Made by a program: the position numbers and the translations under genes. 57,912 bases of DNA from Actinosynnema sp. ALI-1.44. Lineage in GTDB: Bacteria > Actinomycetota > Actinomycetes > Mycobacteriales > Pseudonocardiaceae. Location of the stretch: NCBI RefSeq assembly GCF_001984155.1, contig NZ_MTQO01000020.1, forward strand, positions 1 through 57,912, given 5' to 3'. Below the pieces are notes generated by a model. That model was not told the DNA's origin and ran no database searches. It was given only the letters and a program-made list of their open reading frames with translations. Of the stretch, positions 1 through 57,912 are shown in pieces (the first letter of the stretch is position 1; the number at the start of each line of letters is the position of its first letter).

Positions 1-293
1 GTCGCGAACATGGCTCTGGCCAGCACCGGAGCGACCGACGGGGTCAGCCGCCGGACCTTGCCGTGGCTCGGGCGGCCGTCCAGGACGTGGCACCACCACT
101 CCCACCGGCCACGGGACGCGGGCAGCACCACGACGGCGCGCTCGGCCAGCACCGGGCTGGCGAGCTCGGCGACGGTGGTGGCCGTCGCGCCGACGTCCAT
201 ACTGCCGCAGAGTCTGCCGCCTGCCTCGGCGAGAAAAATCGCGCCACCCTGCTGGGCAACGACCGAACGGGCCGATGCCGCTGCATCGGTCAT
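1..293 (-). CDS. Unknown protein, N-terminal part only (cut by window edge)
   Basis: An open frame runs from an ATG at 293 to the left edge without a stop, 97 codons, beginning MTDAAASARS and carrying a Trp-rich patch (RWEWW). A weak purine-rich stretch (GAGGTG) lies just before the ATG. Codon third positions are strongly G/C, as in neighbouring genes, whereas the overlapping plus-strand frames give low-complexity Arg/Ser-rich translations. I do not recognise a family with certainty; the ELASPVLAERAVVVLP stretch is reminiscent of the GAF/PAS-like sensor region that precedes SpoIIE-type phosphatase domains in actinomycetes, which would fit beside a stress-type histidine kinase, but the catalytic part would lie outside the window. 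It is divergent from the kinase gene, with 127 bp between the starts. Confidence 0.6.
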   Translation of the reverse strand, partial: MTDAAASARSVVAQQGGAIFLAEAGGRLCGSMDVGATATTVAELASPVLAERAVVVLPASRGRWEWWCHVLDGRPSHGKVRRLTPSVAPVLARAMFA

Positions 294-420
294 CCCGCAC
301 CTCGCTGACGCTTCGGCAACAACGTCTTCACCGTAAACCGTAGCGGCTGGCGCCACGGACGCTGACCGGACATGGCAAGGTTAGACACTGAACGTCGCCT
401 CGATCCGAGGAGCAGTACCC

Positions 421-3400
421 GTGACTACGCACATCAACCAGGAGTCAGCCAGCTCAGTCAGCCAGGATGGCGAGGACGCGACGCTCGACCGGGTACTCGC
501 CGCGATGGAGGACCTGCGTGAAGGCAACTTCCGGCGTCGGATCGTCGCCGGTGGCGACGGCCGCTCGGCCAAGCTGGCCGCGGCGTTCAACGAGATCGCG
601 GAGCGCAACCAGCTGCTGGTCAACGAGCTGCTGCGGGTCCGGGACAGCGTCGCGACCGACGGCGGGCTGCACGAGCGGCTACGCACGGTAGGCGGTTCAG
701 GCGGCTGGGGTGTCGCCACGGACGTGGTCAACGAGCTGATGGACCACCTGACCAAGCCGACCGTCGAGATCAACCACGTGCTGAAGTCGGTCGCGGAGGG
801 TGACCTGACCCAGCGGATGCCCCTGGAGTTCGACGGCCGGTCGCTCAACGGGGACGTGCTGGAGCTCGCGCAGACGGTGAACCGGATGGTCGACCAGCTC
901 TCGCTGTTCGCGACCGAGGTGACCAGGGTCGGCCGGGAGATCGGCACCGAGGGCATCCTCGGCGGCCGCGCCCAGGTCCCCGGCGGCGTCGGGATCTGGC
1001 GTGACCTGACCGAGTCGGTGAACCTGATGTCGGGCAACCTGACAGACCAGGTGCGTGACATCGCGCGGGTGGCGACGGCGGTGGCGCGGGGTGACCTGAC
1101 GCAGAAGATCGCGGTCGGTGCCCGTGGCGAGATCCTCGAGCTCAAGAACACCCTCAACACCATGGTCGACCAACTCTCCGCCTTCGCCGACGAAGTCACC
1201 CGCGTCTCGCGAGAGGTCGGCACCGACGGCAAACTGGGTGGCCAGGCGCAGGTGCCTGGCGTCGGGGGGACGTGGCGGGACCTCACCGACTCGGTGAACC
1301 TGATGGCGGGCAACCTGACCGACCAGGTCCGCAAGATCGCGACCGTGGCGACGGCGGTGGCCAGGGGTGACCTCACCCAGAAGATCGACGTCGACGCCCG
1401 AGGCGAGATCCTCGAACTCAAGAACACCCTCAACACCATGGTCGACCAACTCTCCGCCTTCGCCGACGAAGTCACCCGCGTGGCCCGCGAGGTCGGCAGC
1501 GACGGGCGGCTGGGTGGTCAAGCGCAGGTGCCGGGTGTCGCCGGCACGTGGCGTGAGCTGACCAACTCCGTGAACTTCATGGCGTCGAACCTGACCGAGC
1601 AGGTCCGCAACATCGCCACCGTGACCACCGCGGTGGCCAGGGGTGACCTCACCCAGAAGATGAACGTCGACGCCCGAGGCGAAATCCTCGAACTCAAGAA
1701 CACCCTCAACACCATGGTCGACCAACTCTCCGCCTTCGCCGACGAAGTCACCCGCGTGGCCCGCGAGGTGGGTACCGAGGGTCAGCTCGGCGGTCAGGCG
1801 CAGGTCCGGGGCGTGGCGGGGACGTGGAAGGACCTGACCGACAACGTCAACGTCATGGCCGAGAACCTGACCACCCAGGTCCGCAGCATCGCGACCGTCG
1901 CCAACGCGGTCGCCAACGGCGACCTGGGCAAGAAGATCTCGGTCGAGGCCAGCGGTGAGATCGCCGACCTGGCCGAGACCATGAACGGCATGGTCGACAC
2001 GCTCCGCGCATTCGGTGACGAGGTCACCCGCGTGGCTCGCGAGGTCGGCACCGAAGGCACGCTGGGCGGACAGGCGCGTGTGCCGAACGTGGCGGGGACG
2101 TGGAAGGAGCTGACCGACAACGTCAACGTCATGGCCGAGAACCTGACCACCCAGGTCCGCAACATCGCCCAGGTGACCACAGCCGTGGCCAACGGTGACC
2201 TGTCCAAGAAAATGGACGTCAACGCCCGTGGTGAGATCCTGGAACTGAAGACGACCCTCAACAGCATGGTGGACCGACTGTCGTCGTTCGCCCAGGAGGT
2301 CACGCGTGTCGCCCGTGAGGTGGGCACCGAGGGCAAACTCGGTGGTCAGGCGAACGTGGTGGACGTGTCCGGAACCTGGCAACGGCTGACCGAGAACGTC
2401 AACCAGCTCGCCGGGAACCTGACCACGCAGGTGCGCGCCATCGGCGCGGTCGCGACGGCGGTGACCGCGGGCGACCTGACCAGGCAGATCTCGGTGGACG
2501 CGTCCGGTGAGCTCGAGGACCTGAAGAACAACATCAACCAGATGATCGTCACCCTCAAGGAGACGACCAGGATCAACGAGGACCAGGACTGGCTGAAGAC
2601 CAACCTGGCCAGGGTTTCCGGACTGATGCAGGGTCACCGGGACCTGGGCGCGGTGGCGTCGCTGATCCTGAGCGAACTCGCTCCCCTGGTCCGCGCCCAG
2701 TACGGCGCGGTCTTCCTGGCCGAGAGAGGCGACAACGGGGCGTGGCTGCGGCGGATCGCCGCGTACGGCCGGTCCGAATCGGACGGCCCGGTGAAGTTCG
2801 AGTTCGGCGAGTCGCTCGTCGGCCAGGCCGCGGTGGACAAGCGGACCATCGTGATGACGGGCGCGCCCGCCGACTACATCAAGGTCTCGTCCGGTCTCGG
2901 GTCGACGTCGCCGAAGAACGTGATCGACCTGCCGGTGCTGTTCGAGGGCCAGGTGCTCGGCGTGATCGAGCTGGCGTCGGTGAACGAGTTCAGCCGCGTC
3001 CACCACGACCTGCTCGAGCAGCTCAAGGAAACCATCGGCGTCAACATGAACACCCTGCTGGCCAACTCGCGCACGGAAGCGCTGCTGGCCGAGTCGCAGC
3101 GGCTGACGCGCGAGCTGCGGGCGCGGTCGGAGCAGTTGCAGGCCCAGCAGGACGAGCTGCAGAGCTCCAACACCGAGCTCGCCGAGAAGGCGGCGCTGCT
3201 GGCAAGGCAGAACAGGGACATCGAGGTCAAGAACTCCGAGATCGAGCAGGCCCGGCAGGAACTGGAGGACCGGGCGCGGCAGCTGGCGACGGCGTCGAAG
3301 TACAAGTCCGAGTTCATGGCGAACATGTCGCACGAACTGCGGACGCCGCTCAACAGCGCGTTGATCCTGGCGAAACTGTTGAGCGACAACCTGGAAGGCA

Positions 3401-4506
3401 ACCTGACGGCGCGGCAGCGCGAGTTCGCCAAGACGATCTACTCGGCGGGCAGCGACCTGCAGCAGCTGATCGACGACATCCTCGACCTGACGAAGGTCGA
3501 GGCCGGGCACTTGGAGTTGCAGGTCAACGAGTTCGCGCTGCCGGAGCTGGTGAGTTACGTCGAAGCGCTGTGCCGCCCGCTGACCGGGGAGAAAGGCCTG
3601 GACTTCTCGGTGATCGTGGAGCCTTCGGTGCCGTCGACGCTGCACACCGACGAGCACCGGCTCCAGCAGATCCTGCGCAACCTGTTGTCCAACGCGGTGA
3701 AGTTCACCCACGAGGGCCGCGTGGAACTGCGGATCACCATGGTCGACCCGGCGATGATGAAGACAGCGCGGATGCGTTCGGCGGACGCGGTGATCGCGTT
3801 CGCGGTGGAGGACACCGGAATCGGTATCCCGCAGGACAAGCTGGCCGTGATCTTCGAGGCGTTCCAGCAGGCGGACGGAACGACCAGCCGGAAGTACGGC
3901 GGGACGGGTCTCGGCCTGTCGATCTCCCGCCAGCTGACCCAGCTGCTCGGCGGCGAACTGCACGTGACCAGCGAACCCGGCTCCGGCAGCATCTTCACGC
4001 TGTACCTGGCGGTGTCCCAGCCGGAGAAAGCCGCGGCCACCCACCAGTCGCAGGTGGTGGACAGCTCACCGCTGGCGGACGACGAGGAAGACCCCAGCGT
4101 CACGCTGGCGATCCGGTTCCACGGCGAGAAGATCCTGATCGTCGACGACGACCTGCGCAACGTCTTCGCACTGACGGCGATGCTGGAGCAGCACGGACTG
4201 GACGCGGTGTACGCCGACAACGGCGTCGCCGGGGTCCGCGCTTTGGAGCAGTACAAGGACATCGCGTTGGTCCTGATGGACGTGATGATGCCGGAGCTGG
4301 ACGGGAACTCGACCATCGCGGCGATCCGGGAGATGTCGTCGCACCAGGACCTGCCGGTGATCGCGGTGACAGCGAAAGCCATGCCGGAGGACCGTGAGCG
4401 GACCCTGGCGGCGGGCGCGGACGACTACGTGACCAAACCGGTGAACAACAACCGGCTGCTCAGGCTGATCGCCAAGCACCTGGACGTCGAGGAGAACGTG
4501 AGCTGA
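421..4506 (+). CDS. Soluble hybrid histidine kinase with HAMP array, GAF, HisKA, HATPase and receiver
   Basis: A 1361-residue multistep phosphorelay protein. No membrane segment is visible, so it should sense in the cytoplasm. From about residue 120 to 700 there are seven HAMP-like units with a 92-residue period, each marked by V-A-x-G-D-L (near 124, 222, 314, 406, 498, 590, 682), preceded by a divergent one near residue 35. A GAF-like domain (about 730-880) and a long Gln/Glu-rich coiled coil follow. The HisKA box has the phospho-acceptor His971 ([10 protein letters not shown]), the ATPase has N, DTGIGIP and GGTGLGLS boxes, and the C-terminal receiver has Asp1287 (LMDVMMPE). The GTG start at 421 is supported by GAGGAG 9 nt upstream. 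The architecture is the same as fungal group III (Nik1/Os-1) kinases, which handle osmotic stress; that role here is inference. No cognate regulator lies beside it. Confidence 0.95.
1127..1757 (+). repeat. Three near-identical 276-bp in-frame repeats inside the HAMP kinase gene
   Basis: Within the HAMP array a 65-bp block beginning CTCAAGAACACC is identical at 1141-1205, 1417-1481 and 1693-1757, exactly 276 bp (92 codons) apart. Identity extends even to wobble positions, whereas the other HAMP units have diverged at DNA level, so these three were recently duplicated or are homogenised by gene conversion. The translation of the block is [20 protein letters not shown]. Confidence 0.95.
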
Positions 4507-4541
4507 CGCCTGACCTGCCACAGCCGGAGCTCACGGCAATT

Positions 4542-4590
4542 CGTGAGGGCCGCGTTTCGGGCGTCGCATGCCGGTGACGTGGCCTTCACG
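4542..4590. terminator. Hairpin between convergent genes
   Basis: CGTGAGGGCC at 4542-4551 pairs with GGCCTTCACG at 4581-4590 (nine of ten positions), in the 95-bp gap between the kinase stop and the convergent stop of the next gene. Placement and symmetry suit a bidirectional terminator. The right arm belongs to a dispersed repeat also present at 43789-43830. Confidence 0.55.
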
Positions 4591-4594
4591 GCAC
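4551..4594 (-). repeat. Dispersed intergenic repeat family B, copy 1
   Basis: Read on the minus strand this is GTGCCGTGAAGGCCAC, a variable pentamer, then CGGCATG, then GACGCCC and GAAA. The same order of blocks occurs on the plus strand at 43789-43830, 39 kb away, again between two convergent genes. Neither copy is coding. Confidence 0.75.
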
Positions 4595-4601
4595 ACCCTG
4601 C

Positions 4602-5240
4602 TCAGTCACGGCGGATTTCTCCGCCTTTCGTGATCTGTGAGACGCCCGGTCCCGCCAGTTCGCCCGAGTCGATGGGCCGTCCCGATACAGCCAGCAACAG
4701 CGCCAACGCCGTGCCACGCACCTCCGGTCCGTCGCCGGAATCGATACCGGCATCTGTAGCGACCAAGCGCAGCCCTTGTGCGCGCTCCTTTCCGCCGCCG
4801 GTCGAGACGCCTGTTCTGAGCTGGAAACGCAACGCGGCGACTACGTGCTCGACGGGATAGTCCCGGTCGATCCCCAGTGGTCGGCGAATGTCCTCGCCGT
4901 GCACGAACGTCTCGACCAGCCGCGTGGCCTTCGGTACCGGGGCGCTGGTCGTGCGGTGGCTGACCGCGCGGAACGCGTCGAGCGTGCGCTGTGGATCGCC
5001 GGTCCGCTCCCGCGCGACCGCGTTGTTGTTGTACCGGTCGAAGTCGAAGCGAGCGGCGGCGAACTGCCGTACGAAGCCGAAGTACGTGGTCTTGGCGTCG
5101 TCGACCAGGTGGGCGAGGACGTCGTGGACGTCCCAGCCGGGACACAGCGACGGCGTGGCCCAGCGCTCGGCGGGAATGTTTTCCAGGTCGTGGATCAACG
5201 CGTCGCGTTCGGCGTGGACCACGGTCCAGATCTCGTGCAC
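4602..5240 (-). CDS. Maleylpyruvate isomerase-like mycothiol-dependent (DinB-fold) enzyme
   Basis: A 212-residue protein of the DinB/MDMPI fold. The N-terminal four-helix part contains the typical WATPSLCPGWDVHDVLAHL segment (about residues 27-45), where His residues help bind a metal, and the second metal-binding region is the VETFVHGEDIRRPLG stretch in the middle. Families with this pattern are annotated as mycothiol-dependent maleylpyruvate isomerase-like proteins, but most members have unknown substrates, so I would not assign an aromatic-degradation role. The GTG start at 5240 follows a GAGGGGC ribosome-binding site. It is divergent from a TetR regulator; their shared 84-bp region holds two nested inverted repeats, so this gene is the probable target of that regulator. 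Confidence 0.85.
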   Translation of the reverse strand: MHEIWTVVHAERDALIHDLENIPAERWATPSLCPGWDVHDVLAHLVDDAKTTYFGFVRQFAAARFDFDRYNNNAVARERTGDPQRTLDAFRAVSHRTTSAPVPKATRLVETFVHGEDIRRPLGIDRDYPVEHVVAALRFQLRTGVSTGGGKERAQGLRLVATDAGIDSGDGPEVRGTALALLLAVSGRPIDSGELAGPGVSQITKGGEIRRD

Positions 5241-5263
5241 GGCTGCCCCTCAGGCGAAGTGAT

Positions 5264-5313
5264 AACTGAACTGAACCGTACAGGACAGTTAAGCTGTACT
5301 CAAGCGTTCAGTT
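5264..5313. promoter_or_regulatory. Nested inverted repeats, probable TetR operators
   Basis: GTACAG/CTGTAC form a dyad at 5278-5299, and AACTGAAC (5269-5276, with an overlapping copy at 5264-5271) is mirrored by GTTCAGTT at 5306-5313. The centres are only about 2.5 bp apart (5288.5 and 5291). The outer right half touches the -10 element of the tetR gene, so bound repressor would block it. Operator function is inferred from placement. Confidence 0.65.
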
Positions 5314-5318
5314 AGGAT
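5313..5318 (+). promoter_or_regulatory. -10 element TAGGAT, leaderless promoter of the TetR gene
   Basis: TAGGAT matches TANNNT and ends 6 nt before the GTG at 5325, which puts the expected transcription start at or next to the start codon; no Shine-Dalgarno sequence is present. This supports GTG 5325 as the start. Confidence 0.6.
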
Positions 5319-5324
5319 CGAACC

Positions 5325-5942
5325 GTGACGCCAACGGGCAAGCGCGCCGAGCGCAACAGACAGGCCATCGTCGCCGCGGCGCGCGATCTGTTCATCCGCG
5401 ACGGATTCGACGCGGGCATGGACCAGATCGCGGCGTCGGCCGCCGTGTCCAAGGTGACGGTGTACAACCACTTCACCAGCAAGGAAGAGCTGTTCACCGA
5501 GGTCGTCGGCCAGGCGATGGGTGAAGCGCACACGACGATGGCCGAGGTCCGCGCGCGCCTCGCCGACACCGGCGACATCCGGGAAGCACTGCTGCGGACC
5601 GCACGCGCACTGGTGGAAGCGGCCACCGATCCGGCGCGAATGGCCCTGCGCAACCTCGTCACCGCCGAACTGCGCCGGTTCCCCGACCTCGGCAAGACCT
5701 ACCAGCAACAGGGCCCGGCCCACTCCGCCCGCGCCCTGGGCCAGCTGTTCGGCGACCTGTGCGACCGCGGCCAGCTGCGGATCACCGACATCGAAGTGGC
5801 GGTGATCCACTTCTTCAGCCTGACGATCTACCCCCACCTGATCGTCGGCTCCATAGGCGCCGCTCTCCCCGCCGACCTGGCCGACCGCGTGATCACCGAG
5901 GGCGTCGAGGTGTTCCTGAGCCGCTACCAGGGCGGCATGTAA
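5325..5942 (+). CDS. TetR/AcrR-family repressor
   Basis: A 205-residue protein with a typical N-terminal helix-turn-helix (about residues 10-55: AIVAAARDLF, then MDQIAASAAVSKVTVYNHF) and a helical ligand-binding domain of the TetR_C (AefR-like) type. It is preceded by a leaderless promoter and nested dyads that it probably recognises itself, with the divergent DinB-type enzyme as the other likely target. The stop codon is immediately followed by the start of a serine hydrolase gene, so the two are probably one transcript. The ligand cannot be deduced. Confidence 0.92.
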   Translation: MTPTGKRAERNRQAIVAAARDLFIRDGFDAGMDQIAASAAVSKVTVYNHFTSKEELFTEVVGQAMGEAHTTMAEVRARLADTGDIREALLRTARALVEAATDPARMALRNLVTAELRRFPDLGKTYQQQGPAHSARALGQLFGDLCDRGQLRITDIEVAVIHFFSLTIYPHLIVGSIGAALPADLADRVITEGVEVFLSRYQGGM

Positions 5943-5943
5943 C

Positions 5944-6768
5944 TTGAGGCTCATGCAGAGTCTGGCGTTGGTGGACGGGTGGCCGGTCGACACCGTGGCT
6001 ACGACGGTGGTCGGGCGCGACGGCCGGGTTCTGGGCTCCCGGGGTGATCAGGCGCAGCTGTTCCCGCTGGCGTCGGTGACCAAGCTGCTGACCTCGTACG
6101 CCGTGCTCATCGCTGTCGAGGAGGGCGCGGTCGAACTCGACGAACCCGCCGGACCGGAGGGTGCCACGGTCCGACATCTGCTCGCGCACGCGTCCGGGCT
6201 CGCCATGTCGGAGGACAAGGTCCAGGCTCAGCCCGGCACCAAGCGGATCTACTCCAACAAGGGCTTCGAGGCGCTGGCCGAGCACGTGCAGCAGGCGTCG
6301 GGGATTCCGTTCAACGCCTACCTCGCCGAGGCGGTCTTCGCGCCGCTCGGCATGAACGACACGACGTTGAAGGGCAGTCCCGCGCATGCCGGGGTGTCCA
6401 CGTGCGCCGACCTGAGCCGGTTCGCCGCGGAACTGCTGGCGCCCACGCTCGTGTCCGGGCAGTTGTTCGGCGAGGCCACGACCGTGGTCTTCCCCGGGCT
6501 CAACGGTGTCCTGCCCGGCTTCGGTCACCAGAAGCCCAACGACTGGGGCCTCGGGTTCTCCATCAGGGACCACAAGAGTCCACATTGGACCGGGCAGCGG
6601 AACTCGCCCGACACGTTCGGGCACTTCGGACAGAGCGGTACGTTCCTCTGGGTCGATCCCCGCGCCGGGATCGCCACGATCGCGTTGACCGACCGGGCTT
6701 TCGGCGAGTGGGCCGCCGAGGTGTGGCCCGTCCTCAGCGACGCGGTCCTCGAAGAGGCAGGTGCGTGA
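5944..6768 (+). CDS. Serine hydrolase of the beta-lactamase/penicillin-binding-protein (class C) fold
   Basis: A 274-residue protein with the S-x-x-K nucleophile motif SVTK (Ser44/Lys47 counted from the TTG at 5944) followed by the family's HLLAHASGL stretch and a Tyr region (KRIYSNKGFEALAEHV) that supplies the second catalytic motif. The C-terminal GHFGQSGTF segment corresponds to the third motif (HxG type). No signal peptide is visible, so it is probably a cytoplasmic esterase or amidase-like enzyme rather than a true beta-lactamase. The start could be TTG 5944 or ATG 5953; both nearly abut the TetR stop at 5942. Its 3' end overlaps the convergent P450 gene by 35 bp. Confidence 0.88.
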   Translation: MRLMQSLALVDGWPVDTVATTVVGRDGRVLGSRGDQAQLFPLASVTKLLTSYAVLIAVEEGAVELDEPAGPEGATVRHLLAHASGLAMSEDKVQAQPGTKRIYSNKGFEALAEHVQQASGIPFNAYLAEAVFAPLGMNDTTLKGSPAHAGVSTCADLSRFAAELLAPTLVSGQLFGEATTVVFPGLNGVLPGFGHQKPNDWGLGFSIRDHKSPHWTGQRNSPDTFGHFGQSGTFLWVDPRAGIATIALTDRAFGEWAAEVWPVLSDAVLEEAGA

Positions 6769-7972
6769 TGCCGTTGATGAAGTTCGACGTCAGGCGTGTC
6801 GGCGCCGCCGCGAGCTGAACCTCCGGCAGTTTCAGGAATTCACGGAAGAAGATCCGCAGCTGCAACCGGCCGAAGTGCGCACCGAGGCACAGGTGTGGGC
6901 CTTGGCCGAACGCGATGTGGTCGTTGGGCGTTCGCGTGATGTCGAAGCGGAACGGGTCGGGGAACCGGCGTTCGTCGTAGTGCGCGGACGCGTGGTACAC
7001 GACGACCTTGTCGCCCGCGCGGATCTGTTGCCCGGCAAGCACGACGTCCTGGGTGGCTGTCCGCCGGAAGCTCAGCACGGGCGGATGCCAGCGCAGCATC
7101 TCCTCGACCGCTGTGTCCAGCAGGTCTGGATTCGACCGCAGCCTGCGGTACTCGTCGGGGTGCTCGACGAGGGCGAGCACCCCGCCTGGCAACGCGCTGC
7201 GGACGGTGTCGTTGCCCGCGATCACCACGAGGAAGAAGAACATCTGCAACTCGGCCTCGTCCAACGCCCGGCCGTCCACCGTGGCGGTGACCAACGCGGA
7301 CATCAGGTCCATGCCTGGGTTTTCCCGTTTGTACGCGGCGAGTTCACCGGCGTAGCCGAACATGTCGGCGAGCATGGCCGGTGACCGCGGGTTGACCGGT
7401 TTGCCGGACGCGTCCCGCACGACCTCGTCGGCGTGTTCGGGGTCCTGGTAGCCGATCACCCGGTTCGTCCAGCGCAGCAACAGGTTCCGGTCCGACGCGG
7501 GCACGCCGAGCAGGTCCGCCAGGTTGAGCAACGGGAAGTCGTCGGTCACGTCGACCGGCAGGTCGCACTCCCCCGCGGCCCGCACCGCGGCGAGCAGCGC
7601 CGAGGCGCGCGTGGTGATCTCGGCGGCCGACTGTTCGAGCCTGCGCCGGGTGAACACGGCTGCGACGATCTTGCGCAGCCGCTGATGCTCGGGCGGGTCC
7701 ATGTTCAGGATCATCCGGCGGATGAACGCGAGGTCGTCCGGTTCCGGATCGCGGATCTGGGTCGCGCCGAGCCAGGACGAGAACACCTCCGGCGTCCGCA
7801 GCACGTGCCTGACGTCCTCGTACCTCGTCACGGCCCAGTAGCCGGGCCCGGCGGGCCAGTCGAGCACGGCGTGCTCGTCCTGCCAGCTGACCGGTTCCGT
7901 GTCCCGCAGCCGCCGGAACTCGGCGTGCGGCAGGCCCTGTGCGAACACCCGTGGATCGAACACATTCGACAC
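6734..7972 (-). CDS. Cytochrome P450
   Basis: A 412-residue soluble class I bacterial P450. The heme-thiolate loop FGQGPHLCLG contains Cys362, the I-helix has the oxygen-activating AGNDT motif, and the K-helix has E-M-L-R with the later FRR arginine. The length is normal for the family. No ferredoxin or ferredoxin reductase gene lies next to it, so redox partners must be elsewhere. The loop following the B-helix (SWLGATQIRDP) and LNMDPPEH resemble the CYP124/125/142 group that oxidises sterol and branched lipid side chains, but this is a weak indication of substrate. A leaderless promoter (TAGCTT) precedes GTG 7972, divergent from a TetR-MMPL operon. The co-regulation is inferred from the shared intergenic region. 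Confidence 0.93.
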   Translation of the reverse strand: MSNVFDPRVFAQGLPHAEFRRLRDTEPVSWQDEHAVLDWPAGPGYWAVTRYEDVRHVLRTPEVFSSWLGATQIRDPEPDDLAFIRRMILNMDPPEHQRLRKIVAAVFTRRRLEQSAAEITTRASALLAAVRAAGECDLPVDVTDDFPLLNLADLLGVPASDRNLLLRWTNRVIGYQDPEHADEVVRDASGKPVNPRSPAMLADMFGYAGELAAYKRENPGMDLMSALVTATVDGRALDEAELQMFFFLVVIAGNDTVRSALPGGVLALVEHPDEYRRLRSNPDLLDTAVEEMLRWHPPVLSFRRTATQDVVLAGQQIRAGDKVVVYHASAHYDERRFPDPFRFDITRTPNDHIAFGQGPHLCLGAHFGRLQLRIFFREFLKLPEVQLAAAPTRLTSNFINGITHLPLRGPRR

Positions 7973-7978
7973 AGAACA

Positions 7979-7984
7979 AAGCTA
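7979..7984 (-). promoter_or_regulatory. -10 element TAGCTT, leaderless promoter of the P450 gene
   Basis: On the minus strand TAGCTT lies 6 nt before GTG 7972, the arrangement of leaderless actinobacterial promoters, and no ribosome-binding site is seen. Confidence 0.5.
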
Positions 7985-8013
7985 ATCCATGAGCAACATC
8001 ACATTCCTGCACT

Positions 8014-8038
8014 CCGGGCAAAGTTGCACGCCGGGCAA
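8014..8038. promoter_or_regulatory. Direct repeat CCGGGCAA with internal dyad, candidate operator
   Basis: CCGGGCAA occurs at 8014-8021 and 8031-8038, 17 bp apart, and GCAA-AG-TTGC forms a small dyad between them (8018-8027). The element lies between the two divergent -10 boxes (7979-7984 and 8049-8054), where a repressor could control both genes. Confidence 0.4.
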
Positions 8039-8048
8039 GATTACTCGG

Positions 8049-8054
8049 TAGCCT
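8049..8054 (+). promoter_or_regulatory. -10 element TAGCCT, leaderless promoter of the TetR-MMPL operon
   Basis: TAGCCT fits TANNNT and ends 6 nt before GTG 8061; no Shine-Dalgarno sequence is present. Confidence 0.5.
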
Positions 8055-8060
8055 GATCGA

Positions 8061-8654
8061 GTGACGCCCAAATCGGGGATCCGGGAGACGAAGAAGCACG
8101 AGACGCGACGAGCGCTCGGCTTCGCCGCCTTCGACCTCGCCACCGAGCGAGGTCTGCAGGGCTTCGTCGTCGAGGACGTCACCACGCGAGCGGGCGTGTC
8201 CCGGCGGACCTTCTTCAACTACTTCAACCGCAAGGAAGAAGCCGTTGTCTCGGTCTGCGGGTTCGTGTTCGACGACGCCATGACCGCGCTGTACCAGCGC
8301 CCGGCCGACGAGCCGCTGTTCGACTCGCTGCGCGTGGTCGCCGGGCTGGTCGTCAGCCCGGAGAACCTCGAACTGCTCAACCGGCTGTCGACGATCGCCA
8401 CCGACTTCCACGAGCTTGTGCCCTACGAGCTGGCGGTCAGGGAACGGATGGTGCTGGGCGCGCACGAGGCACTGGTCGAACGGATGCCGCCCGGCTGCCC
8501 GTCGTTCTACCCCCTCGCGCTGGTCCACGCCGCGTTCGGCGTCATCCAGGCCGTGATCGTGCACGCCGCCGACCACCCGGGAGACCAGGTCACCGACCTC
8601 ATCGACGAGGCCTTCGACTACCTGCGCGCCGGATTCCAGACCACCAAGAGCTGA
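8061..8654 (+). CDS. TetR-family regulator of an MMPL exporter operon
   Basis: A 197-residue TetR protein with the helix-turn-helix at about residues 15-60 (FDLATERGLQ, then VTTRAGVSRRTFFNYFNRKEE). It lies 39 bp upstream of an MMPL-type exporter on the same strand and is divergent from a P450 gene. The usual arrangement in actinomycetes is a drug- or lipid-responsive repressor controlling its adjacent exporter; that role is inferred from position. The start GTG 8061 is fixed by the adjacent leaderless -10 box. Confidence 0.92.
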   Translation: MTPKSGIRETKKHETRRALGFAAFDLATERGLQGFVVEDVTTRAGVSRRTFFNYFNRKEEAVVSVCGFVFDDAMTALYQRPADEPLFDSLRVVAGLVVSPENLELLNRLSTIATDFHELVPYELAVRERMVLGAHEALVERMPPGCPSFYPLALVHAAFGVIQAVIVHAADHPGDQVTDLIDEAFDYLRAGFQTTKS

Positions 8655-8693
8655 TCAACGCGGATCGGTCGCAACACTTCGAAGGAGCACGCG

Positions 8694-10877
8694 GTGGCTA
8701 AGCTGCTGTACCGACTCGCGCACGCCGCACGACGGCGCCGGGGACTCGTCCTCGGCATCTGGCTGCTTGTCCTGGCCATCGCGGGCATCGGCGCCCTGGG
8801 TTTCGCGGGGCAGACCACGAACCAGTTCTCCATCCCCGGCACCGAGTCCCAGCGGGCGCTCGACCACCTCAAGGACAGGCTGCCGCAGGCCGCGGGCGCG
8901 TCCGGCCGGATCGTCTTCGCGGCGCCGCAGGGCAGGACCCTCGACGAGTCGAAGCAGGCCATCGAAGGTGCCATCGCCACGATCGGCGATACCGACCAGG
9001 TCGCGGACGCTTTCAGCCCGTTCGTCACCAAGGCCGTCGGTGACGGCGGCCGGATCGGCCTCGCCCAGGTGCAGTTCTCGGTCTCCCCGCCGGAGGTGAA
9101 GGAGGAGACCAAGGAGGCCATCAAGAACACCGTCGAGGCGGTCGGCAAGTCGGCCGGGCTCGAGGTCGCCTACAGCCAGGAGATCGCCGGTGAGATGGTC
9201 GCGATCGGCGCCACCGAGGGCCTCGGTGTGGTGATCGCGGCGCTCGTGCTCGTGCTGACGTTCGGTTCACTCGTCGCCGCCGGGTTGCCGCTGCTGACCG
9301 CGTTGATCGGCGTGGGCATCGGCATGGCCGGTCTGTACGCGCTGACCAGCGTGATCGACATGTCCTCCACCGCGCCGGTGCTCGCGCTGATGTTGGGCCT
9401 CGCGGTCGGCATCGACTACGCGCTGTTCATCGTGCACCGGCACCGCAAACAGGTGCTCGGCGGTATGGAGGTCGACGAATCGATCGCCCGCGCGATCGGT
9501 ACCGCGGGCAGCGCCGTGTTCTTCGCCGGTCTGACCGTGATCATCGCCCTGGCCGGGCTCACGGTCGTCGGCATCCCGTTCCTGTCGGTGATGGGCCTGG
9601 CCGCCGCCGCGACCGTCGCGGTCGCCGTGCTGATCGCGTTGACGCTGCTGCCTGCGATCCTCGGGTATGTCGGCGACAGGATCGTGTCGGACAAGGCACG
9701 CGCCAAGGCCGAGACGCCCGGCAAGAAGGAGGCCTTCGGCTACCGCTGGGGCCGTGCGGTGTCCCGCCGCCCGATCACCGCGCTCGTGCTGATCGTCGTT
9801 TCGCTCGGCGCCATCGCGATCCCGGCGTTCTCGCTGGAGATGGGCCTGCCGGACGACTCGACCGCGCAGGAAGGCAGCCCGCAGCAGCGCGCCAACGCGC
9901 TGGTCACGCAGGCGTTCGGGCCCGGCTTCAGCGGTCCGCTCGTGGTCGTGGCCGACCTGCCGTCCGGCGTCGGCCCCGAGCAGGCGCTGGGCGCCCTGGC
10001 AGGCAAGCTCAGCTCGGTCCCGGACGTCATCCGGGTCGTCCCGGCGGGTCTCAACCCGGACAAGACGGCCGCCGTGCTGCAGGTGATCCCCGGCAGCGGG
10101 CCGTCGACCGAGGCAACGAAGGACCTGGTCTCCCGGCTGCGTGAGATGACCGGCGAGGTCAAGGCGCAGACCGGCTCGACCATCGGCGTGACCGGGCAGA
10201 CCGCGTTGAACATCGACGTCTCGCAGAAGCTGTCCGACGCGCTGCCGACCTACCTGATCGTCATCGTCGGGCTGTCGCTGATCCTGCTGGCGATCATGTT
10301 CCGGTCGATCCTGGTGCCGATCAAGGCCACTGCGGGCTTCCTGCTCACCGTGGCCGCGTCGATCGGCGCCGTCGTGGCGATCTTCCAGTGGGGCTGGCTC
10401 GGTGACCTGCTCGGCATCTCGCACGGCTCACCGATCATCAGCTTCCTGCCGATCCTGATGACCGGCATCCTGTTCGGCCTGGCCATGGACTACGAGGTGT
10501 TCCTGGTCTCCGGCATGCGGGAGGCGTACGTCCACGGCGACACGCCGAAGGACGCGGTCGTCGAAGGACTCGGCCACAGCGCCCGCGTGGTCACCGCGGC
10601 CGCGCTGATCATGACGGCGGTGTTCGCCGGCTTCGTGTTCTCGCACGACACGGTGATCAAGTCGATGGGCTTCGCGCTGGCGTTCGGCGTCATGGTCGAC
10701 GCGTTCCTGATCCGGATGACGCTGGTCCCGGCGTTGATGACGCTGTTCGGCAAGGCCGCGTGGTGGTACCCCAAGCCACTCGACCGGATTACCCCGAACG
10801 TGGACGTGGAAGGCGAGACGCTCGCCCGCCACATCGGGCAGCAGGAGCGGCGGGAAAAGGTTCCCCAGCCGGTGTGA
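8694..10877 (+). CDS. MMPL/RND-family membrane exporter
   Basis: A 727-residue inner-membrane protein with the two-fold RND organisation: one N-terminal transmembrane segment (LGIWLLVLAIAGIGALGFA), a periplasmic loop to about residue 170, a block of five or six segments that includes GLAVGIDYALFIV, a second large external loop (about 385-515), and a second block containing FGLAMDYEVFLVSG. The paired D-Y residues in these two segments are the proton-relay positions typical of MMPL transporters. Such proteins move lipids, siderophores or drugs outward; the substrate here is unknown. GAAGGAG lies 6 nt before the GTG start. The gene follows its TetR regulator by 39 bp. Confidence 0.93.
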   Translation: MAKLLYRLAHAARRRRGLVLGIWLLVLAIAGIGALGFAGQTTNQFSIPGTESQRALDHLKDRLPQAAGASGRIVFAAPQGRTLDESKQAIEGAIATIGDTDQVADAFSPFVTKAVGDGGRIGLAQVQFSVSPPEVKEETKEAIKNTVEAVGKSAGLEVAYSQEIAGEMVAIGATEGLGVVIAALVLVLTFGSLVAAGLPLLTALIGVGIGMAGLYALTSVIDMSSTAPVLALMLGLAVGIDYALFIVHRHRKQVLGGMEVDESIARAIGTAGSAVFFAGLTVIIALAGLTVVGIPFLSVMGLAAAATVAVAVLIALTLLPAILGYVGDRIVSDKARAKAETPGKKEAFGYRWGRAVSRRPITALVLIVVSLGAIAIPAFSLEMGLPDDSTAQEGSPQQRANALVTQAFGPGFSGPLVVVADLPSGVGPEQALGALAGKLSSVPDVIRVVPAGLNPDKTAAVLQVIPGSGPSTEATKDLVSRLREMTGEVKAQTGSTIGVTGQTALNIDVSQKLSDALPTYLIVIVGLSLILLAIMFRSILVPIKATAGFLLTVAASIGAVVAIFQWGWLGDLLGISHGSPIISFLPILMTGILFGLAMDYEVFLVSGMREAYVHGDTPKDAVVEGLGHSARVVTAAALIMTAVFAGFVFSHDTVIKSMGFALAFGVMVDAFLIRMTLVPALMTLFGKAAWWYPKPLDRITPNVDVEGETLARHIGQQERREKVPQPV

Positions 10878-10959
10878 CGATTCGGCGGCGGCGCAGCGCC
10901 GTGGCCGGGTAGGTTTGTGCGGCCGCCGACTCGTTGCCCGACTAACAGAATCCCGACAC

Positions 10960-11319
10960 GTGAGCATTTGGGACCGTGCTGCCCGGTGGTCCGCCCGGCG
11001 CTGGCTGCGCAGGCTGGACGCCCGGCTGCAACCTGGCCACACCGCGGCCCGGCATGATCCGGTGATCGCCGCGGCCCTGGACCGCCACGCCCACCTGGTG
11101 CGTGCCCAGGTGGACCGCGACGCCCGGATCCGGGCCGGGATCGTCCCGGCGCCGCCGCTGGTCCTGCTGGCCATCTACGCCGAGGAGATCCACCAGGAAG
11201 CCGTCGCCACGGGATGGGAACCCCCGGTCGTGTGGACATCCCTCGACGGTCTGTCCCTGCGCCTGCTCGCCTGCTGTGTGGTGGCTAGAGATCGTCGAGT
11301 CGCGCGCGCTCTACGCTGA
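10960..11319 (+). CDS. Small conserved actinobacterial protein (DUF6401-like)
   Basis: A 119-residue protein starting at GTG 10960 (MSIWDRAARW). The longer reading frame from 10915 adds an unlikely N-terminus. It has the pattern of small actinomycete proteins annotated DUF6401: an Arg-rich N-terminus, a helical IAAALDRHAHLVRA segment, LAIYAEEIHQEAVATGWEPP and a C-terminal LRLLACCVVA. This family assignment is from memory and tentative; no catalytic motif is visible. The 3' end overlaps the convergent Ku gene by 35 bp. Confidence 0.6.
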   Translation: MSIWDRAARWSARRWLRRLDARLQPGHTAARHDPVIAAALDRHAHLVRAQVDRDARIRAGIVPAPPLVLLAIYAEEIHQEAVATGWEPPVVWTSLDGLSLRLLACCVVARDRRVARALR

Positions 11320-12064
11320 GCCGCAACGCCTCGAGCAGATCAAGAGCCGTTTCGCCGTCTCGCTGCACGGGGATCGGCGGCTCCTGCGCGGCGTCGGCCT
11401 TGGCGTCGATCAGCTCCCCGAGGGCTCGCTGGTAGTCGTCGGTGAACTCCCCCGGCCGGAAATCCGCAGCCATACTGGTCACCAGCGCCGTCGCCGCGGC
11501 CAACTCCTGTGGACGAACGGTCACCTCCCTTCCCAGGAAAGGGAAATCCACCGGCAGGATCTCGTCCGGCCACTGCATCGTGTGCAGCACCAGCACATCA
11601 CCCCTCGGCTGCACGGCGGCGAGCGTCTCCCGGCGGCGCATGCTGATCTTCACGATCGCGAGCCGTCGCGTGCGTTCCATCGCCAGCCGCAGCAAGGTGT
11701 ACGGCTGCACAGCGTTGTCGTCCGGTTCGAGGTAGTAACCCCGTTGGAAGTACAGCGGAGGGACGTCGCCGACCGGAACGAACCGCATCACCTGCATGGT
11801 CCGGTCGGACGGACTCGGCAACGTGTCGAAGTCGGATTGTTCCATCAGCACGATCCGGCCGTCCGGCAGCTCGTATCCCCTTGTCACGTCGGCGAAGTCG
11901 ATCTCGTCGCCGCACGCCTCACACTCGCGGCGGTAACGGATCCGCCCGGCGTCGGCCCGGTGCACGTGGTGGAACCGGAAGTCGTGGTCCTTCGTGGCCG
12001 CGTACGCCCGCACCCCGATCGTCACCAGGCCGATCGCCATGGACCCACGCCAGACAGCTCGCAT
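11285..12064 (-). CDS. ku: Non-homologous end-joining protein Ku
   Basis: A 259-residue bacterial Ku. The start MRAVWRGSMAIGLV is the canonical Ku N-terminus, followed by the HRADAGRIRYRRECEACG segment, a conserved VMRFVP strand, YYLEPDD in the bridge region and LLRLAMERTRRLAIVKI. It should form a dimeric ring on double-strand DNA ends and recruit LigD. At 259 residues it is near the short end of the family: it contains the ring core and a brief C-terminal helix but no long Lys-rich tail. No ligD or other end-joining gene is present in the window. A GGAAAG ribosome-binding site precedes ATG 12064. Confidence 0.95.
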   Translation of the reverse strand: MRAVWRGSMAIGLVTIGVRAYAATKDHDFRFHHVHRADAGRIRYRRECEACGDEIDFADVTRGYELPDGRIVLMEQSDFDTLPSPSDRTMQVMRFVPVGDVPPLYFQRGYYLEPDDNAVQPYTLLRLAMERTRRLAIVKISMRRRETLAAVQPRGDVLVLHTMQWPDEILPVDFPFLGREVTVRPQELAAATALVTSMAADFRPGEFTDDYQRALGELIDAKADAAQEPPIPVQRDGETALDLLEALRLSVERARLDDL

Positions 12065-12106
12065 GCTTTCCGTGCTACCTGCCGGAACTGCGGAATAACA
12101 GAGCCA

Positions 12107-12514
12107 TTAGGGGATGACTGCGACAGCGTCCACTTCGATCAGGAACTCGGGCTTGAACAGGCCCGCGACCTTGATCAGCGAACTGGCCGGGTTGGGCCGG
12201 TCGCCGAGCACCGGGCGGACGAACTCGTCACGGACGTCCCTGACCACCTGGATCTCGGTCACGTCGGTCACGTACCAGTTGAAGCGCACCACGTCGGCCC
12301 AGCCCGCGCCACTGGCTTTCAGCACGTTCTCCAGGTTGCGCAGGCACTGCCTGGTCTGCGCGGCCAGGTCACCCGGGCCGACCAGCCCGCCACTCTCGTC
12401 GATGGCGACCTGGCCGGAGATGAACGCGAGCGTGCCGGACGCCGTCACGGCGTGGGCGTACCCGTTGCCGGGCGCGTTGCCCGCTACGTCGGCGATTCGG
12501 TCGTGGATGGGCAT
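12107..12514 (-). CDS. RidA-family (YjgF/UK114) enamine/imine deaminase-like protein
   Basis: A 135-residue protein starting at ATG 12514 (MPIHDRIADV). RidA features include the AFISGQVAIDESG strand, the LRNLENVLKASGAGWADVVR helix and the C-terminal NPASSLIKVAGL-FKPEFLIEVDAVAV. The Arg that clamps the imino-acid carboxylate in true RidA lies in an N-P-A-R-S/T context; here the equivalent is N-P-A-S-S, so the Arg is missing. This suggests a RidA-subfamily paralogue acting on another substrate, or a protein without deaminase activity. The 5' end overlaps the preceding TetR gene by 31 bp, so the two are translationally linked. Confidence 0.88.
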   Translation of the reverse strand: MPIHDRIADVAGNAPGNGYAHAVTASGTLAFISGQVAIDESGGLVGPGDLAAQTRQCLRNLENVLKASGAGWADVVRFNWYVTDVTEIQVVRDVRDEFVRPVLGDRPNPASSLIKVAGLFKPEFLIEVDAVAVIP

Positions 12515-13098
12515 GTCAGCGTCCTCAGGTAGTCGTCGATCAGCTGGATCTGCCGGTCCGGCGGGAACCGGTCCGGGTCGAACAGGGCCTGCACGACCAG
12601 GCCGTGGGTGAGCGCCGCCGCGGACGCGACCACGTCGTCCACGTTCCTGCCCGGTGGGATCTCGCCCTTGTCGAACGCGGCGACGACATGGGGCCGCAGC
12701 TTGGCGCGCCAGCGTTCGTAGCGCGCGGTCTCGGTCGCCGCGAGCTCCGGATCGCCGATGGCCGCGTCCCAGAAACTCACCCACACCCGGTTCATCGCGA
12801 CGGCCTCCGGCGTCAGCGCCAACACGTCCAGCAGGTACGCGCGCAACGCGGCCAGCCCGGTCACGTCGATGTCCCGGTAGAGCGTGGCCAGCGTCCGTTC
12901 CTCCGCGACGGAGTGGGCGTACCGGACGAGGTCGCGCTTGGCCGGGAAGTAGTGCGTCAGCATCCCGGTCGACGCCCCCATCGCCGCGGCGACCGCACGC
13001 AGCGTGAGCTGCCCGAATCCCCGCTCGGCCAGCACACGCCACACCGCCTCGGACACGTCACGCCTACGGGCGTCATGATCGCCGGGAGCTGGGGGCAT
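12484..13098 (-). CDS. TetR-family regulator (TetR_C BetI-like)
   Basis: A 204-residue regulator. I place the start at ATG 13098 (MPPAPGDHDA) because a TACCAT -10 element lies 6 nt upstream, a leaderless arrangement; longer frames begin at 13113 or 13158 but have no ribosome-binding site. The N-terminal helix-turn-helix (AVWRVLAERGF, then LRAVAAAMGASTGMLTHYF) and the C-terminal half resemble the BetI-like group. It is followed by the overlapping RidA-like gene and is divergent from a tandem GNAT. The CAAACGTTTG palindrome between them overlaps its promoter. Confidence 0.9.
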   Translation of the reverse strand: MPPAPGDHDARRRDVSEAVWRVLAERGFGQLTLRAVAAAMGASTGMLTHYFPAKRDLVRYAHSVAEERTLATLYRDIDVTGLAALRAYLLDVLALTPEAVAMNRVWVSFWDAAIGDPELAATETARYERWRAKLRPHVVAAFDKGEIPPGRNVDDVVASAAALTHGLVVQALFDPDRFPPDRQIQLIDDYLRTLTCPSTTESPT

Positions 13099-13104
13099 GG
13101 CATG

Positions 13105-13125
13105 ATGGTACATAACAAACGTTTG
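13105..13125. promoter_or_regulatory. Leaderless -10 (minus strand) with CAAACGTTTG operator
   Basis: On the minus strand TACCAT at 13105-13110 is a -10 box 6 nt before ATG 13098. The perfect dyad CAAACGTTTG at 13116-13125 lies just upstream, inside the presumed -10/-35 spacer, and also immediately upstream of the ribosome-binding site of the divergent GNAT gene (GGAGG near 13130). A repressor here could control both genes. Confidence 0.6.
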
Positions 13126-13142
13126 GTACGGAGGTACTGGGG

Positions 13143-14234
13143 ATGCTCGCTTTTGCACTGGCCGACGACGCCGAACTGCGTCCGTTGGAGCCGTGGAACG
13201 CCGAGGAGTTCACCGCGCACATCACGCACACGCGCGACTACGTCGGGCCGTGGATCCCATGGGTCGACACGATCACCGACGTCGACGCCGGACGGCGGTT
13301 CCTGCAGAACTACGCCGACAGGCAGGCAGCGGACGACGGCCGCCTCTACGGCATCTGGGCAGGCGGGAAGCTGGTCGGCGGCACCGGGTTCCGGATCTTC
13401 GAGCCCGCGAACGGGATGTGCGAGCTCGGCGTCTGGCTCGATCCGGCGGCGGCAGGCCAAGGCCTGATCACCGAGGCCGCCAGGCACATGATCGACTGGG
13501 CGATCCGCGACCGCGGCATGTCCAGGGTGCAGTGGCAGACCCGGCCGGACAACGAGCGCAGCACCGCTGTGGCACAACGACTCGGCATGACCAAGGAAGG
13601 CGTGCTGCGGTCGGCGTCGGATCGTGGCCGGTACGACGCGGAGATGTGGTCGGTGCTGGCGTCCGAGTGGACCGCCGGGCAGGGCGCGATCGGCGTGCGG
13701 CTGAACGACAACGCCGAACTGCGCGCGCTGGAACCGTGGAACGCCGAGGAATTCGCCCGGAACATCGATCGCATCCGCGACTACATCGGACCGTGGGTCG
13801 GGATGGCGCACGTGGTCACCGACACCACGAGCGGCCACAAGGTCCTGCGGAACTACGCGAACAAGCTGGCAGCCGACAGCGGCCGGATCTACGGCATCTG
13901 GATCGACGGCGAACTCGTGGGCGGCACACTGTTCCGGACGTTCGACGCGGCGAACGGCATCTGCGAGCTCGGTGTGTGGCTGGATCCCGCCGCCACCGGC
14001 GGCGGCCTGATCACGCAGGCCTGCGGGCACATGATCGACTGGGCGGTATGCGTTCGCGGAATGTCCAGGATCGAGTGGCGCTGCAGCCCGGCGAACGAAC
14101 GCAGTGCCGCTGTGGCACAACGACTTGGCATGACGCTGGAAGGTGTGCTGCGTTCGGAGTACCCGCTCGACGGCGTCCGCCAGGACGCGCAGGTCTGGTC
14201 GGTTCTGGCCTCGGAATGGCAGGCACGCAAGTAG
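13143..14234 (+). CDS. Tandem-duplicated GNAT N-acetyltransferase (RimJ/RimL type)
   Basis: A 363-residue protein made of two complete RimJ/RimL-like GNAT domains fused head to tail (about 1-178 and 185-363). The halves share long matching stretches: LEPWNAEEF at both N-termini, ELGVWLDPAA, MIDWA, MSR, and ERS-AVAQRLGMT-EGVLRS. The CoA-binding loop reads AAGQGLITEA in the first half and ATGGGLITQA in the second, so both may bind acetyl-CoA. The RimJ/RimL family acetylates N-terminal amines of proteins or small-molecule amines; the substrate here is unknown. GGAGG precedes ATG 13143. The gene is divergent from a TetR regulator with a dyad between them. Confidence 0.92.
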   Translation: MLAFALADDAELRPLEPWNAEEFTAHITHTRDYVGPWIPWVDTITDVDAGRRFLQNYADRQAADDGRLYGIWAGGKLVGGTGFRIFEPANGMCELGVWLDPAAAGQGLITEAARHMIDWAIRDRGMSRVQWQTRPDNERSTAVAQRLGMTKEGVLRSASDRGRYDAEMWSVLASEWTAGQGAIGVRLNDNAELRALEPWNAEEFARNIDRIRDYIGPWVGMAHVVTDTTSGHKVLRNYANKLAADSGRIYGIWIDGELVGGTLFRTFDAANGICELGVWLDPAATGGGLITQACGHMIDWAVCVRGMSRIEWRCSPANERSAAVAQRLGMTLEGVLRSEYPLDGVRQDAQVWSVLASEWQARK

Positions 14235-14237
14235 AAT
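14232..14237 (+). promoter_or_regulatory. -10 element TAGAAT, leaderless promoter of the CBM2-type kinase gene
   Basis: TAGAAT overlaps the stop codon of the GNAT gene and ends 7 nt before GTG 14245. It is a close match to the actinobacterial -10 consensus and fixes the start of the kinase. Confidence 0.6.
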
Positions 14238-14244
14238 CGGCCGG

Positions 14245-15546
14245 GTGACGGACAAGGGCGACCTGGTCGCCGGTCGGTACCGGCTGGTCGGCCGGATCGG
14301 CCGCGGCGCGATGGGTGTGGTCTGGCGCGCGCACGACGAGCGCCTCGACCGCACCGTCGCGGTGAAACTCCTGTCGTTCGACGCCACGGCGGACGACAAC
14401 GTGTTCCGCGAGGCCCGCCTGGCGGCCAGGATCCAGCACCCCAACGCGATCCAGGTGCACGACGTGGTCGACCACGACGGCCGCCCCTGCCTGGTGATGG
14501 AGTACCTGCCGTCGAGCAGCCTGTCCGCGGTGCTCACCGACCGCGGCGCGCTGCCCGCCGACGAGGTGGCCGCAATCGGCGCGCAGATCGCCGGAGCGCT
14601 GACGGCCGCGCACGACGCCGGTATCGTTCACCGGGACATCAAGCCGGACAACGTGTTGATCGCGCCGGACGGCACGGTGAAGATCACCGACTTCGGCATC
14701 TCCCGGCTGATCGGCGACGGCGCCGGGACCGCGACCGGCAACGGTGTCATCGCCGGTACACCGGCCTACCTCGCGCCCGAGGTCGCCACCGGCGGCAAGG
14801 CCGGGTTCCCGTCGGACGTCTATTCACTCGGCTCGACTCTTTACACCGCAACGGAAGGCGCTCCCCCGTACGGCTTCGACGAGAACCCGATCGTCCTGGT
14901 GCGACGGGTCGCCACCGGCGAGATCGCCGCCCCGCGCCAGTCCGGCGTGCTCGGGCCGTTGCTGCTGTGGCTGCTGCGCGCGGACCCGAGCGAACGCCCG
15001 AGCATGCGCGAGGCGCAGGAGTACCTGGTGTCCGGCAAGCTGCCGCCGGAGGCACAGCCGCGCACGGCGACTATGGCGTTGCCGCCACGGAAACCGCGCA
15101 GGCGGAGTTTGCTCCTCACCGCGGCGGCCGCGGCACTCGTCGCGTTGGGAATCGTCGTCGGGCTGGCGATCAACCGTGACGGCGGACCGGCGGCGCTCCC
15201 CCTCCAGTCGCTTCCCGCCGCCACGACCACCAGTCACACGCCGTTGTCGTCCTGTCAGGCCGATTACCAGATCACGAACTCGTGGCAGGACGGCTACGAG
15301 GTGCTCGTGACCATCCGCAGCGGCACGGCGGCGCGGCTCAACGGCTGGACCGTGACGTGGATGCTGCCCGGCGGGCAGAGCATCAACAACCTGTGGAACG
15401 GAACGCTCTCGCTGGACGGCGCGAACGTGCGCGTGGCACCGGCTCAGTGGAACACCGCTGTGGACTCCACGACGTCGTTCGGTTTCATCGCGGCCACGAG
15501 GGGCGCCGGTCCCGTGAAGCCGGACGTAGTGTGCACGGCGCAGTAG
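14245..15546 (+). CDS. Transmembrane Ser/Thr protein kinase with an extracellular CBM2-like module
   Basis: A 433-residue Hanks-type kinase. The cytoplasmic domain (about 12-265) has the Gly loop GRGAMG, Lys41 (VAVK), catalytic Asp131 (HRDIKPDN), DFG and the APE-type APEV. A basic linker precedes one membrane helix (about 287-309). The outside part from Cys337 to Cys430 has the features of a family 2 carbohydrate-binding module: a Cys near each end, C-x-A-D-Y-x-I, a GWTVTW strand, GGQSINNLWNG and a Gly-rich FGFIA strand. CBM2 modules normally bind cellulose, chitin or xylan; here one occupies the position where PknB has PASTA domains, so the kinase may read extracellular polysaccharide. The domain call is from pattern recognition and was not run against a profile. 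Confidence 0.9.
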   Translation: MTDKGDLVAGRYRLVGRIGRGAMGVVWRAHDERLDRTVAVKLLSFDATADDNVFREARLAARIQHPNAIQVHDVVDHDGRPCLVMEYLPSSSLSAVLTDRGALPADEVAAIGAQIAGALTAAHDAGIVHRDIKPDNVLIAPDGTVKITDFGISRLIGDGAGTATGNGVIAGTPAYLAPEVATGGKAGFPSDVYSLGSTLYTATEGAPPYGFDENPIVLVRRVATGEIAAPRQSGVLGPLLLWLLRADPSERPSMREAQEYLVSGKLPPEAQPRTATMALPPRKPRRRSLLLTAAAAALVALGIVVGLAINRDGGPAALPLQSLPAATTTSHTPLSSCQADYQITNSWQDGYEVLVTIRSGTAARLNGWTVTWMLPGGQSINNLWNGTLSLDGANVRVAPAQWNTAVDSTTSFGFIAATRGAGPVKPDVVCTAQ

Positions 15547-15566
15547 CCCGTTCAACAGCAGCCCGA

Positions 15567-16211
15567 TCACATGTACGCGATGGCGATCTGCGCGTCCCGG
15601 GCTTCGACGCGCGACAACCGCTCGTGCAGGACGTCCGAGTAGAGCCATTCGCGGATCGGCGCCGCCGGGTCCTGCGGGGACCACCACAACAGCGGCGCGC
15701 TGTCCCGCGCGATCTGTTCGGCCCAGTGCTGCGCCAGCGCCGTGATCCCGGTGTCCGCATCGGCGCCGGTCAGCGTGTCGAGGTACGTCAGCCACGGCCT
15801 CAGGTCCCGGTCGATGTGCGCGGCGGCGCAGATGAGGGTCTCGACGGTGTACGGGTTCACGCCCCCGGTGACGGCACGCGTCACCATGTCGCACACGGCC
15901 CCGCGCAGCGCGGTCCGCTCCGCTTCCGGCCAGGTCTCGAAACCGGCGAAGGTCAGTCCGTGCAGCAGCCGCTCGTCGGGGCGTTTGGCCAACGCGTCGA
16001 GGATGCGCGGCGCGAGCCCGCGCCAGATCAGCCCGTACTGCTGCTCGGACCAGTGGTCGGTGACCTCGTAGGCGAACGACCAGACCAGGTCGTCCGGCAC
16101 CCGTGCGGGATCGCCACCGAGCAGCTCGAGGTCGGACTGGGCGTAGCAAGATGTGCAGCCCTCCACCGCACCCACGCGCGGCACGTCCGCGAACACCTCG
16201 TCGAGATCCAT
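15567..16211 (-). CDS. Hypothetical protein, actinobacterial
   Basis: A 214-residue acidic, Trp-rich protein starting MDLDEVFADV. The ATG at 16211 is preferred to the GTG at 16217 because a TAGCGT -10 box ends 6 nt before it. An N-terminal GCTSCYAQSDLELLGG segment has two Cys three apart, and the remainder is predicted helical with conserved-looking WPEAERTAL and DRDLRPWLTYL stretches. There is no signal peptide or membrane helix. I do not recognise a family with a known function. It is convergent with the CBM2-kinase gene (20 bp between stops). Confidence 0.75.
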   Translation of the reverse strand: MDLDEVFADVPRVGAVEGCTSCYAQSDLELLGGDPARVPDDLVWSFAYEVTDHWSEQQYGLIWRGLAPRILDALAKRPDERLLHGLTFAGFETWPEAERTALRGAVCDMVTRAVTGGVNPYTVETLICAAAHIDRDLRPWLTYLDTLTGADADTGITALAQHWAEQIARDSAPLLWWSPQDPAAPIREWLYSDVLHERLSRVEARDAQIAIAYM

Positions 16212-16217
16212 GCGCAC

Positions 16218-16223
16218 ACGCTA
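16218..16223 (-). promoter_or_regulatory. -10 element TAGCGT, leaderless promoter of a hypothetical gene
   Basis: On the minus strand TAGCGT ends 6 nt upstream of ATG 16211 and decides between two possible starts. Confidence 0.5.
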
Positions 16224-16240
16224 CGACGAACGGCGGCGGA

Positions 16241-16693
16241 TCACGACGCCTTTTGCGCTACCTCCAGCTCGCTGTCCGGGACGATCCGGTTGGCGATGGA
16301 GTCGAGACGCATCCGCAGCCGCAGCACGTCACCGCGGAACGTGCCGGGCCGCTGTGGGCCGAGCGTCCAGCGTTCGACGAACTCGCAGCACACGTCCAGC
16401 ACGCGGTTGGCGGCGGCCATCGACTCCGGCGTCTGGTGGCTGTCGACGGTGAGCAGGTCGGCCATGTGCCCGGCCAGTTCCTCGACATCCGTGACGACGT
16501 CCGTGACGGCCCGGTCCGGCAGCAGGACGGGGCGGTACATCACCAGATGCACCCAGACCAGCGGGCCAAGCATGCGTTCCTCGACGCCCGTCACCATGCG
16601 GCGGGAATACCCAGGCCAAACGGCTGTCAAACCGCTGTCGGCGGGAACCTGGCGGATTTCTTCGAAGTTGGTCCGTTCGTCCGAGCCGCTCAC
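16241..16693 (-). CDS. Hypothetical protein
   Basis: A 150-residue protein (MSGSDERTNF) that is mostly helical, with no signal peptide, membrane segment or known catalytic motif. It contains a VDSHQTPESMAAANRVLDV helix and a C-terminal RMRLDSIANRIVPDSELEV. It lies 29 bp upstream of the preceding minus-strand hypothetical and is divergent from a DUF998 membrane protein with only 18 bp between start codons. The function is unknown. Confidence 0.65.
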   Translation of the reverse strand: MSGSDERTNFEEIRQVPADSGLTAVWPGYSRRMVTGVEERMLGPLVWVHLVMYRPVLLPDRAVTDVVTDVEELAGHMADLLTVDSHQTPESMAAANRVLDVCCEFVERWTLGPQRPGTFRGDVLRLRMRLDSIANRIVPDSELEVAQKAS

Positions 16694-16711
16694 CCACGGG
16701 AGGTACTCTCA

Positions 16712-17380
16712 ATGGCCGCGATCACGAAATGGCCACGGGCGGCGGGGGCGCTCGGCCTGCTCGGCCTGGTCGGTACCGCGGCCTCGGTCCTGCTGATCGG
16801 CCTGCTGCACGTGCTGCCGCCGTCATCCGAGGTGAGTGTCGTGCGCCGGACCATCAGCGAGTACGGGCTGCTCGAGGACGCGTGGGTGTTCAACCTCGGA
16901 GTCGTCGCCCTGGCGTTGGGGTCGCTCGCGGTGATGGCCGCGTTGGCCGTCCGGCAGGTGATCAGGCCGTTCTCGGCCGCTTCGGTCCTGATCACGCTGT
17001 GGAGCCTGTGCCTGCTCGCCGTCGTGGTGTTCCCCAAGAACAACTGGGCGATCGGCCCCAGCGTCGGCGGCATGGTCCACCGCTACGCCAGCGTGGTCGC
17101 GTTCATCTGCCTGCCGATCGCCGCGATCGTCGTCGGCCGCGCGGCGAAGGCCGCGTGGCCGGTGTGGCTCGGCGTGCTGTCGCTGGCCTGGTTCGGGTTG
17201 ATCGTCGGCGCCGTCGTGCTGCAACCGTTCACCGGCGTGTACTGGTGGATCGCCATTCCGCTCGGCGCGGTCGAGCGAGGGCTGCTCATCACCGAAGTCG
17301 CGGCTGTGGCGGCCCTCGCGCTGATCAGGACAGCCGGTTCACGACCCGCAGTGCTCGAACGGGCTGTCGTAACGGGCTGA
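16712..17380 (+). CDS. DUF998-family integral membrane protein
   Basis: A 222-residue polytopic protein with about six hydrophobic helices and the DUF998 hallmarks: a first helix followed by VRRTISEYGL (the S-E-Y motif), a central FPKNNW and GMVHRYASVVAF. The family's function is unknown. GGGAGG lies 6 nt before the ATG at 16712. The 3' end overlaps the convergent M23 peptidase gene by 42 bp. Confidence 0.85.
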   Translation: MAAITKWPRAAGALGLLGLVGTAASVLLIGLLHVLPPSSEVSVVRRTISEYGLLEDAWVFNLGVVALALGSLAVMAALAVRQVIRPFSAASVLITLWSLCLLAVVVFPKNNWAIGPSVGGMVHRYASVVAFICLPIAAIVVGRAAKAAWPVWLGVLSLAWFGLIVGAVVLQPFTGVYWWIAIPLGAVERGLLITEVAAVAALALIRTAGSRPAVLERAVVTG

Positions 17381-18235
17381 GCCCGCCGATCCGCCCCACT
17401 TGACGCATTTGCCCGGCGCGGCGGCCCGGACCGGTCCGGCGTAGTACTCGAAATTGCCGGAATCTGTCACCCGGTTGGCGCCTTGCACTTCCAAATAGGC
17501 GGACACGGCGGAAGCCGTACCCACCGAAGTGCCCTTGATCGTCACCACGCAGTTCTGCGATGTCCCGTTGTTCCACAACAAATGAACCGTTGCCGCCGAA
17601 CCGACAGCGGCCGAGTCGACCTCGTTGAACCCACTGCCGCAGACCTCGGTCGCGTCATAGGGGTTCGCACCGCCGCCACAATTGCGCGAGGTCACCGTCT
17701 GGTTCGGATAGCCGAACGTGACACCGTTGAACACCGCTTTCTGGATGTTCGCCGGATAGGAGGCGTCGGTGGTGCGCACCTCGTAGTGCAGGTGCGGCGA
17801 GATGTTGTTGCCCGGTTTGCTGGTGTTGCCGACCTCGCCGATCTTCTGGCCACGGGCGACCTGTGCGTTCACCGCGACCGACCGGACGCGCAGGTGCGCG
17901 TAGTAGGTCGACCAGCCGCCGCCGTGGTCGATCTTGACCAGGTTGCCGTAACCGTTGGTCGAGCCCTGGTGCGCCGAGATGACGACCTTGCCCGCGGCCG
18001 CGGCGACGACGGTGTCGCCGAGGTCGGCGTCCGGCGTGCCACCCCTGTTGAAGTCGATCTCCCACGACCTGTGCGCACTGGAATTGCTCGAGTTGCCGGT
18101 CCACGACTGACCGCACGGGAAAGGCAACTGGAAGGCCGGCCTTGGCCCGGCCGCGCCCGCGCTCGGCGCGAACACAATGAATCCCACTCCCGCGATCAGC
18201 GCGACTCCGAGGCTGATCAACCGTCTGACTCTCAT
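17339..18235 (-). CDS. Secreted M23 metallopeptidase fused to a SapA-like (spore-associated protein) domain
   Basis: A 298-residue exported protein. ATG 18235 is chosen because it follows GAAGGGAC and opens a clear Sec signal peptide (MRVRRLISLGVALIAGVGF, cleavage after about Ala28). The M23 domain (about 35-165) has His55 and Asp61 (HRSWEIDF), YYAHLRVRS and the HLHYEV zinc/catalytic motif. From about residue 175 the protein changes to a Cys-paired module, with ANPYDATEVCGSG, DSAAVGSAATVHLLWNN, NCVVTIK, EYYAGPVRAAAP and CVKWGGSAG, closely resembling Streptomyces spore-associated protein A. M23 enzymes cleave peptide cross-links in peptidoglycan; the SapA module could anchor the enzyme to the spore or hyphal surface, which is inference. 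Confidence 0.9.
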   Translation of the reverse strand: MRVRRLISLGVALIAGVGFIVFAPSAGAAGPRPAFQLPFPCGQSWTGNSSNSSAHRSWEIDFNRGGTPDADLGDTVVAAAAGKVVISAHQGSTNGYGNLVKIDHGGGWSTYYAHLRVRSVAVNAQVARGQKIGEVGNTSKPGNNISPHLHYEVRTTDASYPANIQKAVFNGVTFGYPNQTVTSRNCGGGANPYDATEVCGSGFNEVDSAAVGSAATVHLLWNNGTSQNCVVTIKGTSVGTASAVSAYLEVQGANRVTDSGNFEYYAGPVRAAAPGKCVKWGGSAGSARYDSPFEHCGS

Positions 18236-18338
18236 CGCCGGTCCCTTCGCTGGATGCACGGCGCGAGTGTCGACTGGCCACTTACAAGAAAGATACAAGT
18301 CAAGTTCTACAAAAAGATGACGCGACGTCCTATTCATG

Positions 18339-18344
18339 TATTAT
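18339..18344 (+). promoter_or_regulatory. -10 element TATTAT, leaderless promoter of a PaaX-type regulator
   Basis: TATTAT ends 7 nt before ATG 18352. It lies in a conspicuously A/T-rich stretch between the divergent M23 gene and the regulator, unlike the rest of the window. Confidence 0.55.
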
Positions 18345-18351
18345 GTCGGGA

Positions 18352-19179
18352 ATGAGCCGACCGATGGTGACCCGGCGCAGGGAAGTCAGCCACACCAGTG
18401 CGCGTTCACTGCTGATGACCCTACTCGGTGAGTACGTTCTGCCGCGCGAGGGCCCTGTCTGGACTTCCGTCCTCGTCAACACGCTGGCGACATTCGACAT
18501 CGAGGAGAAGTCGGCGCGCCAGGCGCTCGCCCGCACCGCGGCGGAGGGCTGGCTGACCTCCGACCGCGTCGGTCGCCGGGTCCGCTGGTCGCTCACCCCG
18601 CCCGGCCGCAAACTGCTCACCGAGGGCGCGCGGCGGATCTACGAGTTCGGCAGCGTCGAACGGCAGTGGGACAACCGCTGGCTCGTGCTGCTCGTGTCCG
18701 TCCCCGAGTCCAAACGGGACCTGCGGCACCGGCTGCGCACCCGGTTGACGTGGGCCGGGTTCGGCTCGCCGGAGGCGGGCGTGTGGATCTGCCCGGACGC
18801 CAGCAGGCAGGACGAGGCCGACGAGATCCTCAGCTCGCTTGAGCTCACGCGTGGCGCCATGTCGTTCGTCGCCGAGTACGGCACGATCGGCGAGGTCGGC
18901 GCGATGGTCGCCCGCGCGTGGGACCTGTCCGAGGTGGAGCGCCGGTACGAGGAGTTCATCGAGGAGTTCGCGGGTGCCAGCCCGGACGACGGCCCGGCGA
19001 CCCTGCACGCGCAGACCATGCTGGTGCACGAGTGGCGCCGGTTCCCGTTCCTCGACCCCCGGCTGCCGACCGATCTGCTGCCTGCCAACTGGCGCGGCTC
19101 GCACGCCGCGCAACTGTTCCACCGCAAGCACCAGGAATGGCGCCCGGCCGCGCAGGAGCACTGGGACAAGCTCGACTAA
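18352..19179 (+). CDS. PaaX-family transcriptional regulator
   Basis: A 275-residue regulator (MSRPMVTRRR) with an N-terminal winged helix (SLLMTLLGEYVL, then SARQALARTAAEGWLTSDRVGR), a central ferredoxin-like segment (WDNRWLVLLVSVPESKRDLR) and the C-terminal PaaX_C part ending in LFHRKHQEW. In the model system PaaX represses phenylacetyl-CoA catabolism and responds to an acyl-CoA; here there is no paa gene beside it, so its targets are unknown. The start ATG 18352 is supported by the leaderless TATTAT box. It is divergent from the M23-SapA gene. Confidence 0.9.
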   Translation: MSRPMVTRRREVSHTSARSLLMTLLGEYVLPREGPVWTSVLVNTLATFDIEEKSARQALARTAAEGWLTSDRVGRRVRWSLTPPGRKLLTEGARRIYEFGSVERQWDNRWLVLLVSVPESKRDLRHRLRTRLTWAGFGSPEAGVWICPDASRQDEADEILSSLELTRGAMSFVAEYGTIGEVGAMVARAWDLSEVERRYEEFIEEFAGASPDDGPATLHAQTMLVHEWRRFPFLDPRLPTDLLPANWRGSHAAQLFHRKHQEWRPAAQEHWDKLD

Positions 19180-19212
19180 AACCGGGTCGCGGGCATTTGG
19201 AATACTGGACAG

Positions 19213-20943
19213 GTGCTACAAGGAGACGTTGGACTGGAATTGGCCGCACGGGTCGTCGCGGCCGTGAAGTCGTCGCTTGACCTGGACATCACCCCGGCCG
19301 AGGCGTTGATCCGCCCGTCGAACCGACCAGGTGCCGACTACCAGTGCAACGCCGCCATGGGCCTGGGCAAGCGCGTCGGCAGGCCGCCGAGAGAGGTCGC
19401 CGCGGCGATCGTCGGCGCACTGGACGGCACCGACCTGGTCGTCGAACCGGAGATCGCGGGTCCCGGGTTCATCAACCTGACGCTGACGGACACCTGGCTC
19501 ACGACGCACATCGAGCAGTTGCTCGGCGAAGAACGGCTGGGTGTGCCCGTGACCGAAAGGCCACGCCGGATCGCGATCGACTACTCCAGCCCGAACGTGG
19601 CCAAGGAGATGCACGTCGGCCACATCCGTTCGACGGTCATCGGCGACGCGCTCGTCCGCATGCTGCGCTTCCACGGCGACGAGGTCATCCCGCACAACCA
19701 CCTCGGCGACTGGGGCACCCCGTTCGGGATGCTGATCGAGCACCTGGTCGACGAGGGCGTCGACGCGGACCACTCGGTCAGCGACCTGAACGTCTTCTAC
19801 CAGGAAGCCCGCAAGAAGTTCGACTCCGACCCGGACTTCGCCGAGCGGGCCCGGCTGCGCGTGGTGAAGCTGCAGAGCGGCGACGAGCAGACGCTGGAGC
19901 TGTGGCAGCAGCTCGTGGACGAGTCCATGCGGCACTTCATGAAGGCCTACAAGATGCTCGGCATCGGCCTGACGCCCGAGGACAACTACGGCGAGAGCTT
20001 CTACAACCAGTACCTGGCCGACACCGTCGCGGAGCTCGAGCAGAAGGGCCTGACCGAGATCAGCGACGGCGCGCTGTGCGTGTTCCCCAAGGGCTTCTTC
20101 AACCGTGAAGGCGATCCGCTGCCGTTGATCGTCCGCAAGAGCGACGGCGGTTACGGCTACATGAGCACGGACCTCGCCACGGCCCGCTACTGGGGTGTCG
20201 AGCGCGCCGCGACAGACCTGCTCTACGTCGTCGGCACGCCGCAGGCCCAGCACTTCGCGATGGTCTTCGTGGCCTCCCGTGACGCGGGCTGGCTGACGCC
20301 GGAACAGAACACGGTGCACGTGAACTTCGGCTCGATCCTCGGCGAGGACGGCAAGATGTTCCGCACCCGGTCGGGCGACACGGTGAAGCTGATCGACCTG
20401 CTCACCGAAGCCATCGACCGCGCGGCAGCGGTGGTCGGCGAACGCGAGGACCTGACTGCCGAGGAGCGGGCGTCGATCGCCCACGCCGTCGGCATCGGCG
20501 CGGTGAAGTACGCGGACCTGTCCAGCGACCGCGAGAAGGACTACGTCTTCTCGTGGGAGAAGATGCTGGCCACGGACGGCAACACGGCGACGTACCTGCA
20601 GTACGCGAACGCCCGTACCCTCTCGATCATCCGCAAGTCCGGCGAGACCGTGCGGCCGGGCGCGAAGGTGACGCTGGCCGAGAAGGCCGAGCGGGACCTG
20701 GCGCTGCAGCTGATCCAGTTGCCCGCCGCGGTGCAGGCCGCGATCGACGGCTACACGCCGCACAAGCTGACCACGTACCTGTACGAGACCGCTTCGGCTT
20801 TCACGTCGTTCTTCGAGAAGTGCCCGGTGTTGAAGGCCGAGCCGGAGATCCGGGCTTCCCGGCTGGCGCTGTGCGCGTTGACGTCGAAGGTGCTCACGCT
20901 GGGCCTGGACCTGCTCGGCATCAAGGCGCCGACGCGCCTCTAG
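19213..20943 (+). CDS. argS: Arginyl-tRNA synthetase (E. coli-like form)
   Basis: A class I synthetase of about 576 residues. An N-terminal tRNA-recognition domain precedes the HIGH-type motif (VAKEMHVGHIRST); the second signature is the degenerate GEDGKMFRTRSG that E. coli-type ArgRS has in place of KMSKS. Later segments AVKYADLS and the anticodon-binding C-terminus (YLYETASAFTSFFEKCPVL) follow. The whole length aligns with the E. coli enzyme as I remember it. No lysA or thrB neighbour is present, unlike many actinobacterial argS loci. The GTG at 19213 has no ribosome-binding site; a perfect AAGGAG at 19220-19225 would instead serve a CTG at 19234 or TTG at 19240. A 25-bp perfect hairpin follows the stop. 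Confidence 0.95.
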   Translation: MLQGDVGLELAARVVAAVKSSLDLDITPAEALIRPSNRPGADYQCNAAMGLGKRVGRPPREVAAAIVGALDGTDLVVEPEIAGPGFINLTLTDTWLTTHIEQLLGEERLGVPVTERPRRIAIDYSSPNVAKEMHVGHIRSTVIGDALVRMLRFHGDEVIPHNHLGDWGTPFGMLIEHLVDEGVDADHSVSDLNVFYQEARKKFDSDPDFAERARLRVVKLQSGDEQTLELWQQLVDESMRHFMKAYKMLGIGLTPEDNYGESFYNQYLADTVAELEQKGLTEISDGALCVFPKGFFNREGDPLPLIVRKSDGGYGYMSTDLATARYWGVERAATDLLYVVGTPQAQHFAMVFVASRDAGWLTPEQNTVHVNFGSILGEDGKMFRTRSGDTVKLIDLLTEAIDRAAAVVGEREDLTAEERASIAHAVGIGAVKYADLSSDREKDYVFSWEKMLATDGNTATYLQYANARTLSIIRKSGETVRPGAKVTLAEKAERDLALQLIQLPAAVQAAIDGYTPHKLTTYLYETASAFTSFFEKCPVLKAEPEIRASRLALCALTSKVLTLGLDLLGIKAPTRL

Positions 20944-20947
20944 CTTC

Positions 20948-21004
20948 GTGCAACCAATGTGGCCTTCGTTGCTCGAAACGCAACGAAGGCCACATTGGTT
21001 GCAC
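20948..21004. terminator. 25-bp perfect hairpin after argS, made of two inverted copies of repeat family A
   Basis: Positions 20948-20972 are exactly complementary to 20980-21004, with a 7-nt loop (TCGAAAC). The right arm contains the 23-nt module GCAAC-S-AAKGCCACATT-S-GTTGC that is also the unit of the tandem array at 28811-28927. It starts 5 bp after the argS stop and is a strong candidate intrinsic terminator, though without a clear T-run. Confidence 0.8.
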
Positions 21005-21043
21005 AAGGTTGCCGGGCGTCCCCCGCTGCGGTACATATTGAAC

Positions 21044-22033
21044 ATGCCTGAACAGGTGCGAGCCAGGGCGCTGGGTGCGTTCTACGGCCTTGCACTGGGT
21101 GACGCCCTCGGGATGCCGACGCAGTCGATGTCCCGTACCCGGATCAAGGACCGTTACGGCTCGATCACCACGCTGGTCGACGCGTCCCCCGACCAGCCGA
21201 TCGCACCCGGGATGCCCGCCGGGTCGGTCACGGATGACACCGAACAGGCCGTGCTCGTTGCGAAGCTGCTGATCGACGGCAACGGCAGGATCGACCCGTA
21301 CACGTTCGCTGACGCGTTGCGGGCATGGGAAGCCGACATGACCTCCCGCGGCTCCCGCGACCTGCTCGGCCCGTCGACGAAGCGCGCGCTCGAGCACCTC
21401 GACGCCGGCCTGACCCCCCAGCAGGCCGGCGTCACCGGAACGACCAACGGCGCGGCGATGCGGGTGACGCCCGTCGCCATCGCCAACCCTGTGGGCGACC
21501 GCCTGCTCGATGCGGTCATCTCGGCCAGCGTGGTCACCCACAACACCAGTCTGGGGATCGCGGCCGCCTCCGCCATCGCGGCCGCGGTCTCCGCCTCCAT
21601 CGACGGCGCGGACCTGAGCACGGCGCTGGACGAGGCGGAACACGCCGCGCACAGCGGCGCGCGGCGGAGCAACTGGGTGCCGGGTGGCGAAGTCGCGCCG
21701 CGGATACGCTGGGCGCGTGAGTGGGTGCGTGGCATGAGCCGTGGTGCGCTGGCCGACGCGGTCGCCGAGGTGGTCGGCACGTCCGTGGCCGCGCAGGAGT
21801 CCGTGGTCGCGGCGATCGCGTTGGCCGAGGTGTCCGCGGACGACCCACTCGACTCCTTGCTCCTCGCCGCGCAGATCGGCGGGGACACCGACACCATCGC
21901 GGCGATCCTGGGCGCGATCCTCGGTGCGCAGCACGGCGTCGCCGGGCTGCCTGCCGACCTCGTCGGCAAGGTCCGCGAGGTGAACGGCCTCGATCTCGAC
22001 CCTCTCGTCGACGGTCTGCTGACCCTGCGATGA
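21044..22033 (+). CDS. ADP-ribosylglycohydrolase-family protein (YegU-like)
   Basis: A 329-residue all-helical DraG-family protein. The metal-binding motifs are ALGDALG near the N-terminus, GSVTDDTEQA (the T-D-D pair), HNTSLG and the C-terminal GGDTDTIA-x-x-LGA. These residues bind two Mg2+ or Mn2+ ions that activate water to cleave an N- or O-ribosyl bond. The start at ATG 21044 (MPEQVRARAL) lacks an obvious ribosome-binding site. The stop overlaps the start of a PfkB kinase (ATGA), so the two are translationally coupled, the same pairing as E. coli yegU-yegV. That suggests the substrate is a small ribosyl compound released for phosphorylation rather than ADP-ribosylated protein; this is inference. 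Confidence 0.92.
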   Translation: MPEQVRARALGAFYGLALGDALGMPTQSMSRTRIKDRYGSITTLVDASPDQPIAPGMPAGSVTDDTEQAVLVAKLLIDGNGRIDPYTFADALRAWEADMTSRGSRDLLGPSTKRALEHLDAGLTPQQAGVTGTTNGAAMRVTPVAIANPVGDRLLDAVISASVVTHNTSLGIAAASAIAAAVSASIDGADLSTALDEAEHAAHSGARRSNWVPGGEVAPRIRWAREWVRGMSRGALADAVAEVVGTSVAAQESVVAAIALAEVSADDPLDSLLLAAQIGGDTDTIAAILGAILGAQHGVAGLPADLVGKVREVNGLDLDPLVDGLLTLR

Positions 22034-22884
22034 CCGGCCGGTTGATCCACACCGGACAGGTCGTCGTCGACCTCGTGCTGCGGATCGACCAGTTGCCGCC
22101 GCGGGGCGGGGACGTGATCGCCACGCACTTCCAGCAGACCGCCGGTGGCGGGTTCAACGTCATGGCGGCGGCCCGGCGGGCCGGTGCGGAGGTCGTGTAC
22201 GCGGGCAGCCACGGACATGGGCCCTACGGCGACGTGATCCGCGACGCCCTGGCCCGCGAAGGGATTCGGGTCGCCCACCCCGTCGACGAACCGGATTCCG
22301 GGGTGGCGATCGCCCTGGTGGATAGCGATGGCGAGCGGACATTCGTGACGAGCCCGGACGCCGTCGGGCGATTCCGGGTCGTGGACGCGGGGCCGGATGA
22401 CGTCGTCTACGTGACCGGGTACAGCTTGACCGACCGGCACAACGCCGACGCTCTGTCGGAGTGGCTTCCCGCAGTGCAGGGGACGGTACTGCTCGATCCC
22501 GGTCCGCTGGTCGGGGACATCGCCGCCGAGACCTGGGACGGGGTTCTGCCCTATGTGGACATACTGAGCAGCAACGCGTCCGAGTCGAAAGCACTGTCCG
22601 GTGTGGACGTCGCGGTGCGGGTGCTGCGGGAGGGCGCCGAGGGCTGCCGGGTCGTGTGGCGCGACGGGACGAGTGTGCACGTTCCCGGAATCCCCGTGAC
22701 GGCCGTGGACACCAACGGCGCCGGGGACGCGCACTGCGGGGTGTTCGCGGCGGAACTGCTGCGGGGCAACGACTTGGTCACCGCCGCGCGCCGGGCCAAC
22801 GCGGCCGCCGCCATCGCCGTGACCCGGTTCGGGCCCGCCACCGCGCCCAGCCGGGCCGAGGTCGACGCCCTGGTCACACGATGA
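22030..22884 (+). CDS. PfkB-family sugar/nucleoside kinase (YegV-like)
   Basis: A 284-residue ribokinase-fold enzyme. The first PfkB signature is seen as GGGFNVMAAARRAGAEV (substrate-binding G-G-x-x-N) and the second as DTNGAGDAHCG, where the Asp is the catalytic base and the GAGD forms the anion hole. It transfers phosphate from ATP to a sugar or nucleoside hydroxyl. It is coupled by ATGA overlap to the ADP-ribosylglycohydrolase upstream. Its stop overlaps the convergent kinase gene by 11 bp. The exact substrate (ribose, nucleoside or pseudouridine-like) cannot be read from the sequence. Confidence 0.93.
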   Translation: MTGRLIHTGQVVVDLVLRIDQLPPRGGDVIATHFQQTAGGGFNVMAAARRAGAEVVYAGSHGHGPYGDVIRDALAREGIRVAHPVDEPDSGVAIALVDSDGERTFVTSPDAVGRFRVVDAGPDDVVYVTGYSLTDRHNADALSEWLPAVQGTVLLDPGPLVGDIAAETWDGVLPYVDILSSNASESKALSGVDVAVRVLREGAEGCRVVWRDGTSVHVPGIPVTAVDTNGAGDAHCGVFAAELLRGNDLVTAARRANAAAAIAVTRFGPATAPSRAEVDALVTR

Positions 22885-24577
22885 TCCACCCGAAGCGGAA
22901 CTCGGTCTTGTAGCCCTCGCACTTCGGGTCGGTCGAGTCGTAGTGACCGCCCGAATAGGTGCAGCGGAAGTACTCCCGGCTGTTCACGCCTGCCGGTTTG
23001 CTCGTGAAGATGAACCCGAGCGCGCCGACCTGGTTGTGCCCCTCGCACCCCGGGTCCACCGAGGTCATCCGGTCCTCGGATCCCTTGAGCTGGCACGCGT
23101 ACAGCCGCTTCGTGCCCGGCTCGGAGTCCTTGACCAGCCAGCCCATCGGGAACTCGCGGTTGAAGCCCGCGGGAGCGGGCACACCGGGGGTGGCGGTGAA
23201 GTGCGGCCCGGCCGGGTGGTTGTACCTGGTGATCTGGATTCCGGTGCGTTGCGGCTTGTCCGGCGGAGGCGGGGGCAACTCGCCCACCGGCTGCTGGCCC
23301 GGCGGCGGCTTGGGCTGCTTGGACGGCGTTCCGGCGGGTTTGGTCACCGTGACCGTGCTCGGCGGCGGTACCGACGGCGTGGACGACACGGTCGACGGCG
23401 CCAGGGTCGGCGCCATCGGGATCGTGCTGCCGTTCTGGATGCCGTCGTCGACGTTGGCCACGTTGGCCTTGCCGGCGACCGCGGGGTCCTCTTTGGACCC
23501 CGGAGAGATCAGGAACACCGCGACCAACGCGCCTGCCACCACGACCGCCGCGCCCGTCCACATCATGACCCTGGTGCGGTTGGCGTTCTTCTTCGACTGC
23601 CCGGTGTCCCACTGGTCGTCCGCCGTCCAGGCCGGGGCGGGCGCCGCCAGCGGCGCTTCCGGCGGGTACTGCTCCTGCCACGGCTCGCGCGGACGGGTGT
23701 CCCGAGGGACCGCGTGGACCTGGACCGTGGGGGCGTCGACGACCTGGGTCGAGTTGTCGACGACCTGGGTCTGGTCGGAAATCGGGCGGCCCAACAGCTC
23801 CCTGGCCGCCGCGGCGGTCAGGCGGGTCTCGGCCGGTTGGGCGAGCAGGCCCATGATCAGCTGTGCCAACGGGCCCTGGACTCTGCTCAGCCGGGGGTCG
23901 TCGTACATGATCGCGTGCATGGTGGCCGCTGTCGTCTCACGGCTGAACGGCGAGCGCCCCTCCACCGCGTGGAACAGGGTCGCGCCCAGGGCCCACAGGT
24001 CCGACGGCGGCGCGGGCTGCGAACCGGAGAACAGCTCCGGCGCCATGTACCCCGGCGAGCCCATGATCCCGCCGGTCATGGTCAGGTTCGGGTCGTCCAT
24101 CGCCCTGGCGATGCCGAAGTCGGCCAGTTTCGCCCTGTCACCGGCCGAGACCATGATGTTGCTCGGCTTCACGTCGCGGTGGACGATCCCGGCGGCGTGG
24201 GCCGTCTCGAGCGCGCCGAGCACCTGCAGGCCGATCGACGCCACGCGCCGCGGGTCCATCGGTCCCTCGGCGGCGATGATGTCCGCCAGCGTCGGGGCCT
24301 CGACCAGCTCCATCACGATGAACGTGGTGCCGTTCTCGCTCACCACGTCGAACACCGTGACCACCGCGGGGTCGTTGAGGCGCCCGGCTGTCCGCGCCTC
24401 GCGGAGCACGCGTTCCAGGTAGACCGACTTGCCGTCGCCGGAGAGTCCCTGCGGGGGCGGCAGTTCCTTCAACGCCACCTGACGCCCGATCACCTGGTCG
24501 TCGGCGCGCCACACGACGCCCATGCCACCGCGGCCGAGCTCGTCCAGAATGGCGTATCTGCCTGCCACCACTCTCAC
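22874..24577 (-). CDS. Transmembrane Ser/Thr protein kinase with Pro-rich linker and duplicated Cys-containing external repeat
   Basis: A 567-residue Hanks-type kinase with GRGGMG, Lys37 (VALK), HRDVKPSN, DFG and a canonical APE. An intracellular juxtamembrane region contains the repeats QVVDNSTQVVDAPT, likely phospho-Thr sites for FHA partners. One membrane helix lies at about 336-358. Outside are a Ser/Thr/Pro-rich linker and a C-terminal module with two similar halves, RLYACQ with DPGCEG and YFRCTY with DPKCEG, each ending in a G-F-I/W strand. I do not recognise a named family for this module; it may be a ligand or cell-wall sensor. The GTG start at 24577 follows a G-rich ribosome-binding site. 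Confidence 0.92.
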   Translation of the reverse strand: MRVVAGRYAILDELGRGGMGVVWRADDQVIGRQVALKELPPPQGLSGDGKSVYLERVLREARTAGRLNDPAVVTVFDVVSENGTTFIVMELVEAPTLADIIAAEGPMDPRRVASIGLQVLGALETAHAAGIVHRDVKPSNIMVSAGDRAKLADFGIARAMDDPNLTMTGGIMGSPGYMAPELFSGSQPAPPSDLWALGATLFHAVEGRSPFSRETTAATMHAIMYDDPRLSRVQGPLAQLIMGLLAQPAETRLTAAAARELLGRPISDQTQVVDNSTQVVDAPTVQVHAVPRDTRPREPWQEQYPPEAPLAAPAPAWTADDQWDTGQSKKNANRTRVMMWTGAAVVVAGALVAVFLISPGSKEDPAVAGKANVANVDDGIQNGSTIPMAPTLAPSTVSSTPSVPPPSTVTVTKPAGTPSKQPKPPPGQQPVGELPPPPPDKPQRTGIQITRYNHPAGPHFTATPGVPAPAGFNREFPMGWLVKDSEPGTKRLYACQLKGSEDRMTSVDPGCEGHNQVGALGFIFTSKPAGVNSREYFRCTYSGGHYDSTDPKCEGYKTEFRFGWIIV

Positions 24578-24641
24578 GGCTTACCCCCACCCGATCGTGA
24601 TCAGCCCTGGCCACGCATCGTAGCCGGGCTGATCACGACAC

Positions 24642-25586
24642 TCAGCGCAGGGCCGCCAGCAGCATCGGCAACTGCACTCCCGCCTGGTCGGCGAGCGCGC
24701 GGACCTGCTCGGGCGCCGGTGCGAGCGGGAAGATGTCCCTGGTGGAGGGCAATCCCTCACCGCCGCCAAACTTCGACTGCGGCGTGGTCGGCGGGACGAT
24801 CCGGTAGACCCGCCACCTCGGCACCGCCGAGTCCGCCATCGCCAGCACCGAGTCCCGCCACAGCAACACCGTGGACTTCTTGGTGTTACGGGCAAGCACG
24901 ACGCACGGGCTGCCGATGATCGTGGCAGCGCGTGCGGCGGCACGCAGCGGTGTTCGGAAATCGCCTTCGACCACCCACACCGCGTCCATCAACTCGGCGT
25001 GCAGGCCTTCGGCCTCCAGCGCCGCGACCAGTTCCGCGTTCGGGTCGTCCGCCGCGGCCATCGCCAACTCGACAACGCCCTGCACCTGCGACTCGGTGGC
25101 CACACGCGCGTGCAGCTGGGTCGAGTGCACCAGGAACCGGTCGACCACCGACTCGTCGGCGAACGCGGCCCATTCCTGCGTGGCGTCCCATGCGGACTTG
25201 GCCGTCAGGTCCGCGCCCGCGCTCCCGTGCAGATTGGCTTCCTGCAACAACAACGCCAGGCCGATCGCGATCAGCGCGTAGAGCTCGTCCAGCTGTTCGC
25301 CGGGCGTGCCCGCCTGATCCTCCTCGCTCGGTCGCAGCGCGTGCACCAGGTCGCGCACCTCGCCGCGCCACCCGGCGTCGACACCCCATACTCCGGCGGC
25401 GAGCAGCTTGAGATAGCCCCGTGCCACCGTGATCCTGTGTGCCACTGCGGAACCCCGACCGGCCGAGTCCAGCCACCTGCGCGCGAGGGCGCGGTACTCC
25501 GCGTGCTCGGACGGCGCGATGGTGGTGGGCAGTCGGTCTACCTGGGTGTTGAGGTCGTCTCCCGCAGTGACGCTCTGATCGCTCAG
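24642..25586 (-). CDS. Hypothetical protein with a probable CTG start
   Basis: A protein of about 314 residues with no recognised family. The usual start codons give GTG 25445 (MAHRITVARG), which has no ribosome-binding site, while the same frame continues upstream without a stop for 47 more codons to a CTG at 25586 preceded by GGAGGAGG at 25593-25600 with a 6-nt gap. The upstream codons translate to a plausible helical segment (DDLNTQVDRLPTTIAPSEH). The body is Ala/Glu-rich and helical, with WAAFADESVVDRFLVHSTQL and a strand pair CVVLARNTKKSTVLLWRDS. It lies 64 bp downstream of nothing shared: the adjacent kinase gene on the same strand starts 65 bp beyond its stop, so the two may form an operon with this gene first. 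Confidence 0.75.
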   Translation of the reverse strand: MSDQSVTAGDDLNTQVDRLPTTIAPSEHAEYRALARRWLDSAGRGSAVAHRITVARGYLKLLAAGVWGVDAGWRGEVRDLVHALRPSEEDQAGTPGEQLDELYALIAIGLALLLQEANLHGSAGADLTAKSAWDATQEWAAFADESVVDRFLVHSTQLHARVATESQVQGVVELAMAAADDPNAELVAALEAEGLHAELMDAVWVVEGDFRTPLRAAARAATIIGSPCVVLARNTKKSTVLLWRDSVLAMADSAVPRWRVYRIVPPTTPQSKFGGGEGLPSTRDIFPLAPAPEQVRALADQAGVQLPMLLAALR

Positions 25587-25752
25587 TGTCCCCCTCCTCC
25601 AGCGCGCCAGTCCTCCCCGCTAGCCTGACTCAGCCTGGGGAACAGTGCAAGATCGAACACGGTGTCGGGCCGTGACGCTCGACGCAACCTTCTGCGGCCC
25701 GTGGGCGTCATTGTGAACGAATCACCATGAAACAGACCTTGGGGGTCAACTG

Positions 25753-26754
25753 GTGCGCACACTCTCCGCGCTCGTCGTGGCGCTCTTCGTAGTGGCCGGG
25801 TGCAGTACGCCCGCCTCGGAGAAGCCCAACCCCGAGTTAGCACCGCGCGGTACGCAGATGACCACGGCGAAGCCGTCCCGCCAGGACCTGACCAGCAAGG
25901 TCAGCCTGAGCGGCAAGGTCGTGATCAACCCGGTCTTCGGGCTGGTGTCCCCGGTCGCTGGCCAGGTCAGGTATCTGGACGTGAAGGCGCCGGACAAGAC
26001 GCCGACCAAGCCGACCAAGGTCGCCAACGTCTTCGCCAACGGCAGGCCGAGTGCCGTGGACGTCCCGGCAGGCGCGATGTTCAGCGGACGGCTGGCCGAC
26101 GACAAGGCCACCGTGACCGCGGGTCAGCCGATCGTGTCGGCCAAGCACGTCGGTTACGGACTCGTCGCCGAGATCAAGGGCGAGCAGGCGTACCAGCTCT
26201 CCGACGCGTTGGCCTCGGTGCAGGCGCAGATCAAGAACGGTCCCGGCCCGTTCCCGTGCGCGGTGCTCGGCACCATCGCCGCACTGCCCGCAGGCACGAT
26301 CCCGGACCCGCCGCCGCCCGCCGAGAACCCCGCGACGCCACCACCGAGCGGCGGCCCGGCCACCAACGCCGCTCCCCCGCCCGGCAACAGCGGCAAGCCG
26401 GAGGAGAACAAGCCGAACCCGTCCGAGGCGACCGGGATGCGGCTCGTGTGCACGGCACCGTCGGACCTGAAGCTGATCAACGGCGCCGAGGCGACCATGG
26501 AAGTGATCACCGAGAAGGCCGTCGGCGTGATGGTGCTGCCGGTCGAGGCGGTCGCCGGTGGTCAGGGCAAGGGCAAGGTGGACGTGCTCGGCGCGAACGG
26601 CCAGCGGGTGACCAAGGACGTCGTGCTCGGCCTGACCGACGGCAAGGTCGTGCAGATCAAGTCCGGGCTCGTCGGCGACGAGACGGTGGCCGTGCCCGGC
26701 CCGAACATCCCGGCGGCACCGGACGCGAACACGCCCGGAGGTCCGGGCAAGTGA
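25753..26754 (+). CDS. Lipoprotein, probable adaptor of a MacB-type ABC system
   Basis: A 333-residue lipoprotein: signal peptide with lipobox VVAGC (Cys17), then beta-rich segments ([26 protein letters not shown]) separated by a Pro/Gly-rich linker, and a C-terminal HlyD/MacA-like part ([41 protein letters not shown]), which matches the beta-barrel and membrane-proximal pattern of efflux adaptors. No long coiled-coil hairpin is visible, as expected for a single-membrane organism. The GTG start lies after a run of G. The stop overlaps the ATPase start (GTGA), so the three genes form one translational unit. The transported substrate is unknown. Confidence 0.85.
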
Positions 26755-27503
26755 CACTGGACATGACCCAGCCGATCCCGCCCCAGCCACATTCCCAGCC
26801 CGCGGCACCGGCGCTGATCCAGTTGAGCGGGATCACCAAGACGCTCAAGGGGCAGCAGCAGCCCCGGACCATCCTCGACGGCGTGGACCTGGCCGTCCAC
26901 AGTGGTGAGAGCGTGGCCATCCTCGGCCGGTCCGGCTCGGGCAAGTCGACGCTGCTGAGCCTGATCGGCCTGTTCGACCGGCCGGACGGCGGCCAGTACC
27001 TGCTCGAGGGAACCGACATCTCCCGGGTGGCCGAACGCAGGGCGGCGGCGTTGCGCAGTGCCCGGTTCGGCTTCGTGTTCCAGCGGTTCTTCCTGCTCAA
27101 GAGCCTGACCGCGGCGCAGAACGTGGCGATGGCGCTGGTCAACGGCCAGGGTTGGACGGCACGGCGCAAGCGCCGCGCCCGCGTGATGGAGGCGCTGGAG
27201 CAGGTGGGCATCGCGCACCTGGCCAAGAACAAGCCGCCCCGGCTGTCCGGCGGTGAGCAGCAGCGGGTGGCCATCGCCCGCGCGCTGGTCCGTGAACCGA
27301 AGATCCTGCTGGCCGACGAACCGACCGGCGCACTGGACACCGAAACGGGCAACCTCGTGATCGAGGCGTTGCACTCGGCCACCCAGCGCGGCTGCGGGCT
27401 GATCCTGGTCACGCACGACCACGCGCACGCCAACAAGATGGGCCGTGTGCTGCGGCTGACCGACGGCAAACTCGCTCTCGCGCAAGAACAGGTGGTCGTG
27501 TGA
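26751..27503 (+). CDS. ABC transporter ATPase (MacB/LolD type)
   Basis: A 250-residue ATPase. Walker A is GRSGSGKST, the Q-loop is [13 protein letters not shown], the signature is LSGGEQQR, Walker B is [12 protein letters not shown] and the switch His is in LVTHDH. This Q-loop and signature are characteristic of LolD/MacB/FtsE-like ATPases that drive mechanotransmission permeases rather than import. The start GTG 26751 is preferred because GGAGG lies 9 nt upstream and it overlaps the preceding stop; an ATG at 26763 is also in frame. The 3' end overlaps the permease start by 4 bp. Confidence 0.95.
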
Positions 27504-28804
27504 TCGGGATGTCCGGCCGGTTGCGGTCCGCGCTCATCATCGGCGGTCAGGGCATCCGGGCCCGCAAGCTGCGCACGCTGCTGTCCATGCTGAGCCTGTT
27601 CCTCGGTGTGCTCGCGGTCGTCGTGGTGCAGACCGGTTCCGAGTTCGCGCAGAAACAGCTGCTCGCCGACTCCGAGCTGAACATGGCCAAGGACGGCACG
27701 CTGCAGATCTACCTGCCGCCCAACGAGAGAGCCAATCCGGTCGTGGTCGACACGATCGGCGGACGGCCGGACGCGGTGGCGATGCTGGAGAACCGCGCTG
27801 TCATCGGCGAGCCGAACGTGGCGCCGGTGAACCCAGGCGGTTCGCCGTTCGACCAGTCACGCGGCGGCGGCAGAGGCTTCTACACCTGCGACAACCGCGG
27901 CAACTGCACGGACAGGAGCCAGACGTCGGCGCCGCCGGGCAAGGCGATCGAGCTCAGGCTGGTCGCGTTGACCGGCGACATCCGGCAGTTCCGGGCGTTC
28001 CGGGTGGAGTCCGGCCAGTGGCTCGACTTCGGCACGGCACCCTCGCTGGCGCCGAGGATCGTGCTGAACAAGGAAGCGGCCAAGGGCTTCGAGCGCTACC
28101 GGGTGCCCGCCCAGATGCACGTCGACGGCGCGAAAGCCGACTCGACCCCGCAGATCACCGGCGTGGTCAACGACGGCGAGAGCTACGGCCCGGTCGCGTA
28201 CGTCCGGTTCGACGAGCTGCTGAACTGGTTGCAGCCGAACGCGTTGAACAGCCAGAACATCCAGCTGCAGATCCTGATGTCGCCGACCGCGGGCGACCTG
28301 GAGCAGACGCTGCGGTCGCGCCTGGTCGGTGTGGGCGTGAAGGCCGACCAGATCTACGTCACCACAGTCAAGTCCAAGGAGCGCATTCAGGACCAGCTGT
28401 CGTTGATGCGCATGATCTTCCTTGGCATGGCGGCACTGGTGCTGCTGATCGGCACGGCCGGCATCCTCAACGTCGGCCTGGCCACGGTCGGTGAACGCGT
28501 CGAGGAGTTCGCGCTGAGACGAGCGGTGGGCACGCCGCGGATCCTGCTGGCCGGGATCGTGCTCGCCGAGACGCTGCTGACCGGCTTGATGACAGCCGCG
28601 GCCGCGATCGGTGTGGGCGCGGCCGGGATCAAGGTCGGGGCGTCGATGTTCAGCGGCCGGTTCCCCTCCGTGCAGGACATCGTGTTCCCGTGGCAAGCGG
28701 GGGTCGCCGGGGTGATCGCGGGCCTGGTCGCCGGGCTGCTCGGCGGGCTGATCCCGGCGATCCGCGCGGCCAGGATCCCCATCGCCACCGTGATGCGAGC
28801 CTGA
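27500..28804 (+). CDS. FtsX/MacB-family ABC permease
   Basis: A 434-residue permease with the MacB layout: one N-terminal transmembrane segment (about 25-50, [17 protein letters not shown]), a large external MacB_PCD-like domain (about 50-300), and three C-terminal segments (about 300-434) containing [32 protein letters not shown] and [19 protein letters not shown]. The RRAVG segment is the cytoplasmic coupling element typical of FtsX-like permeases. Start GTG 27500 is coupled to the ATPase stop. With the ATPase and lipoprotein it should form a tripartite MacAB-like machine that acts on a substrate outside the membrane. Four palindromic repeats follow the stop. Confidence 0.93.
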
Positions 28805-28810
28805 CGGAGC

Positions 28811-28927
28811 GTGCAACCAATGCCACATTGGTTGCACCCCGAGCAACCAATGCCACATTCGTTGCACCCCGAGCAACCAAAGCCACATTCGTTGCACCCC
28901 GAGCAACCAATGCCACATTGGTTGCAC
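28811..28927. repeat. Four tandem 30-bp palindromic units (repeat family A) between convergent genes
   Basis: Units begin at 28813, 28843, 28873 and 28903. Each is GCAACCAA-x-GCCACATT-x-GTTGC followed by ACCCCGA; units 1 and 4 form perfect 10-bp stems with a 3-nt loop (CCA), units 2 and 3 carry one or two mismatches. The array lies between the permease stop (28804) and the convergent PAC2 stop (28947), suggesting a stacked bidirectional terminator. The same module forms the hairpin after argS. Confidence 0.9.
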
Positions 28928-28946
28928 GCGGGGGCGGGGCGTGTGG

Positions 28947-29855
28947 TTAGTCGGATTTGCCTTGTTGCTCGGCCAGGAAGCGCTCCAGCTCGGCGCCGAG
29001 TTCGTCGGCGCTCGGGATGTTGTCGGGGTCGAGCAGCAGGTTGTCCTCCTCCTTGGCGGAGGTGAACGCGTCGTACTGCTGCTCCAACGCCGCGACGACC
29101 TCGGCGACCTGGTCGGACTCGGCGACCTGGCGGGCGATCTCCGCGTCCGCCCGGCGTGAGCTCTCCGTCAGCCCGCCGGGCGGCAGGACGAGGCCGGTCG
29201 CCTGGTTCACCGCTTCGAGCAGCACCAGCGCCGCCGCCGGGTACGTCGACTGCACCAGGTAGTGCGGGACGTGCGCGGCGAACCCGATCGCGTCGTGGCC
29301 GGATTCGCCCAGCCGCAGCTCCAGCAGGCCCGAGACGTTGCCGGGGACCTGCACCCTGCTGAACATCGGGCGGTAGTCCGACACCAGCTCGGGGCGGGAG
29401 GCGTGCGCGGTCAGGCCGAGCGGGCGGGTGTGCGGGACACCCATCGGGATCCCGTGCACCCCGATCGTCAGCCGCACGCCCCACCGGTCGACGAGCTGGC
29501 GAACCGCCTCGACGAACGCCTCCCAGCGGAAGTCCGGTTCCGGCCCGGTCAGCAGCAGGAACGGGGTGCCGACCTGGTCGTGCAGCAGCCGCACGACCAG
29601 CTCCGGCCGCTGGTAGTCCTCCCAGTGGTCCTGCACGAACGTCATCGGGGGCCGCCTGGCGCGGTAGTCGAGCAGGCCGTCGACGTCGAACCGGGCGATC
29701 ACCCTGTTCTCGTACGCCGCCAGCAGCTGCTCCACGAGCGCCGCACCCGCCGATCCCGCGTCCATGAAGCCGTCGAAGTGGTGCAGCATCACCGCACCGG
29801 TCAGGTCCGGCACGTCCGAGTCGACCTCGTACAGGTTCTCCGGCTCCAGCACCAC
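28947..29855 (-). CDS. PAC2-family protein
   Basis: A 302-residue member of the PAC2 (proteasome assembly chaperone 2-like) family common in actinobacteria. Family features are an N-terminal GAVMLHHFDGFMDAGSAG, the VVRLLHDQVGTPFLLLTGPEPDFRWEAFV region, IGVHGIPMGVPHTRP and AAHVPHYLVQSTYPAAAL, then an acidic coiled C-terminus. Actinobacteria carry 20S proteasomes and this family is named by similarity to eukaryotic assembly chaperones, but a role in bacterial proteasome assembly is not established. GGAGG precedes two adjacent GTG codons (29855 and 29852); the second has the better spacing. It stands alone between a repeat array and the rhamnosidase gene. Confidence 0.92.
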   Translation of the reverse strand: MVLEPENLYEVDSDVPDLTGAVMLHHFDGFMDAGSAGAALVEQLLAAYENRVIARFDVDGLLDYRARRPPMTFVQDHWEDYQRPELVVRLLHDQVGTPFLLLTGPEPDFRWEAFVEAVRQLVDRWGVRLTIGVHGIPMGVPHTRPLGLTAHASRPELVSDYRPMFSRVQVPGNVSGLLELRLGESGHDAIGFAAHVPHYLVQSTYPAAALVLLEAVNQATGLVLPPGGLTESSRRADAEIARQVAESDQVAEVVAALEQQYDAFTSAKEEDNLLLDPDNIPSADELGAELERFLAEQQGKSD

Positions 29856-29959
29856 AAGCCTCCAAGCACGCGACCAAAATCCTCAGCGACAACTCTCGAC
29901 GACTATTACAACGCGTGCCGACCCCGGAACCATTCCGTGCCGCCCGATTTAGGGGACTT

Positions 29960-32900
29960 CTAAGGGTGATCCACGTCACCGGTGAACGTCCAGCGGCCGG
30001 ACGGGACCCGGAAGACCTGGTGCCCCGCCTCTTCGCGCAGCAACTCCACCCCCGGCGGCCGTCGACGTGCCATTCCCGGGACAAAAACATCCGCCGTGGA
30101 GCCAACTGGCACACCGACGGTCAACCGCACCGAAGAGCCCACGCGTGTCCACGCCACCGAGGCCAGCCCCCGCACGGTCCGGACCGAGGTCTGCGCCCAG
30201 TTCACGCCGACACGCGCGTCCGGTTTGACAGTGAACCGACGATAACCGTCATCACCGGGACGCAGCCCGGCGACGTTCTCGTACAACCACTGCACGACTG
30301 TCCCTTGGAAGTAGTGGTCACGTGACCGCGAGTCGAGGTGCCACATCTCCCACATCGTGTCGGCGCCGTTGTCGAACCAGTATCCCCAACTCGGATAGCT
30401 CCGTTGCGTCGCCACGGCGTGTGCGACATCGGGATGGCCGTACTCGCTCAGCGCGCGCAACAAGACGCTCGTACCGAGCGCCCCGGTGTTCAAATGGTTG
30501 CCCCGTGCCTTGATGTCGGCGACGAGGGTGGCGACCACCTGGCTGACCGAGCCCGGCGGCACCATGCCGAACATCAGCGGGATGGCGTTGGACGTCTGCC
30601 GGTAGTCCGGGTCCTTCGCGGTGCGATAACGGCCGTCCGCGAGGAAAGTCGCGTTGAACGCGGTACGGCACGTCTCGGCGACCGAGCGATACCTGGCAGC
30701 GGTGTCGCTGTGCCCCAACAGCTCGCCGAGTTCCGCCGTCCCGATCAGCGCGCGGTACAGGTACGCCGTCGCGGTCAGCCTCGTGTCCTCGGGCGGGTTG
30801 CCGCCGTATCCCGGTGGGAGGTAGTCGCCGAGCGCGGTGATCGCGAGGTTGTCCCGCAGGCGGCCGATCTCCCAGTCCAGGTACCGGGTCAGGGTGGGCC
30901 AGTGCGTGGCCGCGACGGCGGTGTCGCCGTAGATCCGGTACATCTCCCTGACCACGAACGGGTACACCGTCGTCCACTCCGGCGACGGCGCGAGTTCCGC
31001 GTAGCCCCATCCCCCGCTCGGCACGATCACCGGCAACTGCCCCGCGTCGTTCTGGCTGTCGCCGAGGTCGTTGATCCACTTTGTCAGGAACCGGGCCATC
31101 CCGAACGCGTACGTCATCACGGGTGCGCCGAGTTGGGCGTCCCCGGTCCAGCCGTTCTTCTCGTACATCGGCGTGTCGGTGGGGATGCCGTGCAGGTTGT
31201 TGCGCAACGTGCGCCGCATCGCGCGGTCGAGTTGTTCGAAGAACGGCTCGGAGCACCGGAACGTCCCGGTGTCGGGGACTGTCGACTGCACCACCTTGCC
31301 GCGCAGTGCTTCCGGGCGCGCACCGGTCACCTGGACGTAGCGGAACCCCTTGTAGGAGAACTTCGGTTCCCAGGTTTCCACGCCTGTGCCCGCGCAGATG
31401 TACTCGTCGGTCTGGTGCCGCCCCGGCACGTGGCCGTTCTCCCATTGCACCGAGCCGTCGGCCTTGAGCCGTTCGCCGTGCTGCAGGCGGACCAGGGTCC
31501 CCGCCGGAGCGCGCACGGTGAGCTCGGTCCAGCCGGACATCGTGCGGCCCATGTCGGCGATGTGGACGCCCGGCCGGAGCTCGCGCACGGTGGGGATGAC
31601 GGTTTCGACGACGCCGATCGGTTCGTGCTGCTGGGCCCGGACTGTCCCGTGTGGAGCATCCATGACCGTGGCCTGACGCCACACGATGGCCTTGCCAGCG
31701 TCGTAGGTCTCCCCCGCGTACTGCGAGTTGGTGATCGTGCGGCTCTCGGCGAGTTTCCAGTCGGGGCCGGACGCGATGGTCGTCCTGGCGCCGCCGGGGT
31801 GCTCGATCTCCAGCTGTGCCAGCAGTCTCGGCTCGCCGTGCCAGCTCGCCCTGTGCCAGTTCCACACGTTCGGCGTGACCATGCCGTAGAACCCGCGGCC
31901 GAGCAGGACTTCCACCGCGTTGCCGCCTTGCTTGAGCAGATGCGTCACGTCGTGTGTCGCGTAGAGCACGGTCTCGTCGTAGTCGGTGAACCCCGGGTCG
32001 AGCACTTGGGCACCGACGCGCGAGCCGTTGACGGTCGCCTCGTAGTAGGCCATGCCGCTGACGTACAGCCGCGCCTTCACCACACGCTTGCTCAGCGTGA
32101 ACTCCTTGCGCAGCAGGGGCGCCGGCGCCTCCGGGGCGGCGACGGAAACGTCTGTCCCCCAGACGCCTTGGCCGTAGGACGCGAGGACCGTCGCCGCCGA
32201 CCACCCGCTGTCATCGAATCCCGGCTGCTGCCACCCGCTTTGCTCCGTCTCAGCGACCTTCCAGCCCGGTCCCGTGATCACGGTCTGGTGACCGGCTGTG
32301 GTGTCGATGACCATCCGCACCAGCAACCCGGCCGGATTCGTCGAACCCGGCGTGCCACGGTTCGTCGCCACAGCCGCGATGACGTTGCGTCCGCCGCGCA
32401 CGAGCGTGGTCACGTCCGCGGTCAAGGCCGTCTTCCAGCTGTCGGTGGCCTGGGCAGCGTGCAGTGCCTGGGTTCCGCCGACGTAGAGGGTGAAGTCGTC
32501 GTCGGCTGTCGCGACGATCCTCGCGCGGGTGATGGTTCCCGTGATGTCGAAGGACGTCCGGAACCAGCGGGGCTCGGTGGGGGCTGTCGCCGACCAGATC
32601 CAGGCCGCGCCGTCCAAGGCGGGCGGCGCTTCCGGTGCGGCCGCACCGATCCAGCGCGCGACCCACGACGAGCCGAGCAGTCCCGTCTCCCACCACCGCA
32701 CCGGTGACCAGTCCGATACCCGGTCGTCGGCGTCCCATACGCGAACTTGCCATTCGTAACGGGTCCGCGGCCGCAACGGCGGTCCGCCGTAGGGGACACC
32801 GACCGACTTGTCCGAGGAAACCTTGCCGGAATCCCAGATTCCACGCACCCGGACCTGATAGGCCGTTTGGCGGGCACCGGGCAGATCCGAAGCGAGTACC

Positions 32901-33094
32901 CACGACAGCCGTGGGGTGGCCACATCGGTCCCCAGCAACGTCTCGGCGTACTCCACAGTGGTCCGTTCGACCGACACGGCCGACCGTTGACCGAATTCGC
33001 TCACCTGATCAGCCTGCCCGGCCCCGCGCGGCAGCGCGAACGCCCCCGCGCCCACGGCCGAACTCCGCAGGAACACACGGCGGTTCATGTCCAT
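29960..33094 (-). CDS. Exported alpha-L-rhamnosidase (GH78)
   Basis: A 1044-residue secreted glycosidase. ATG 33094 follows GGAGAAGGG and opens MDMNRRVFLRSSAVGAGAFA, a twin-arginine signal. Fibronectin-like and two jelly-roll domains (Bac_rhamnosid_N and a second carbohydrate-binding part) precede the (alpha/alpha)6 catalytic barrel (about 600-970). Asp640, Glu645 and Asp652 (TDTPMYEKNGWTGD) have the spacing of the Asp567/Glu572/Asp579 set I recall from Bacillus RhaB, and Glu916 (TMWEMW) corresponds to its Glu841. The enzyme should release terminal L-rhamnose from plant glycosides or polysaccharides outside the cell. A LacI-type operator lies 34 bp upstream of the start; no rhamnose uptake or catabolic gene adjoins it. 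Confidence 0.95.
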   Translation of the reverse strand: MDMNRRVFLRSSAVGAGAFALPRGAGQADQVSEFGQRSAVSVERTTVEYAETLLGTDVATPRLSWVLASDLPGARQTAYQVRVRGIWDSGKVSSDKSVGVPYGGPPLRPRTRYEWQVRVWDADDRVSDWSPVRWWETGLLGSSWVARWIGAAAPEAPPALDGAAWIWSATAPTEPRWFRTSFDITGTITRARIVATADDDFTLYVGGTQALHAAQATDSWKTALTADVTTLVRGGRNVIAAVATNRGTPGSTNPAGLLVRMVIDTTAGHQTVITGPGWKVAETEQSGWQQPGFDDSGWSAATVLASYGQGVWGTDVSVAAPEAPAPLLRKEFTLSKRVVKARLYVSGMAYYEATVNGSRVGAQVLDPGFTDYDETVLYATHDVTHLLKQGGNAVEVLLGRGFYGMVTPNVWNWHRASWHGEPRLLAQLEIEHPGGARTTIASGPDWKLAESRTITNSQYAGETYDAGKAIVWRQATVMDAPHGTVRAQQHEPIGVVETVIPTVRELRPGVHIADMGRTMSGWTELTVRAPAGTLVRLQHGERLKADGSVQWENGHVPGRHQTDEYICAGTGVETWEPKFSYKGFRYVQVTGARPEALRGKVVQSTVPDTGTFRCSEPFFEQLDRAMRRTLRNNLHGIPTDTPMYEKNGWTGDAQLGAPVMTYAFGMARFLTKWINDLGDSQNDAGQLPVIVPSGGWGYAELAPSPEWTTVYPFVVREMYRIYGDTAVAATHWPTLTRYLDWEIGRLRDNLAITALGDYLPPGYGGNPPEDTRLTATAYLYRALIGTAELGELLGHSDTAARYRSVAETCRTAFNATFLADGRYRTAKDPDYRQTSNAIPLMFGMVPPGSVSQVVATLVADIKARGNHLNTGALGTSVLLRALSEYGHPDVAHAVATQRSYPSWGYWFDNGADTMWEMWHLDSRSRDHYFQGTVVQWLYENVAGLRPGDDGYRRFTVKPDARVGVNWAQTSVRTVRGLASVAWTRVGSSVRLTVGVPVGSTADVFVPGMARRRPPGVELLREEAGHQVFRVPSGRWTFTGDVDHP

Positions 33095-33127
33095 CGCTGC
33101 ACCCTTCTCCGGTGAAGCCACAGGGGT

Positions 33128-33141
33128 TTGAAACGTTTCAA
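33128..33141. promoter_or_regulatory. LacI-family operator upstream of the rhamnosidase
   Basis: TTGAAACGTTTCAA is a perfect 14-bp palindrome with the central CG and TGAAACGTTTCA core typical of LacI-family sugar regulators. It lies 34 bp before the rhamnosidase ATG and would allow repression in the absence of a rhamnoside. No LacI gene is in the window. Confidence 0.75.
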
Positions 33142-33505
33142 TCATGCATCGAGCAGCATTCCCGTTGAGCGTGGGAATGGATTCAGATGCTAGAGCATCG
33201 GTGTCGCGCAGGCCACGTTTGGGAAAGGCGGATCAGTGAATCGGACACCGCAGGGCAGAGCTGTCCACATCGTGGAATGCCCCAGTTGAGCACCGACACA
33301 CGGTAACTGTCAACTGCCGCGTGGGATTTCCCACGTGACATCAGGCATAACCGTGTGTTCACATTACTGTCACGAGAACCCCGGAAGACCCCGGGCACTC
33401 TGTCCTGCGCAGCCTGTCGTCCCGCCATCCGGGAATCAGGCGACCCTTCTTCGCACAACGACGTGCGGCACCAGCCCCCATAGTTCCCCTGGGAGGGCCG
33501 CTGCT
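33142..33505. other. Intergenic region between rhamnosidase operator and gltB
   Basis: About 360 bp without a credible gene; the frames covering it are extensions of gltB or shadows. The only clear structure is a dyad CGTGGGA-TT-TCCCACG at 33320-33335, followed by an A/T-richer stretch (33341-33370) that could hold the gltB promoter, implying a leader of 100 nt or more before the gltB ribosome-binding site (GGGAGGG near 33491). Confidence 0.5.
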
Positions 33506-36500
33506 GTGACCCGCCACAAGACCGAGGGCCTGTACGACGAACAGTTCGAGCACGACGCCTGTGGCGTCTCGTTCGTCGCGGATCTCGCCGGCCGCAAGAA
33601 CCACGACATCGTGGCCAAAGCCCTGATCGCACTGCGGAATCTGGAGCATCGAGGTGCCCGCGGCGCCGAACCCGAGACCGGCGACGGCGCCGGGCTGCTG
33701 ATCCAGGTGCCCCACGAGTTCTTCGCCGCCGTCGTCGACTTCGACCTGCCGCCCGCGGGCGAATACGTTGTCGGCACGGCCTTCCTGCCGGTCGACGCGC
33801 CGACCAGAGCCGACGTCGTCGGCGCGGTCGAAGCGATCGCCGCCGAGGAGGGCATGCGGGTGCTCGGCTGGCGCGAGCTGCCCGTCGACACCGAGCACGT
33901 CGGCCCGACGGCCGCGACCACCATGCCGTACTTCGGCCAGCTGTTCCTGGCCGCGGACGGCGTCACAGGCCTGGCGTTGGAGCGCCTGGCTTTCGTCGTG
34001 CGCAAACGAGCCGAGCACGCGGTCGACGTGTACTTCCCGAGCCTGTCCGCGCGCACCATCGTCTACAAGGGCATGCTGACCGAACCCCAGGTCGAGCGGT
34101 TCTTCCCCGACCTGACCGACGAGCGCGTGACGAGCTCGATCGGCCTGGTGCACTCCCGGTTCTCCACCAACACGTTTCCGTCGTGGCCGCTGGCGCACCC
34201 GTACCGGTACGTGGCACACAACGGTGAGATCAACACGCTGCGCGGCAACCGCAACTGGATGGACGCCCGCGAGTCGATGCTGTCCAGCGATCTGATCCCC
34301 GGCGACATCGAGCGCGTCCTGCCGGTGATCACGCGGGGCGCCAGCGATTCGGCGAGCTTCGACGAGGTGCTGGAGCTGCTGCACCTCGGTGGCCGCAGCC
34401 TGCCGCACGCGGTGCTGATGATGATCCCGGAGGCGTGGGAGAACCACGAGGAGATGGATCCGGCGCGGCGCGCCTTCTACCAGTACCACTCGAACCTGAT
34501 GGAGCCGTGGGACGGACCGGCGCTGGTCTCGTTCACCGACGGCTCGCTGATCGGTGCCGTGCTCGACCGCAATGGTCTGCGTCCGGCCCGGTACTGGGTC
34601 ACCGAGGACGGTCTGGTCGTGCTCGGCAGTGAGGCAGGCGTGCTGGAGATCGACCCGGCGAGCGTGATCCGCAAGGGCAGGCTGGAGCCTGGCCGGATGT
34701 TCCTCGTGGACACCGTGGCGGGCCGGATCATCGACGACGACGAGATCAAGGGTGAGCTCGCCGCGGCGCACCCGTACGACGAATGGCTGCATGCCGGTGT
34801 GATCCAGTTGGCGGAACTGCCGCGGCGCGAACGTGAGGTGCCGACGCACGCCTCGCTGGTGCGCCGCCAGCAGGCCTTCGGCTACACCGAGGAGGAACTC
34901 AACATCCTGCTGCGCCCGATGGCCGCCAACGGTGCCGAGCCGATCGGGTCGATGGGCAACGACTCGCCGCTCGCGCCGCTGTCGGAGCGGCCACGGCAGC
35001 TGTTCGACTACTTCACGCAGCTGTTCGCACAGGTGACCAACCCGCCGTTGGACGCCATCAGGGAGGAACTGGTCACCTCGCTGCACACGTCTGTCGGTGC
35101 CGAGCCGAACCTGCTGTCGACGCCTGCCAGCGCGTGCCGCCGGATCTCGCTGACCTTCCCCGTGCTGGACAACGACGAGCTGGCCAAGATCGTGCACATC
35201 AACGACGACGGCGATCTGCCCGGCTTCCAGACGTTCACCGTGCGCGGTCTGTACGAAGTGAACGGTGGCGGCGAAGCGCTGAAACGGCGCCTCGACGAGA
35301 TCCGCTCCGAGGTCTCCGACGCGATCGCGGAGGGTGCCAGGCTCATCGTGCTGTCGGACAGGGGCGTGGACGAGGCGCACGCGCCGATCCCGTCGCTGCT
35401 GCTGACCGGTGCCGTGCACCACCACCTGATCCGCGAGAAGACCCGGACCCAGGTCGGGCTGCTCGTGGAGGCCGGTGACGCCCGCGAGGTGCACCACATC
35501 GCGCTGCTCGTCGGGTACGGCGCCGCAGCGGTGAACCCGTACCTCGCGATGGCCAGTGTCGAGGAGATGGCGCTGCCGGAGACGGCCGAGCAGGCCACCC
35601 GCAACCTGATCAAGGCGCTGGGCAAGGGTGTCCGCAAGACCATGTCCAAGATGGGCGTGTCCACTGTGGCGTCCTACACCGGTGCGCAGATCTTCGAGGC
35701 GATCGGTCTCGGCGCCGAGGTGATCGACAGCTGCTTCACGGGTACGACCTCACGGCTCGGTGGCGTCGGCTTCGACGTGCTGGCCGAGGAGGTGGCGCAG
35801 CGGCACCGCAAGGCGTTCCCGCCGGACGGCGTCCGCCCGAGCCACCGCGAACTGGAGACCGGCGGTGACTACCAGTGGCGCCGCGAAGGCGAGGCGCACC
35901 TGTTCAACCCGCAGACGGTGTTCAAGCTCCAGCACTCCACGCGCAGCGGCCGTTACGAGATCTTCAAGGAGTACACGCGCGGCGTCGACGAGCAGTCCGC
36001 GCGACTGATGACGTTGCGTGGCCTGTTCGAGTTCTCCTCCGACCGGGAGCCGGTGCCGATCGAGGAGGTGGAACCGGTCTCCGACATCGTCAAGCGGTTC
36101 GCCACCGGCGCGATCTCGTACGGCTCGATCTCCAGTGAGATGCACGAGGTACTGGCGATCGCGATGAACCGGATCGGCGGCAAGTCGAACACCGGGGAGG
36201 GCGGCGAGGACCCGGACCGGTTCACCCGCGACGCCAACGGCGACCTGCGCCGCTCGGCGATCAAGCAGGTCGCGAGTGGACGGTTCGGCGTCACCAGCGA
36301 GTACCTGGTCAACGCCGACGACATCCAGATCAAGATGGCGCAGGGCGCGAAGCCCGGCGAAGGCGGGCAGCTGCCCGGTGCGAAGGTGTACCCGTGGATC
36401 GCGCGGACCCGGCACTCCACGCCGGGTGTCGGGCTGATCTCGCCGCCGCCGCACCACGACATCTACTCGATCGAGGACCTGGCGCAGCTGATCCACGATC

Positions 36501-37999
36501 TGAAGAACGCCAACCCGAAGGCGCGGATCCACGTCAAACTGGTGTCCGAGGTCGGGGTCGGCACGGTCGCGGCGGGTGTGTCCAAGGCGCACGCGGACGT
36601 CGTGCTGATCTCCGGGCACGACGGCGGCACGGGCGCGTCTCCCCTGTCGTCGATCAAGCACGCCGGTGGCCCGTGGGAGCTCGGCCTGGCCGAGACCCAG
36701 CAGACGTTGCTGGCCAACCGGTTGCGCGACCGGATCGTGGTGCAGACCGACGGCCAGCTCAAGACCGGCCGCGACGTGATCATCGCGGCTTTGCTGGGCG
36801 CGGAGGAGTTCGGGTTCGCCACGGCTCCCCTGGTGGTGTCCGGTTGCATCATGATGCGCGTCTGCCACCTGGACACGTGCCCGGTCGGTGTGGCCACGCA
36901 GAACCCGGTGCTGCGGGAGAAGTTCAGCGGCAAGGCCGAGTACGTGGTGAACTTCTTCGAGTTCGTCGCCCAGGAGGTCCGTGAATATCTGGCACAGCTG
37001 GGTTTCCGGTCCCTGGAAGAGGCGGTCGGGCACGCCGAGCTGCTGGACACCCGCAAGGCGGTCGACCACTGGAAGGCGGCGGGCCTCGACCTGACGCCGA
37101 TCTTCCACGTGCCGGACCTGCCGCCGCGCGCGTCCCGCCACCAGGTCGTCACGCAGGACCACGGCCTGGAGAAGGCCCTGGACAACACGTTGATCCAGTT
37201 GGCCGAGGGTGCGTTGTCCTCGGGCGACCGGGTGCGCCTGGAACTGCCGGTGCGCAACGTGAACCGGACCGTGGGCACGATGCTCGGCTCGGAGGTGACC
37301 AGGATCTGGGGTGGTGCCGGGCTTCCTGACAACACCATCGACATCACGTTCACCGGCACGGCCGGGCAGTCGTTCGGCGCGTTCATCCCCAACGGGGTCA
37401 CGCTGCGGCTGGTCGGCGACGCGAACGACTACGTCGCCAAGGGCCTGTCCGGCGGGCGGGTCACGGTCCGGCCCGACCCGTCGGCGCCGTTCGTGGCCGA
37501 GGAGAACATCATCGCGGGCAACGTGATCTGCTACGGCGCCACGAGCGGTGAGATCTTCATCCGCGGCAAGGTCGGCGAGCGGTTCTGCGTGCGCAACTCC
37601 GGTGCTTTGGCTGTCGTGGAAGGCATCGGCGACCACGGCTGCGAGTACATGACCGGTGGCCGTGTGGTCGTGCTCGGGCAGACCGGCCGCAACTTCGCGG
37701 CAGGCATGTCCGGCGGCGTCGCGTACGTGCTCGACATCGCCAGGCAGCGGGTGAACCACGAGATGGTCGACCTCGACCCGCTGGACGACGCGGACCGCGA
37801 GTTCCTGCGGGAAACCGTCGAGAAACACCTGGCGGAGACGGATTCCGCCGTCGCGCACGACCTGTTGGTGGATTGGTCCCCTGAACGCTTCACGAAGGTG
37901 ATGCCGAAGGACTACAAGCGCGTGCTGGCCGCGCGGGCCCGTGCCGAACGGGACGGCCGTGACGTGAACGAGGCGATCATGGAGGCCGCGCATGGCTGA
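33506..37999 (+). CDS. gltB: Glutamate synthase (NADPH), large subunit
   Basis: A 1497-residue GOGAT alpha subunit. GTG 33506 is chosen over upstream starts because it follows GGGAGGG and leaves an 18-residue propeptide before Cys19 (HDACGVSF), the nucleophile exposed by cleavage. The N-terminal class II amidotransferase domain hydrolyses glutamine; a central domain, the FMN-binding synthase barrel and the C-terminal GXGXG beta-helix follow. The 3Fe-4S cluster ligands are Cys1114, Cys1120 and Cys1125 ([10 protein letters not shown]). It converts 2-oxoglutarate and glutamine to two glutamates with electrons from GltD. The coding region overlaps gltD by 8 bp. Confidence 0.98.
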
Positions 38000-39443
38000 C
38001 CCGAAGGGTTTCATCACCACACCCCGGGAGAACCCGGCCACCCGGCCGGTGTTCCTGCGGTTGCAGGACTGGCGCGAGGTCTACGAGGACTTCGCAACCG
38101 AGCGCACCCAGCGTCAGGCCGGGCGCTGCATGGACTGCGGGATCCCGTTCTGCCACCAGGGTTGTCCGCTGGGCAACCTGATCCCGGAGTGGAACAACCT
38201 GGTCTGGAAGTCGGACTGGCTGGCCGCGGCCGAACGGCTGCACGCGACCAACAACTTCCCTGAGTTCACCGGGACGCTGTGCCCGGCGCCGTGTGAAACC
38301 GCCTGCGTGGTCGGGATCAACGGCGATCCCGTGTCCATCAAGCGGGTCGAGATCTCGATCGTCGACCGCGCGTGGGACGAGGGCTGGGTCACCCCGCAGG
38401 TGCCGACGGCGTTGACGGGCAAGAAGGTCGCGGTCGTCGGCTCCGGCCCGGCGGGCCTGGCGGCGGCGCAACAGCTGACCCGCGTGGGGCATTCGGTGAC
38501 CGTGCTGGAACGGGCCGACGCGATCGGTGGCCTGCTGCGCTACGGGATCCCCGAGTTCAAGATGGAGAAATGGCGGCTGGACCGCAGGCTCGACCAGATG
38601 CGCGCGGAGGGAACCGAGTTCCGCGCGGGGGTGGACGTCGGCGTGGACGTCAAGGCGACCGAACTGCGGACGTCCTACGACGCCGTGGTGCTGGCCGGTG
38701 GCGCGACGGCGTGGCGTGACCTGCCGATCCCCGGCCGGGATCTCCAGGGTGTCCACCAGGCGATGGAATACCTGCCGCCCGCCAACCGGGTCGCACGCGG
38801 CGACCTCGCCAGCTCACCCATCAGCGCCAAGGGCAAGCACGTCGTGGTGATCGGCGGCGGTGACACCGGCGCCGACTGTGTGGGCACGGCACACCGCCAG
38901 GGCGCGGCTTCGGTGACACAGCTGGAGATCATGCCGCGGCCGCCGGAGGTCCGGTCGGACGCTCACCCGTGGCCGACGTACCCGATGGTCTACCGGGTGT
39001 CCTCGGCGCACGAGGAAGGCGGCGACCGGATCTACGCGGTGTCCACAGTGGAGTTCATCGGAGACGCCGGCGGCAACGTCCAGTCGCTCAAGCTGGTCGA
39101 CGTCAAACTGGACGCCGGGAAGTTCGTGCCGGTCGACGGCACCGAACGGGAGATCCCGGCGCAGCTGGTCACCCTCGCGATGGGCTTCGTCGGCCCGCAG
39201 CAGGATGGCCTGCTCAACGATCTGGGGGTCGTCTACGACCCGCGGGGCAATGTCGCCCGTGACGCTTCGTTCGCCACCAACGTCGATGGCGTGTTCGTCG
39301 CGGGCGACATGGGCCGCGGTCAGTCCCTGATCGTCTGGGCCATCGCCGAAGGCCGTTCCGCGGCGGCCGGAGTGGACGCGTACCTGATGAACCGCGCTGT
39401 GCTGCCCGCCCCGATCGCGCCGACCGACAGGCCCATCGCCTGA
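37992..39443 (+). CDS. gltD: Glutamate synthase (NADPH), small subunit
   Basis: A 483-residue GOGAT beta subunit. Its N-terminal Cys-rich region (Cys46, Cys49, Cys54, Cys58: [13 protein letters not shown]) binds 4Fe-4S clusters at the interface with GltB; an FAD Rossmann motif [12 protein letters not shown] and an NADPH motif [10 protein letters not shown] follow, with a C-terminal [14 protein letters not shown] that contacts FAD. It passes electrons from NADPH to GltB. Start ATG 37992 lies inside the last codons of gltB, so translation is coupled. A 19-bp hairpin lies 38 bp after the stop. Confidence 0.98.
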
Positions 39444-39481
39444 CACCGGCCGTCCTGGCCCGCGGCAAAGGCGCAGGGTAA

Positions 39482-39536
39482 TCCTCGTGAGTGTTTTGGC
39501 CGGTTGGTTCAGAACCCGCCAAAACACTCACGAGGA
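39482..39536. terminator. 19-bp perfect hairpin between gltD and a convergent regulator
   Basis: TCCTCGTGAGTGTTTTGGC at 39482-39500 pairs perfectly with 39518-39536 around a 17-nt loop that itself contains a short GGTT/AACC stem. The right arm contains the stop codon and the last two to three codons of the convergent PaaX-like gene, so it is a bidirectional terminator partly inside a coding sequence. Confidence 0.85.
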
Positions 39537-40265
39537 CGTGACTGTGTCCGCCAGGGCCATCAACTCGGTTTGGTAGCGGGCGTACAGATCGCGCAACGCG
39601 TCCGCGGGCCAGTCCGGCGGCAGCAGCGGCGCGGGCAGGACGGGGTCGGCCAGCAAGTGCCGGACGATCGCGGCGGCGATCGTGAACCGCGTGGCGTTGC
39701 TGTCCGTCGCACGGAACTGGTCCATCAACGTGTGCGCGCGAGCCGCCCAGCCCGGCAGGTCCCACAGGGTGGTGGCGAGCTCGATCGCATCCGTGTCCGG
39801 TCGGCCGGTGAAGCTCCGCACGCCCAGATCCGTGGGCAGCGGGCGGACGAGGTTGGCCGGACGGGTCCACACGCCTTCGCGCAGTTCGGCCAGTCGCAGT
39901 TGTGCGAGGGACGCGCGCAGTTCCGCGCGGTCACCCGCTGGTCTGCCGAGCGCGGTCACGACGACGATCTCCCATTCGCCGTGCCAGTCGCGGGTGCTGG
40001 TGCGGATGGCGTCGTCCTGGCGTCGCTGGCGGGTGAGCAGACGCTCGGTGAGGCGATACGTGCTGCCGGTGCGGGCCAGGTCGCCCGCCGCCGTCATCCG
40101 GGTGAGGGCCACGCGCAGCGCCGGTTCGGTGATCCGGAACTCGGCGGCCAGGCGGACCAGGTAGCGGACGGCCAGTTCCGGTGGGTGGATGCCGAGCAGC
40201 ACGCTGAGCACCACCGACCTGGCGCTCAGCGGTTTCAGGTCGAGCTCACCCGCTGTCACCTGCAC
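39528..40265 (-). CDS. PaaX-family regulator of an acyl-CoA catabolic operon
   Basis: A 245-residue PaaX-type protein with an N-terminal winged helix (ARSVVLSVLLGIHPPEL, then EPALRVALTRMTAAGDLAR) and the middle WHGEWEIVVVTALGRPAGDRAEL that corresponds to the PaaX dimer/ligand region; the C-terminal part is helical (RYQTELMALADT). GTG 40265 has a GGGAG ribosome-binding site. It is divergent from an acyl-CoA dehydrogenase and two crotonases, 86 bp between starts, and probably represses them with an acyl-CoA as effector, by analogy with PaaX. The intergenic region has a GGGGC-AACC-GCCCC dyad at 40291-40304 that could be its site. Confidence 0.88.
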   Translation of the reverse strand: MQVTAGELDLKPLSARSVVLSVLLGIHPPELAVRYLVRLAAEFRITEPALRVALTRMTAAGDLARTGSTYRLTERLLTRQRRQDDAIRTSTRDWHGEWEIVVVTALGRPAGDRAELRASLAQLRLAELREGVWTRPANLVRPLPTDLGVRSFTGRPDTDAIELATTLWDLPGWAARAHTLMDQFRATDSNATRFTIAAAIVRHLLADPVLPAPLLPPDWPADALRDLYARYQTELMALADTVTSS

Positions 40266-40290
40266 AGTGTCTCCCGTAGGCCGATGAGCT

Positions 40291-40304
40291 GGGGCAACCG
40301 CCCC
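40291..40304. promoter_or_regulatory. Small dyad in the PaaX/acyl-CoA dehydrogenase divergent region
   Basis: GGGGC and GCCCC flank AACC midway between the divergent starts at 40265 and 40352. It is a candidate operator by position only. Confidence 0.3.
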
Positions 40305-40351
40305 ATATTACAACTCTTGTGCAAGCGTGGAGATTCTGTAACAGTCAGAGC

Positions 40352-42028
40352 ATGACCGCCACCCAGCAGCCAGTGCCGCAGTACGCCACGCACGAGGTCG
40401 CCAACCAGCCGCCGCCGCACTCGCCGTACGACGCGTCCGCGGACGCCGCGTTGCTGGAGGGCCTGCGCCGGGAAGAAGCGGGCTGGGCCGAGCAGGACAT
40501 CCGCCGCTTCGGCGAACTCGCGGGCAGCGAGGAAGCGCAACTGTGGGCTGAGCAGGCGAACACCAACGAGCCGGTGCTGCGCACGGTCGACCGCTACGGC
40601 AACCGCGTCGACGAGGTCGATTTCCACCCCGCCTGGCACCACCTCATGCGCGTCGCGATCGCCGAAGGCGGCGCTGCGGCCCCGTGGGCCGACGGGCGGC
40701 CCGGCGCGCACGTGGCGCGGTTCGCGGGCAGCCTGGTCTGGGGCCACACCGAGGCGGGACACGGGTGCCCGCTGTCGATGACGTACGCGGTGATCCCCGC
40801 GCTGCGCCACCAACCGGATCTCGCCGCGGTGTACGAACCGCTGCTGACCAGCCGCGTGTACGACCCAGGCCTGCGGATTCCGACCACCAAACGCGGCATC
40901 CTCGCCGGCATGGGCATGACCGAGAAGCAGGGCGGCTCGGACGTGCGCACCAACTCCACCGTCGCGACACCGACCAGCGAGGACGGCGTCTACACCCTGC
41001 GCGGCCACAAGTGGTTCACCTCGGCGCCGACGTGCGACCTCTTCCTCGTCCTCGCCCAGGCGCCCGGCGGCCTGTCGTGCTTCCTCGTACCGCGGATCCT
41101 GCCGGACGGCACCCGCAACACGTTCCGGATCACGCGGTTGAAGGACAAGCTGGGCAACCGGTCCAACGCGTCGTCGGAACCCGAGTTCGACGGCACGGTG
41201 GCGTGGCTGGTCGGTCCCGAGGGCCGCGGGGTCAAGACGATCATCGAGATGGTCAACTGCACCCGGCTGGACTGCGTGGCGGGTTCGTCGGCCACCATCC
41301 GCAAGTCGCTGGTCGAGGCGGGGCACCACGTCAGGTACCGCAGCGCGTTCGGCGCGAAGCTGATCGACCAGCCGCTGATGCGCGGCGTGCTGGCCGACCT
41401 GGCGGTGGAGTCGGAGGCCGCGACCACGCTGGGCCTGCGGCTGGCGGGCGCGGCCGACCGGGCCATCCGCGGTGATGAAGGCGAGCAGGCGTTCCGGCGG
41501 ATCGCGACCGCGATCGGCAAGTACTGGGTGACCAAGCGGGCCCCGGCGTTCACCGCCGAAGCGCTGGAATGCCTCGGCGGCAACGGATACGTCGAGGAAT
41601 CCGGCATGCCGAGGCTCTACCGGGAGGCGCCGCTGAACTCCATCTGGGAGGGCTCCGGCAACGTCAACGCGCTGGACGTGTTGCGCGCGCTGGCCAAGGA
41701 ACCCGGTACGGCACAAGCCCTGATGACCGAACTGTCACTCGCGCACGGCGCCGACTCCCGGCTGGACGCGGCGGTCACGCGTCTCGGCACGGACCTCGCG
41801 GCCCTGGCCGCGGACCCGGACCGGGCACAGCGGCAGGCACGGCGCATGGTCGAACTGATGGCGTTGACGCTGCAGGGCTCGTTGCTGGTCCGGCACGCCC
41901 CCGCGGCTGTCGCGGACGCGTTCTGCGCAAGCAGGCTGGGTGGCGACTGGGGCCACGCGTTCGGCACCCTTCCGGAAGGAACCGACATCACCGGGATTCT
42001 CGAGCGGGCACTTCCGGAGGGCTCATGA
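40352..42028 (+). CDS. Acyl-CoA dehydrogenase, AidB-like branch
   Basis: A 558-residue FAD-dependent acyl-CoA dehydrogenase, longer than the usual 380-400 residues, with the extra N-terminal domain and C-terminus of the AidB/isovaleryl-like group. Flavin-binding segments are GMGMTEKQGGSDVRTNSTVA and HKWFTSAPTCDLFLVLAQ; the family's C-terminal ECLGGNGYVEESGMPRLYREAPLNSIWEGSGNV is also present. E. coli AidB binds DNA and is induced by alkylation, but in this operon, directly upstream of two crotonases, a role in oxidising an acyl-CoA is more likely. Start ATG 40352 is the only good one after the divergent promoter region. The stop overlaps the next start (ATGA). Confidence 0.93.
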   Translation: MTATQQPVPQYATHEVANQPPPHSPYDASADAALLEGLRREEAGWAEQDIRRFGELAGSEEAQLWAEQANTNEPVLRTVDRYGNRVDEVDFHPAWHHLMRVAIAEGGAAAPWADGRPGAHVARFAGSLVWGHTEAGHGCPLSMTYAVIPALRHQPDLAAVYEPLLTSRVYDPGLRIPTTKRGILAGMGMTEKQGGSDVRTNSTVATPTSEDGVYTLRGHKWFTSAPTCDLFLVLAQAPGGLSCFLVPRILPDGTRNTFRITRLKDKLGNRSNASSEPEFDGTVAWLVGPEGRGVKTIIEMVNCTRLDCVAGSSATIRKSLVEAGHHVRYRSAFGAKLIDQPLMRGVLADLAVESEAATTLGLRLAGAADRAIRGDEGEQAFRRIATAIGKYWVTKRAPAFTAEALECLGGNGYVEESGMPRLYREAPLNSIWEGSGNVNALDVLRALAKEPGTAQALMTELSLAHGADSRLDAAVTRLGTDLAALAADPDRAQRQARRMVELMALTLQGSLLVRHAPAAVADAFCASRLGGDWGHAFGTLPEGTDITGILERALPEGS

Positions 42029-42804
42029 GCGTTGTTGTGGACCGGGACGGACCGGTCACGATCATCAGCATCGACCGAGCCGAGGCTCGCAACGCCGTGG
42101 ACCACGCGCACGCGGCCGCGCTGACCGAGGCCTTCGAGGAGTTCGACAAGGACGACGACGCGTCGGTCGCCGTGTTGCACGGGCGAGGCGGCGTGTTCTG
42201 CGCGGGCGCGGACCTGAAGGCCGTCGCCCGCAGGGACGTGAACATAGGCGCGCCCGGCGAAGGACCCGCCGGGATGGGACCGACCAGGCTGCTGCTGGGC
42301 AAACCGGTGATCGCGGCCGTCGACGGGTACGCCGTCGCGGGTGGGCTGGAACTGGCCGTCTGGGCGGATCTGCGGGTCGCGGACCCGGGTGCGGTGTTCG
42401 GTGTGTTCTGCCGCCGGTGGGGCGTGCCGTTGATCGACGGCGGCACAGTCCGGCTGCCCAGGTTGATCGGCCACTCCCACGCGCTGGACATGATCCTGAC
42501 CGGCCGCCCGGTCGGCGCCGAGGAGGCGTACCGGATGGGTCTGGCCAACCGGGTCAGCGCCCCGGGCAAGGCCCTGACCGAGGCGATCGACCTGGCCCGG
42601 CAGGTGGCGGCGTTCCCGCAGACGTGCATGCGGCAGGACAGGCTGTCCAGCTACGCCCAGCACGACCTGCCGATCGACGAGGCGATCGCGTCGGAGTGGC
42701 GCCACGGCCTGGTTTCGTTGAGCAGCGACACCGTCGCCGGTGCGGGCCGGTTCGCCGCCGGTGCGGGACGTCATGGCTCATTCGGCGAGCAGGAGGGCGC
42801 ATGA
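42025..42804 (+). CDS. Enoyl-CoA hydratase/crotonase family protein
   Basis: A 259-residue crotonase. The oxyanion-hole segments are HGRGGVFCAGADLKAV and KPVIAAVDGYAVAGGLELAVWADL. At the first catalytic position typical hydratases have Glu in the G-L-E-L/E context; here the residue two after the GG is E (GGLEL), and the second acidic region reads FCRRWGVPLIDGG. It has the expected length and a C-terminal helical tail. It is coupled by ATGA overlaps to the acyl-CoA dehydrogenase upstream and the second crotonase downstream. It would hydrate the enoyl-CoA made by the dehydrogenase; the chain is unknown. Confidence 0.92.
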   Translation: MSVVVDRDGPVTIISIDRAEARNAVDHAHAAALTEAFEEFDKDDDASVAVLHGRGGVFCAGADLKAVARRDVNIGAPGEGPAGMGPTRLLLGKPVIAAVDGYAVAGGLELAVWADLRVADPGAVFGVFCRRWGVPLIDGGTVRLPRLIGHSHALDMILTGRPVGAEEAYRMGLANRVSAPGKALTEAIDLARQVAAFPQTCMRQDRLSSYAQHDLPIDEAIASEWRHGLVSLSSDTVAGAGRFAAGAGRHGSFGEQEGA

Positions 42805-43787
42805 GCAGGCCTGCCGCGTGGCGTGCGAACTGGACCGAAGGCGAGGGCTCGAAGTTCGCCGGTCGTCCGGCGCCGGAATCCGACGCCGAGTACTCGACGC
42901 TGACCTACGAGGTCGACGGCCGCATCGCCCGGATCACGTTCAACCGGCCGCAGCGGGGCAACGCGATCACCGCCGACACCCCCGGTGACATCGCTTCGGC
43001 GGTGGAACGGGCCGATCTCGACCCCCGGGTGCACGTGATCCTGCTGTCGGGCCGCGGCAAGGGTTTCTGCGGCGGTTACGACCTCTTCGAGACCGCCGAG
43101 CAGAACTTCGCCGGGGCCGAGGGCGACGGCACCGTGCTCGACCCGGCCGTTCAGGCCGCCAACCACGATCCGTTCGCCTCGGGTCCTGGCGGTGCTTGGG
43201 ATCCGATGATCGACTACGCGATGATGAGCCGGTTCAACCGGGGGTTCTCCTCACTGCTGCACGCCGACAAGCCGACCGTGGCCAAGGTGCACGGGTTCTG
43301 CGTGGCAGGCGGGACGGACATCGCGTTGTACTGCGATCAGATCATCTGCGCCGACGACGCGAAGATCGGGTACCCACCGACGCGGGTCTGGGGTGTTCCG
43401 GCCGCTGGTATGTGGGCTCATCGGCTCGGTGACCAGCGGGCCAAACGGCTTCTGCTCACCGGCGAGTGCCTGACCGGGACCCAGGCCGCGCAGTGGGGGC
43501 TCGCTGTCGAATCCTGCCGTGCCGACGAGCTTGACCAGCGGGCTGACCTGCTCGTCGGGAAGATCGCCGCCATGCCCGTCAACCAGCTCATGATGGTCAA
43601 GCTGGCTCTGAACTCCGCTTTGCTGGCGCAGGGAGTGCAGAACTCGACCATGATCAGCACGGTGTTCGACGGGATCTCCCGGCACACCCGGGAGGGGTAC
43701 GCTTTCCAGCTCCGGGCTGCCGAGGTCGGTTTCCGCGAGGCCGTCCGAGAACGGGACCAGCCCTTCGGCGATCACAAACGCCCATGA
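42801..43787 (+). CDS. Second crotonase-family protein, enlarged
   Basis: A 328-residue crotonase, about 70 residues longer than its neighbour because of an N-terminal extension (MSRPAAWRANWTEGEG) and an insertion after the first oxyanion segment (GRGKGFCGGYDLFETAEQ, followed by a stretch rich in Gly, Asp and Ala). The second oxyanion segment is KPTVAKVHGFCVAGGTDIAL, where Asp replaces the usual Glu after GG, so hydratase chemistry may be altered. The C-terminal half is helical. It is the last gene of the operon, coupled by ATGA overlap. This branch of the family includes actinobacterial enoyl-CoA hydratases of unknown substrate. Confidence 0.9.
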   Translation: MSRPAAWRANWTEGEGSKFAGRPAPESDAEYSTLTYEVDGRIARITFNRPQRGNAITADTPGDIASAVERADLDPRVHVILLSGRGKGFCGGYDLFETAEQNFAGAEGDGTVLDPAVQAANHDPFASGPGGAWDPMIDYAMMSRFNRGFSSLLHADKPTVAKVHGFCVAGGTDIALYCDQIICADDAKIGYPPTRVWGVPAAGMWAHRLGDQRAKRLLLTGECLTGTQAAQWGLAVESCRADELDQRADLLVGKIAAMPVNQLMMVKLALNSALLAQGVQNSTMISTVFDGISRHTREGYAFQLRAAEVGFREAVRERDQPFGDHKRP

Positions 43788-43788
43788 T

Positions 43789-43830
43789 GTGCCGTGAAGG
43801 CCACCCTACCGGCATGAGACGCCCCGAAAG
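43789..43830 (+). repeat. Dispersed intergenic repeat family B, copy 2
   Basis: It starts immediately after the crotonase stop: GTGCCGTGAAGGCCAC, a variable pentamer, CGGCATG, GACGCCC and GAAA, in the same order as on the minus strand at 4551-4594. Confidence 0.75.
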
Positions 43831-43834
43831 TTCC

Positions 43835-43877
43835 CCCGGCCGGGCCTGTGCTTGGTCAAGCCGCAGGCCCGGCCGGG
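43835..43877. terminator. 14-bp perfect hairpin between convergent genes
   Basis: CCCGGCCGGGCCTG at 43835-43848 pairs fully with 43864-43877 around a 15-nt loop. It lies between the crotonase stop (43787) and the stop of the F420-type gene (43884), a position suited to a bidirectional terminator. Confidence 0.8.
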
Positions 43878-43883
43878 TGTCTT

Positions 43884-44315
43884 CTACTTGGGTTCGAGTA
43901 CGAACACCGGGATCTGCCGGTCCGTCTTCTCCTGGTACTCGGCATAGGCCGGGTACGCCTCGACGGCGCGCTCCCACCACTCCGCCCGCTCTGCCCCGTC
44001 GACTTCGCGGGCGGTGTAGTCCTTGGTCACCGTCCCGTCCTGCAAGGGGAACTCCGGGTGCGCCTTGATGTTGTAGTACCACGTCGGGTGCTCGGGCGCG
44101 CCACCCTTGGAGGCCACGACCGCGTATTTTCCGTCGTGCTCCACCCTCATCACCGGCGTGTAGCGCAGTTTGCCGGATTTGGCACCGCGCAGGGTCAGCA
44201 GCACGATCGGCTTCCCGAGGACCAGGATGCCTTCCGTCGTACCCGTCTCGAGGATCTGCTTCGTCTGGCCCTGCACCCAGTCCGTCGGGCTCAGCTCTAC
44301 GGTCTCGTCTGGCAT
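43884..44315 (-). CDS. Nitroreductase-family deazaflavin (F420)-dependent oxidoreductase (Ddn-like)
   Basis: A 143-residue split-barrel protein starting at ATG 44315 (MPDETVEL); a TTG at 44330 would add five residues but lies only 2 nt after GGAG. The fold markers are [35 protein letters not shown] and the [14 protein letters not shown] motif, which is typical of Ddn/Rv1558-type F420H2-dependent enzymes; an E-R-A-E-W-W helix and a short C-terminal strand follow. It would transfer hydride from F420H2 to a small acceptor or protect against quinones. It is monocistronic, between a terminator and cobN. Confidence 0.9.
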
Positions 44316-44361
44316 GTCGTTGTTCAACACTCCTCGCGCCGCCGTTGTTCCCGGCTGGGCG

Positions 44362-47300
44362 TCAGCTGCCCTCCAGGTCGCCTTCCGTGCTCAGGTACAC
44401 CGCACGCAACGCGTCCAGTGTGGCCTGATCAGGATGCTCCCACATCCCCCGGTCCGCTGCCTCCAGAAGGCGCTCCGAGATCCCGTGCAGGGCCCACGGG
44501 TTGGCTTCGGAGAGGAACTTCTGGTTCTCCGGGTCGAGGACGTAGCTCGCCGCCAGCTGCTCGTACATCCAGTCCGCCACGACTCCCGTGGTCGCGTCGT
44601 ACCCGAACAGGTAGTCCACTGTGGCCGCCAGTTCGAACGCGCCTTTGTAGCCATGCCTGCGCATCGCCGCGAGCCAGCGCGGGTTCACCACTCGGGCGCG
44701 GAAGATCCGGGTTGTTTCCTCGTTGAGGGTACGGGTGCGTACGGCGTCCGGGCGGGTGCTGTCACCCACGTACGCGGCGGGTGCCTTGCCGGTGAGGGCG
44801 CGGACTGTCGCGATCATTCCGCCGTGGTACTGGAAGTAGTCGTCCGAGTCCGCGATGTCGTGTTCGCGGGTGTCGATGTTCTTCGCTGCCACGGCGATCC
44901 GCTTGTAGGACGTCTCCATGTCCTGGCGTGCCTGGACTCCGTCGAGACCCCGGCCGTAGGCGTAACCTCCCCAGACCGCGTACACCTCGGCCAGGTCGGC
45001 GTCGTCGCGCCAGTTGCGGCTGTCGATCAACGGCAGGATGCCCGCGCCGTACGCGCCTGGTTTCGAGCCGAAGATCCGCATTGTCGCGCGTCGGGAGTCG
45101 CCGTGGTCGGCCCGGTCGGCTTCCACGTGGGCGCGGACGAAGTTCTGCTCATGTGGCTCGTCGAGAGACGCCACGAGTTGCACCGCGTCGTCCAGCAGGG
45201 CCACGACATGGGGGAACGCGTCGCGGAAGAACCCGCTGATGCGCACTGTCACGTCGATGCGAGGCCTGCCGAGCTCGTCGAGCGGGATCACCTCGATGCC
45301 GGACACGCGCCGGGACTGGTCGTCCCACTGTGGACGGACGCCCAACAGGGCGAGGACCTCCGCGATGTCGTCACCCGCTGTGCGCATCGCGGACGTTCCC
45401 CACACCGACAACCCGACCGACGGCGGCCACTCGCCGTTCTCCTCGCGGTACCGCGCCAGCAACGAATCCGCCATCGCCTGGCCGGTTTCCCACGCCAGCC
45501 GCGACGGCACGGCCTTCGGGTCGACGGAGTAGAAGTTCCGCCCGGTCGGCAGCACGTTGATCAGGCCGCGCAACGGTGAACCGCTCGGCCCCGCGGGGAT
45601 GTACCCGCCGTCCAGCGCGTGCAGGACGTGGTCGAGCTCGTCGGTGGTACGTGCCAGCCGCGGGACGACCTCGGTCGCGGCGAAGGTCATGATCTTCTCG
45701 ACGGTCTCGTCCGCGCGGCCGAGCACCCCGGACACGACAGCCGACGCCGCGTCCGCCGACCACGAGGCGTTCTCCATGCCCTCCACCAGGGCACGGGCTG
45801 TCGCCTCGACGGTGTCGGTCGCGGTGCGGTCGTTGTCCTTCTCCGACAGGCCAAGAGCTTCGCGCAGACCGGGCAACGCGTCCGCCTGGCCACCCCACAT
45901 CTGCCGGGCCTGCAGCATCGCCAGCACGAGGTTGACCCGTGCCTCGCCTTCCGGGGCGACGCCGAGCACGTGCAGGCCGTCGCGGATCTGCACGTCCTTG
46001 ACCTCGCACAACCAGCCGTCGACGTGCAGCAGGAAGTCGTCGAACTCCGCGTCGTGCGGGCGGTCGTCCAGGCCCAGGTCGTGGTCGAGCTTGGCGGCCT
46101 GGATCAGCGTCCAGATCTGGGCGCGGATCGCGGGCAGCTTCGCCGGGTCCATCGCGGCGATGTTCGCGTGCTCGTCGAGCAGTTGCTCCAGACGGGCGAT
46201 GTCGCCGTAGCTGTCGGCACGGGACATCGGGGGCACCAGGTGGTCGACCAGGGTCGCGTGCGTCCGGCGTTTGGCCTGCGTTCCCTCACCCGGGTCGTTG
46301 ACCAGGAACGGGTAGATCAACGGGATGTCGCCCAGCGCCGCGTCCGGGCCGCAGCCCGCCGACATGCCGACGGTCTTGCCGGGCAGCCACTCCAGGTTGC
46401 CGTGCTTGCCGACGTGCACCATCGCGTGCGCGCCGAACTCCTCGGCCAGCCAGCGGTACGCGGCCAGGTAGTGGTGGCTCGGCGGCAGGTCCGGGTCGTG
46501 GTAGATCGCGATCGGGTTCTCGCCGAACCCGCGCGGCGGCTGGACCATCACGACGATGTTGTTGGCGCGCAACGCGGCCAGCACGATCTCGCCGTCCGGG
46601 TCGGCCGACCGGTCGACGAACAGCTCACCGGGCGCCTGGCCCCAGTGCTCCTCGATCGCTTCCCTGGTGTCCTGCGGCAGCTTCGCGTAGGACTCGCGGT
46701 AACGAGCGGCCGAGATCCTGATCGGGTTGCCGGACAACTGCTCCTCGGTCAACCAGTCCGCGTCCTGGCCGCCCGCCGCGATCAGCGCGTGGATCAACGC
46801 GTCACCGTCCTGCGCCTCGACGCCCGGCAGCTCACCGACGTCGTAACCGCGTTCCTTCAACGCGGCCAGCAGCCGTACCACGCTCGCCGGGGTGTCCAGG
46901 CCGACCGCGTTGCCGATCCGTGAGTGCTTGGTCGGGTACGCCGACAGCATCACGACGATCCGCCGTTCGGCGGGCGGGATGTGCCGCAGCGACGCGTGCC
47001 GGACGGCGATGCCCGCGACACGCGCGGCTCGCTCCGGGTCGGCGACGTACACGGTCAGGCCGTCCTCGTCGATCTCCTTGAAGGAGAACGGGACTGTGAT
47101 GATCCGTCCGTCGAACTCCGGGATCGCCACCTGGGTGGCGGTGTCGAGCGGGGACAGCCCGTCGTCGTTCTCGTCCCAGGACGCGCGGCTGCTGGTCAGG
47201 CACAGGCCCTGCAGGATCGGCACGTCCAACGCGGCGAGAGCGCCGACGTCCCACGCCTCGTCGTCACCACCGGCGGACGCCGCGGCCGGTTTCGTCCCAC

Positions 47301-47949
47301 CGGCCGCGAGCACCGTCACCACGAGCGCGTCGGCCTTGCCGAGCGTCTCCAGCAGTTCCGGCTCGGCGGTGCGCAGGGACGAACAGAACACGGGCATCGC
47401 CTGCGCACCCGCGGCTTCGACGGCGTCGCACAACGCGTGGACGAACGCGGTGTTCCCGGCCATGTGGTGCGCCCGGTAGTACAGGACGGCCACGACCGGG
47501 CCCTGCCCGGCCGACTCGCGCTCCAGCAGCCCCCAAGTGGGCGCGTCCACCGGCGGGGCGAAGCCGATTCCGGTCAGCAGCATCGTGTCGGACAGGAACC
47601 CGAACAGCTCCGTGAGGTTGGCGGGGCCGCCCTGGGCCAGGTAGGCGTGCGCTTCCGCGCAGACACCGGCGGGCACGGTGGAGAGCTCCATCAGCTCGGC
47701 GTCCGGCGCCTGCTCACCACCGAGCACGACCACCGGCCGGGGCCCGGCCAGCAACGCGTCCAGGCCTTCCTCCCACGCCCGGCGTCCGCCGAGGATGCGC
47801 ACCACGACCAGGTCGACGCCGTCGACCAAGGCGGGGAGATCGTCGACAGTCAGGCGGGCCGGGTTGCCGAGGCGGAACTCGGCGCCGCTGGCCCGTGCGG
47901 ACAACAAGTCGGTGTCGGACGTCGACAGCAGCAGGATCACGCGGCTCAC
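44362..47949 (-). CDS. cobN: Cobaltochelatase, CobN subunit
   Basis: A 1195-residue CobN, of the length expected, that binds hydrogenobyrinic acid a,c-diamide and inserts Co2+ with the CobS/CobT-type ATPase partners. Conserved stretches include [83 protein letters not shown] and the C-terminal [23 protein letters not shown] 47949 lies just after a GGGGGAG ribosome-binding site that a preceding hairpin could cover. A cobalamin riboswitch lies directly upstream, so expression should fall when coenzyme B12 is plentiful. No CobS, CobT or magnesium-chelatase-type partner gene is in the window. Confidence 0.96.
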
Positions 47950-47964
47950 TCCACTCCCCCGGGG

Positions 47965-48110
47965 TCCTCGCCCCGTGACGCAGGTATCGACGGCGCAGGG
48001 GTGTCTGGCTCCCGTGCCCGTCAGACGGGCCCGGTGACAGTGGCGGGACCGCGCCGGACTCGCACCGGCTTCCCCACTACGTCGTCGTTCGAGCCGACCC
48101 TACCTGGTCA
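47965..48110 (-). ncRNA. Cobalamin riboswitch controlling cobN
   Basis: On the minus strand the leader has the B12 core: GGGGAAGCCGGTGCGAGTC (P3-P4 region, around 48055-48075), GGTCCCGCCACTGT (around 48036-48050) and the B12-box GAGCCAGACACC near 47998-48011, in the right order and spacing. After the aptamer, CACGGGGCGAGGACCCC forms a hairpin and the ribosome-binding site GGGGGAG follows at once, so regulation is probably by blocking translation initiation. It lies 16 nt to 160 nt before the cobN start. Boundaries are approximate. Confidence 0.93.
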
Positions 48111-48261
48111 CCGGGTCCCGCCAAGACGCCCGGACGGCTGGTTCGAACGTGCGGAACGTCACTGCACATCACAGACAGGTCACGCCTCGTCCGGCGGCGG
48201 AACCGGACACCGGCGGCGAACCTCTCATGCCCGCACACGAGAGAACACCGGGAGGCGACTG

Positions 48262-48552
48262 GTGGGCTACGACGTCGTGATCGACTCGCTGAGGAAGGCG
48301 TCCGCCGCGGCGGGTGACGCGGCCGAGCAGTCGGGCAAGGTGCAGCTGGGCGCCGCCCTCGACGACGTGGGCCCGGCCATGCCGGGCAGCAGATCCGGCC
48401 CGGCAGCGGCGACGCTCGCGACGGCGTGGGACGGCCTGGTGAAGTCGTGGAGCACGGATGCCAAGGCGTACGGCGAGAACCTGTCGACGGCGGCCGACCA
48501 CTACGCCGCCAACGAAGAGGCAGCCGCGGCCGACTTCCAAGGTGTGGGGTGA
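48262..48552 (+). CDS. WXG100-like small ESX/T7SS substrate
   Basis: A 96-residue helical-hairpin protein from GTG 48262 (ribosome-binding site GGGAGG). Two Ala-rich helices are separated by a turn with Trp56-Asp57-Gly58 in the W-x-G position, and the C-terminus has Y81-AAN-E85, a YxxxD/E motif used by type VII secretion. It lacks a signal peptide. It is the first of three same-strand genes, with the DUF1023 hydrolase beginning 3 bp after the stop, so the pair is likely co-translated and co-secreted. No EccC or other secretion component is nearby. Confidence 0.75.
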   Translation: MGYDVVIDSLRKASAAAGDAAEQSGKVQLGAALDDVGPAMPGSRSGPAAATLATAWDGLVKSWSTDAKAYGENLSTAADHYAANEEAAAADFQGVG

Positions 48553-48555
48553 GGC

Positions 48556-50265
48556 GTGGTCGCGTACGGAGACATCCGCAAATGGCAGTCGGGCCCGCTC
48601 GACACCACGGTCGGGGACCTGAACAAGCGCTGTGACGAGCTGCTGGGCCTGAGCGACGAGCTCGCGGCGTCCGGCACACCGCAGGGCTGGAGCGGGAAGG
48701 GCGCGGACGCCGCCAGAACCAAGCGGGAGGATCTCAACAACCGGATGGAACGCCTGGTCGCGGGCGTTGCGGCGGTCCGCAGGGCGATGGGCGAGGCGGC
48801 GGACGCGGTGGAAGCCCTGGGCCACGCGGTCCGGGAGACCGAGGACATCGCCCAGCGCAACCACTTCGTCATCAAAGACGACGGCAGCATCGTCGACAAC
48901 GCGCCGGACACAGCACATGACCCCGCGCACATCGACGAGTACTTCCGTGAACGCCAACGGGTCCAGACCGAGCTGGCCGACCGGGTCGAGCAGGCGGTCC
49001 GCCGGGGAACGGACGTCGACAACGACCTGGCGGCCATCCTGAGCCGCGCCGAGAAAGGCGAGGTCGACGACCAGGGCGCGACCACCCTCCAGGCCGCGGC
49101 GACAGCGGGCGCGAAGCAGGGCGGCCTGTCCACGATCGAGCCGCCGAAGAACGGCACACCCTGGGACAACGCGGGCTGGTGGGACTCGCTGTCGGAGGCG
49201 GAGCGGAAACGGATCATCGCCGACCACCCGGACTGGGTCGGCAACCTGGACGGCGTGCCGGGTTCGGCCCGCGACGAGGCGAACCGCAACCGCATCGACG
49301 ACGAGCGCGCGAAGCTGGAAGCCCGCAAACGCGAGCTGGAAGCGGATCTCGACGACAACTGGTTCGGTGGCCTGTTCACCAACGCGGACGCGGAACTCGA
49401 CCAGGTGAAGGCGAAGCTGGAGTCGTTGGACAAGATCGAGAGCACCCTCGCCCAACCGGGCGAACGGCAGTTGCTGCTGCTGAACATGTCGAATGAGCGT
49501 GCGGAAGCGGCGATCGCCAACGGCAACATCGACACAGCGGACCACGTCGCGGTGTTCACCCCCGGCCTGACCTCGACGGTGAACGGGAGCATGGAAGGCT
49601 ACGACCAGTCCATGTCCGACCTGCGGCACCGCAGCGAGGAGGAACTGGCGCGTTACGGCGACGGCGGTAAGGTCGCCACGGTGACGTGGATCGGGTACCA
49701 GGCGCCGCAACTGAGCGCACACGGCGTGTTGTTCGACGACAACACCGTGCTCGACGACCACTCGGCTCAGGAAGGCGCCAAGAAACTCGCGCCGTTCCTC
49801 AACGGAATCGACGCGTCCCGAGCCACCGACCCGCACATGACCGCACTTGGGCACTCCTACGGCTCAACCACCACAGGAATCGCGCTGCAACAGAACACAG
49901 GCGTCGACAACGCCGTGTTCTACGGCTCACCCGGACTCGGCACCAACAACGTCGACAAGATCAACGTGCCGACCGGCGGCTCCTACTACATCGAGGCCCG
50001 CAACGACCCAGTCGGCGACTTCGGCTACTTCGGAATAGACCCCAGCCACATGGACGGCATGAACCACGCGTCCGCCAAGGAGACAACGCTGCCCGACGGC
50101 CGCCACCTGAGCGAATCCACCGGCCACAGCGCGTACATGGCGGACAAGAGCACCAGCCAGTACAACCTGAGCGTGGTGGTCGGCGGAATGCCGGAACGAG
50201 CCGTCCGCGACGACGGCAAGGGCGCGGGCGACATCCTCTCCTGGCCCATCCCGGGGACGTACTGA
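48556..50265 (+). CDS. WXG-like N-terminus fused to a DUF1023 alpha/beta hydrolase, probable T7SS effector
   Basis: A 569-residue protein in two parts. Residues 1-100 form a WXG100-like helical hairpin with Trp45-Ser46-Gly47 (GWSGKGADAAR). A long charged coiled region (about 150-300) links to an alpha/beta-hydrolase domain of the DUF1023 type with nucleophile Ser434 (GHSYGS), the strand VAVFTPGLTSTV and, near the end, a candidate catalytic His in STGHSAYM. The domain order is that of actinobacterial type VII substrates. The substrate of the hydrolase is unknown; a lipid or cell-wall ester is a guess. It is followed at once by a lipoprotein gene. Confidence 0.85.
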   Translation: MVAYGDIRKWQSGPLDTTVGDLNKRCDELLGLSDELAASGTPQGWSGKGADAARTKREDLNNRMERLVAGVAAVRRAMGEAADAVEALGHAVRETEDIAQRNHFVIKDDGSIVDNAPDTAHDPAHIDEYFRERQRVQTELADRVEQAVRRGTDVDNDLAAILSRAEKGEVDDQGATTLQAAATAGAKQGGLSTIEPPKNGTPWDNAGWWDSLSEAERKRIIADHPDWVGNLDGVPGSARDEANRNRIDDERAKLEARKRELEADLDDNWFGGLFTNADAELDQVKAKLESLDKIESTLAQPGERQLLLLNMSNERAEAAIANGNIDTADHVAVFTPGLTSTVNGSMEGYDQSMSDLRHRSEEELARYGDGGKVATVTWIGYQAPQLSAHGVLFDDNTVLDDHSAQEGAKKLAPFLNGIDASRATDPHMTALGHSYGSTTTGIALQQNTGVDNAVFYGSPGLGTNNVDKINVPTGGSYYIEARNDPVGDFGYFGIDPSHMDGMNHASAKETTLPDGRHLSESTGHSAYMADKSTSQYNLSVVVGGMPERAVRDDGKGAGDILSWPIPGTY

Positions 50266-50795
50266 TGCGACTCGTGGGTTTCCTCCTCTGCACGGTCCTG
50301 CTGCTCGTCGGCGCGTGTGACTCGAAAGGCGGTTCGATGACGAAGGACGAGCAGTTCGCGGAGCTGATGAAGCGCCCGGACATCGAGCAGGTCGAAGCGG
50401 ACTACCTGAAACTGCTCGAGGACATCCGCACCGAACTGGTCTCCAGGATCGGCATCGCCCCCTGGATCCCCAAAGACGAGCCGATCACCGGCTCAGGATG
50501 TGGCGACTTCCCCAACATCGGCGGAAACGTGCGCAGGTACAGCTCCGGCCACTCCCCCGGCAACCTGCCGGACGCGAAATGGGCGGACGCGGTGAAAATC
50601 GTGGAGACGGCAGCGGCGCGGCAAGGTTTCGAACTGCACGGAGCGGTAGTCGACAGGCCGAACGACCACGAAGTGACATTCGGCAACGACTACGGCGCGG
50701 AACTCCTCTTCGGCACGGCGGCCAACACGACCCTGAGCATCAGCACAGGCTGCCACCTGACCCGGGCCGCCAAGGAACGTGGCACGCCTGGCTGA
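50265..50795 (+). CDS. Small lipoprotein (LppA-like), partner of the ESX cassette
   Basis: A 176-residue lipoprotein: hydrophobic signal MRLVGFLLCTVLLLVGAC with lipobox LVGAC (Cys18). The mature part has GCGDFPNIGGNVRRY, a tract reminiscent of mycobacterial LppA-type lipoproteins, and a second Cys near the end (STGCHLTRA), which might pair with the first. ATG 50265 shares a base with the preceding stop codon (TGATG), so it is coupled to the hydrolase. An anchored partner outside the membrane could restrain or chaperone the hydrolase; this is inference. cobG begins 23 bp downstream. Confidence 0.75.
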   Translation: MRLVGFLLCTVLLLVGACDSKGGSMTKDEQFAELMKRPDIEQVEADYLKLLEDIRTELVSRIGIAPWIPKDEPITGSGCGDFPNIGGNVRRYSSGHSPGNLPDAKWADAVKIVETAAARQGFELHGAVVDRPNDHEVTFGNDYGAELLFGTAANTTLSISTGCHLTRAAKERGTPG

Positions 50796-50805
50796 TTCGC
50801 TCGCG

Positions 50806-50811
50806 TAGCAT
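50806..50811 (+). promoter_or_regulatory. -10 element TAGCAT, leaderless promoter of cobG
   Basis: TAGCAT ends 7 nt before GTG 50819 with no Shine-Dalgarno sequence between. It implies that cobG-cobH-cobIJ can be transcribed independently of the ESX-type cassette that precedes it. Confidence 0.5.
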
Positions 50812-50818
50812 CCGGCGA

Positions 50819-51862
50819 GTGCCCACCCCTCAAGACCGCCGGCGACCGGACGCATGTCCCGGCGCGATCGCCGTGCACCAGGCGGCGGACGGTGGTCTGG
50901 CCAGGGTCCGGGTACCCGGCGGGACGTTGACGAACGCCCAGCTCAGGACATTGGCCGAGGCATCGGCTGACCTGGGTGACGGCGGCTTGGAGCTCACCTC
51001 ACGCGCCAACATCCAGATCCGGGCCCTGGCCGAAGGCGCCGAGATCGACCTGGCGGTCCGGCTCCGCGAAGCAGGGCTGCTCCCGTCCCAGACGCACGAG
51101 CGTGTGCGCAACATCATCGCGTCACCGTTAGGTGATGATCAACACCTTGTCGAAGCGATCGACCGTGCGCTGTGCGCGAGGCCGGAGCTCGCCGAGTTGC
51201 CCGGCCGCTTCCTGATCACTGTGGACGACGGCCGCGGCGACGTCAGCGGCCTGGGTGGTGACGTCGGCCTGCACGGCAACGCCCTGTTGCTGGGCGGTTG
51301 CGACACCGGGCTGCGGGTCAGCGACCCTGTCGACGCCGTCATCAAGGCGGCGCTGGAGTTCCAGGCGATCCGGGGCGACGCGTGGCGGTTGGCCGAAGTG
51401 CCGCAGGGAATCGAACGGATCACCGCCGCACTCGGCACACCAGGTGCGGAACGCATCCAGGTTGGACCGGTCTCCGCCAGGCCGATCGGCCGGATCGGCG
51501 ACGTGACCGTCGCCGCCGTACCGTTGGGCCGCCTGTCCGAGGAGCAAGCGCGGCGGTTGTGTGATCTTGTCCCGTGGATTCGGCTCACACCGTGGCGCAG
51601 TGTTGTGCTCCCCGCTGTCGACACCGATATCGCCCTCATCACAGACCCAGATTCCCCATGGCACGGCGTGACAGCATGCGCCGGACGGCCGGGCTGCGCG
51701 AAATCCCTGGCCGATGTGCGCGCCGACGCGGCGGCGTGGGTGGGCACACGCAAGGACAGGATTCCCGTGCACTGGTCGGGATGTGCGCGTCGATGTGGGA
51801 AACCCGCGGGGAAAGTGGTGGAAATGATCGCGACGGGCGACGGATACCGGAGGAGCGAGTGA
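50819..51862 (+). CDS. cobG: Precorrin-3B synthase
   Basis: A 347-residue member of the nitrite/sulfite reductase ferredoxin-like family. It has the half-domain [38 protein letters not shown] and [11 protein letters not shown], and the iron-sulfur ligands Cys287, Cys293, Cys322 and Cys326 (C-x5-C and C-x3-C). CobG uses a 4Fe-4S cluster and oxygen to hydroxylate precorrin-3A and form the gamma-lactone, marking the aerobic route. The GTG at 50819 fits a leaderless promoter. Its stop overlaps the cobH start (GTGA). Confidence 0.93.
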
Positions 51863-52485
51863 CCGAGTACGTGCGGGACGGCGCGGAGATCTACCGCCAG
51901 TCCTTCGCGACCATCCGCGCCGAGGCAGACCTGAGCGGACTGCCCGCGGACGTGGCCAAGGTGGCGGTCCGGATGATCCATGCCTGCGGCATGGTGGACC
52001 TGGTCACCGACATCGCCCACTCCCCCAACGCGATCGCCAAGGCACGAGCCGCGTTGCGGGCAGGCGCACCGATCCTGTGCGACGCGCAGATGGTCGCGGC
52101 CGGTGTGACGCGCAAACGTCTGCCTGCCGACAACGAGGTCGTGTGCATGCTGAGTGACCCCCGCGTGCCGGATCTCGCCGCACGGATGGGCAACACGCGC
52201 AGCGTCGCCGGTTTCGAACTGCTGCGCGACCGGCTCGGTGATTCCGTTGTGGCGATCGGGAACGCGCCGACCGCGCTGTTCCACTTGCTCGACATGATCG
52301 CCGACGGCGCACCGATGCCCGCGGCTGTGCTGGGCATCCCGGTCGGCTTCGTCGGCGCGGCCGAGTCGAAGCAGGCGTTGGCCGACAACGGGTTGGGACT
52401 GGAGTATCTGGTTGTCCACGGTCGACGCGGCGGCAGCGCCGTCACCGCGGCGGCCTTGAACGCGATCGCGAGCGAGGAAGAGTGA
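51859..52485 (+). CDS. cobH: Precorrin-8X methylmutase
   Basis: A 208-residue enzyme of normal length. His41 ([11 protein letters not shown]) corresponds to the catalytic His43 of the Pseudomonas enzyme. Further conserved parts are [38 protein letters not shown] and the C-terminal [15 protein letters not shown]. It moves a methyl group from C-11 to C-12 to give hydrogenobyrinic acid. It is coupled by 4-bp overlaps on both sides within cobG-cobH-cobIJ. Confidence 0.96.
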
Positions 52486-53975
52486 ACACGCCAACAGGCC
52501 GGTTGTGGGGTGTCGGGCTGGGCCCCGGCGATCCGGAGCTGATCACCGTCAAGGCGGCGCGGCTGATCGAGTCCGCCGAGGTGATCGCGTTCCACAGCGC
52601 TCGGCACGGCCGCAGCGTGGCCCGGTCGATCGCCCAGCACTACATGCGCGACGGCCAGATCGAAGAGCCGTTGATGTACCCGATCACCACCGAGACCACG
52701 GATCACCCCGGCGGTTACCAGGGCGCGCTCGACGACTTCTACGAGGAGTGCGCGGCCCGGCTGGCCGCACACCTGGACGCCGGGCGTGACGTCGTCGTTC
52801 TGGCCGAAGGGGACCCGTTCTTCTACGGCTCGTACATGCACCTGCACAAGCGACTCGCACACCGGTATCAGGCCCAGGTCGTGCCGGGCGTGACGTCGGT
52901 CAGCGCGGCGTCGGCGGAACTGGGCAGGCCGCTTGTCGAGCGGGACGAGATCCTCACGGTCCTGCCGGGGACTTTGCCCGCCGAGGTGCTCGCGGACAAG
53001 CTCGCGAACACCGACTCCGCCGTGGTCATGAAACTCGGCCGGACCTTCCCGAAGGTACGTCAGGCGTTGCAGGAAGCCGGACGACTGGACGAAGCCTGGT
53101 ACGTCGAACGCGCGACCACCGACAAACAGCGCGTCGAGCCGCTTGCCGCGGTCGATCCGTCCACAGTGCCGTACTTCTCGGTGGCCTTGCTGTCCAGCCG
53201 GGCGGCTGCTGTCACTCCCACGGCGGCGACGACGCCACGTTCGGGCGAGGTCGTGGTGGTGGGTCTCGGCCCGGCGGGGCGCGAGTGGCTGACGCCGGAG
53301 GCGCAGGACGCGTTGGCCACGGCCACGGATCTGGTCGGCTACGGTCCGTACATCGACCGTGTGCCACCGAATCCACGTCAACGGCGGCACTTGTCGGACA
53401 ACCGCGTCGAGGCCGAGCGGGCGGCGTTCGCGCTCGACCTGGCCCGTGGCGGGGCGCGTGTGGCGGTCGTGTCGTCCGGCGATCCGGGCGTGTTCGCGAT
53501 GGCCAGCGCGGTGCTGGAGGTCGCCGAGGAGTACGCGGACGTTCCGGTGCGGATCCTGCCCGGCCTGACCGCGGCCAACGCCGTCGCCAGCCGGGTCGGG
53601 GCGCCGCTTGGCCATGACTACTGCGTGCTTTCGTTGTCCGACAGGCTCAAGCCGTGGGGCACGATCGCGGCGCGGCTGTCCGCGGCGGCCAAGGCTGACC
53701 TGGTGCTCGCGATCTACAACCCGGCGTCGCGTACCCGGACATGGCAGGTCGAGGCCGCACGGGACCTGGTGCTGGAGCACCGGTCCCCGGACACACCGGT
53801 GGTGATCGGCCGTGATGTCGGCTATCCGACCGAGTCGATCGGGATCGTCCGGCTCGCCGACCTCGACGCGTCCACAGTAGACATGCGCTGCCTGCTGCTC
53901 GTCGGCTCGTCGCAGACCCGGCTGACGGACAACGGCAAGGTGTTCACTCCCCGGCGATACCCCGCACCCAGCTGA
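52482..53975 (+). CDS. cobIJ: Fused precorrin-2 C20-methyltransferase / precorrin-3B C17-methyltransferase
   Basis: A 497-residue fusion of two class III SAM-dependent methyltransferases, as in mycobacteria. The CobI half (about 1-235) has [30 protein letters not shown] and [16 protein letters not shown]; the CobJ half (about 250-490) has [43 protein letters not shown] and [24 protein letters not shown] linker rich in Thr and Ala separates them. The order lets C-20 and C-17 methylation bracket the CobG step. Its 3' end overlaps the convergent cobK by 32 bp. Confidence 0.97.
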
Positions 53976-54672
53976 CCGCGTCCTCCACACCGGACACCAC
54001 GTGGACACCGTCGGGCAGCGGCGGGCGAGAGACGACGACCACGGGAATCCCCAGTTCCCGCGCCGCGGCCAGTTTGGCCGCGGTCATCTCGCCGCCGCTG
54101 TCCTTGGTGACGAGAACCTGGACCCGATGCTCCCGCATCAGGGCGAGTTCACCCTCCACTGTGAACGGTCCACGGTCGAGTACGACTGTGAGCCTGGGAG
54201 GCGTGGGCGGTCGCGGGGGTTCGACCGAGCGGGCCAGGAACCAGTGGTGATCCAGGTGGGCGAAGGCGGCGAGTTCCTCACGACCGGTCGTGAGGAACAC
54301 CCGTTCCGCGGGCAGGTTTTCCGCAGCTTCGGCGACACTTCCCACCCACCGCCAGTCATCTGCTGGACCTTGCCGCCAGCCGGGGCGGCGAAGCACGACG
54401 TACGGGATGCCTAGGTCTCTGGTGACGGCCGCCGCAGACGCGGTCATCGTGGCGGCGAATGGGTGGGTCGCGTCGACGACAGCGTCGATCTCGTTGTCCG
54501 ACAGCCATTTTCGCAGCCCAGGTCGGCCACCGAAACCACCGATCCGGACCGCGCCTTGCGGCAGCTTCGGTGACCGCACACGACCCGCCAACGACGAGAT
54601 GACTGTGTGGCCGGGCAGTTCGCCCGCCAGGCTGCGCGCTTCGCCCGTGCCCCCAAGAATGAGGACGTTCAC
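53944..54672 (-). CDS. cobK: Precorrin-6A reductase
   Basis: A 242-residue NADPH-dependent reductase with two Rossmann-like halves: N-terminal NVLILGGTGEARSLAG, VVDATHPFAATMTASA (the D-A-T-H-P-F motif that binds substrate) and C-terminal VLVTKDSGGEMTAAKLAAAR. It reduces precorrin-6A to 6B. ATG 54672 overlaps the cobM stop by 4 bp, so it is the last gene of cobL-cobM-cobK. Confidence 0.95.
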   Translation of the reverse strand: MNVLILGGTGEARSLAGELPGHTVISSLAGRVRSPKLPQGAVRIGGFGGRPGLRKWLSDNEIDAVVDATHPFAATMTASAAAVTRDLGIPYVVLRRPGWRQGPADDWRWVGSVAEAAENLPAERVFLTTGREELAAFAHLDHHWFLARSVEPPRPPTPPRLTVVLDRGPFTVEGELALMREHRVQVLVTKDSGGEMTAAKLAAARELGIPVVVVSRPPLPDGVHVVSGVEDAVSWVRGIAGE

Positions 54673-55409
54673 CGCGTGCGGTTGACGGAGTAGAGGTGGC
54701 TGTCGATGAACTCGGTCGCGGACAGCACCTGCCCGACGATGATCACAGCGGTCCGCTTGATCCCCGCGTCGTGGACCTGCGCGGCGATGTCGGTGAGTGT
54801 TCCGCGCAGGATGACCTCGTCCGCGCGGCTGGCGTAGGCGACGACCGCGACCGGGCAGTCAGGACCGTAGCTGGGCAGGAGGTCCGCGACGACCTCGTCG
54901 ATCCGTTGCACAGCGAGGTGCAGAACCATTGTGGACCGAGCGCGGCCAAGGGCGGCCAGGTCCTCTCCGGGCGGCATCGGCGTTGCACGCGCGGCGGTCC
55001 GTGTAAGGACAACCGTTTGGGCGAGCCCAGGGACAGTCAGCTCACGCTTCAAGGCCGCCGCCGCGGCGGCGAAAGCGGGGACACCAGGCGTCACGTCATA
55101 GGGAACACCGGCGGCATCAAGCCTGCGCATCTGTTCGGCCATCGCGCTGTACACCGACGGATCACCCGAGTGGAGGCGCGAGACGTCCAGCCCACCAGCG
55201 TGCGCGTCAACCAGCTCGGCAGTGATCTCGTCCAGATTCAGGTTGGCGGTGTCCACAAGCCTCGCACCGGCCGGGCACATCTCCAACAACTCGACCGGCA
55301 CGAGCGCGCCCGCGTAGAGGCACACGGGCGATGACGCGATCAGTCGCTGCCCCCGCACAGTGATCAGGTCCGCCGCACCCGGTCCTGCGCCGATGAAGTG
55401 CACGGTCAC
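54669..55409 (-). CDS. cobM: Precorrin-4 C11-methyltransferase
   Basis: A 246-residue class III methyltransferase. The start is GTG 55409 (MTVHFIGAGPGAADLITVRG), coupled to the cobL stop by a GTGA overlap; the open frame extends upstream to 55619 but only as a shadow of cobL. Motifs are the N-terminal GAGPGA loop, VCLYAGALVP, LHSGDPSVYSAMAEQM and TPGVPAFAAAAAAL. It methylates C-11 of precorrin-4 to give precorrin-5. The protein is of normal length. Confidence 0.96.
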   Translation of the reverse strand: MTVHFIGAGPGAADLITVRGQRLIASSPVCLYAGALVPVELLEMCPAGARLVDTANLNLDEITAELVDAHAGGLDVSRLHSGDPSVYSAMAEQMRRLDAAGVPYDVTPGVPAFAAAAAALKRELTVPGLAQTVVLTRTAARATPMPPGEDLAALGRARSTMVLHLAVQRIDEVVADLLPSYGPDCPVAVVAYASRADEVILRGTLTDIAAQVHDAGIKRTAVIIVGQVLSATEFIDSHLYSVNRTR

Positions 55410-56581
55410 GCGTCGATCTCCTTGCTGACGGTCCAGATGGTGACCGGCATCAGCGGGCGCCAGCCGGTGAACCCGCCGACCGGGGAGCCCCGGCTGACCG
55501 AGATCCGGACCAGGTCGCCGCCGAGCCGGGCGTGCCATCGTGCCACGACGGCCTCGGATTCCACAGTGACGGCGTTCACCACCAACCGCCCGCCGGGGCG
55601 CAGCGCAGCGAGTGCCCACTCGACCATGCCGTCGGCTGTCAGACCACCGCCGATGAAGACCGCGTCCGGCGTCGCCAACCCGTCGACCGGCGCCTGCGCG
55701 ACCACCACCTCAACCCCAGGAACACCCAGCTCCCGCGCATTACGCCCAATCCGCCCAGCCCGAGTGGGGTCACGCTCGACGGCGATCGCCCGGCACGACG
55801 GATGCACCCGTGACCACTCGATCGCAATGCTGCCCGCGCCCCCACCGACATCCCACAGCAGCTGCCCGGGAACAGGCATCAGCCGTGACAACGTGACCGC
55901 ACGGACCTCACGCTTGGTGAGCTGGCCGTCGCTTTCGTAGGCCTCATCAGGCAGCCCCGGCACAGCGGACAACACCTCGTCGCCCCGACACTCGATGGCG
56001 ATGACGTTCAACGGCCGAGAAGGGCCTTGCCACTGGTCAGCGGTCCCCGTGACCTGGTTCTCCCCCTCGCCACCCAACTCTTCGAGCACAGTCATCACGC
56101 TGGCGCCGTAACCCCGCTTGGTCAGCAACGCAGCGACTTTCCCAGGCGTACCACCGTCGGCACTCAAGACGATGAGTCGCCTCGCCGGATGCACCTGGGC
56201 GTTGACCAGCTCGACAGGGCGACCGACGACACTGATGACCTCGATATCCTGCTGCGCCCAGCCCAGACGCGCGCAGGCGAGCTGCACAGACGACGGATGC
56301 GTCAGGACACGGACCGGACCGAGCTTGGAGCCGATGCCGTAGAACATCGGATCCCCACTGGCCAGAACACAGAGGACCCGGTCCTGGTACTTCGCCAGCA
56401 AACCGGGAACAGCAGGCATCATCGGCGACGGCCAAGCCACCCGCTCAGCCGTGACCACCTCGGGTAGGAGATCGAGCTGGCGCTTGCCGCCCAGCACCAC
56501 CTCAGCCTGGCTCAAGGCTCGCCGAGCCACGGCGGTGAGACCGTCCCAACCTTCTGCGCCGATGCCAACAACTGTGACCAT
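55406..56581 (-). CDS. cobL: Precorrin-6Y C5,15-methyltransferase (decarboxylating)
   Basis: A 391-residue bifunctional enzyme starting at ATG 56581 (MVTVVGIGAEGWDGL), which is fixed by a leaderless -10 box. The CbiE half (about 1-190) has the class III loop GIGAEGWDGL, LASGDPMFYGIGS and TVLEELGG; the CbiT half (about 220-391) is a class I methyltransferase with LLWDVGGGAGSIAIEWSR, AVERDPTRA and DAVFIGGG. It methylates C-5 and C-15 and decarboxylates the C-12 acetate. It is the first gene of the cobL-cobM-cobK operon. Confidence 0.96.
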   Translation of the reverse strand: MVTVVGIGAEGWDGLTAVARRALSQAEVVLGGKRQLDLLPEVVTAERVAWPSPMMPAVPGLLAKYQDRVLCVLASGDPMFYGIGSKLGPVRVLTHPSSVQLACARLGWAQQDIEVISVVGRPVELVNAQVHPARRLIVLSADGGTPGKVAALLTKRGYGASVMTVLEELGGEGENQVTGTADQWQGPSRPLNVIAIECRGDEVLSAVPGLPDEAYESDGQLTKREVRAVTLSRLMPVPGQLLWDVGGGAGSIAIEWSRVHPSCRAIAVERDPTRAGRIGRNARELGVPGVEVVVAQAPVDGLATPDAVFIGGGLTADGMVEWALAALRPGGRLVVNAVTVESEAVVARWHARLGGDLVRISVSRGSPVGGFTGWRPLMPVTIWTVSKEIDA

Positions 56582-56587
56582 TCGACC

Positions 56588-56593
56588 AACGTA
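56588..56593 (-). promoter_or_regulatory. -10 element TACGTT, leaderless promoter of cobL-cobM-cobK
   Basis: On the minus strand TACGTT ends 6 nt before ATG 56581. No cobalamin riboswitch is visible upstream of this operon, unlike cobN. Confidence 0.5.
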
Positions 56594-56719
56594 GAACATC
56601 GCAGGTCAGCACAACGAACCGGCGTGCAGCCATAGCCGGAACGATGATCAAGCCCCCAGCATGGGCCGCGAGGATGCAACCGCAGACAGGATTGGCCAGC
56701 GCGACTCAACCACTGCCAG

Positions 56720-56821
56720 GCTCGCACGCCAGCGCAGGGCAGGCGGCCCTGCGCGCCAGCGCCGGGGGTTTGCGGCCCTGCGCGCCAGCGCAGAAGTTTG
56801 TGGCTTGCGCGCTAGCGCAGA
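56720..56821 (+). repeat. GC-rich ~30-bp degenerate direct repeats, left arm
   Basis: The word TGCGCGCCAGCGC recurs with about 29-bp spacing (56749, 56778 and, diverged, 56807), separated by GGGTTTGCGGCC-like spacers. In one frame it encodes repeated LRASA, but with no start, so it is treated as DNA repeat. Confidence 0.7.
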
Positions 56822-56835
56822 GTGGTGCTTCGGGG

Positions 56836-56976
56836 GTGTCTCCTGCCCGTCGGCCTGGGCGAAGCCAACCACGGTCTGTCCAGAGGTCGGCCCACGACAA
56901 CCAGCGCCAGCGACAGCGGTACCGATCCTCTTGATAGACCGTGGTTCCCTGGGGCAGGTCGACGGGCAGGGGACAC
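56836..56976 (+). mobile_element. MITE-like palindromic element, copy A
   Basis: About 141 bp with imperfect terminal inverted repeats of about 45 bp: 56836-56880 (GTGTCTCCTGCCCGTCGGCC...) against 56933-56976, flanking about 52 bp. It encodes no protein. A second copy lies in opposite orientation at about 57315-57455. Mobility is inferred from structure only; no transposase or certain target-site duplication is seen. Confidence 0.6.
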
Positions 56977-57071
56977 CCGCGCCCTGAAACCCCGGGTCAT
57001 AAAAGCATGCGCCGGGAGCAACACGACGCGAAGACCTCCTGCTCAGAGGTCTGCCTCCCGGCGAGGGACCC

Positions 57072-57142
57072 CGTCTTTGTCTTTTCGTCTTTGTCTTTTC
57101 GTCTTTGTCTTTTCGTCTTTGTCTTTTCGTCTTTTCGTCTTT
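57072..57142 (+). repeat. 14-bp tandem repeat CGTCTTTGTCTTTT
   Basis: Four exact copies (57072, 57086, 57100, 57114) followed by CGTCTTTT and CGTCTTT. The tract is pyrimidine-rich on the plus strand, contrasting with the GC-rich surroundings, and lies on one side of the palindrome axis with no mirror partner. Confidence 0.95.
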
Positions 57143-57150
57143 CAAACCCG

Positions 57151-57206
57151 GGATCTCCATTGCGGGTCTGGTGACCACGCCTACTCCTGGTCAACACTGG
57201 AGATCC
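57151..57206. repeat. Small inverted repeat next to the palindrome axis
   Basis: GGATCTCCA at 57151-57159 is mirrored by TGGAGATCC at 57198-57206; its centre (57178.5) is offset from the main axis, so it belongs to a separate insertion or fold. Confidence 0.7.
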
Positions 57207-57314
57207 TGCGGGGGAAAGATAGCCCCTCGCCGGGTGGCAGACCTCCAAGCAGGAGATGGGATGGGTGTACTCCCTGCCCAAAGCCATGATCCTGTTGTGT
57301 GTATCCGAGGCGAG

Positions 57315-57455
57315 GGCGCCTCCTGCCCGTCGACCTGCCCCAGGGAACCACGGTCTATCAAGAGGATCGGTATGGCTGTCGCTGGGGCTCTTCGGGTAGG
57401 CCGACCTCTTGACAGCCCGTGGTTGGCTTCGCCCAGGCCGACGGGCAGGAGACAC
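57315..57455 (-). mobile_element. MITE-like palindromic element, copy B (inverted)
   Basis: The mirror of copy A, with the terminal blocks nearly identical and the middle (around 57375-57400) diverged. The greater divergence of the loops than the ends suggests that stem pairing is maintained. Confidence 0.6.
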
Positions 57456-57469
57456 CCCCGAAGCCCACC

Positions 57470-57640
57470 CCTGCGCTTGCGCGCGAGCCGCAAACCCTGC
57501 GCTTGCGCGCACGCCGCCTGCATAGCGCATGCTCGCGAACCGTTGCGGGTTGCTCTGCCCTGGCGCCCGGCCGCAAACCCCCCGTGCTTGCGCGCGAACT
57601 CGGCGGGGCTGGGTCGCACTTGCGTGCGAGCCGCCTGCCC
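57470..57640 (-). repeat. GC-rich degenerate direct repeats, right arm
   Basis: CTGCGCTTGCGCGC and variants (57471, 57497, about 57586) are reverse complements of the left-arm words, again separated by GCCGCAAACC-like spacers. They extend irregularly toward the sucD stop. Confidence 0.65.
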
Positions 57641-57781
57641 CGCGCTCGCCCACTCGCCGACCAGGGCCCAACTCCGCTTGCATGCGGCTGGCCGCGGTTG
57701 CACACCAGGCTGCGGTCGGTCTCCGCCCGCTCGCACGCACGCAGGGCGCCTGCGGGCAGGCTTGCTCGGGCTGGTCTGCGC

Positions 57782-57912
57782 TTACACGCTGCTGGTCGCC
57801 GTAACGGCCCTGGCCAGAGCCGCGGTCTCGCTCGGCGTTCTGCCGACCTTCACGCCCGCCGCCTCAAGGGCTTCCTTCTTCGCCGACGCCGTACCCGCCG
57901 AACCGGAGACGA
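57782..57912 (-). CDS. sucD: Succinyl-CoA synthetase, alpha subunit, C-terminal end (cut by window edge)
   Basis: On the minus strand a frame enters from the right edge and ends at TAA (57782-57784). Its last 42 residues read VSGSAGTASAKKEAL, then EAAGVKVGRTPSETAALAR and a short tail. This is the characteristic C-terminus of SucD (GTAxAKKEALEAAGVKVG-x-TPSE), the CoA-binding subunit of the TCA-cycle ligase. The rest of the gene and the usual upstream sucC lie outside the window. Its transcript would run into the palindromic region before cobL. Confidence 0.9.
   Translation of the reverse strand, partial: VSGSAGTASAKKEALEAAGVKVGRTPSETAALARAVTATSSV

Follow-up and report, generated by a model that had tools for sequence, protein, structure and literature searches.

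REP and BIME sequences are short palindromes of a few tens of nucleotides that occur in bacterial genomes in many copies. Retroregulation by lambda sib involves RNase III and attP, and sti of pIJ101 is the single-strand origin of a rolling-circle element. The default maximum palindrome in the REP-finding program RepRanger is 32 nt (PMC12306157), the terminator T1 near one end of the ICE Tn916 is described as insulating that element from host transcription (PMC11658703), and sib is described as a downstream element that lowers int mRNA (PMC5300877).

The locus considered here lies in a 57,912-nt stretch of the Actinosynnema sp. ALI-1.44 genome (hereafter the window), where a palindrome of several hundred bp separates sucD from cobL. 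From its sequence and that of its relatives, we consider this palindrome to consist probably of two copies, head to head, of a mobile RNA module that is strand-specific and acts at transcript 3' ends, where it would terminate transcription. Below we document how many copies of the module exist, their covariation and strand bias, where they lie relative to gene 3' ends, the empty sites of relatives and the occurrence of the module on conjugative elements.

Architecture of the sucD–cobL palindrome

The palindrome is flanked by a cobL-type gene with matches to CbiE and CbiT domains (55406–56599, − strand) and by the 3' end of sucD (57782–57912, − strand, stop at 57782), which is cut by the contig end. 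The sucD match (Succinate--CoA ligase alpha, E 3.9e-7 over 41 residues) falls under the whole-protein cut-off because only a fragment is present. A codon-usage gene caller placed no gene in the palindrome stretch, in agreement with the first-pass annotation, which had seen no credible gene there. Elsewhere in the window, among cobalamin genes, a cobalamin riboswitch (RF00174, 45.9 bits, above the gathering score) occupies 47981–48118 on the − strand.

That annotation had also described perfect inverted blocks of 48, 51 and 9 bp sharing one axis near 57146. The two long blocks were recovered, a 51-bp run at 56920–56970/57322–57372 (axis 57146.0) and a 48-bp run at 56827–56874/57417–57464 (axis 57145.5). 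Shorter blocks do share this axis (57145.5–57146), but they were found as three further perfect inverted runs of 11 bp and one of 10 bp rather than as a 9-bp block. Extended complementarity between the arms spans 100 nt at 90%, 81 nt at 91% and 32 nt at 91%, and each arm is, as had been proposed, itself palindromic (inverted pairs I5, I6 and I12, together with the folds).

The window palindrome is two head-to-head copies of one strongly conserved, RNA-like hairpin unit, of which the hairpin (U) and a downstream segment (V) can be recognized in both arms. The left U, a hairpin of ~160 nt with a four-way junction, is read left to right at 56823–56984 (+); its covariance-model match scores 150.5 bits on the + strand against 59.0 bits on the opposite strand, and it folds at −103.1 kcal/mol on + versus −94.0 on −. 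The left V starts with a near-copy of the U 5' arm (57035–57055, +) that can pair with the U 3' arm, judging from its sequence and from a V5'–U3' pairing test across 42 loci, and continues with the mini-hairpin TCCC[GGCGA]GGGA (57056–57068, +), whose stem varies across loci with pairing kept. Next to it is the 14-bp tandem repeat D1 (CGTCTTTGTCTTTT; 57072–57141, +), located where the first reading had placed it beside the axis, which we read from its sequence as a putative expansion of the T-rich tail of the left V. The middle segment between the units (57142–57223, no strand assigned) carries a small inverted repeat, I10, and has related counterparts in other paired copies. On the other side, the survey of mini-hairpins identified the right V mini-hairpin CCC[GGCGA]GGG (57224–57234, −), and V-to-U similarity and pairing tests identified the right V first part, again a near-copy of the U 5' arm (57235–57256, −). 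The right U (57308–57468, −) is read right to left, with a covariance-model score of 157.7 bits on − and 61.5 bits on +. This right arm adjoins sucD, and sucD transcription would read its U from outer to inner end.

That the two arms together form one long palindrome seems to be a side effect of two near-identical units standing head to head; the pairing that has been preserved in evolution, as covariation reveals, is that within each arm. At least four loci of the same genome (L151, L153, L156 and L172) join arms from two different subfamilies. The palindrome is not a chance arrangement, since ~40 similar places exist in the same genome. The GC-rich repeats that the first reading had noticed outside the arms are REP-like and comprise three matches to the 14-mer TGCGCGCNAGCGCA outside the left arm (56750–56819) and two at the outer end of the right arm (57472–57511); these are five of the six matches at ≤1 mismatch in the window, where 0.42 were expected. 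This small REP-like palindrome, directly outside the arms here, is also found beside many other copies.

A dispersed, strand-specific hairpin family

The repeating unit is ~265 bp long and consists of the ~160-nt hairpin U, a linker and then segment V; some units stand alone, and others form inverted pairs separated by a middle of ~100–160 bp. Besides the ~40 own-genome places similar to the window palindrome, further places were added when the second arm type served as query, and 39 stretches with their flanks were taken for comparison. A covariance model built from 33 native hairpins of seven same-genus genomes detected 57 full-length U copies at ≥140 bits in the own genome, where opposite-strand matches score ~50–78 bits. 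For placement, 59 matches were counted (the 57 full-length copies, one weaker and one partial), which fall at 41 loci, 18 with a pair and 23 with a single unit. A complete same-genus genome, G002 (11,759,770 bp, single contig), holds 52 U copies at 40 loci, as 12 pairs and 28 single units; these are 52 of 90 listed matches, with opposite-strand matches and an overlapping 84-bit match (11187491) dropped and a 72-bit match (1509789) retained. Some own-genome pairs look single because they are contig-end fragments. Eight contigs of this genome (C12, C26, C34, C35, C36, C38, C46 and C51) start or end in or near copies; the family therefore interrupts the assembly, and the copies counted in the own genome are a minimum. 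Model matches were present in all seven of the other same-genus genomes examined, though only weakly in G006. In G002, whose dnaA lies at the contig end, none of the 40 loci falls between 2.95 and 7.56 Mb; a truncated copy at 4.35 Mb sits inside this otherwise copy-free region.

The pairing of U is under selection, as the first-pass annotation had suspected: in the 33-hairpin alignment, both sides of 22 of the 41 consensus pairs have changed in a compensatory way, and the stems of different subfamilies differ strongly in sequence yet still pair. In many single-sequence folds, mini-hairpins flank both sides of the four-way junction. When the strand is read from outer to inner end, imperfect consensus pairs are G·T in 102 cases and A·C in 9. 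This bias persists (89 versus 7) in folds with G·U forbidden and hence is not made by the folding rule. The corresponding counts for 22 loci from other genomes are 44 and 5, although the U strand was model-chosen there, which may favor G·T, whereas in the own genome it was fixed by sequence homology. Furthermore, comparison of the two strands favors that of U at 30 of 32 genus loci and at 17 of the 22 from other genomes, the opposite strand folding better in the remaining two and five, respectively. The G·T bias and the better folding of the U strand together point to a single folded strand, either RNA or single-stranded DNA, and not to a double-stranded cruciform.

Segment V, downstream of U, comprises the near-copy of the U 5' arm, the GGCGA-loop mini-hairpin and then a T-rich tail. 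The mini-hairpin with its GGCGA pentaloop was recognized in 42 of 54 loci, and some of the other 12 hold a longer stem or a V copy missed by the rule. Its third pair is CG in 27 loci, TA in 9, GC in 5 and TG in 1, and its fourth is GC in 23, TA in 4, CG in 3, TG in 2 and AT in 1. The tail comprises 39% T, 34% C, 14% A and 14% G across the 42 loci. In an ungapped test, V resembled the U 5' arm at p ≤0.05 in 15 of 54 loci. Pairing was assessed in the 42 loci remaining after the 12 without a recognized mini-hairpin were dropped: the U 3' arm pairs with its own V at a mean of −37.6 kcal/mol and with V from other loci at −30.9 kcal/mol, a result matched by none of 5000 permutations in a test that is inflated by related loci. 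The cognate V ranked first in 10 of the 42 loci and beyond fifteenth in 9. With the U 5' arm blocked in silico, the U3'–V helix forms, in a whole fold that is 18–43 kcal/mol weaker (15 loci); such a deficit suggests that V can compete with the U 5' arm for the 3' arm but should lose at equilibrium. A standard-pattern terminator scan of the window element returned two sites where 0.6 (sd 0.8) were expected, one of them at 57060–57081, overlapping the left V; this simple scan gave no terminator-like site at the right V.

Placement relative to genes was evaluated in the own genome and G002 with the codon-usage gene caller, for which the window served as training sequence. U lies downstream of the 3' end of its outer neighbor in 84 of 109 units (binomial p 1.2e-8), as expected of an intrinsic terminator, while 25 of 109 units do not follow such an end. 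Single units considered alone gave 11 of 17 in the own genome and 20 of 27 in G002. Of 74 element gaps, 35 are convergent and 5 divergent, compared with 13 and 54, respectively, of the 128 other gaps of ≥100 bp from the same sequence stretches.

Empty sites and conjugative elements

The sucD–cobL copy is lineage-specific. The gap between the two genes is ~1.2 kb here versus 55–150 bp in six of seven relatives (G001, G002, G003, G004, G006 and G007); in the seventh, G005, no sucD adjacent to cobL was found. Clear palindromic hairpins can be read in the short gaps of G001, G003 and G007, and no clear terminator hairpin was read in those of G002 and G006. The 106-bp gap of G002 (L258) contains TTCCGGCGAGGGACC, which resembles a V mini-hairpin without U and may be due to chance. 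At another own-genome locus, L146, the gap of ~835 bp corresponds to gaps of 60, 57, 186 and 56 bp in G001, G002, G003 and G004, and short GC-rich terminator-like hairpins are readable in all four. At L171, the gap of G001 measures 99 bp and contains a perfect CTCGTGAGT hairpin; in G002 the locus is rearranged, and no adjacent left flank was found in G003 or G004. A different palindrome, CTCGTGAGT...ACTCACGAG, occurs in the gaps of several empty sites (L259, L261, L263 and L316, from G001, G003 and G007) and may represent another dispersed terminator-like family.

Few positions are shared between the own genome and G002. For eight of 46 own loci both flanks correspond to those of a G002 locus; L153 and L185, separated by a contig break, jointly correspond to one more, and for L163 and L172 the correspondence is one-sided. 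At the eight shared loci the flanks are 85–95% identical, and the own arms tested best match other own arms (91–98%) rather than the arm at the orthologous locus (72–93%), so homogenization or repeated insertion is ongoing. The first-pass annotation had offered mobile insertions in opposite orientation and a very large structured RNA, with transcription entering from sucD, as separate possibilities. The former is supported by the many copies at unrelated loci and the empty orthologous sites, the latter by covarying stems, a fold on one strand and the suitable orientation of the arm beside sucD, and the two proposals hold together.

The family extends beyond the genus. With the best ≤19 candidates per genome scored, at least 37 of 150 relatives match the covariance model; 29 of these lie outside the genus, and 18 of the 29 have exactly one match on the same scoring. 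At the other extreme, G028 and G089, which belong to one common genus, have at least 19 matches each, and G039 has 13. In another family of the order, two loci (L217 and L231, from G039 and G120) have U-like hairpins without a recognized V.

Genes of AICE-type clusters are present at 11 of 20 loci fetched from outside the genus: FtsK/TraB-like genes at six, RepSA-like genes at six and integrase-like genes at eight, some of them fragments. Proteins of L241 and L242 matched RepSA, FtsK, integrase and GntR above Pfam cut-offs, with matches to the NCBIfam TraB and RepSA models below theirs, and members at the other loci were grouped by BLAST. Both the FtsK-like and the RepSA-like genes lie on the U strand in six of six loci. 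Att-like repeats flank U and the AICE genes in four of 15 loci tested (L241, at tRNA-Pro; L248, at tRNA-Gly; L257; and L242), with U ~130–1040 bp inside the element end. In L242 and L248, int is at the opposite end, followed by the repeat, and U is inside the other repeat; L244 has roughly this geometry, with no left repeat found. In such AICE-type loci a single U–V lies near the end opposite int, on the tra and rep strand.

The window copy has no rep, tra or int genes beside it, and the own genome gave no match to the L241 RepSA in a search run without a positive control. A U–V (58.4 bits) is also present on a Streptosporangium plasmid, where it follows a ParA operon at a distance of 217 bp and opposes a convergently oriented annotated gene. 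At L339 (NZ_CP109466.1), a gene for the hypothetical protein WP_329094282.1 (7986–8348, −), which is listed twice on the plasmid, overlaps V with its 3' end. Direct repeats of 31–32 bp, a CRISPR-like size, occur ~1.1–1.3 kb to the left and 4.6 kb to the right of U at L250 (G012). By BLAST, the window element matched nothing among plasmids or phages, and the AICE form (L241) matched one plasmid record and no phage. A class-wide model search of 394 genomes matched the own genome only, a weak negative because few candidates (the best seven) were scored per genome. An 18-mer scan for the arms returned 88 stretches from many phyla, as expected by chance, and the match at L055 lies in genes.

A putative module at transcript ends and its nearest analogs

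A termination module would fit the orientation of the units, their T-rich tails, the strand bias and the replacement of ordinary terminators. Transcription from the flanking gene would fold U and stop in or just after V, with termination occurring at the V mini-hairpin and T-rich tail once U has folded. A head-to-head pair would then serve as a bidirectional terminator or insulator between convergent genes, taking the place of ordinary terminators, and RNase III might in addition cleave the long duplex of U and so define where the mRNA ends. In an integrated AICE, host transcription would be blocked by the one copy close to the end that faces int across attP, whereas in the circular form U–V would lie downstream of int, and the int transcript would cross attP into U. 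Against termination, a 160-nt hairpin far exceeds what termination needs; against RNA, the G·T bias also fits single-stranded DNA.

The copies may alternatively be a selfish, giant REP/BIME- or MITE-like repeat, a DNA substrate of transposition or recombination for which the 3'-end placement reflects tolerated insertion only. Its lineage-specific copies, subfamilies of near-identical copies, arms closer to paralogs than to orthologous arms, avoidance of divergent gaps and adjoining REP-like 14-mers are all consistent with such a repeat. However, pairs that were compensated over long divergence and the conservation of V, with a covarying stem of its own, suggest that the structure has a function, and insertion elsewhere does not predict ordinary terminator-like hairpins in the empty sites; we therefore regard a purely selfish repeat as rather unlikely. 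Strand-specific folding and the position of AICE copies on the RepSA-like gene strand (in all six loci having such a gene) could also relate to a single-strand origin, or another single-stranded DNA signal of rolling-circle AICEs, that escaped into the chromosome, and sso sequences are described as being used by known ICEs (PMC4595007). For the AICE copies such an origin is possible, but as an account of the family it is improbable, given that chromosomal copies follow gene 3' ends, that V bears a T-rich tail and that copies sit where relatives hold terminator-like hairpins.

A chromosome-organizing or recombination site, also raised by the first-pass annotation, found no support beyond the bias away from the terminus half in the one complete genome (none of 40 loci in its copy-free region, with dnaA at the contig end). 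Even that region has a truncated copy, copy orientation follows the neighboring genes, no spacing or orientation common to the copies could be established along the chromosome and few loci are common to two same-genus genomes, all of which make this role very improbable. Several of the 54 contigs of the own genome have an end in or close to a copy, which could suggest an assembly artefact, but inverted pairs at 12 of 40 loci of the single-contig, 11.76-Mb G002 make this explanation extremely unlikely, as do the flank-consistent empty sites in relatives.

Beyond a termination module, we tentatively raise the bolder possibility that U–V represents a novel type of bistable RNA switch belonging to conjugative elements. 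Two partners would be available to the U 3' arm, namely the U 5' arm and V, both conserved in evolution in their complementarity to it; one fold would free V to end transcription and the other would tie V up. Excision and circularization would put int directly upstream, altering the fate of both the int transcript and host read-through. One large-genome actinobacterial genus would then have let the module replace ordinary terminators at dozens of gene ends.

The element had no Rfam match at the gathering score, the only such match in the whole window being the cobalamin riboswitch elsewhere, and under relaxed settings the element and the L241 copy matched VA RNA and microRNA families alone, all below threshold. 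No description of U–V was found in the open-access literature searched, and six structure terms were absent by word search from an AICE survey (PMC3218068). If the module acts as proposed, it would add to the structured RNAs a new family whose covariation is very strong and which links actinomycete conjugative elements to ordinary host transcript ends. As a mobile terminator replacing native ones, it would make terminator gain and replacement testable, along with the shielding of AICEs from host transcription. It would also offer a reason for the persistence of near-perfect palindromes of several hundred bp in a bacterial genome.

U–V is far longer than REP palindromes, and it agrees with the definition of a terminator in the testable part only. 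Like REP/BIME sequences, U is an intergenic palindrome present in many copies at gene ends, often as inverted pairs, but it is outside their size range at ~160 nt per hairpin and has a conserved V and tail. With rolling-circle single-strand origins (ssoA) it shares a strand-specific folded structure on an element of rolling-circle type; unlike ssoA or sti, it is dispersed at chromosomal gene ends and has a T-rich tail. The resemblance to lambda sib would lie in a long hairpin across attP from int and on the int strand (the geometry of L242, L248 and, roughly, L244), although U–V is much larger, carries V and is also dispersed at host genes. Like T1 of Tn916, U–V lies near one end of a conjugative element, which it may by analogy insulate; T1 is an ordinary intrinsic terminator, whereas U–V is a large conserved fold and a putative terminator. 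In position, orientation, GC-rich mini-hairpin and T-rich tail, U–V is similar to bidirectional intrinsic (Rho-independent) terminators between convergent genes, and short terminator-like hairpins fill the same gap in relatives. What distinguishes it from intrinsic terminators is a ~160-nt four-way-junction hairpin with a competing copy of its 5' arm, in a unit that is repeated and mobile.
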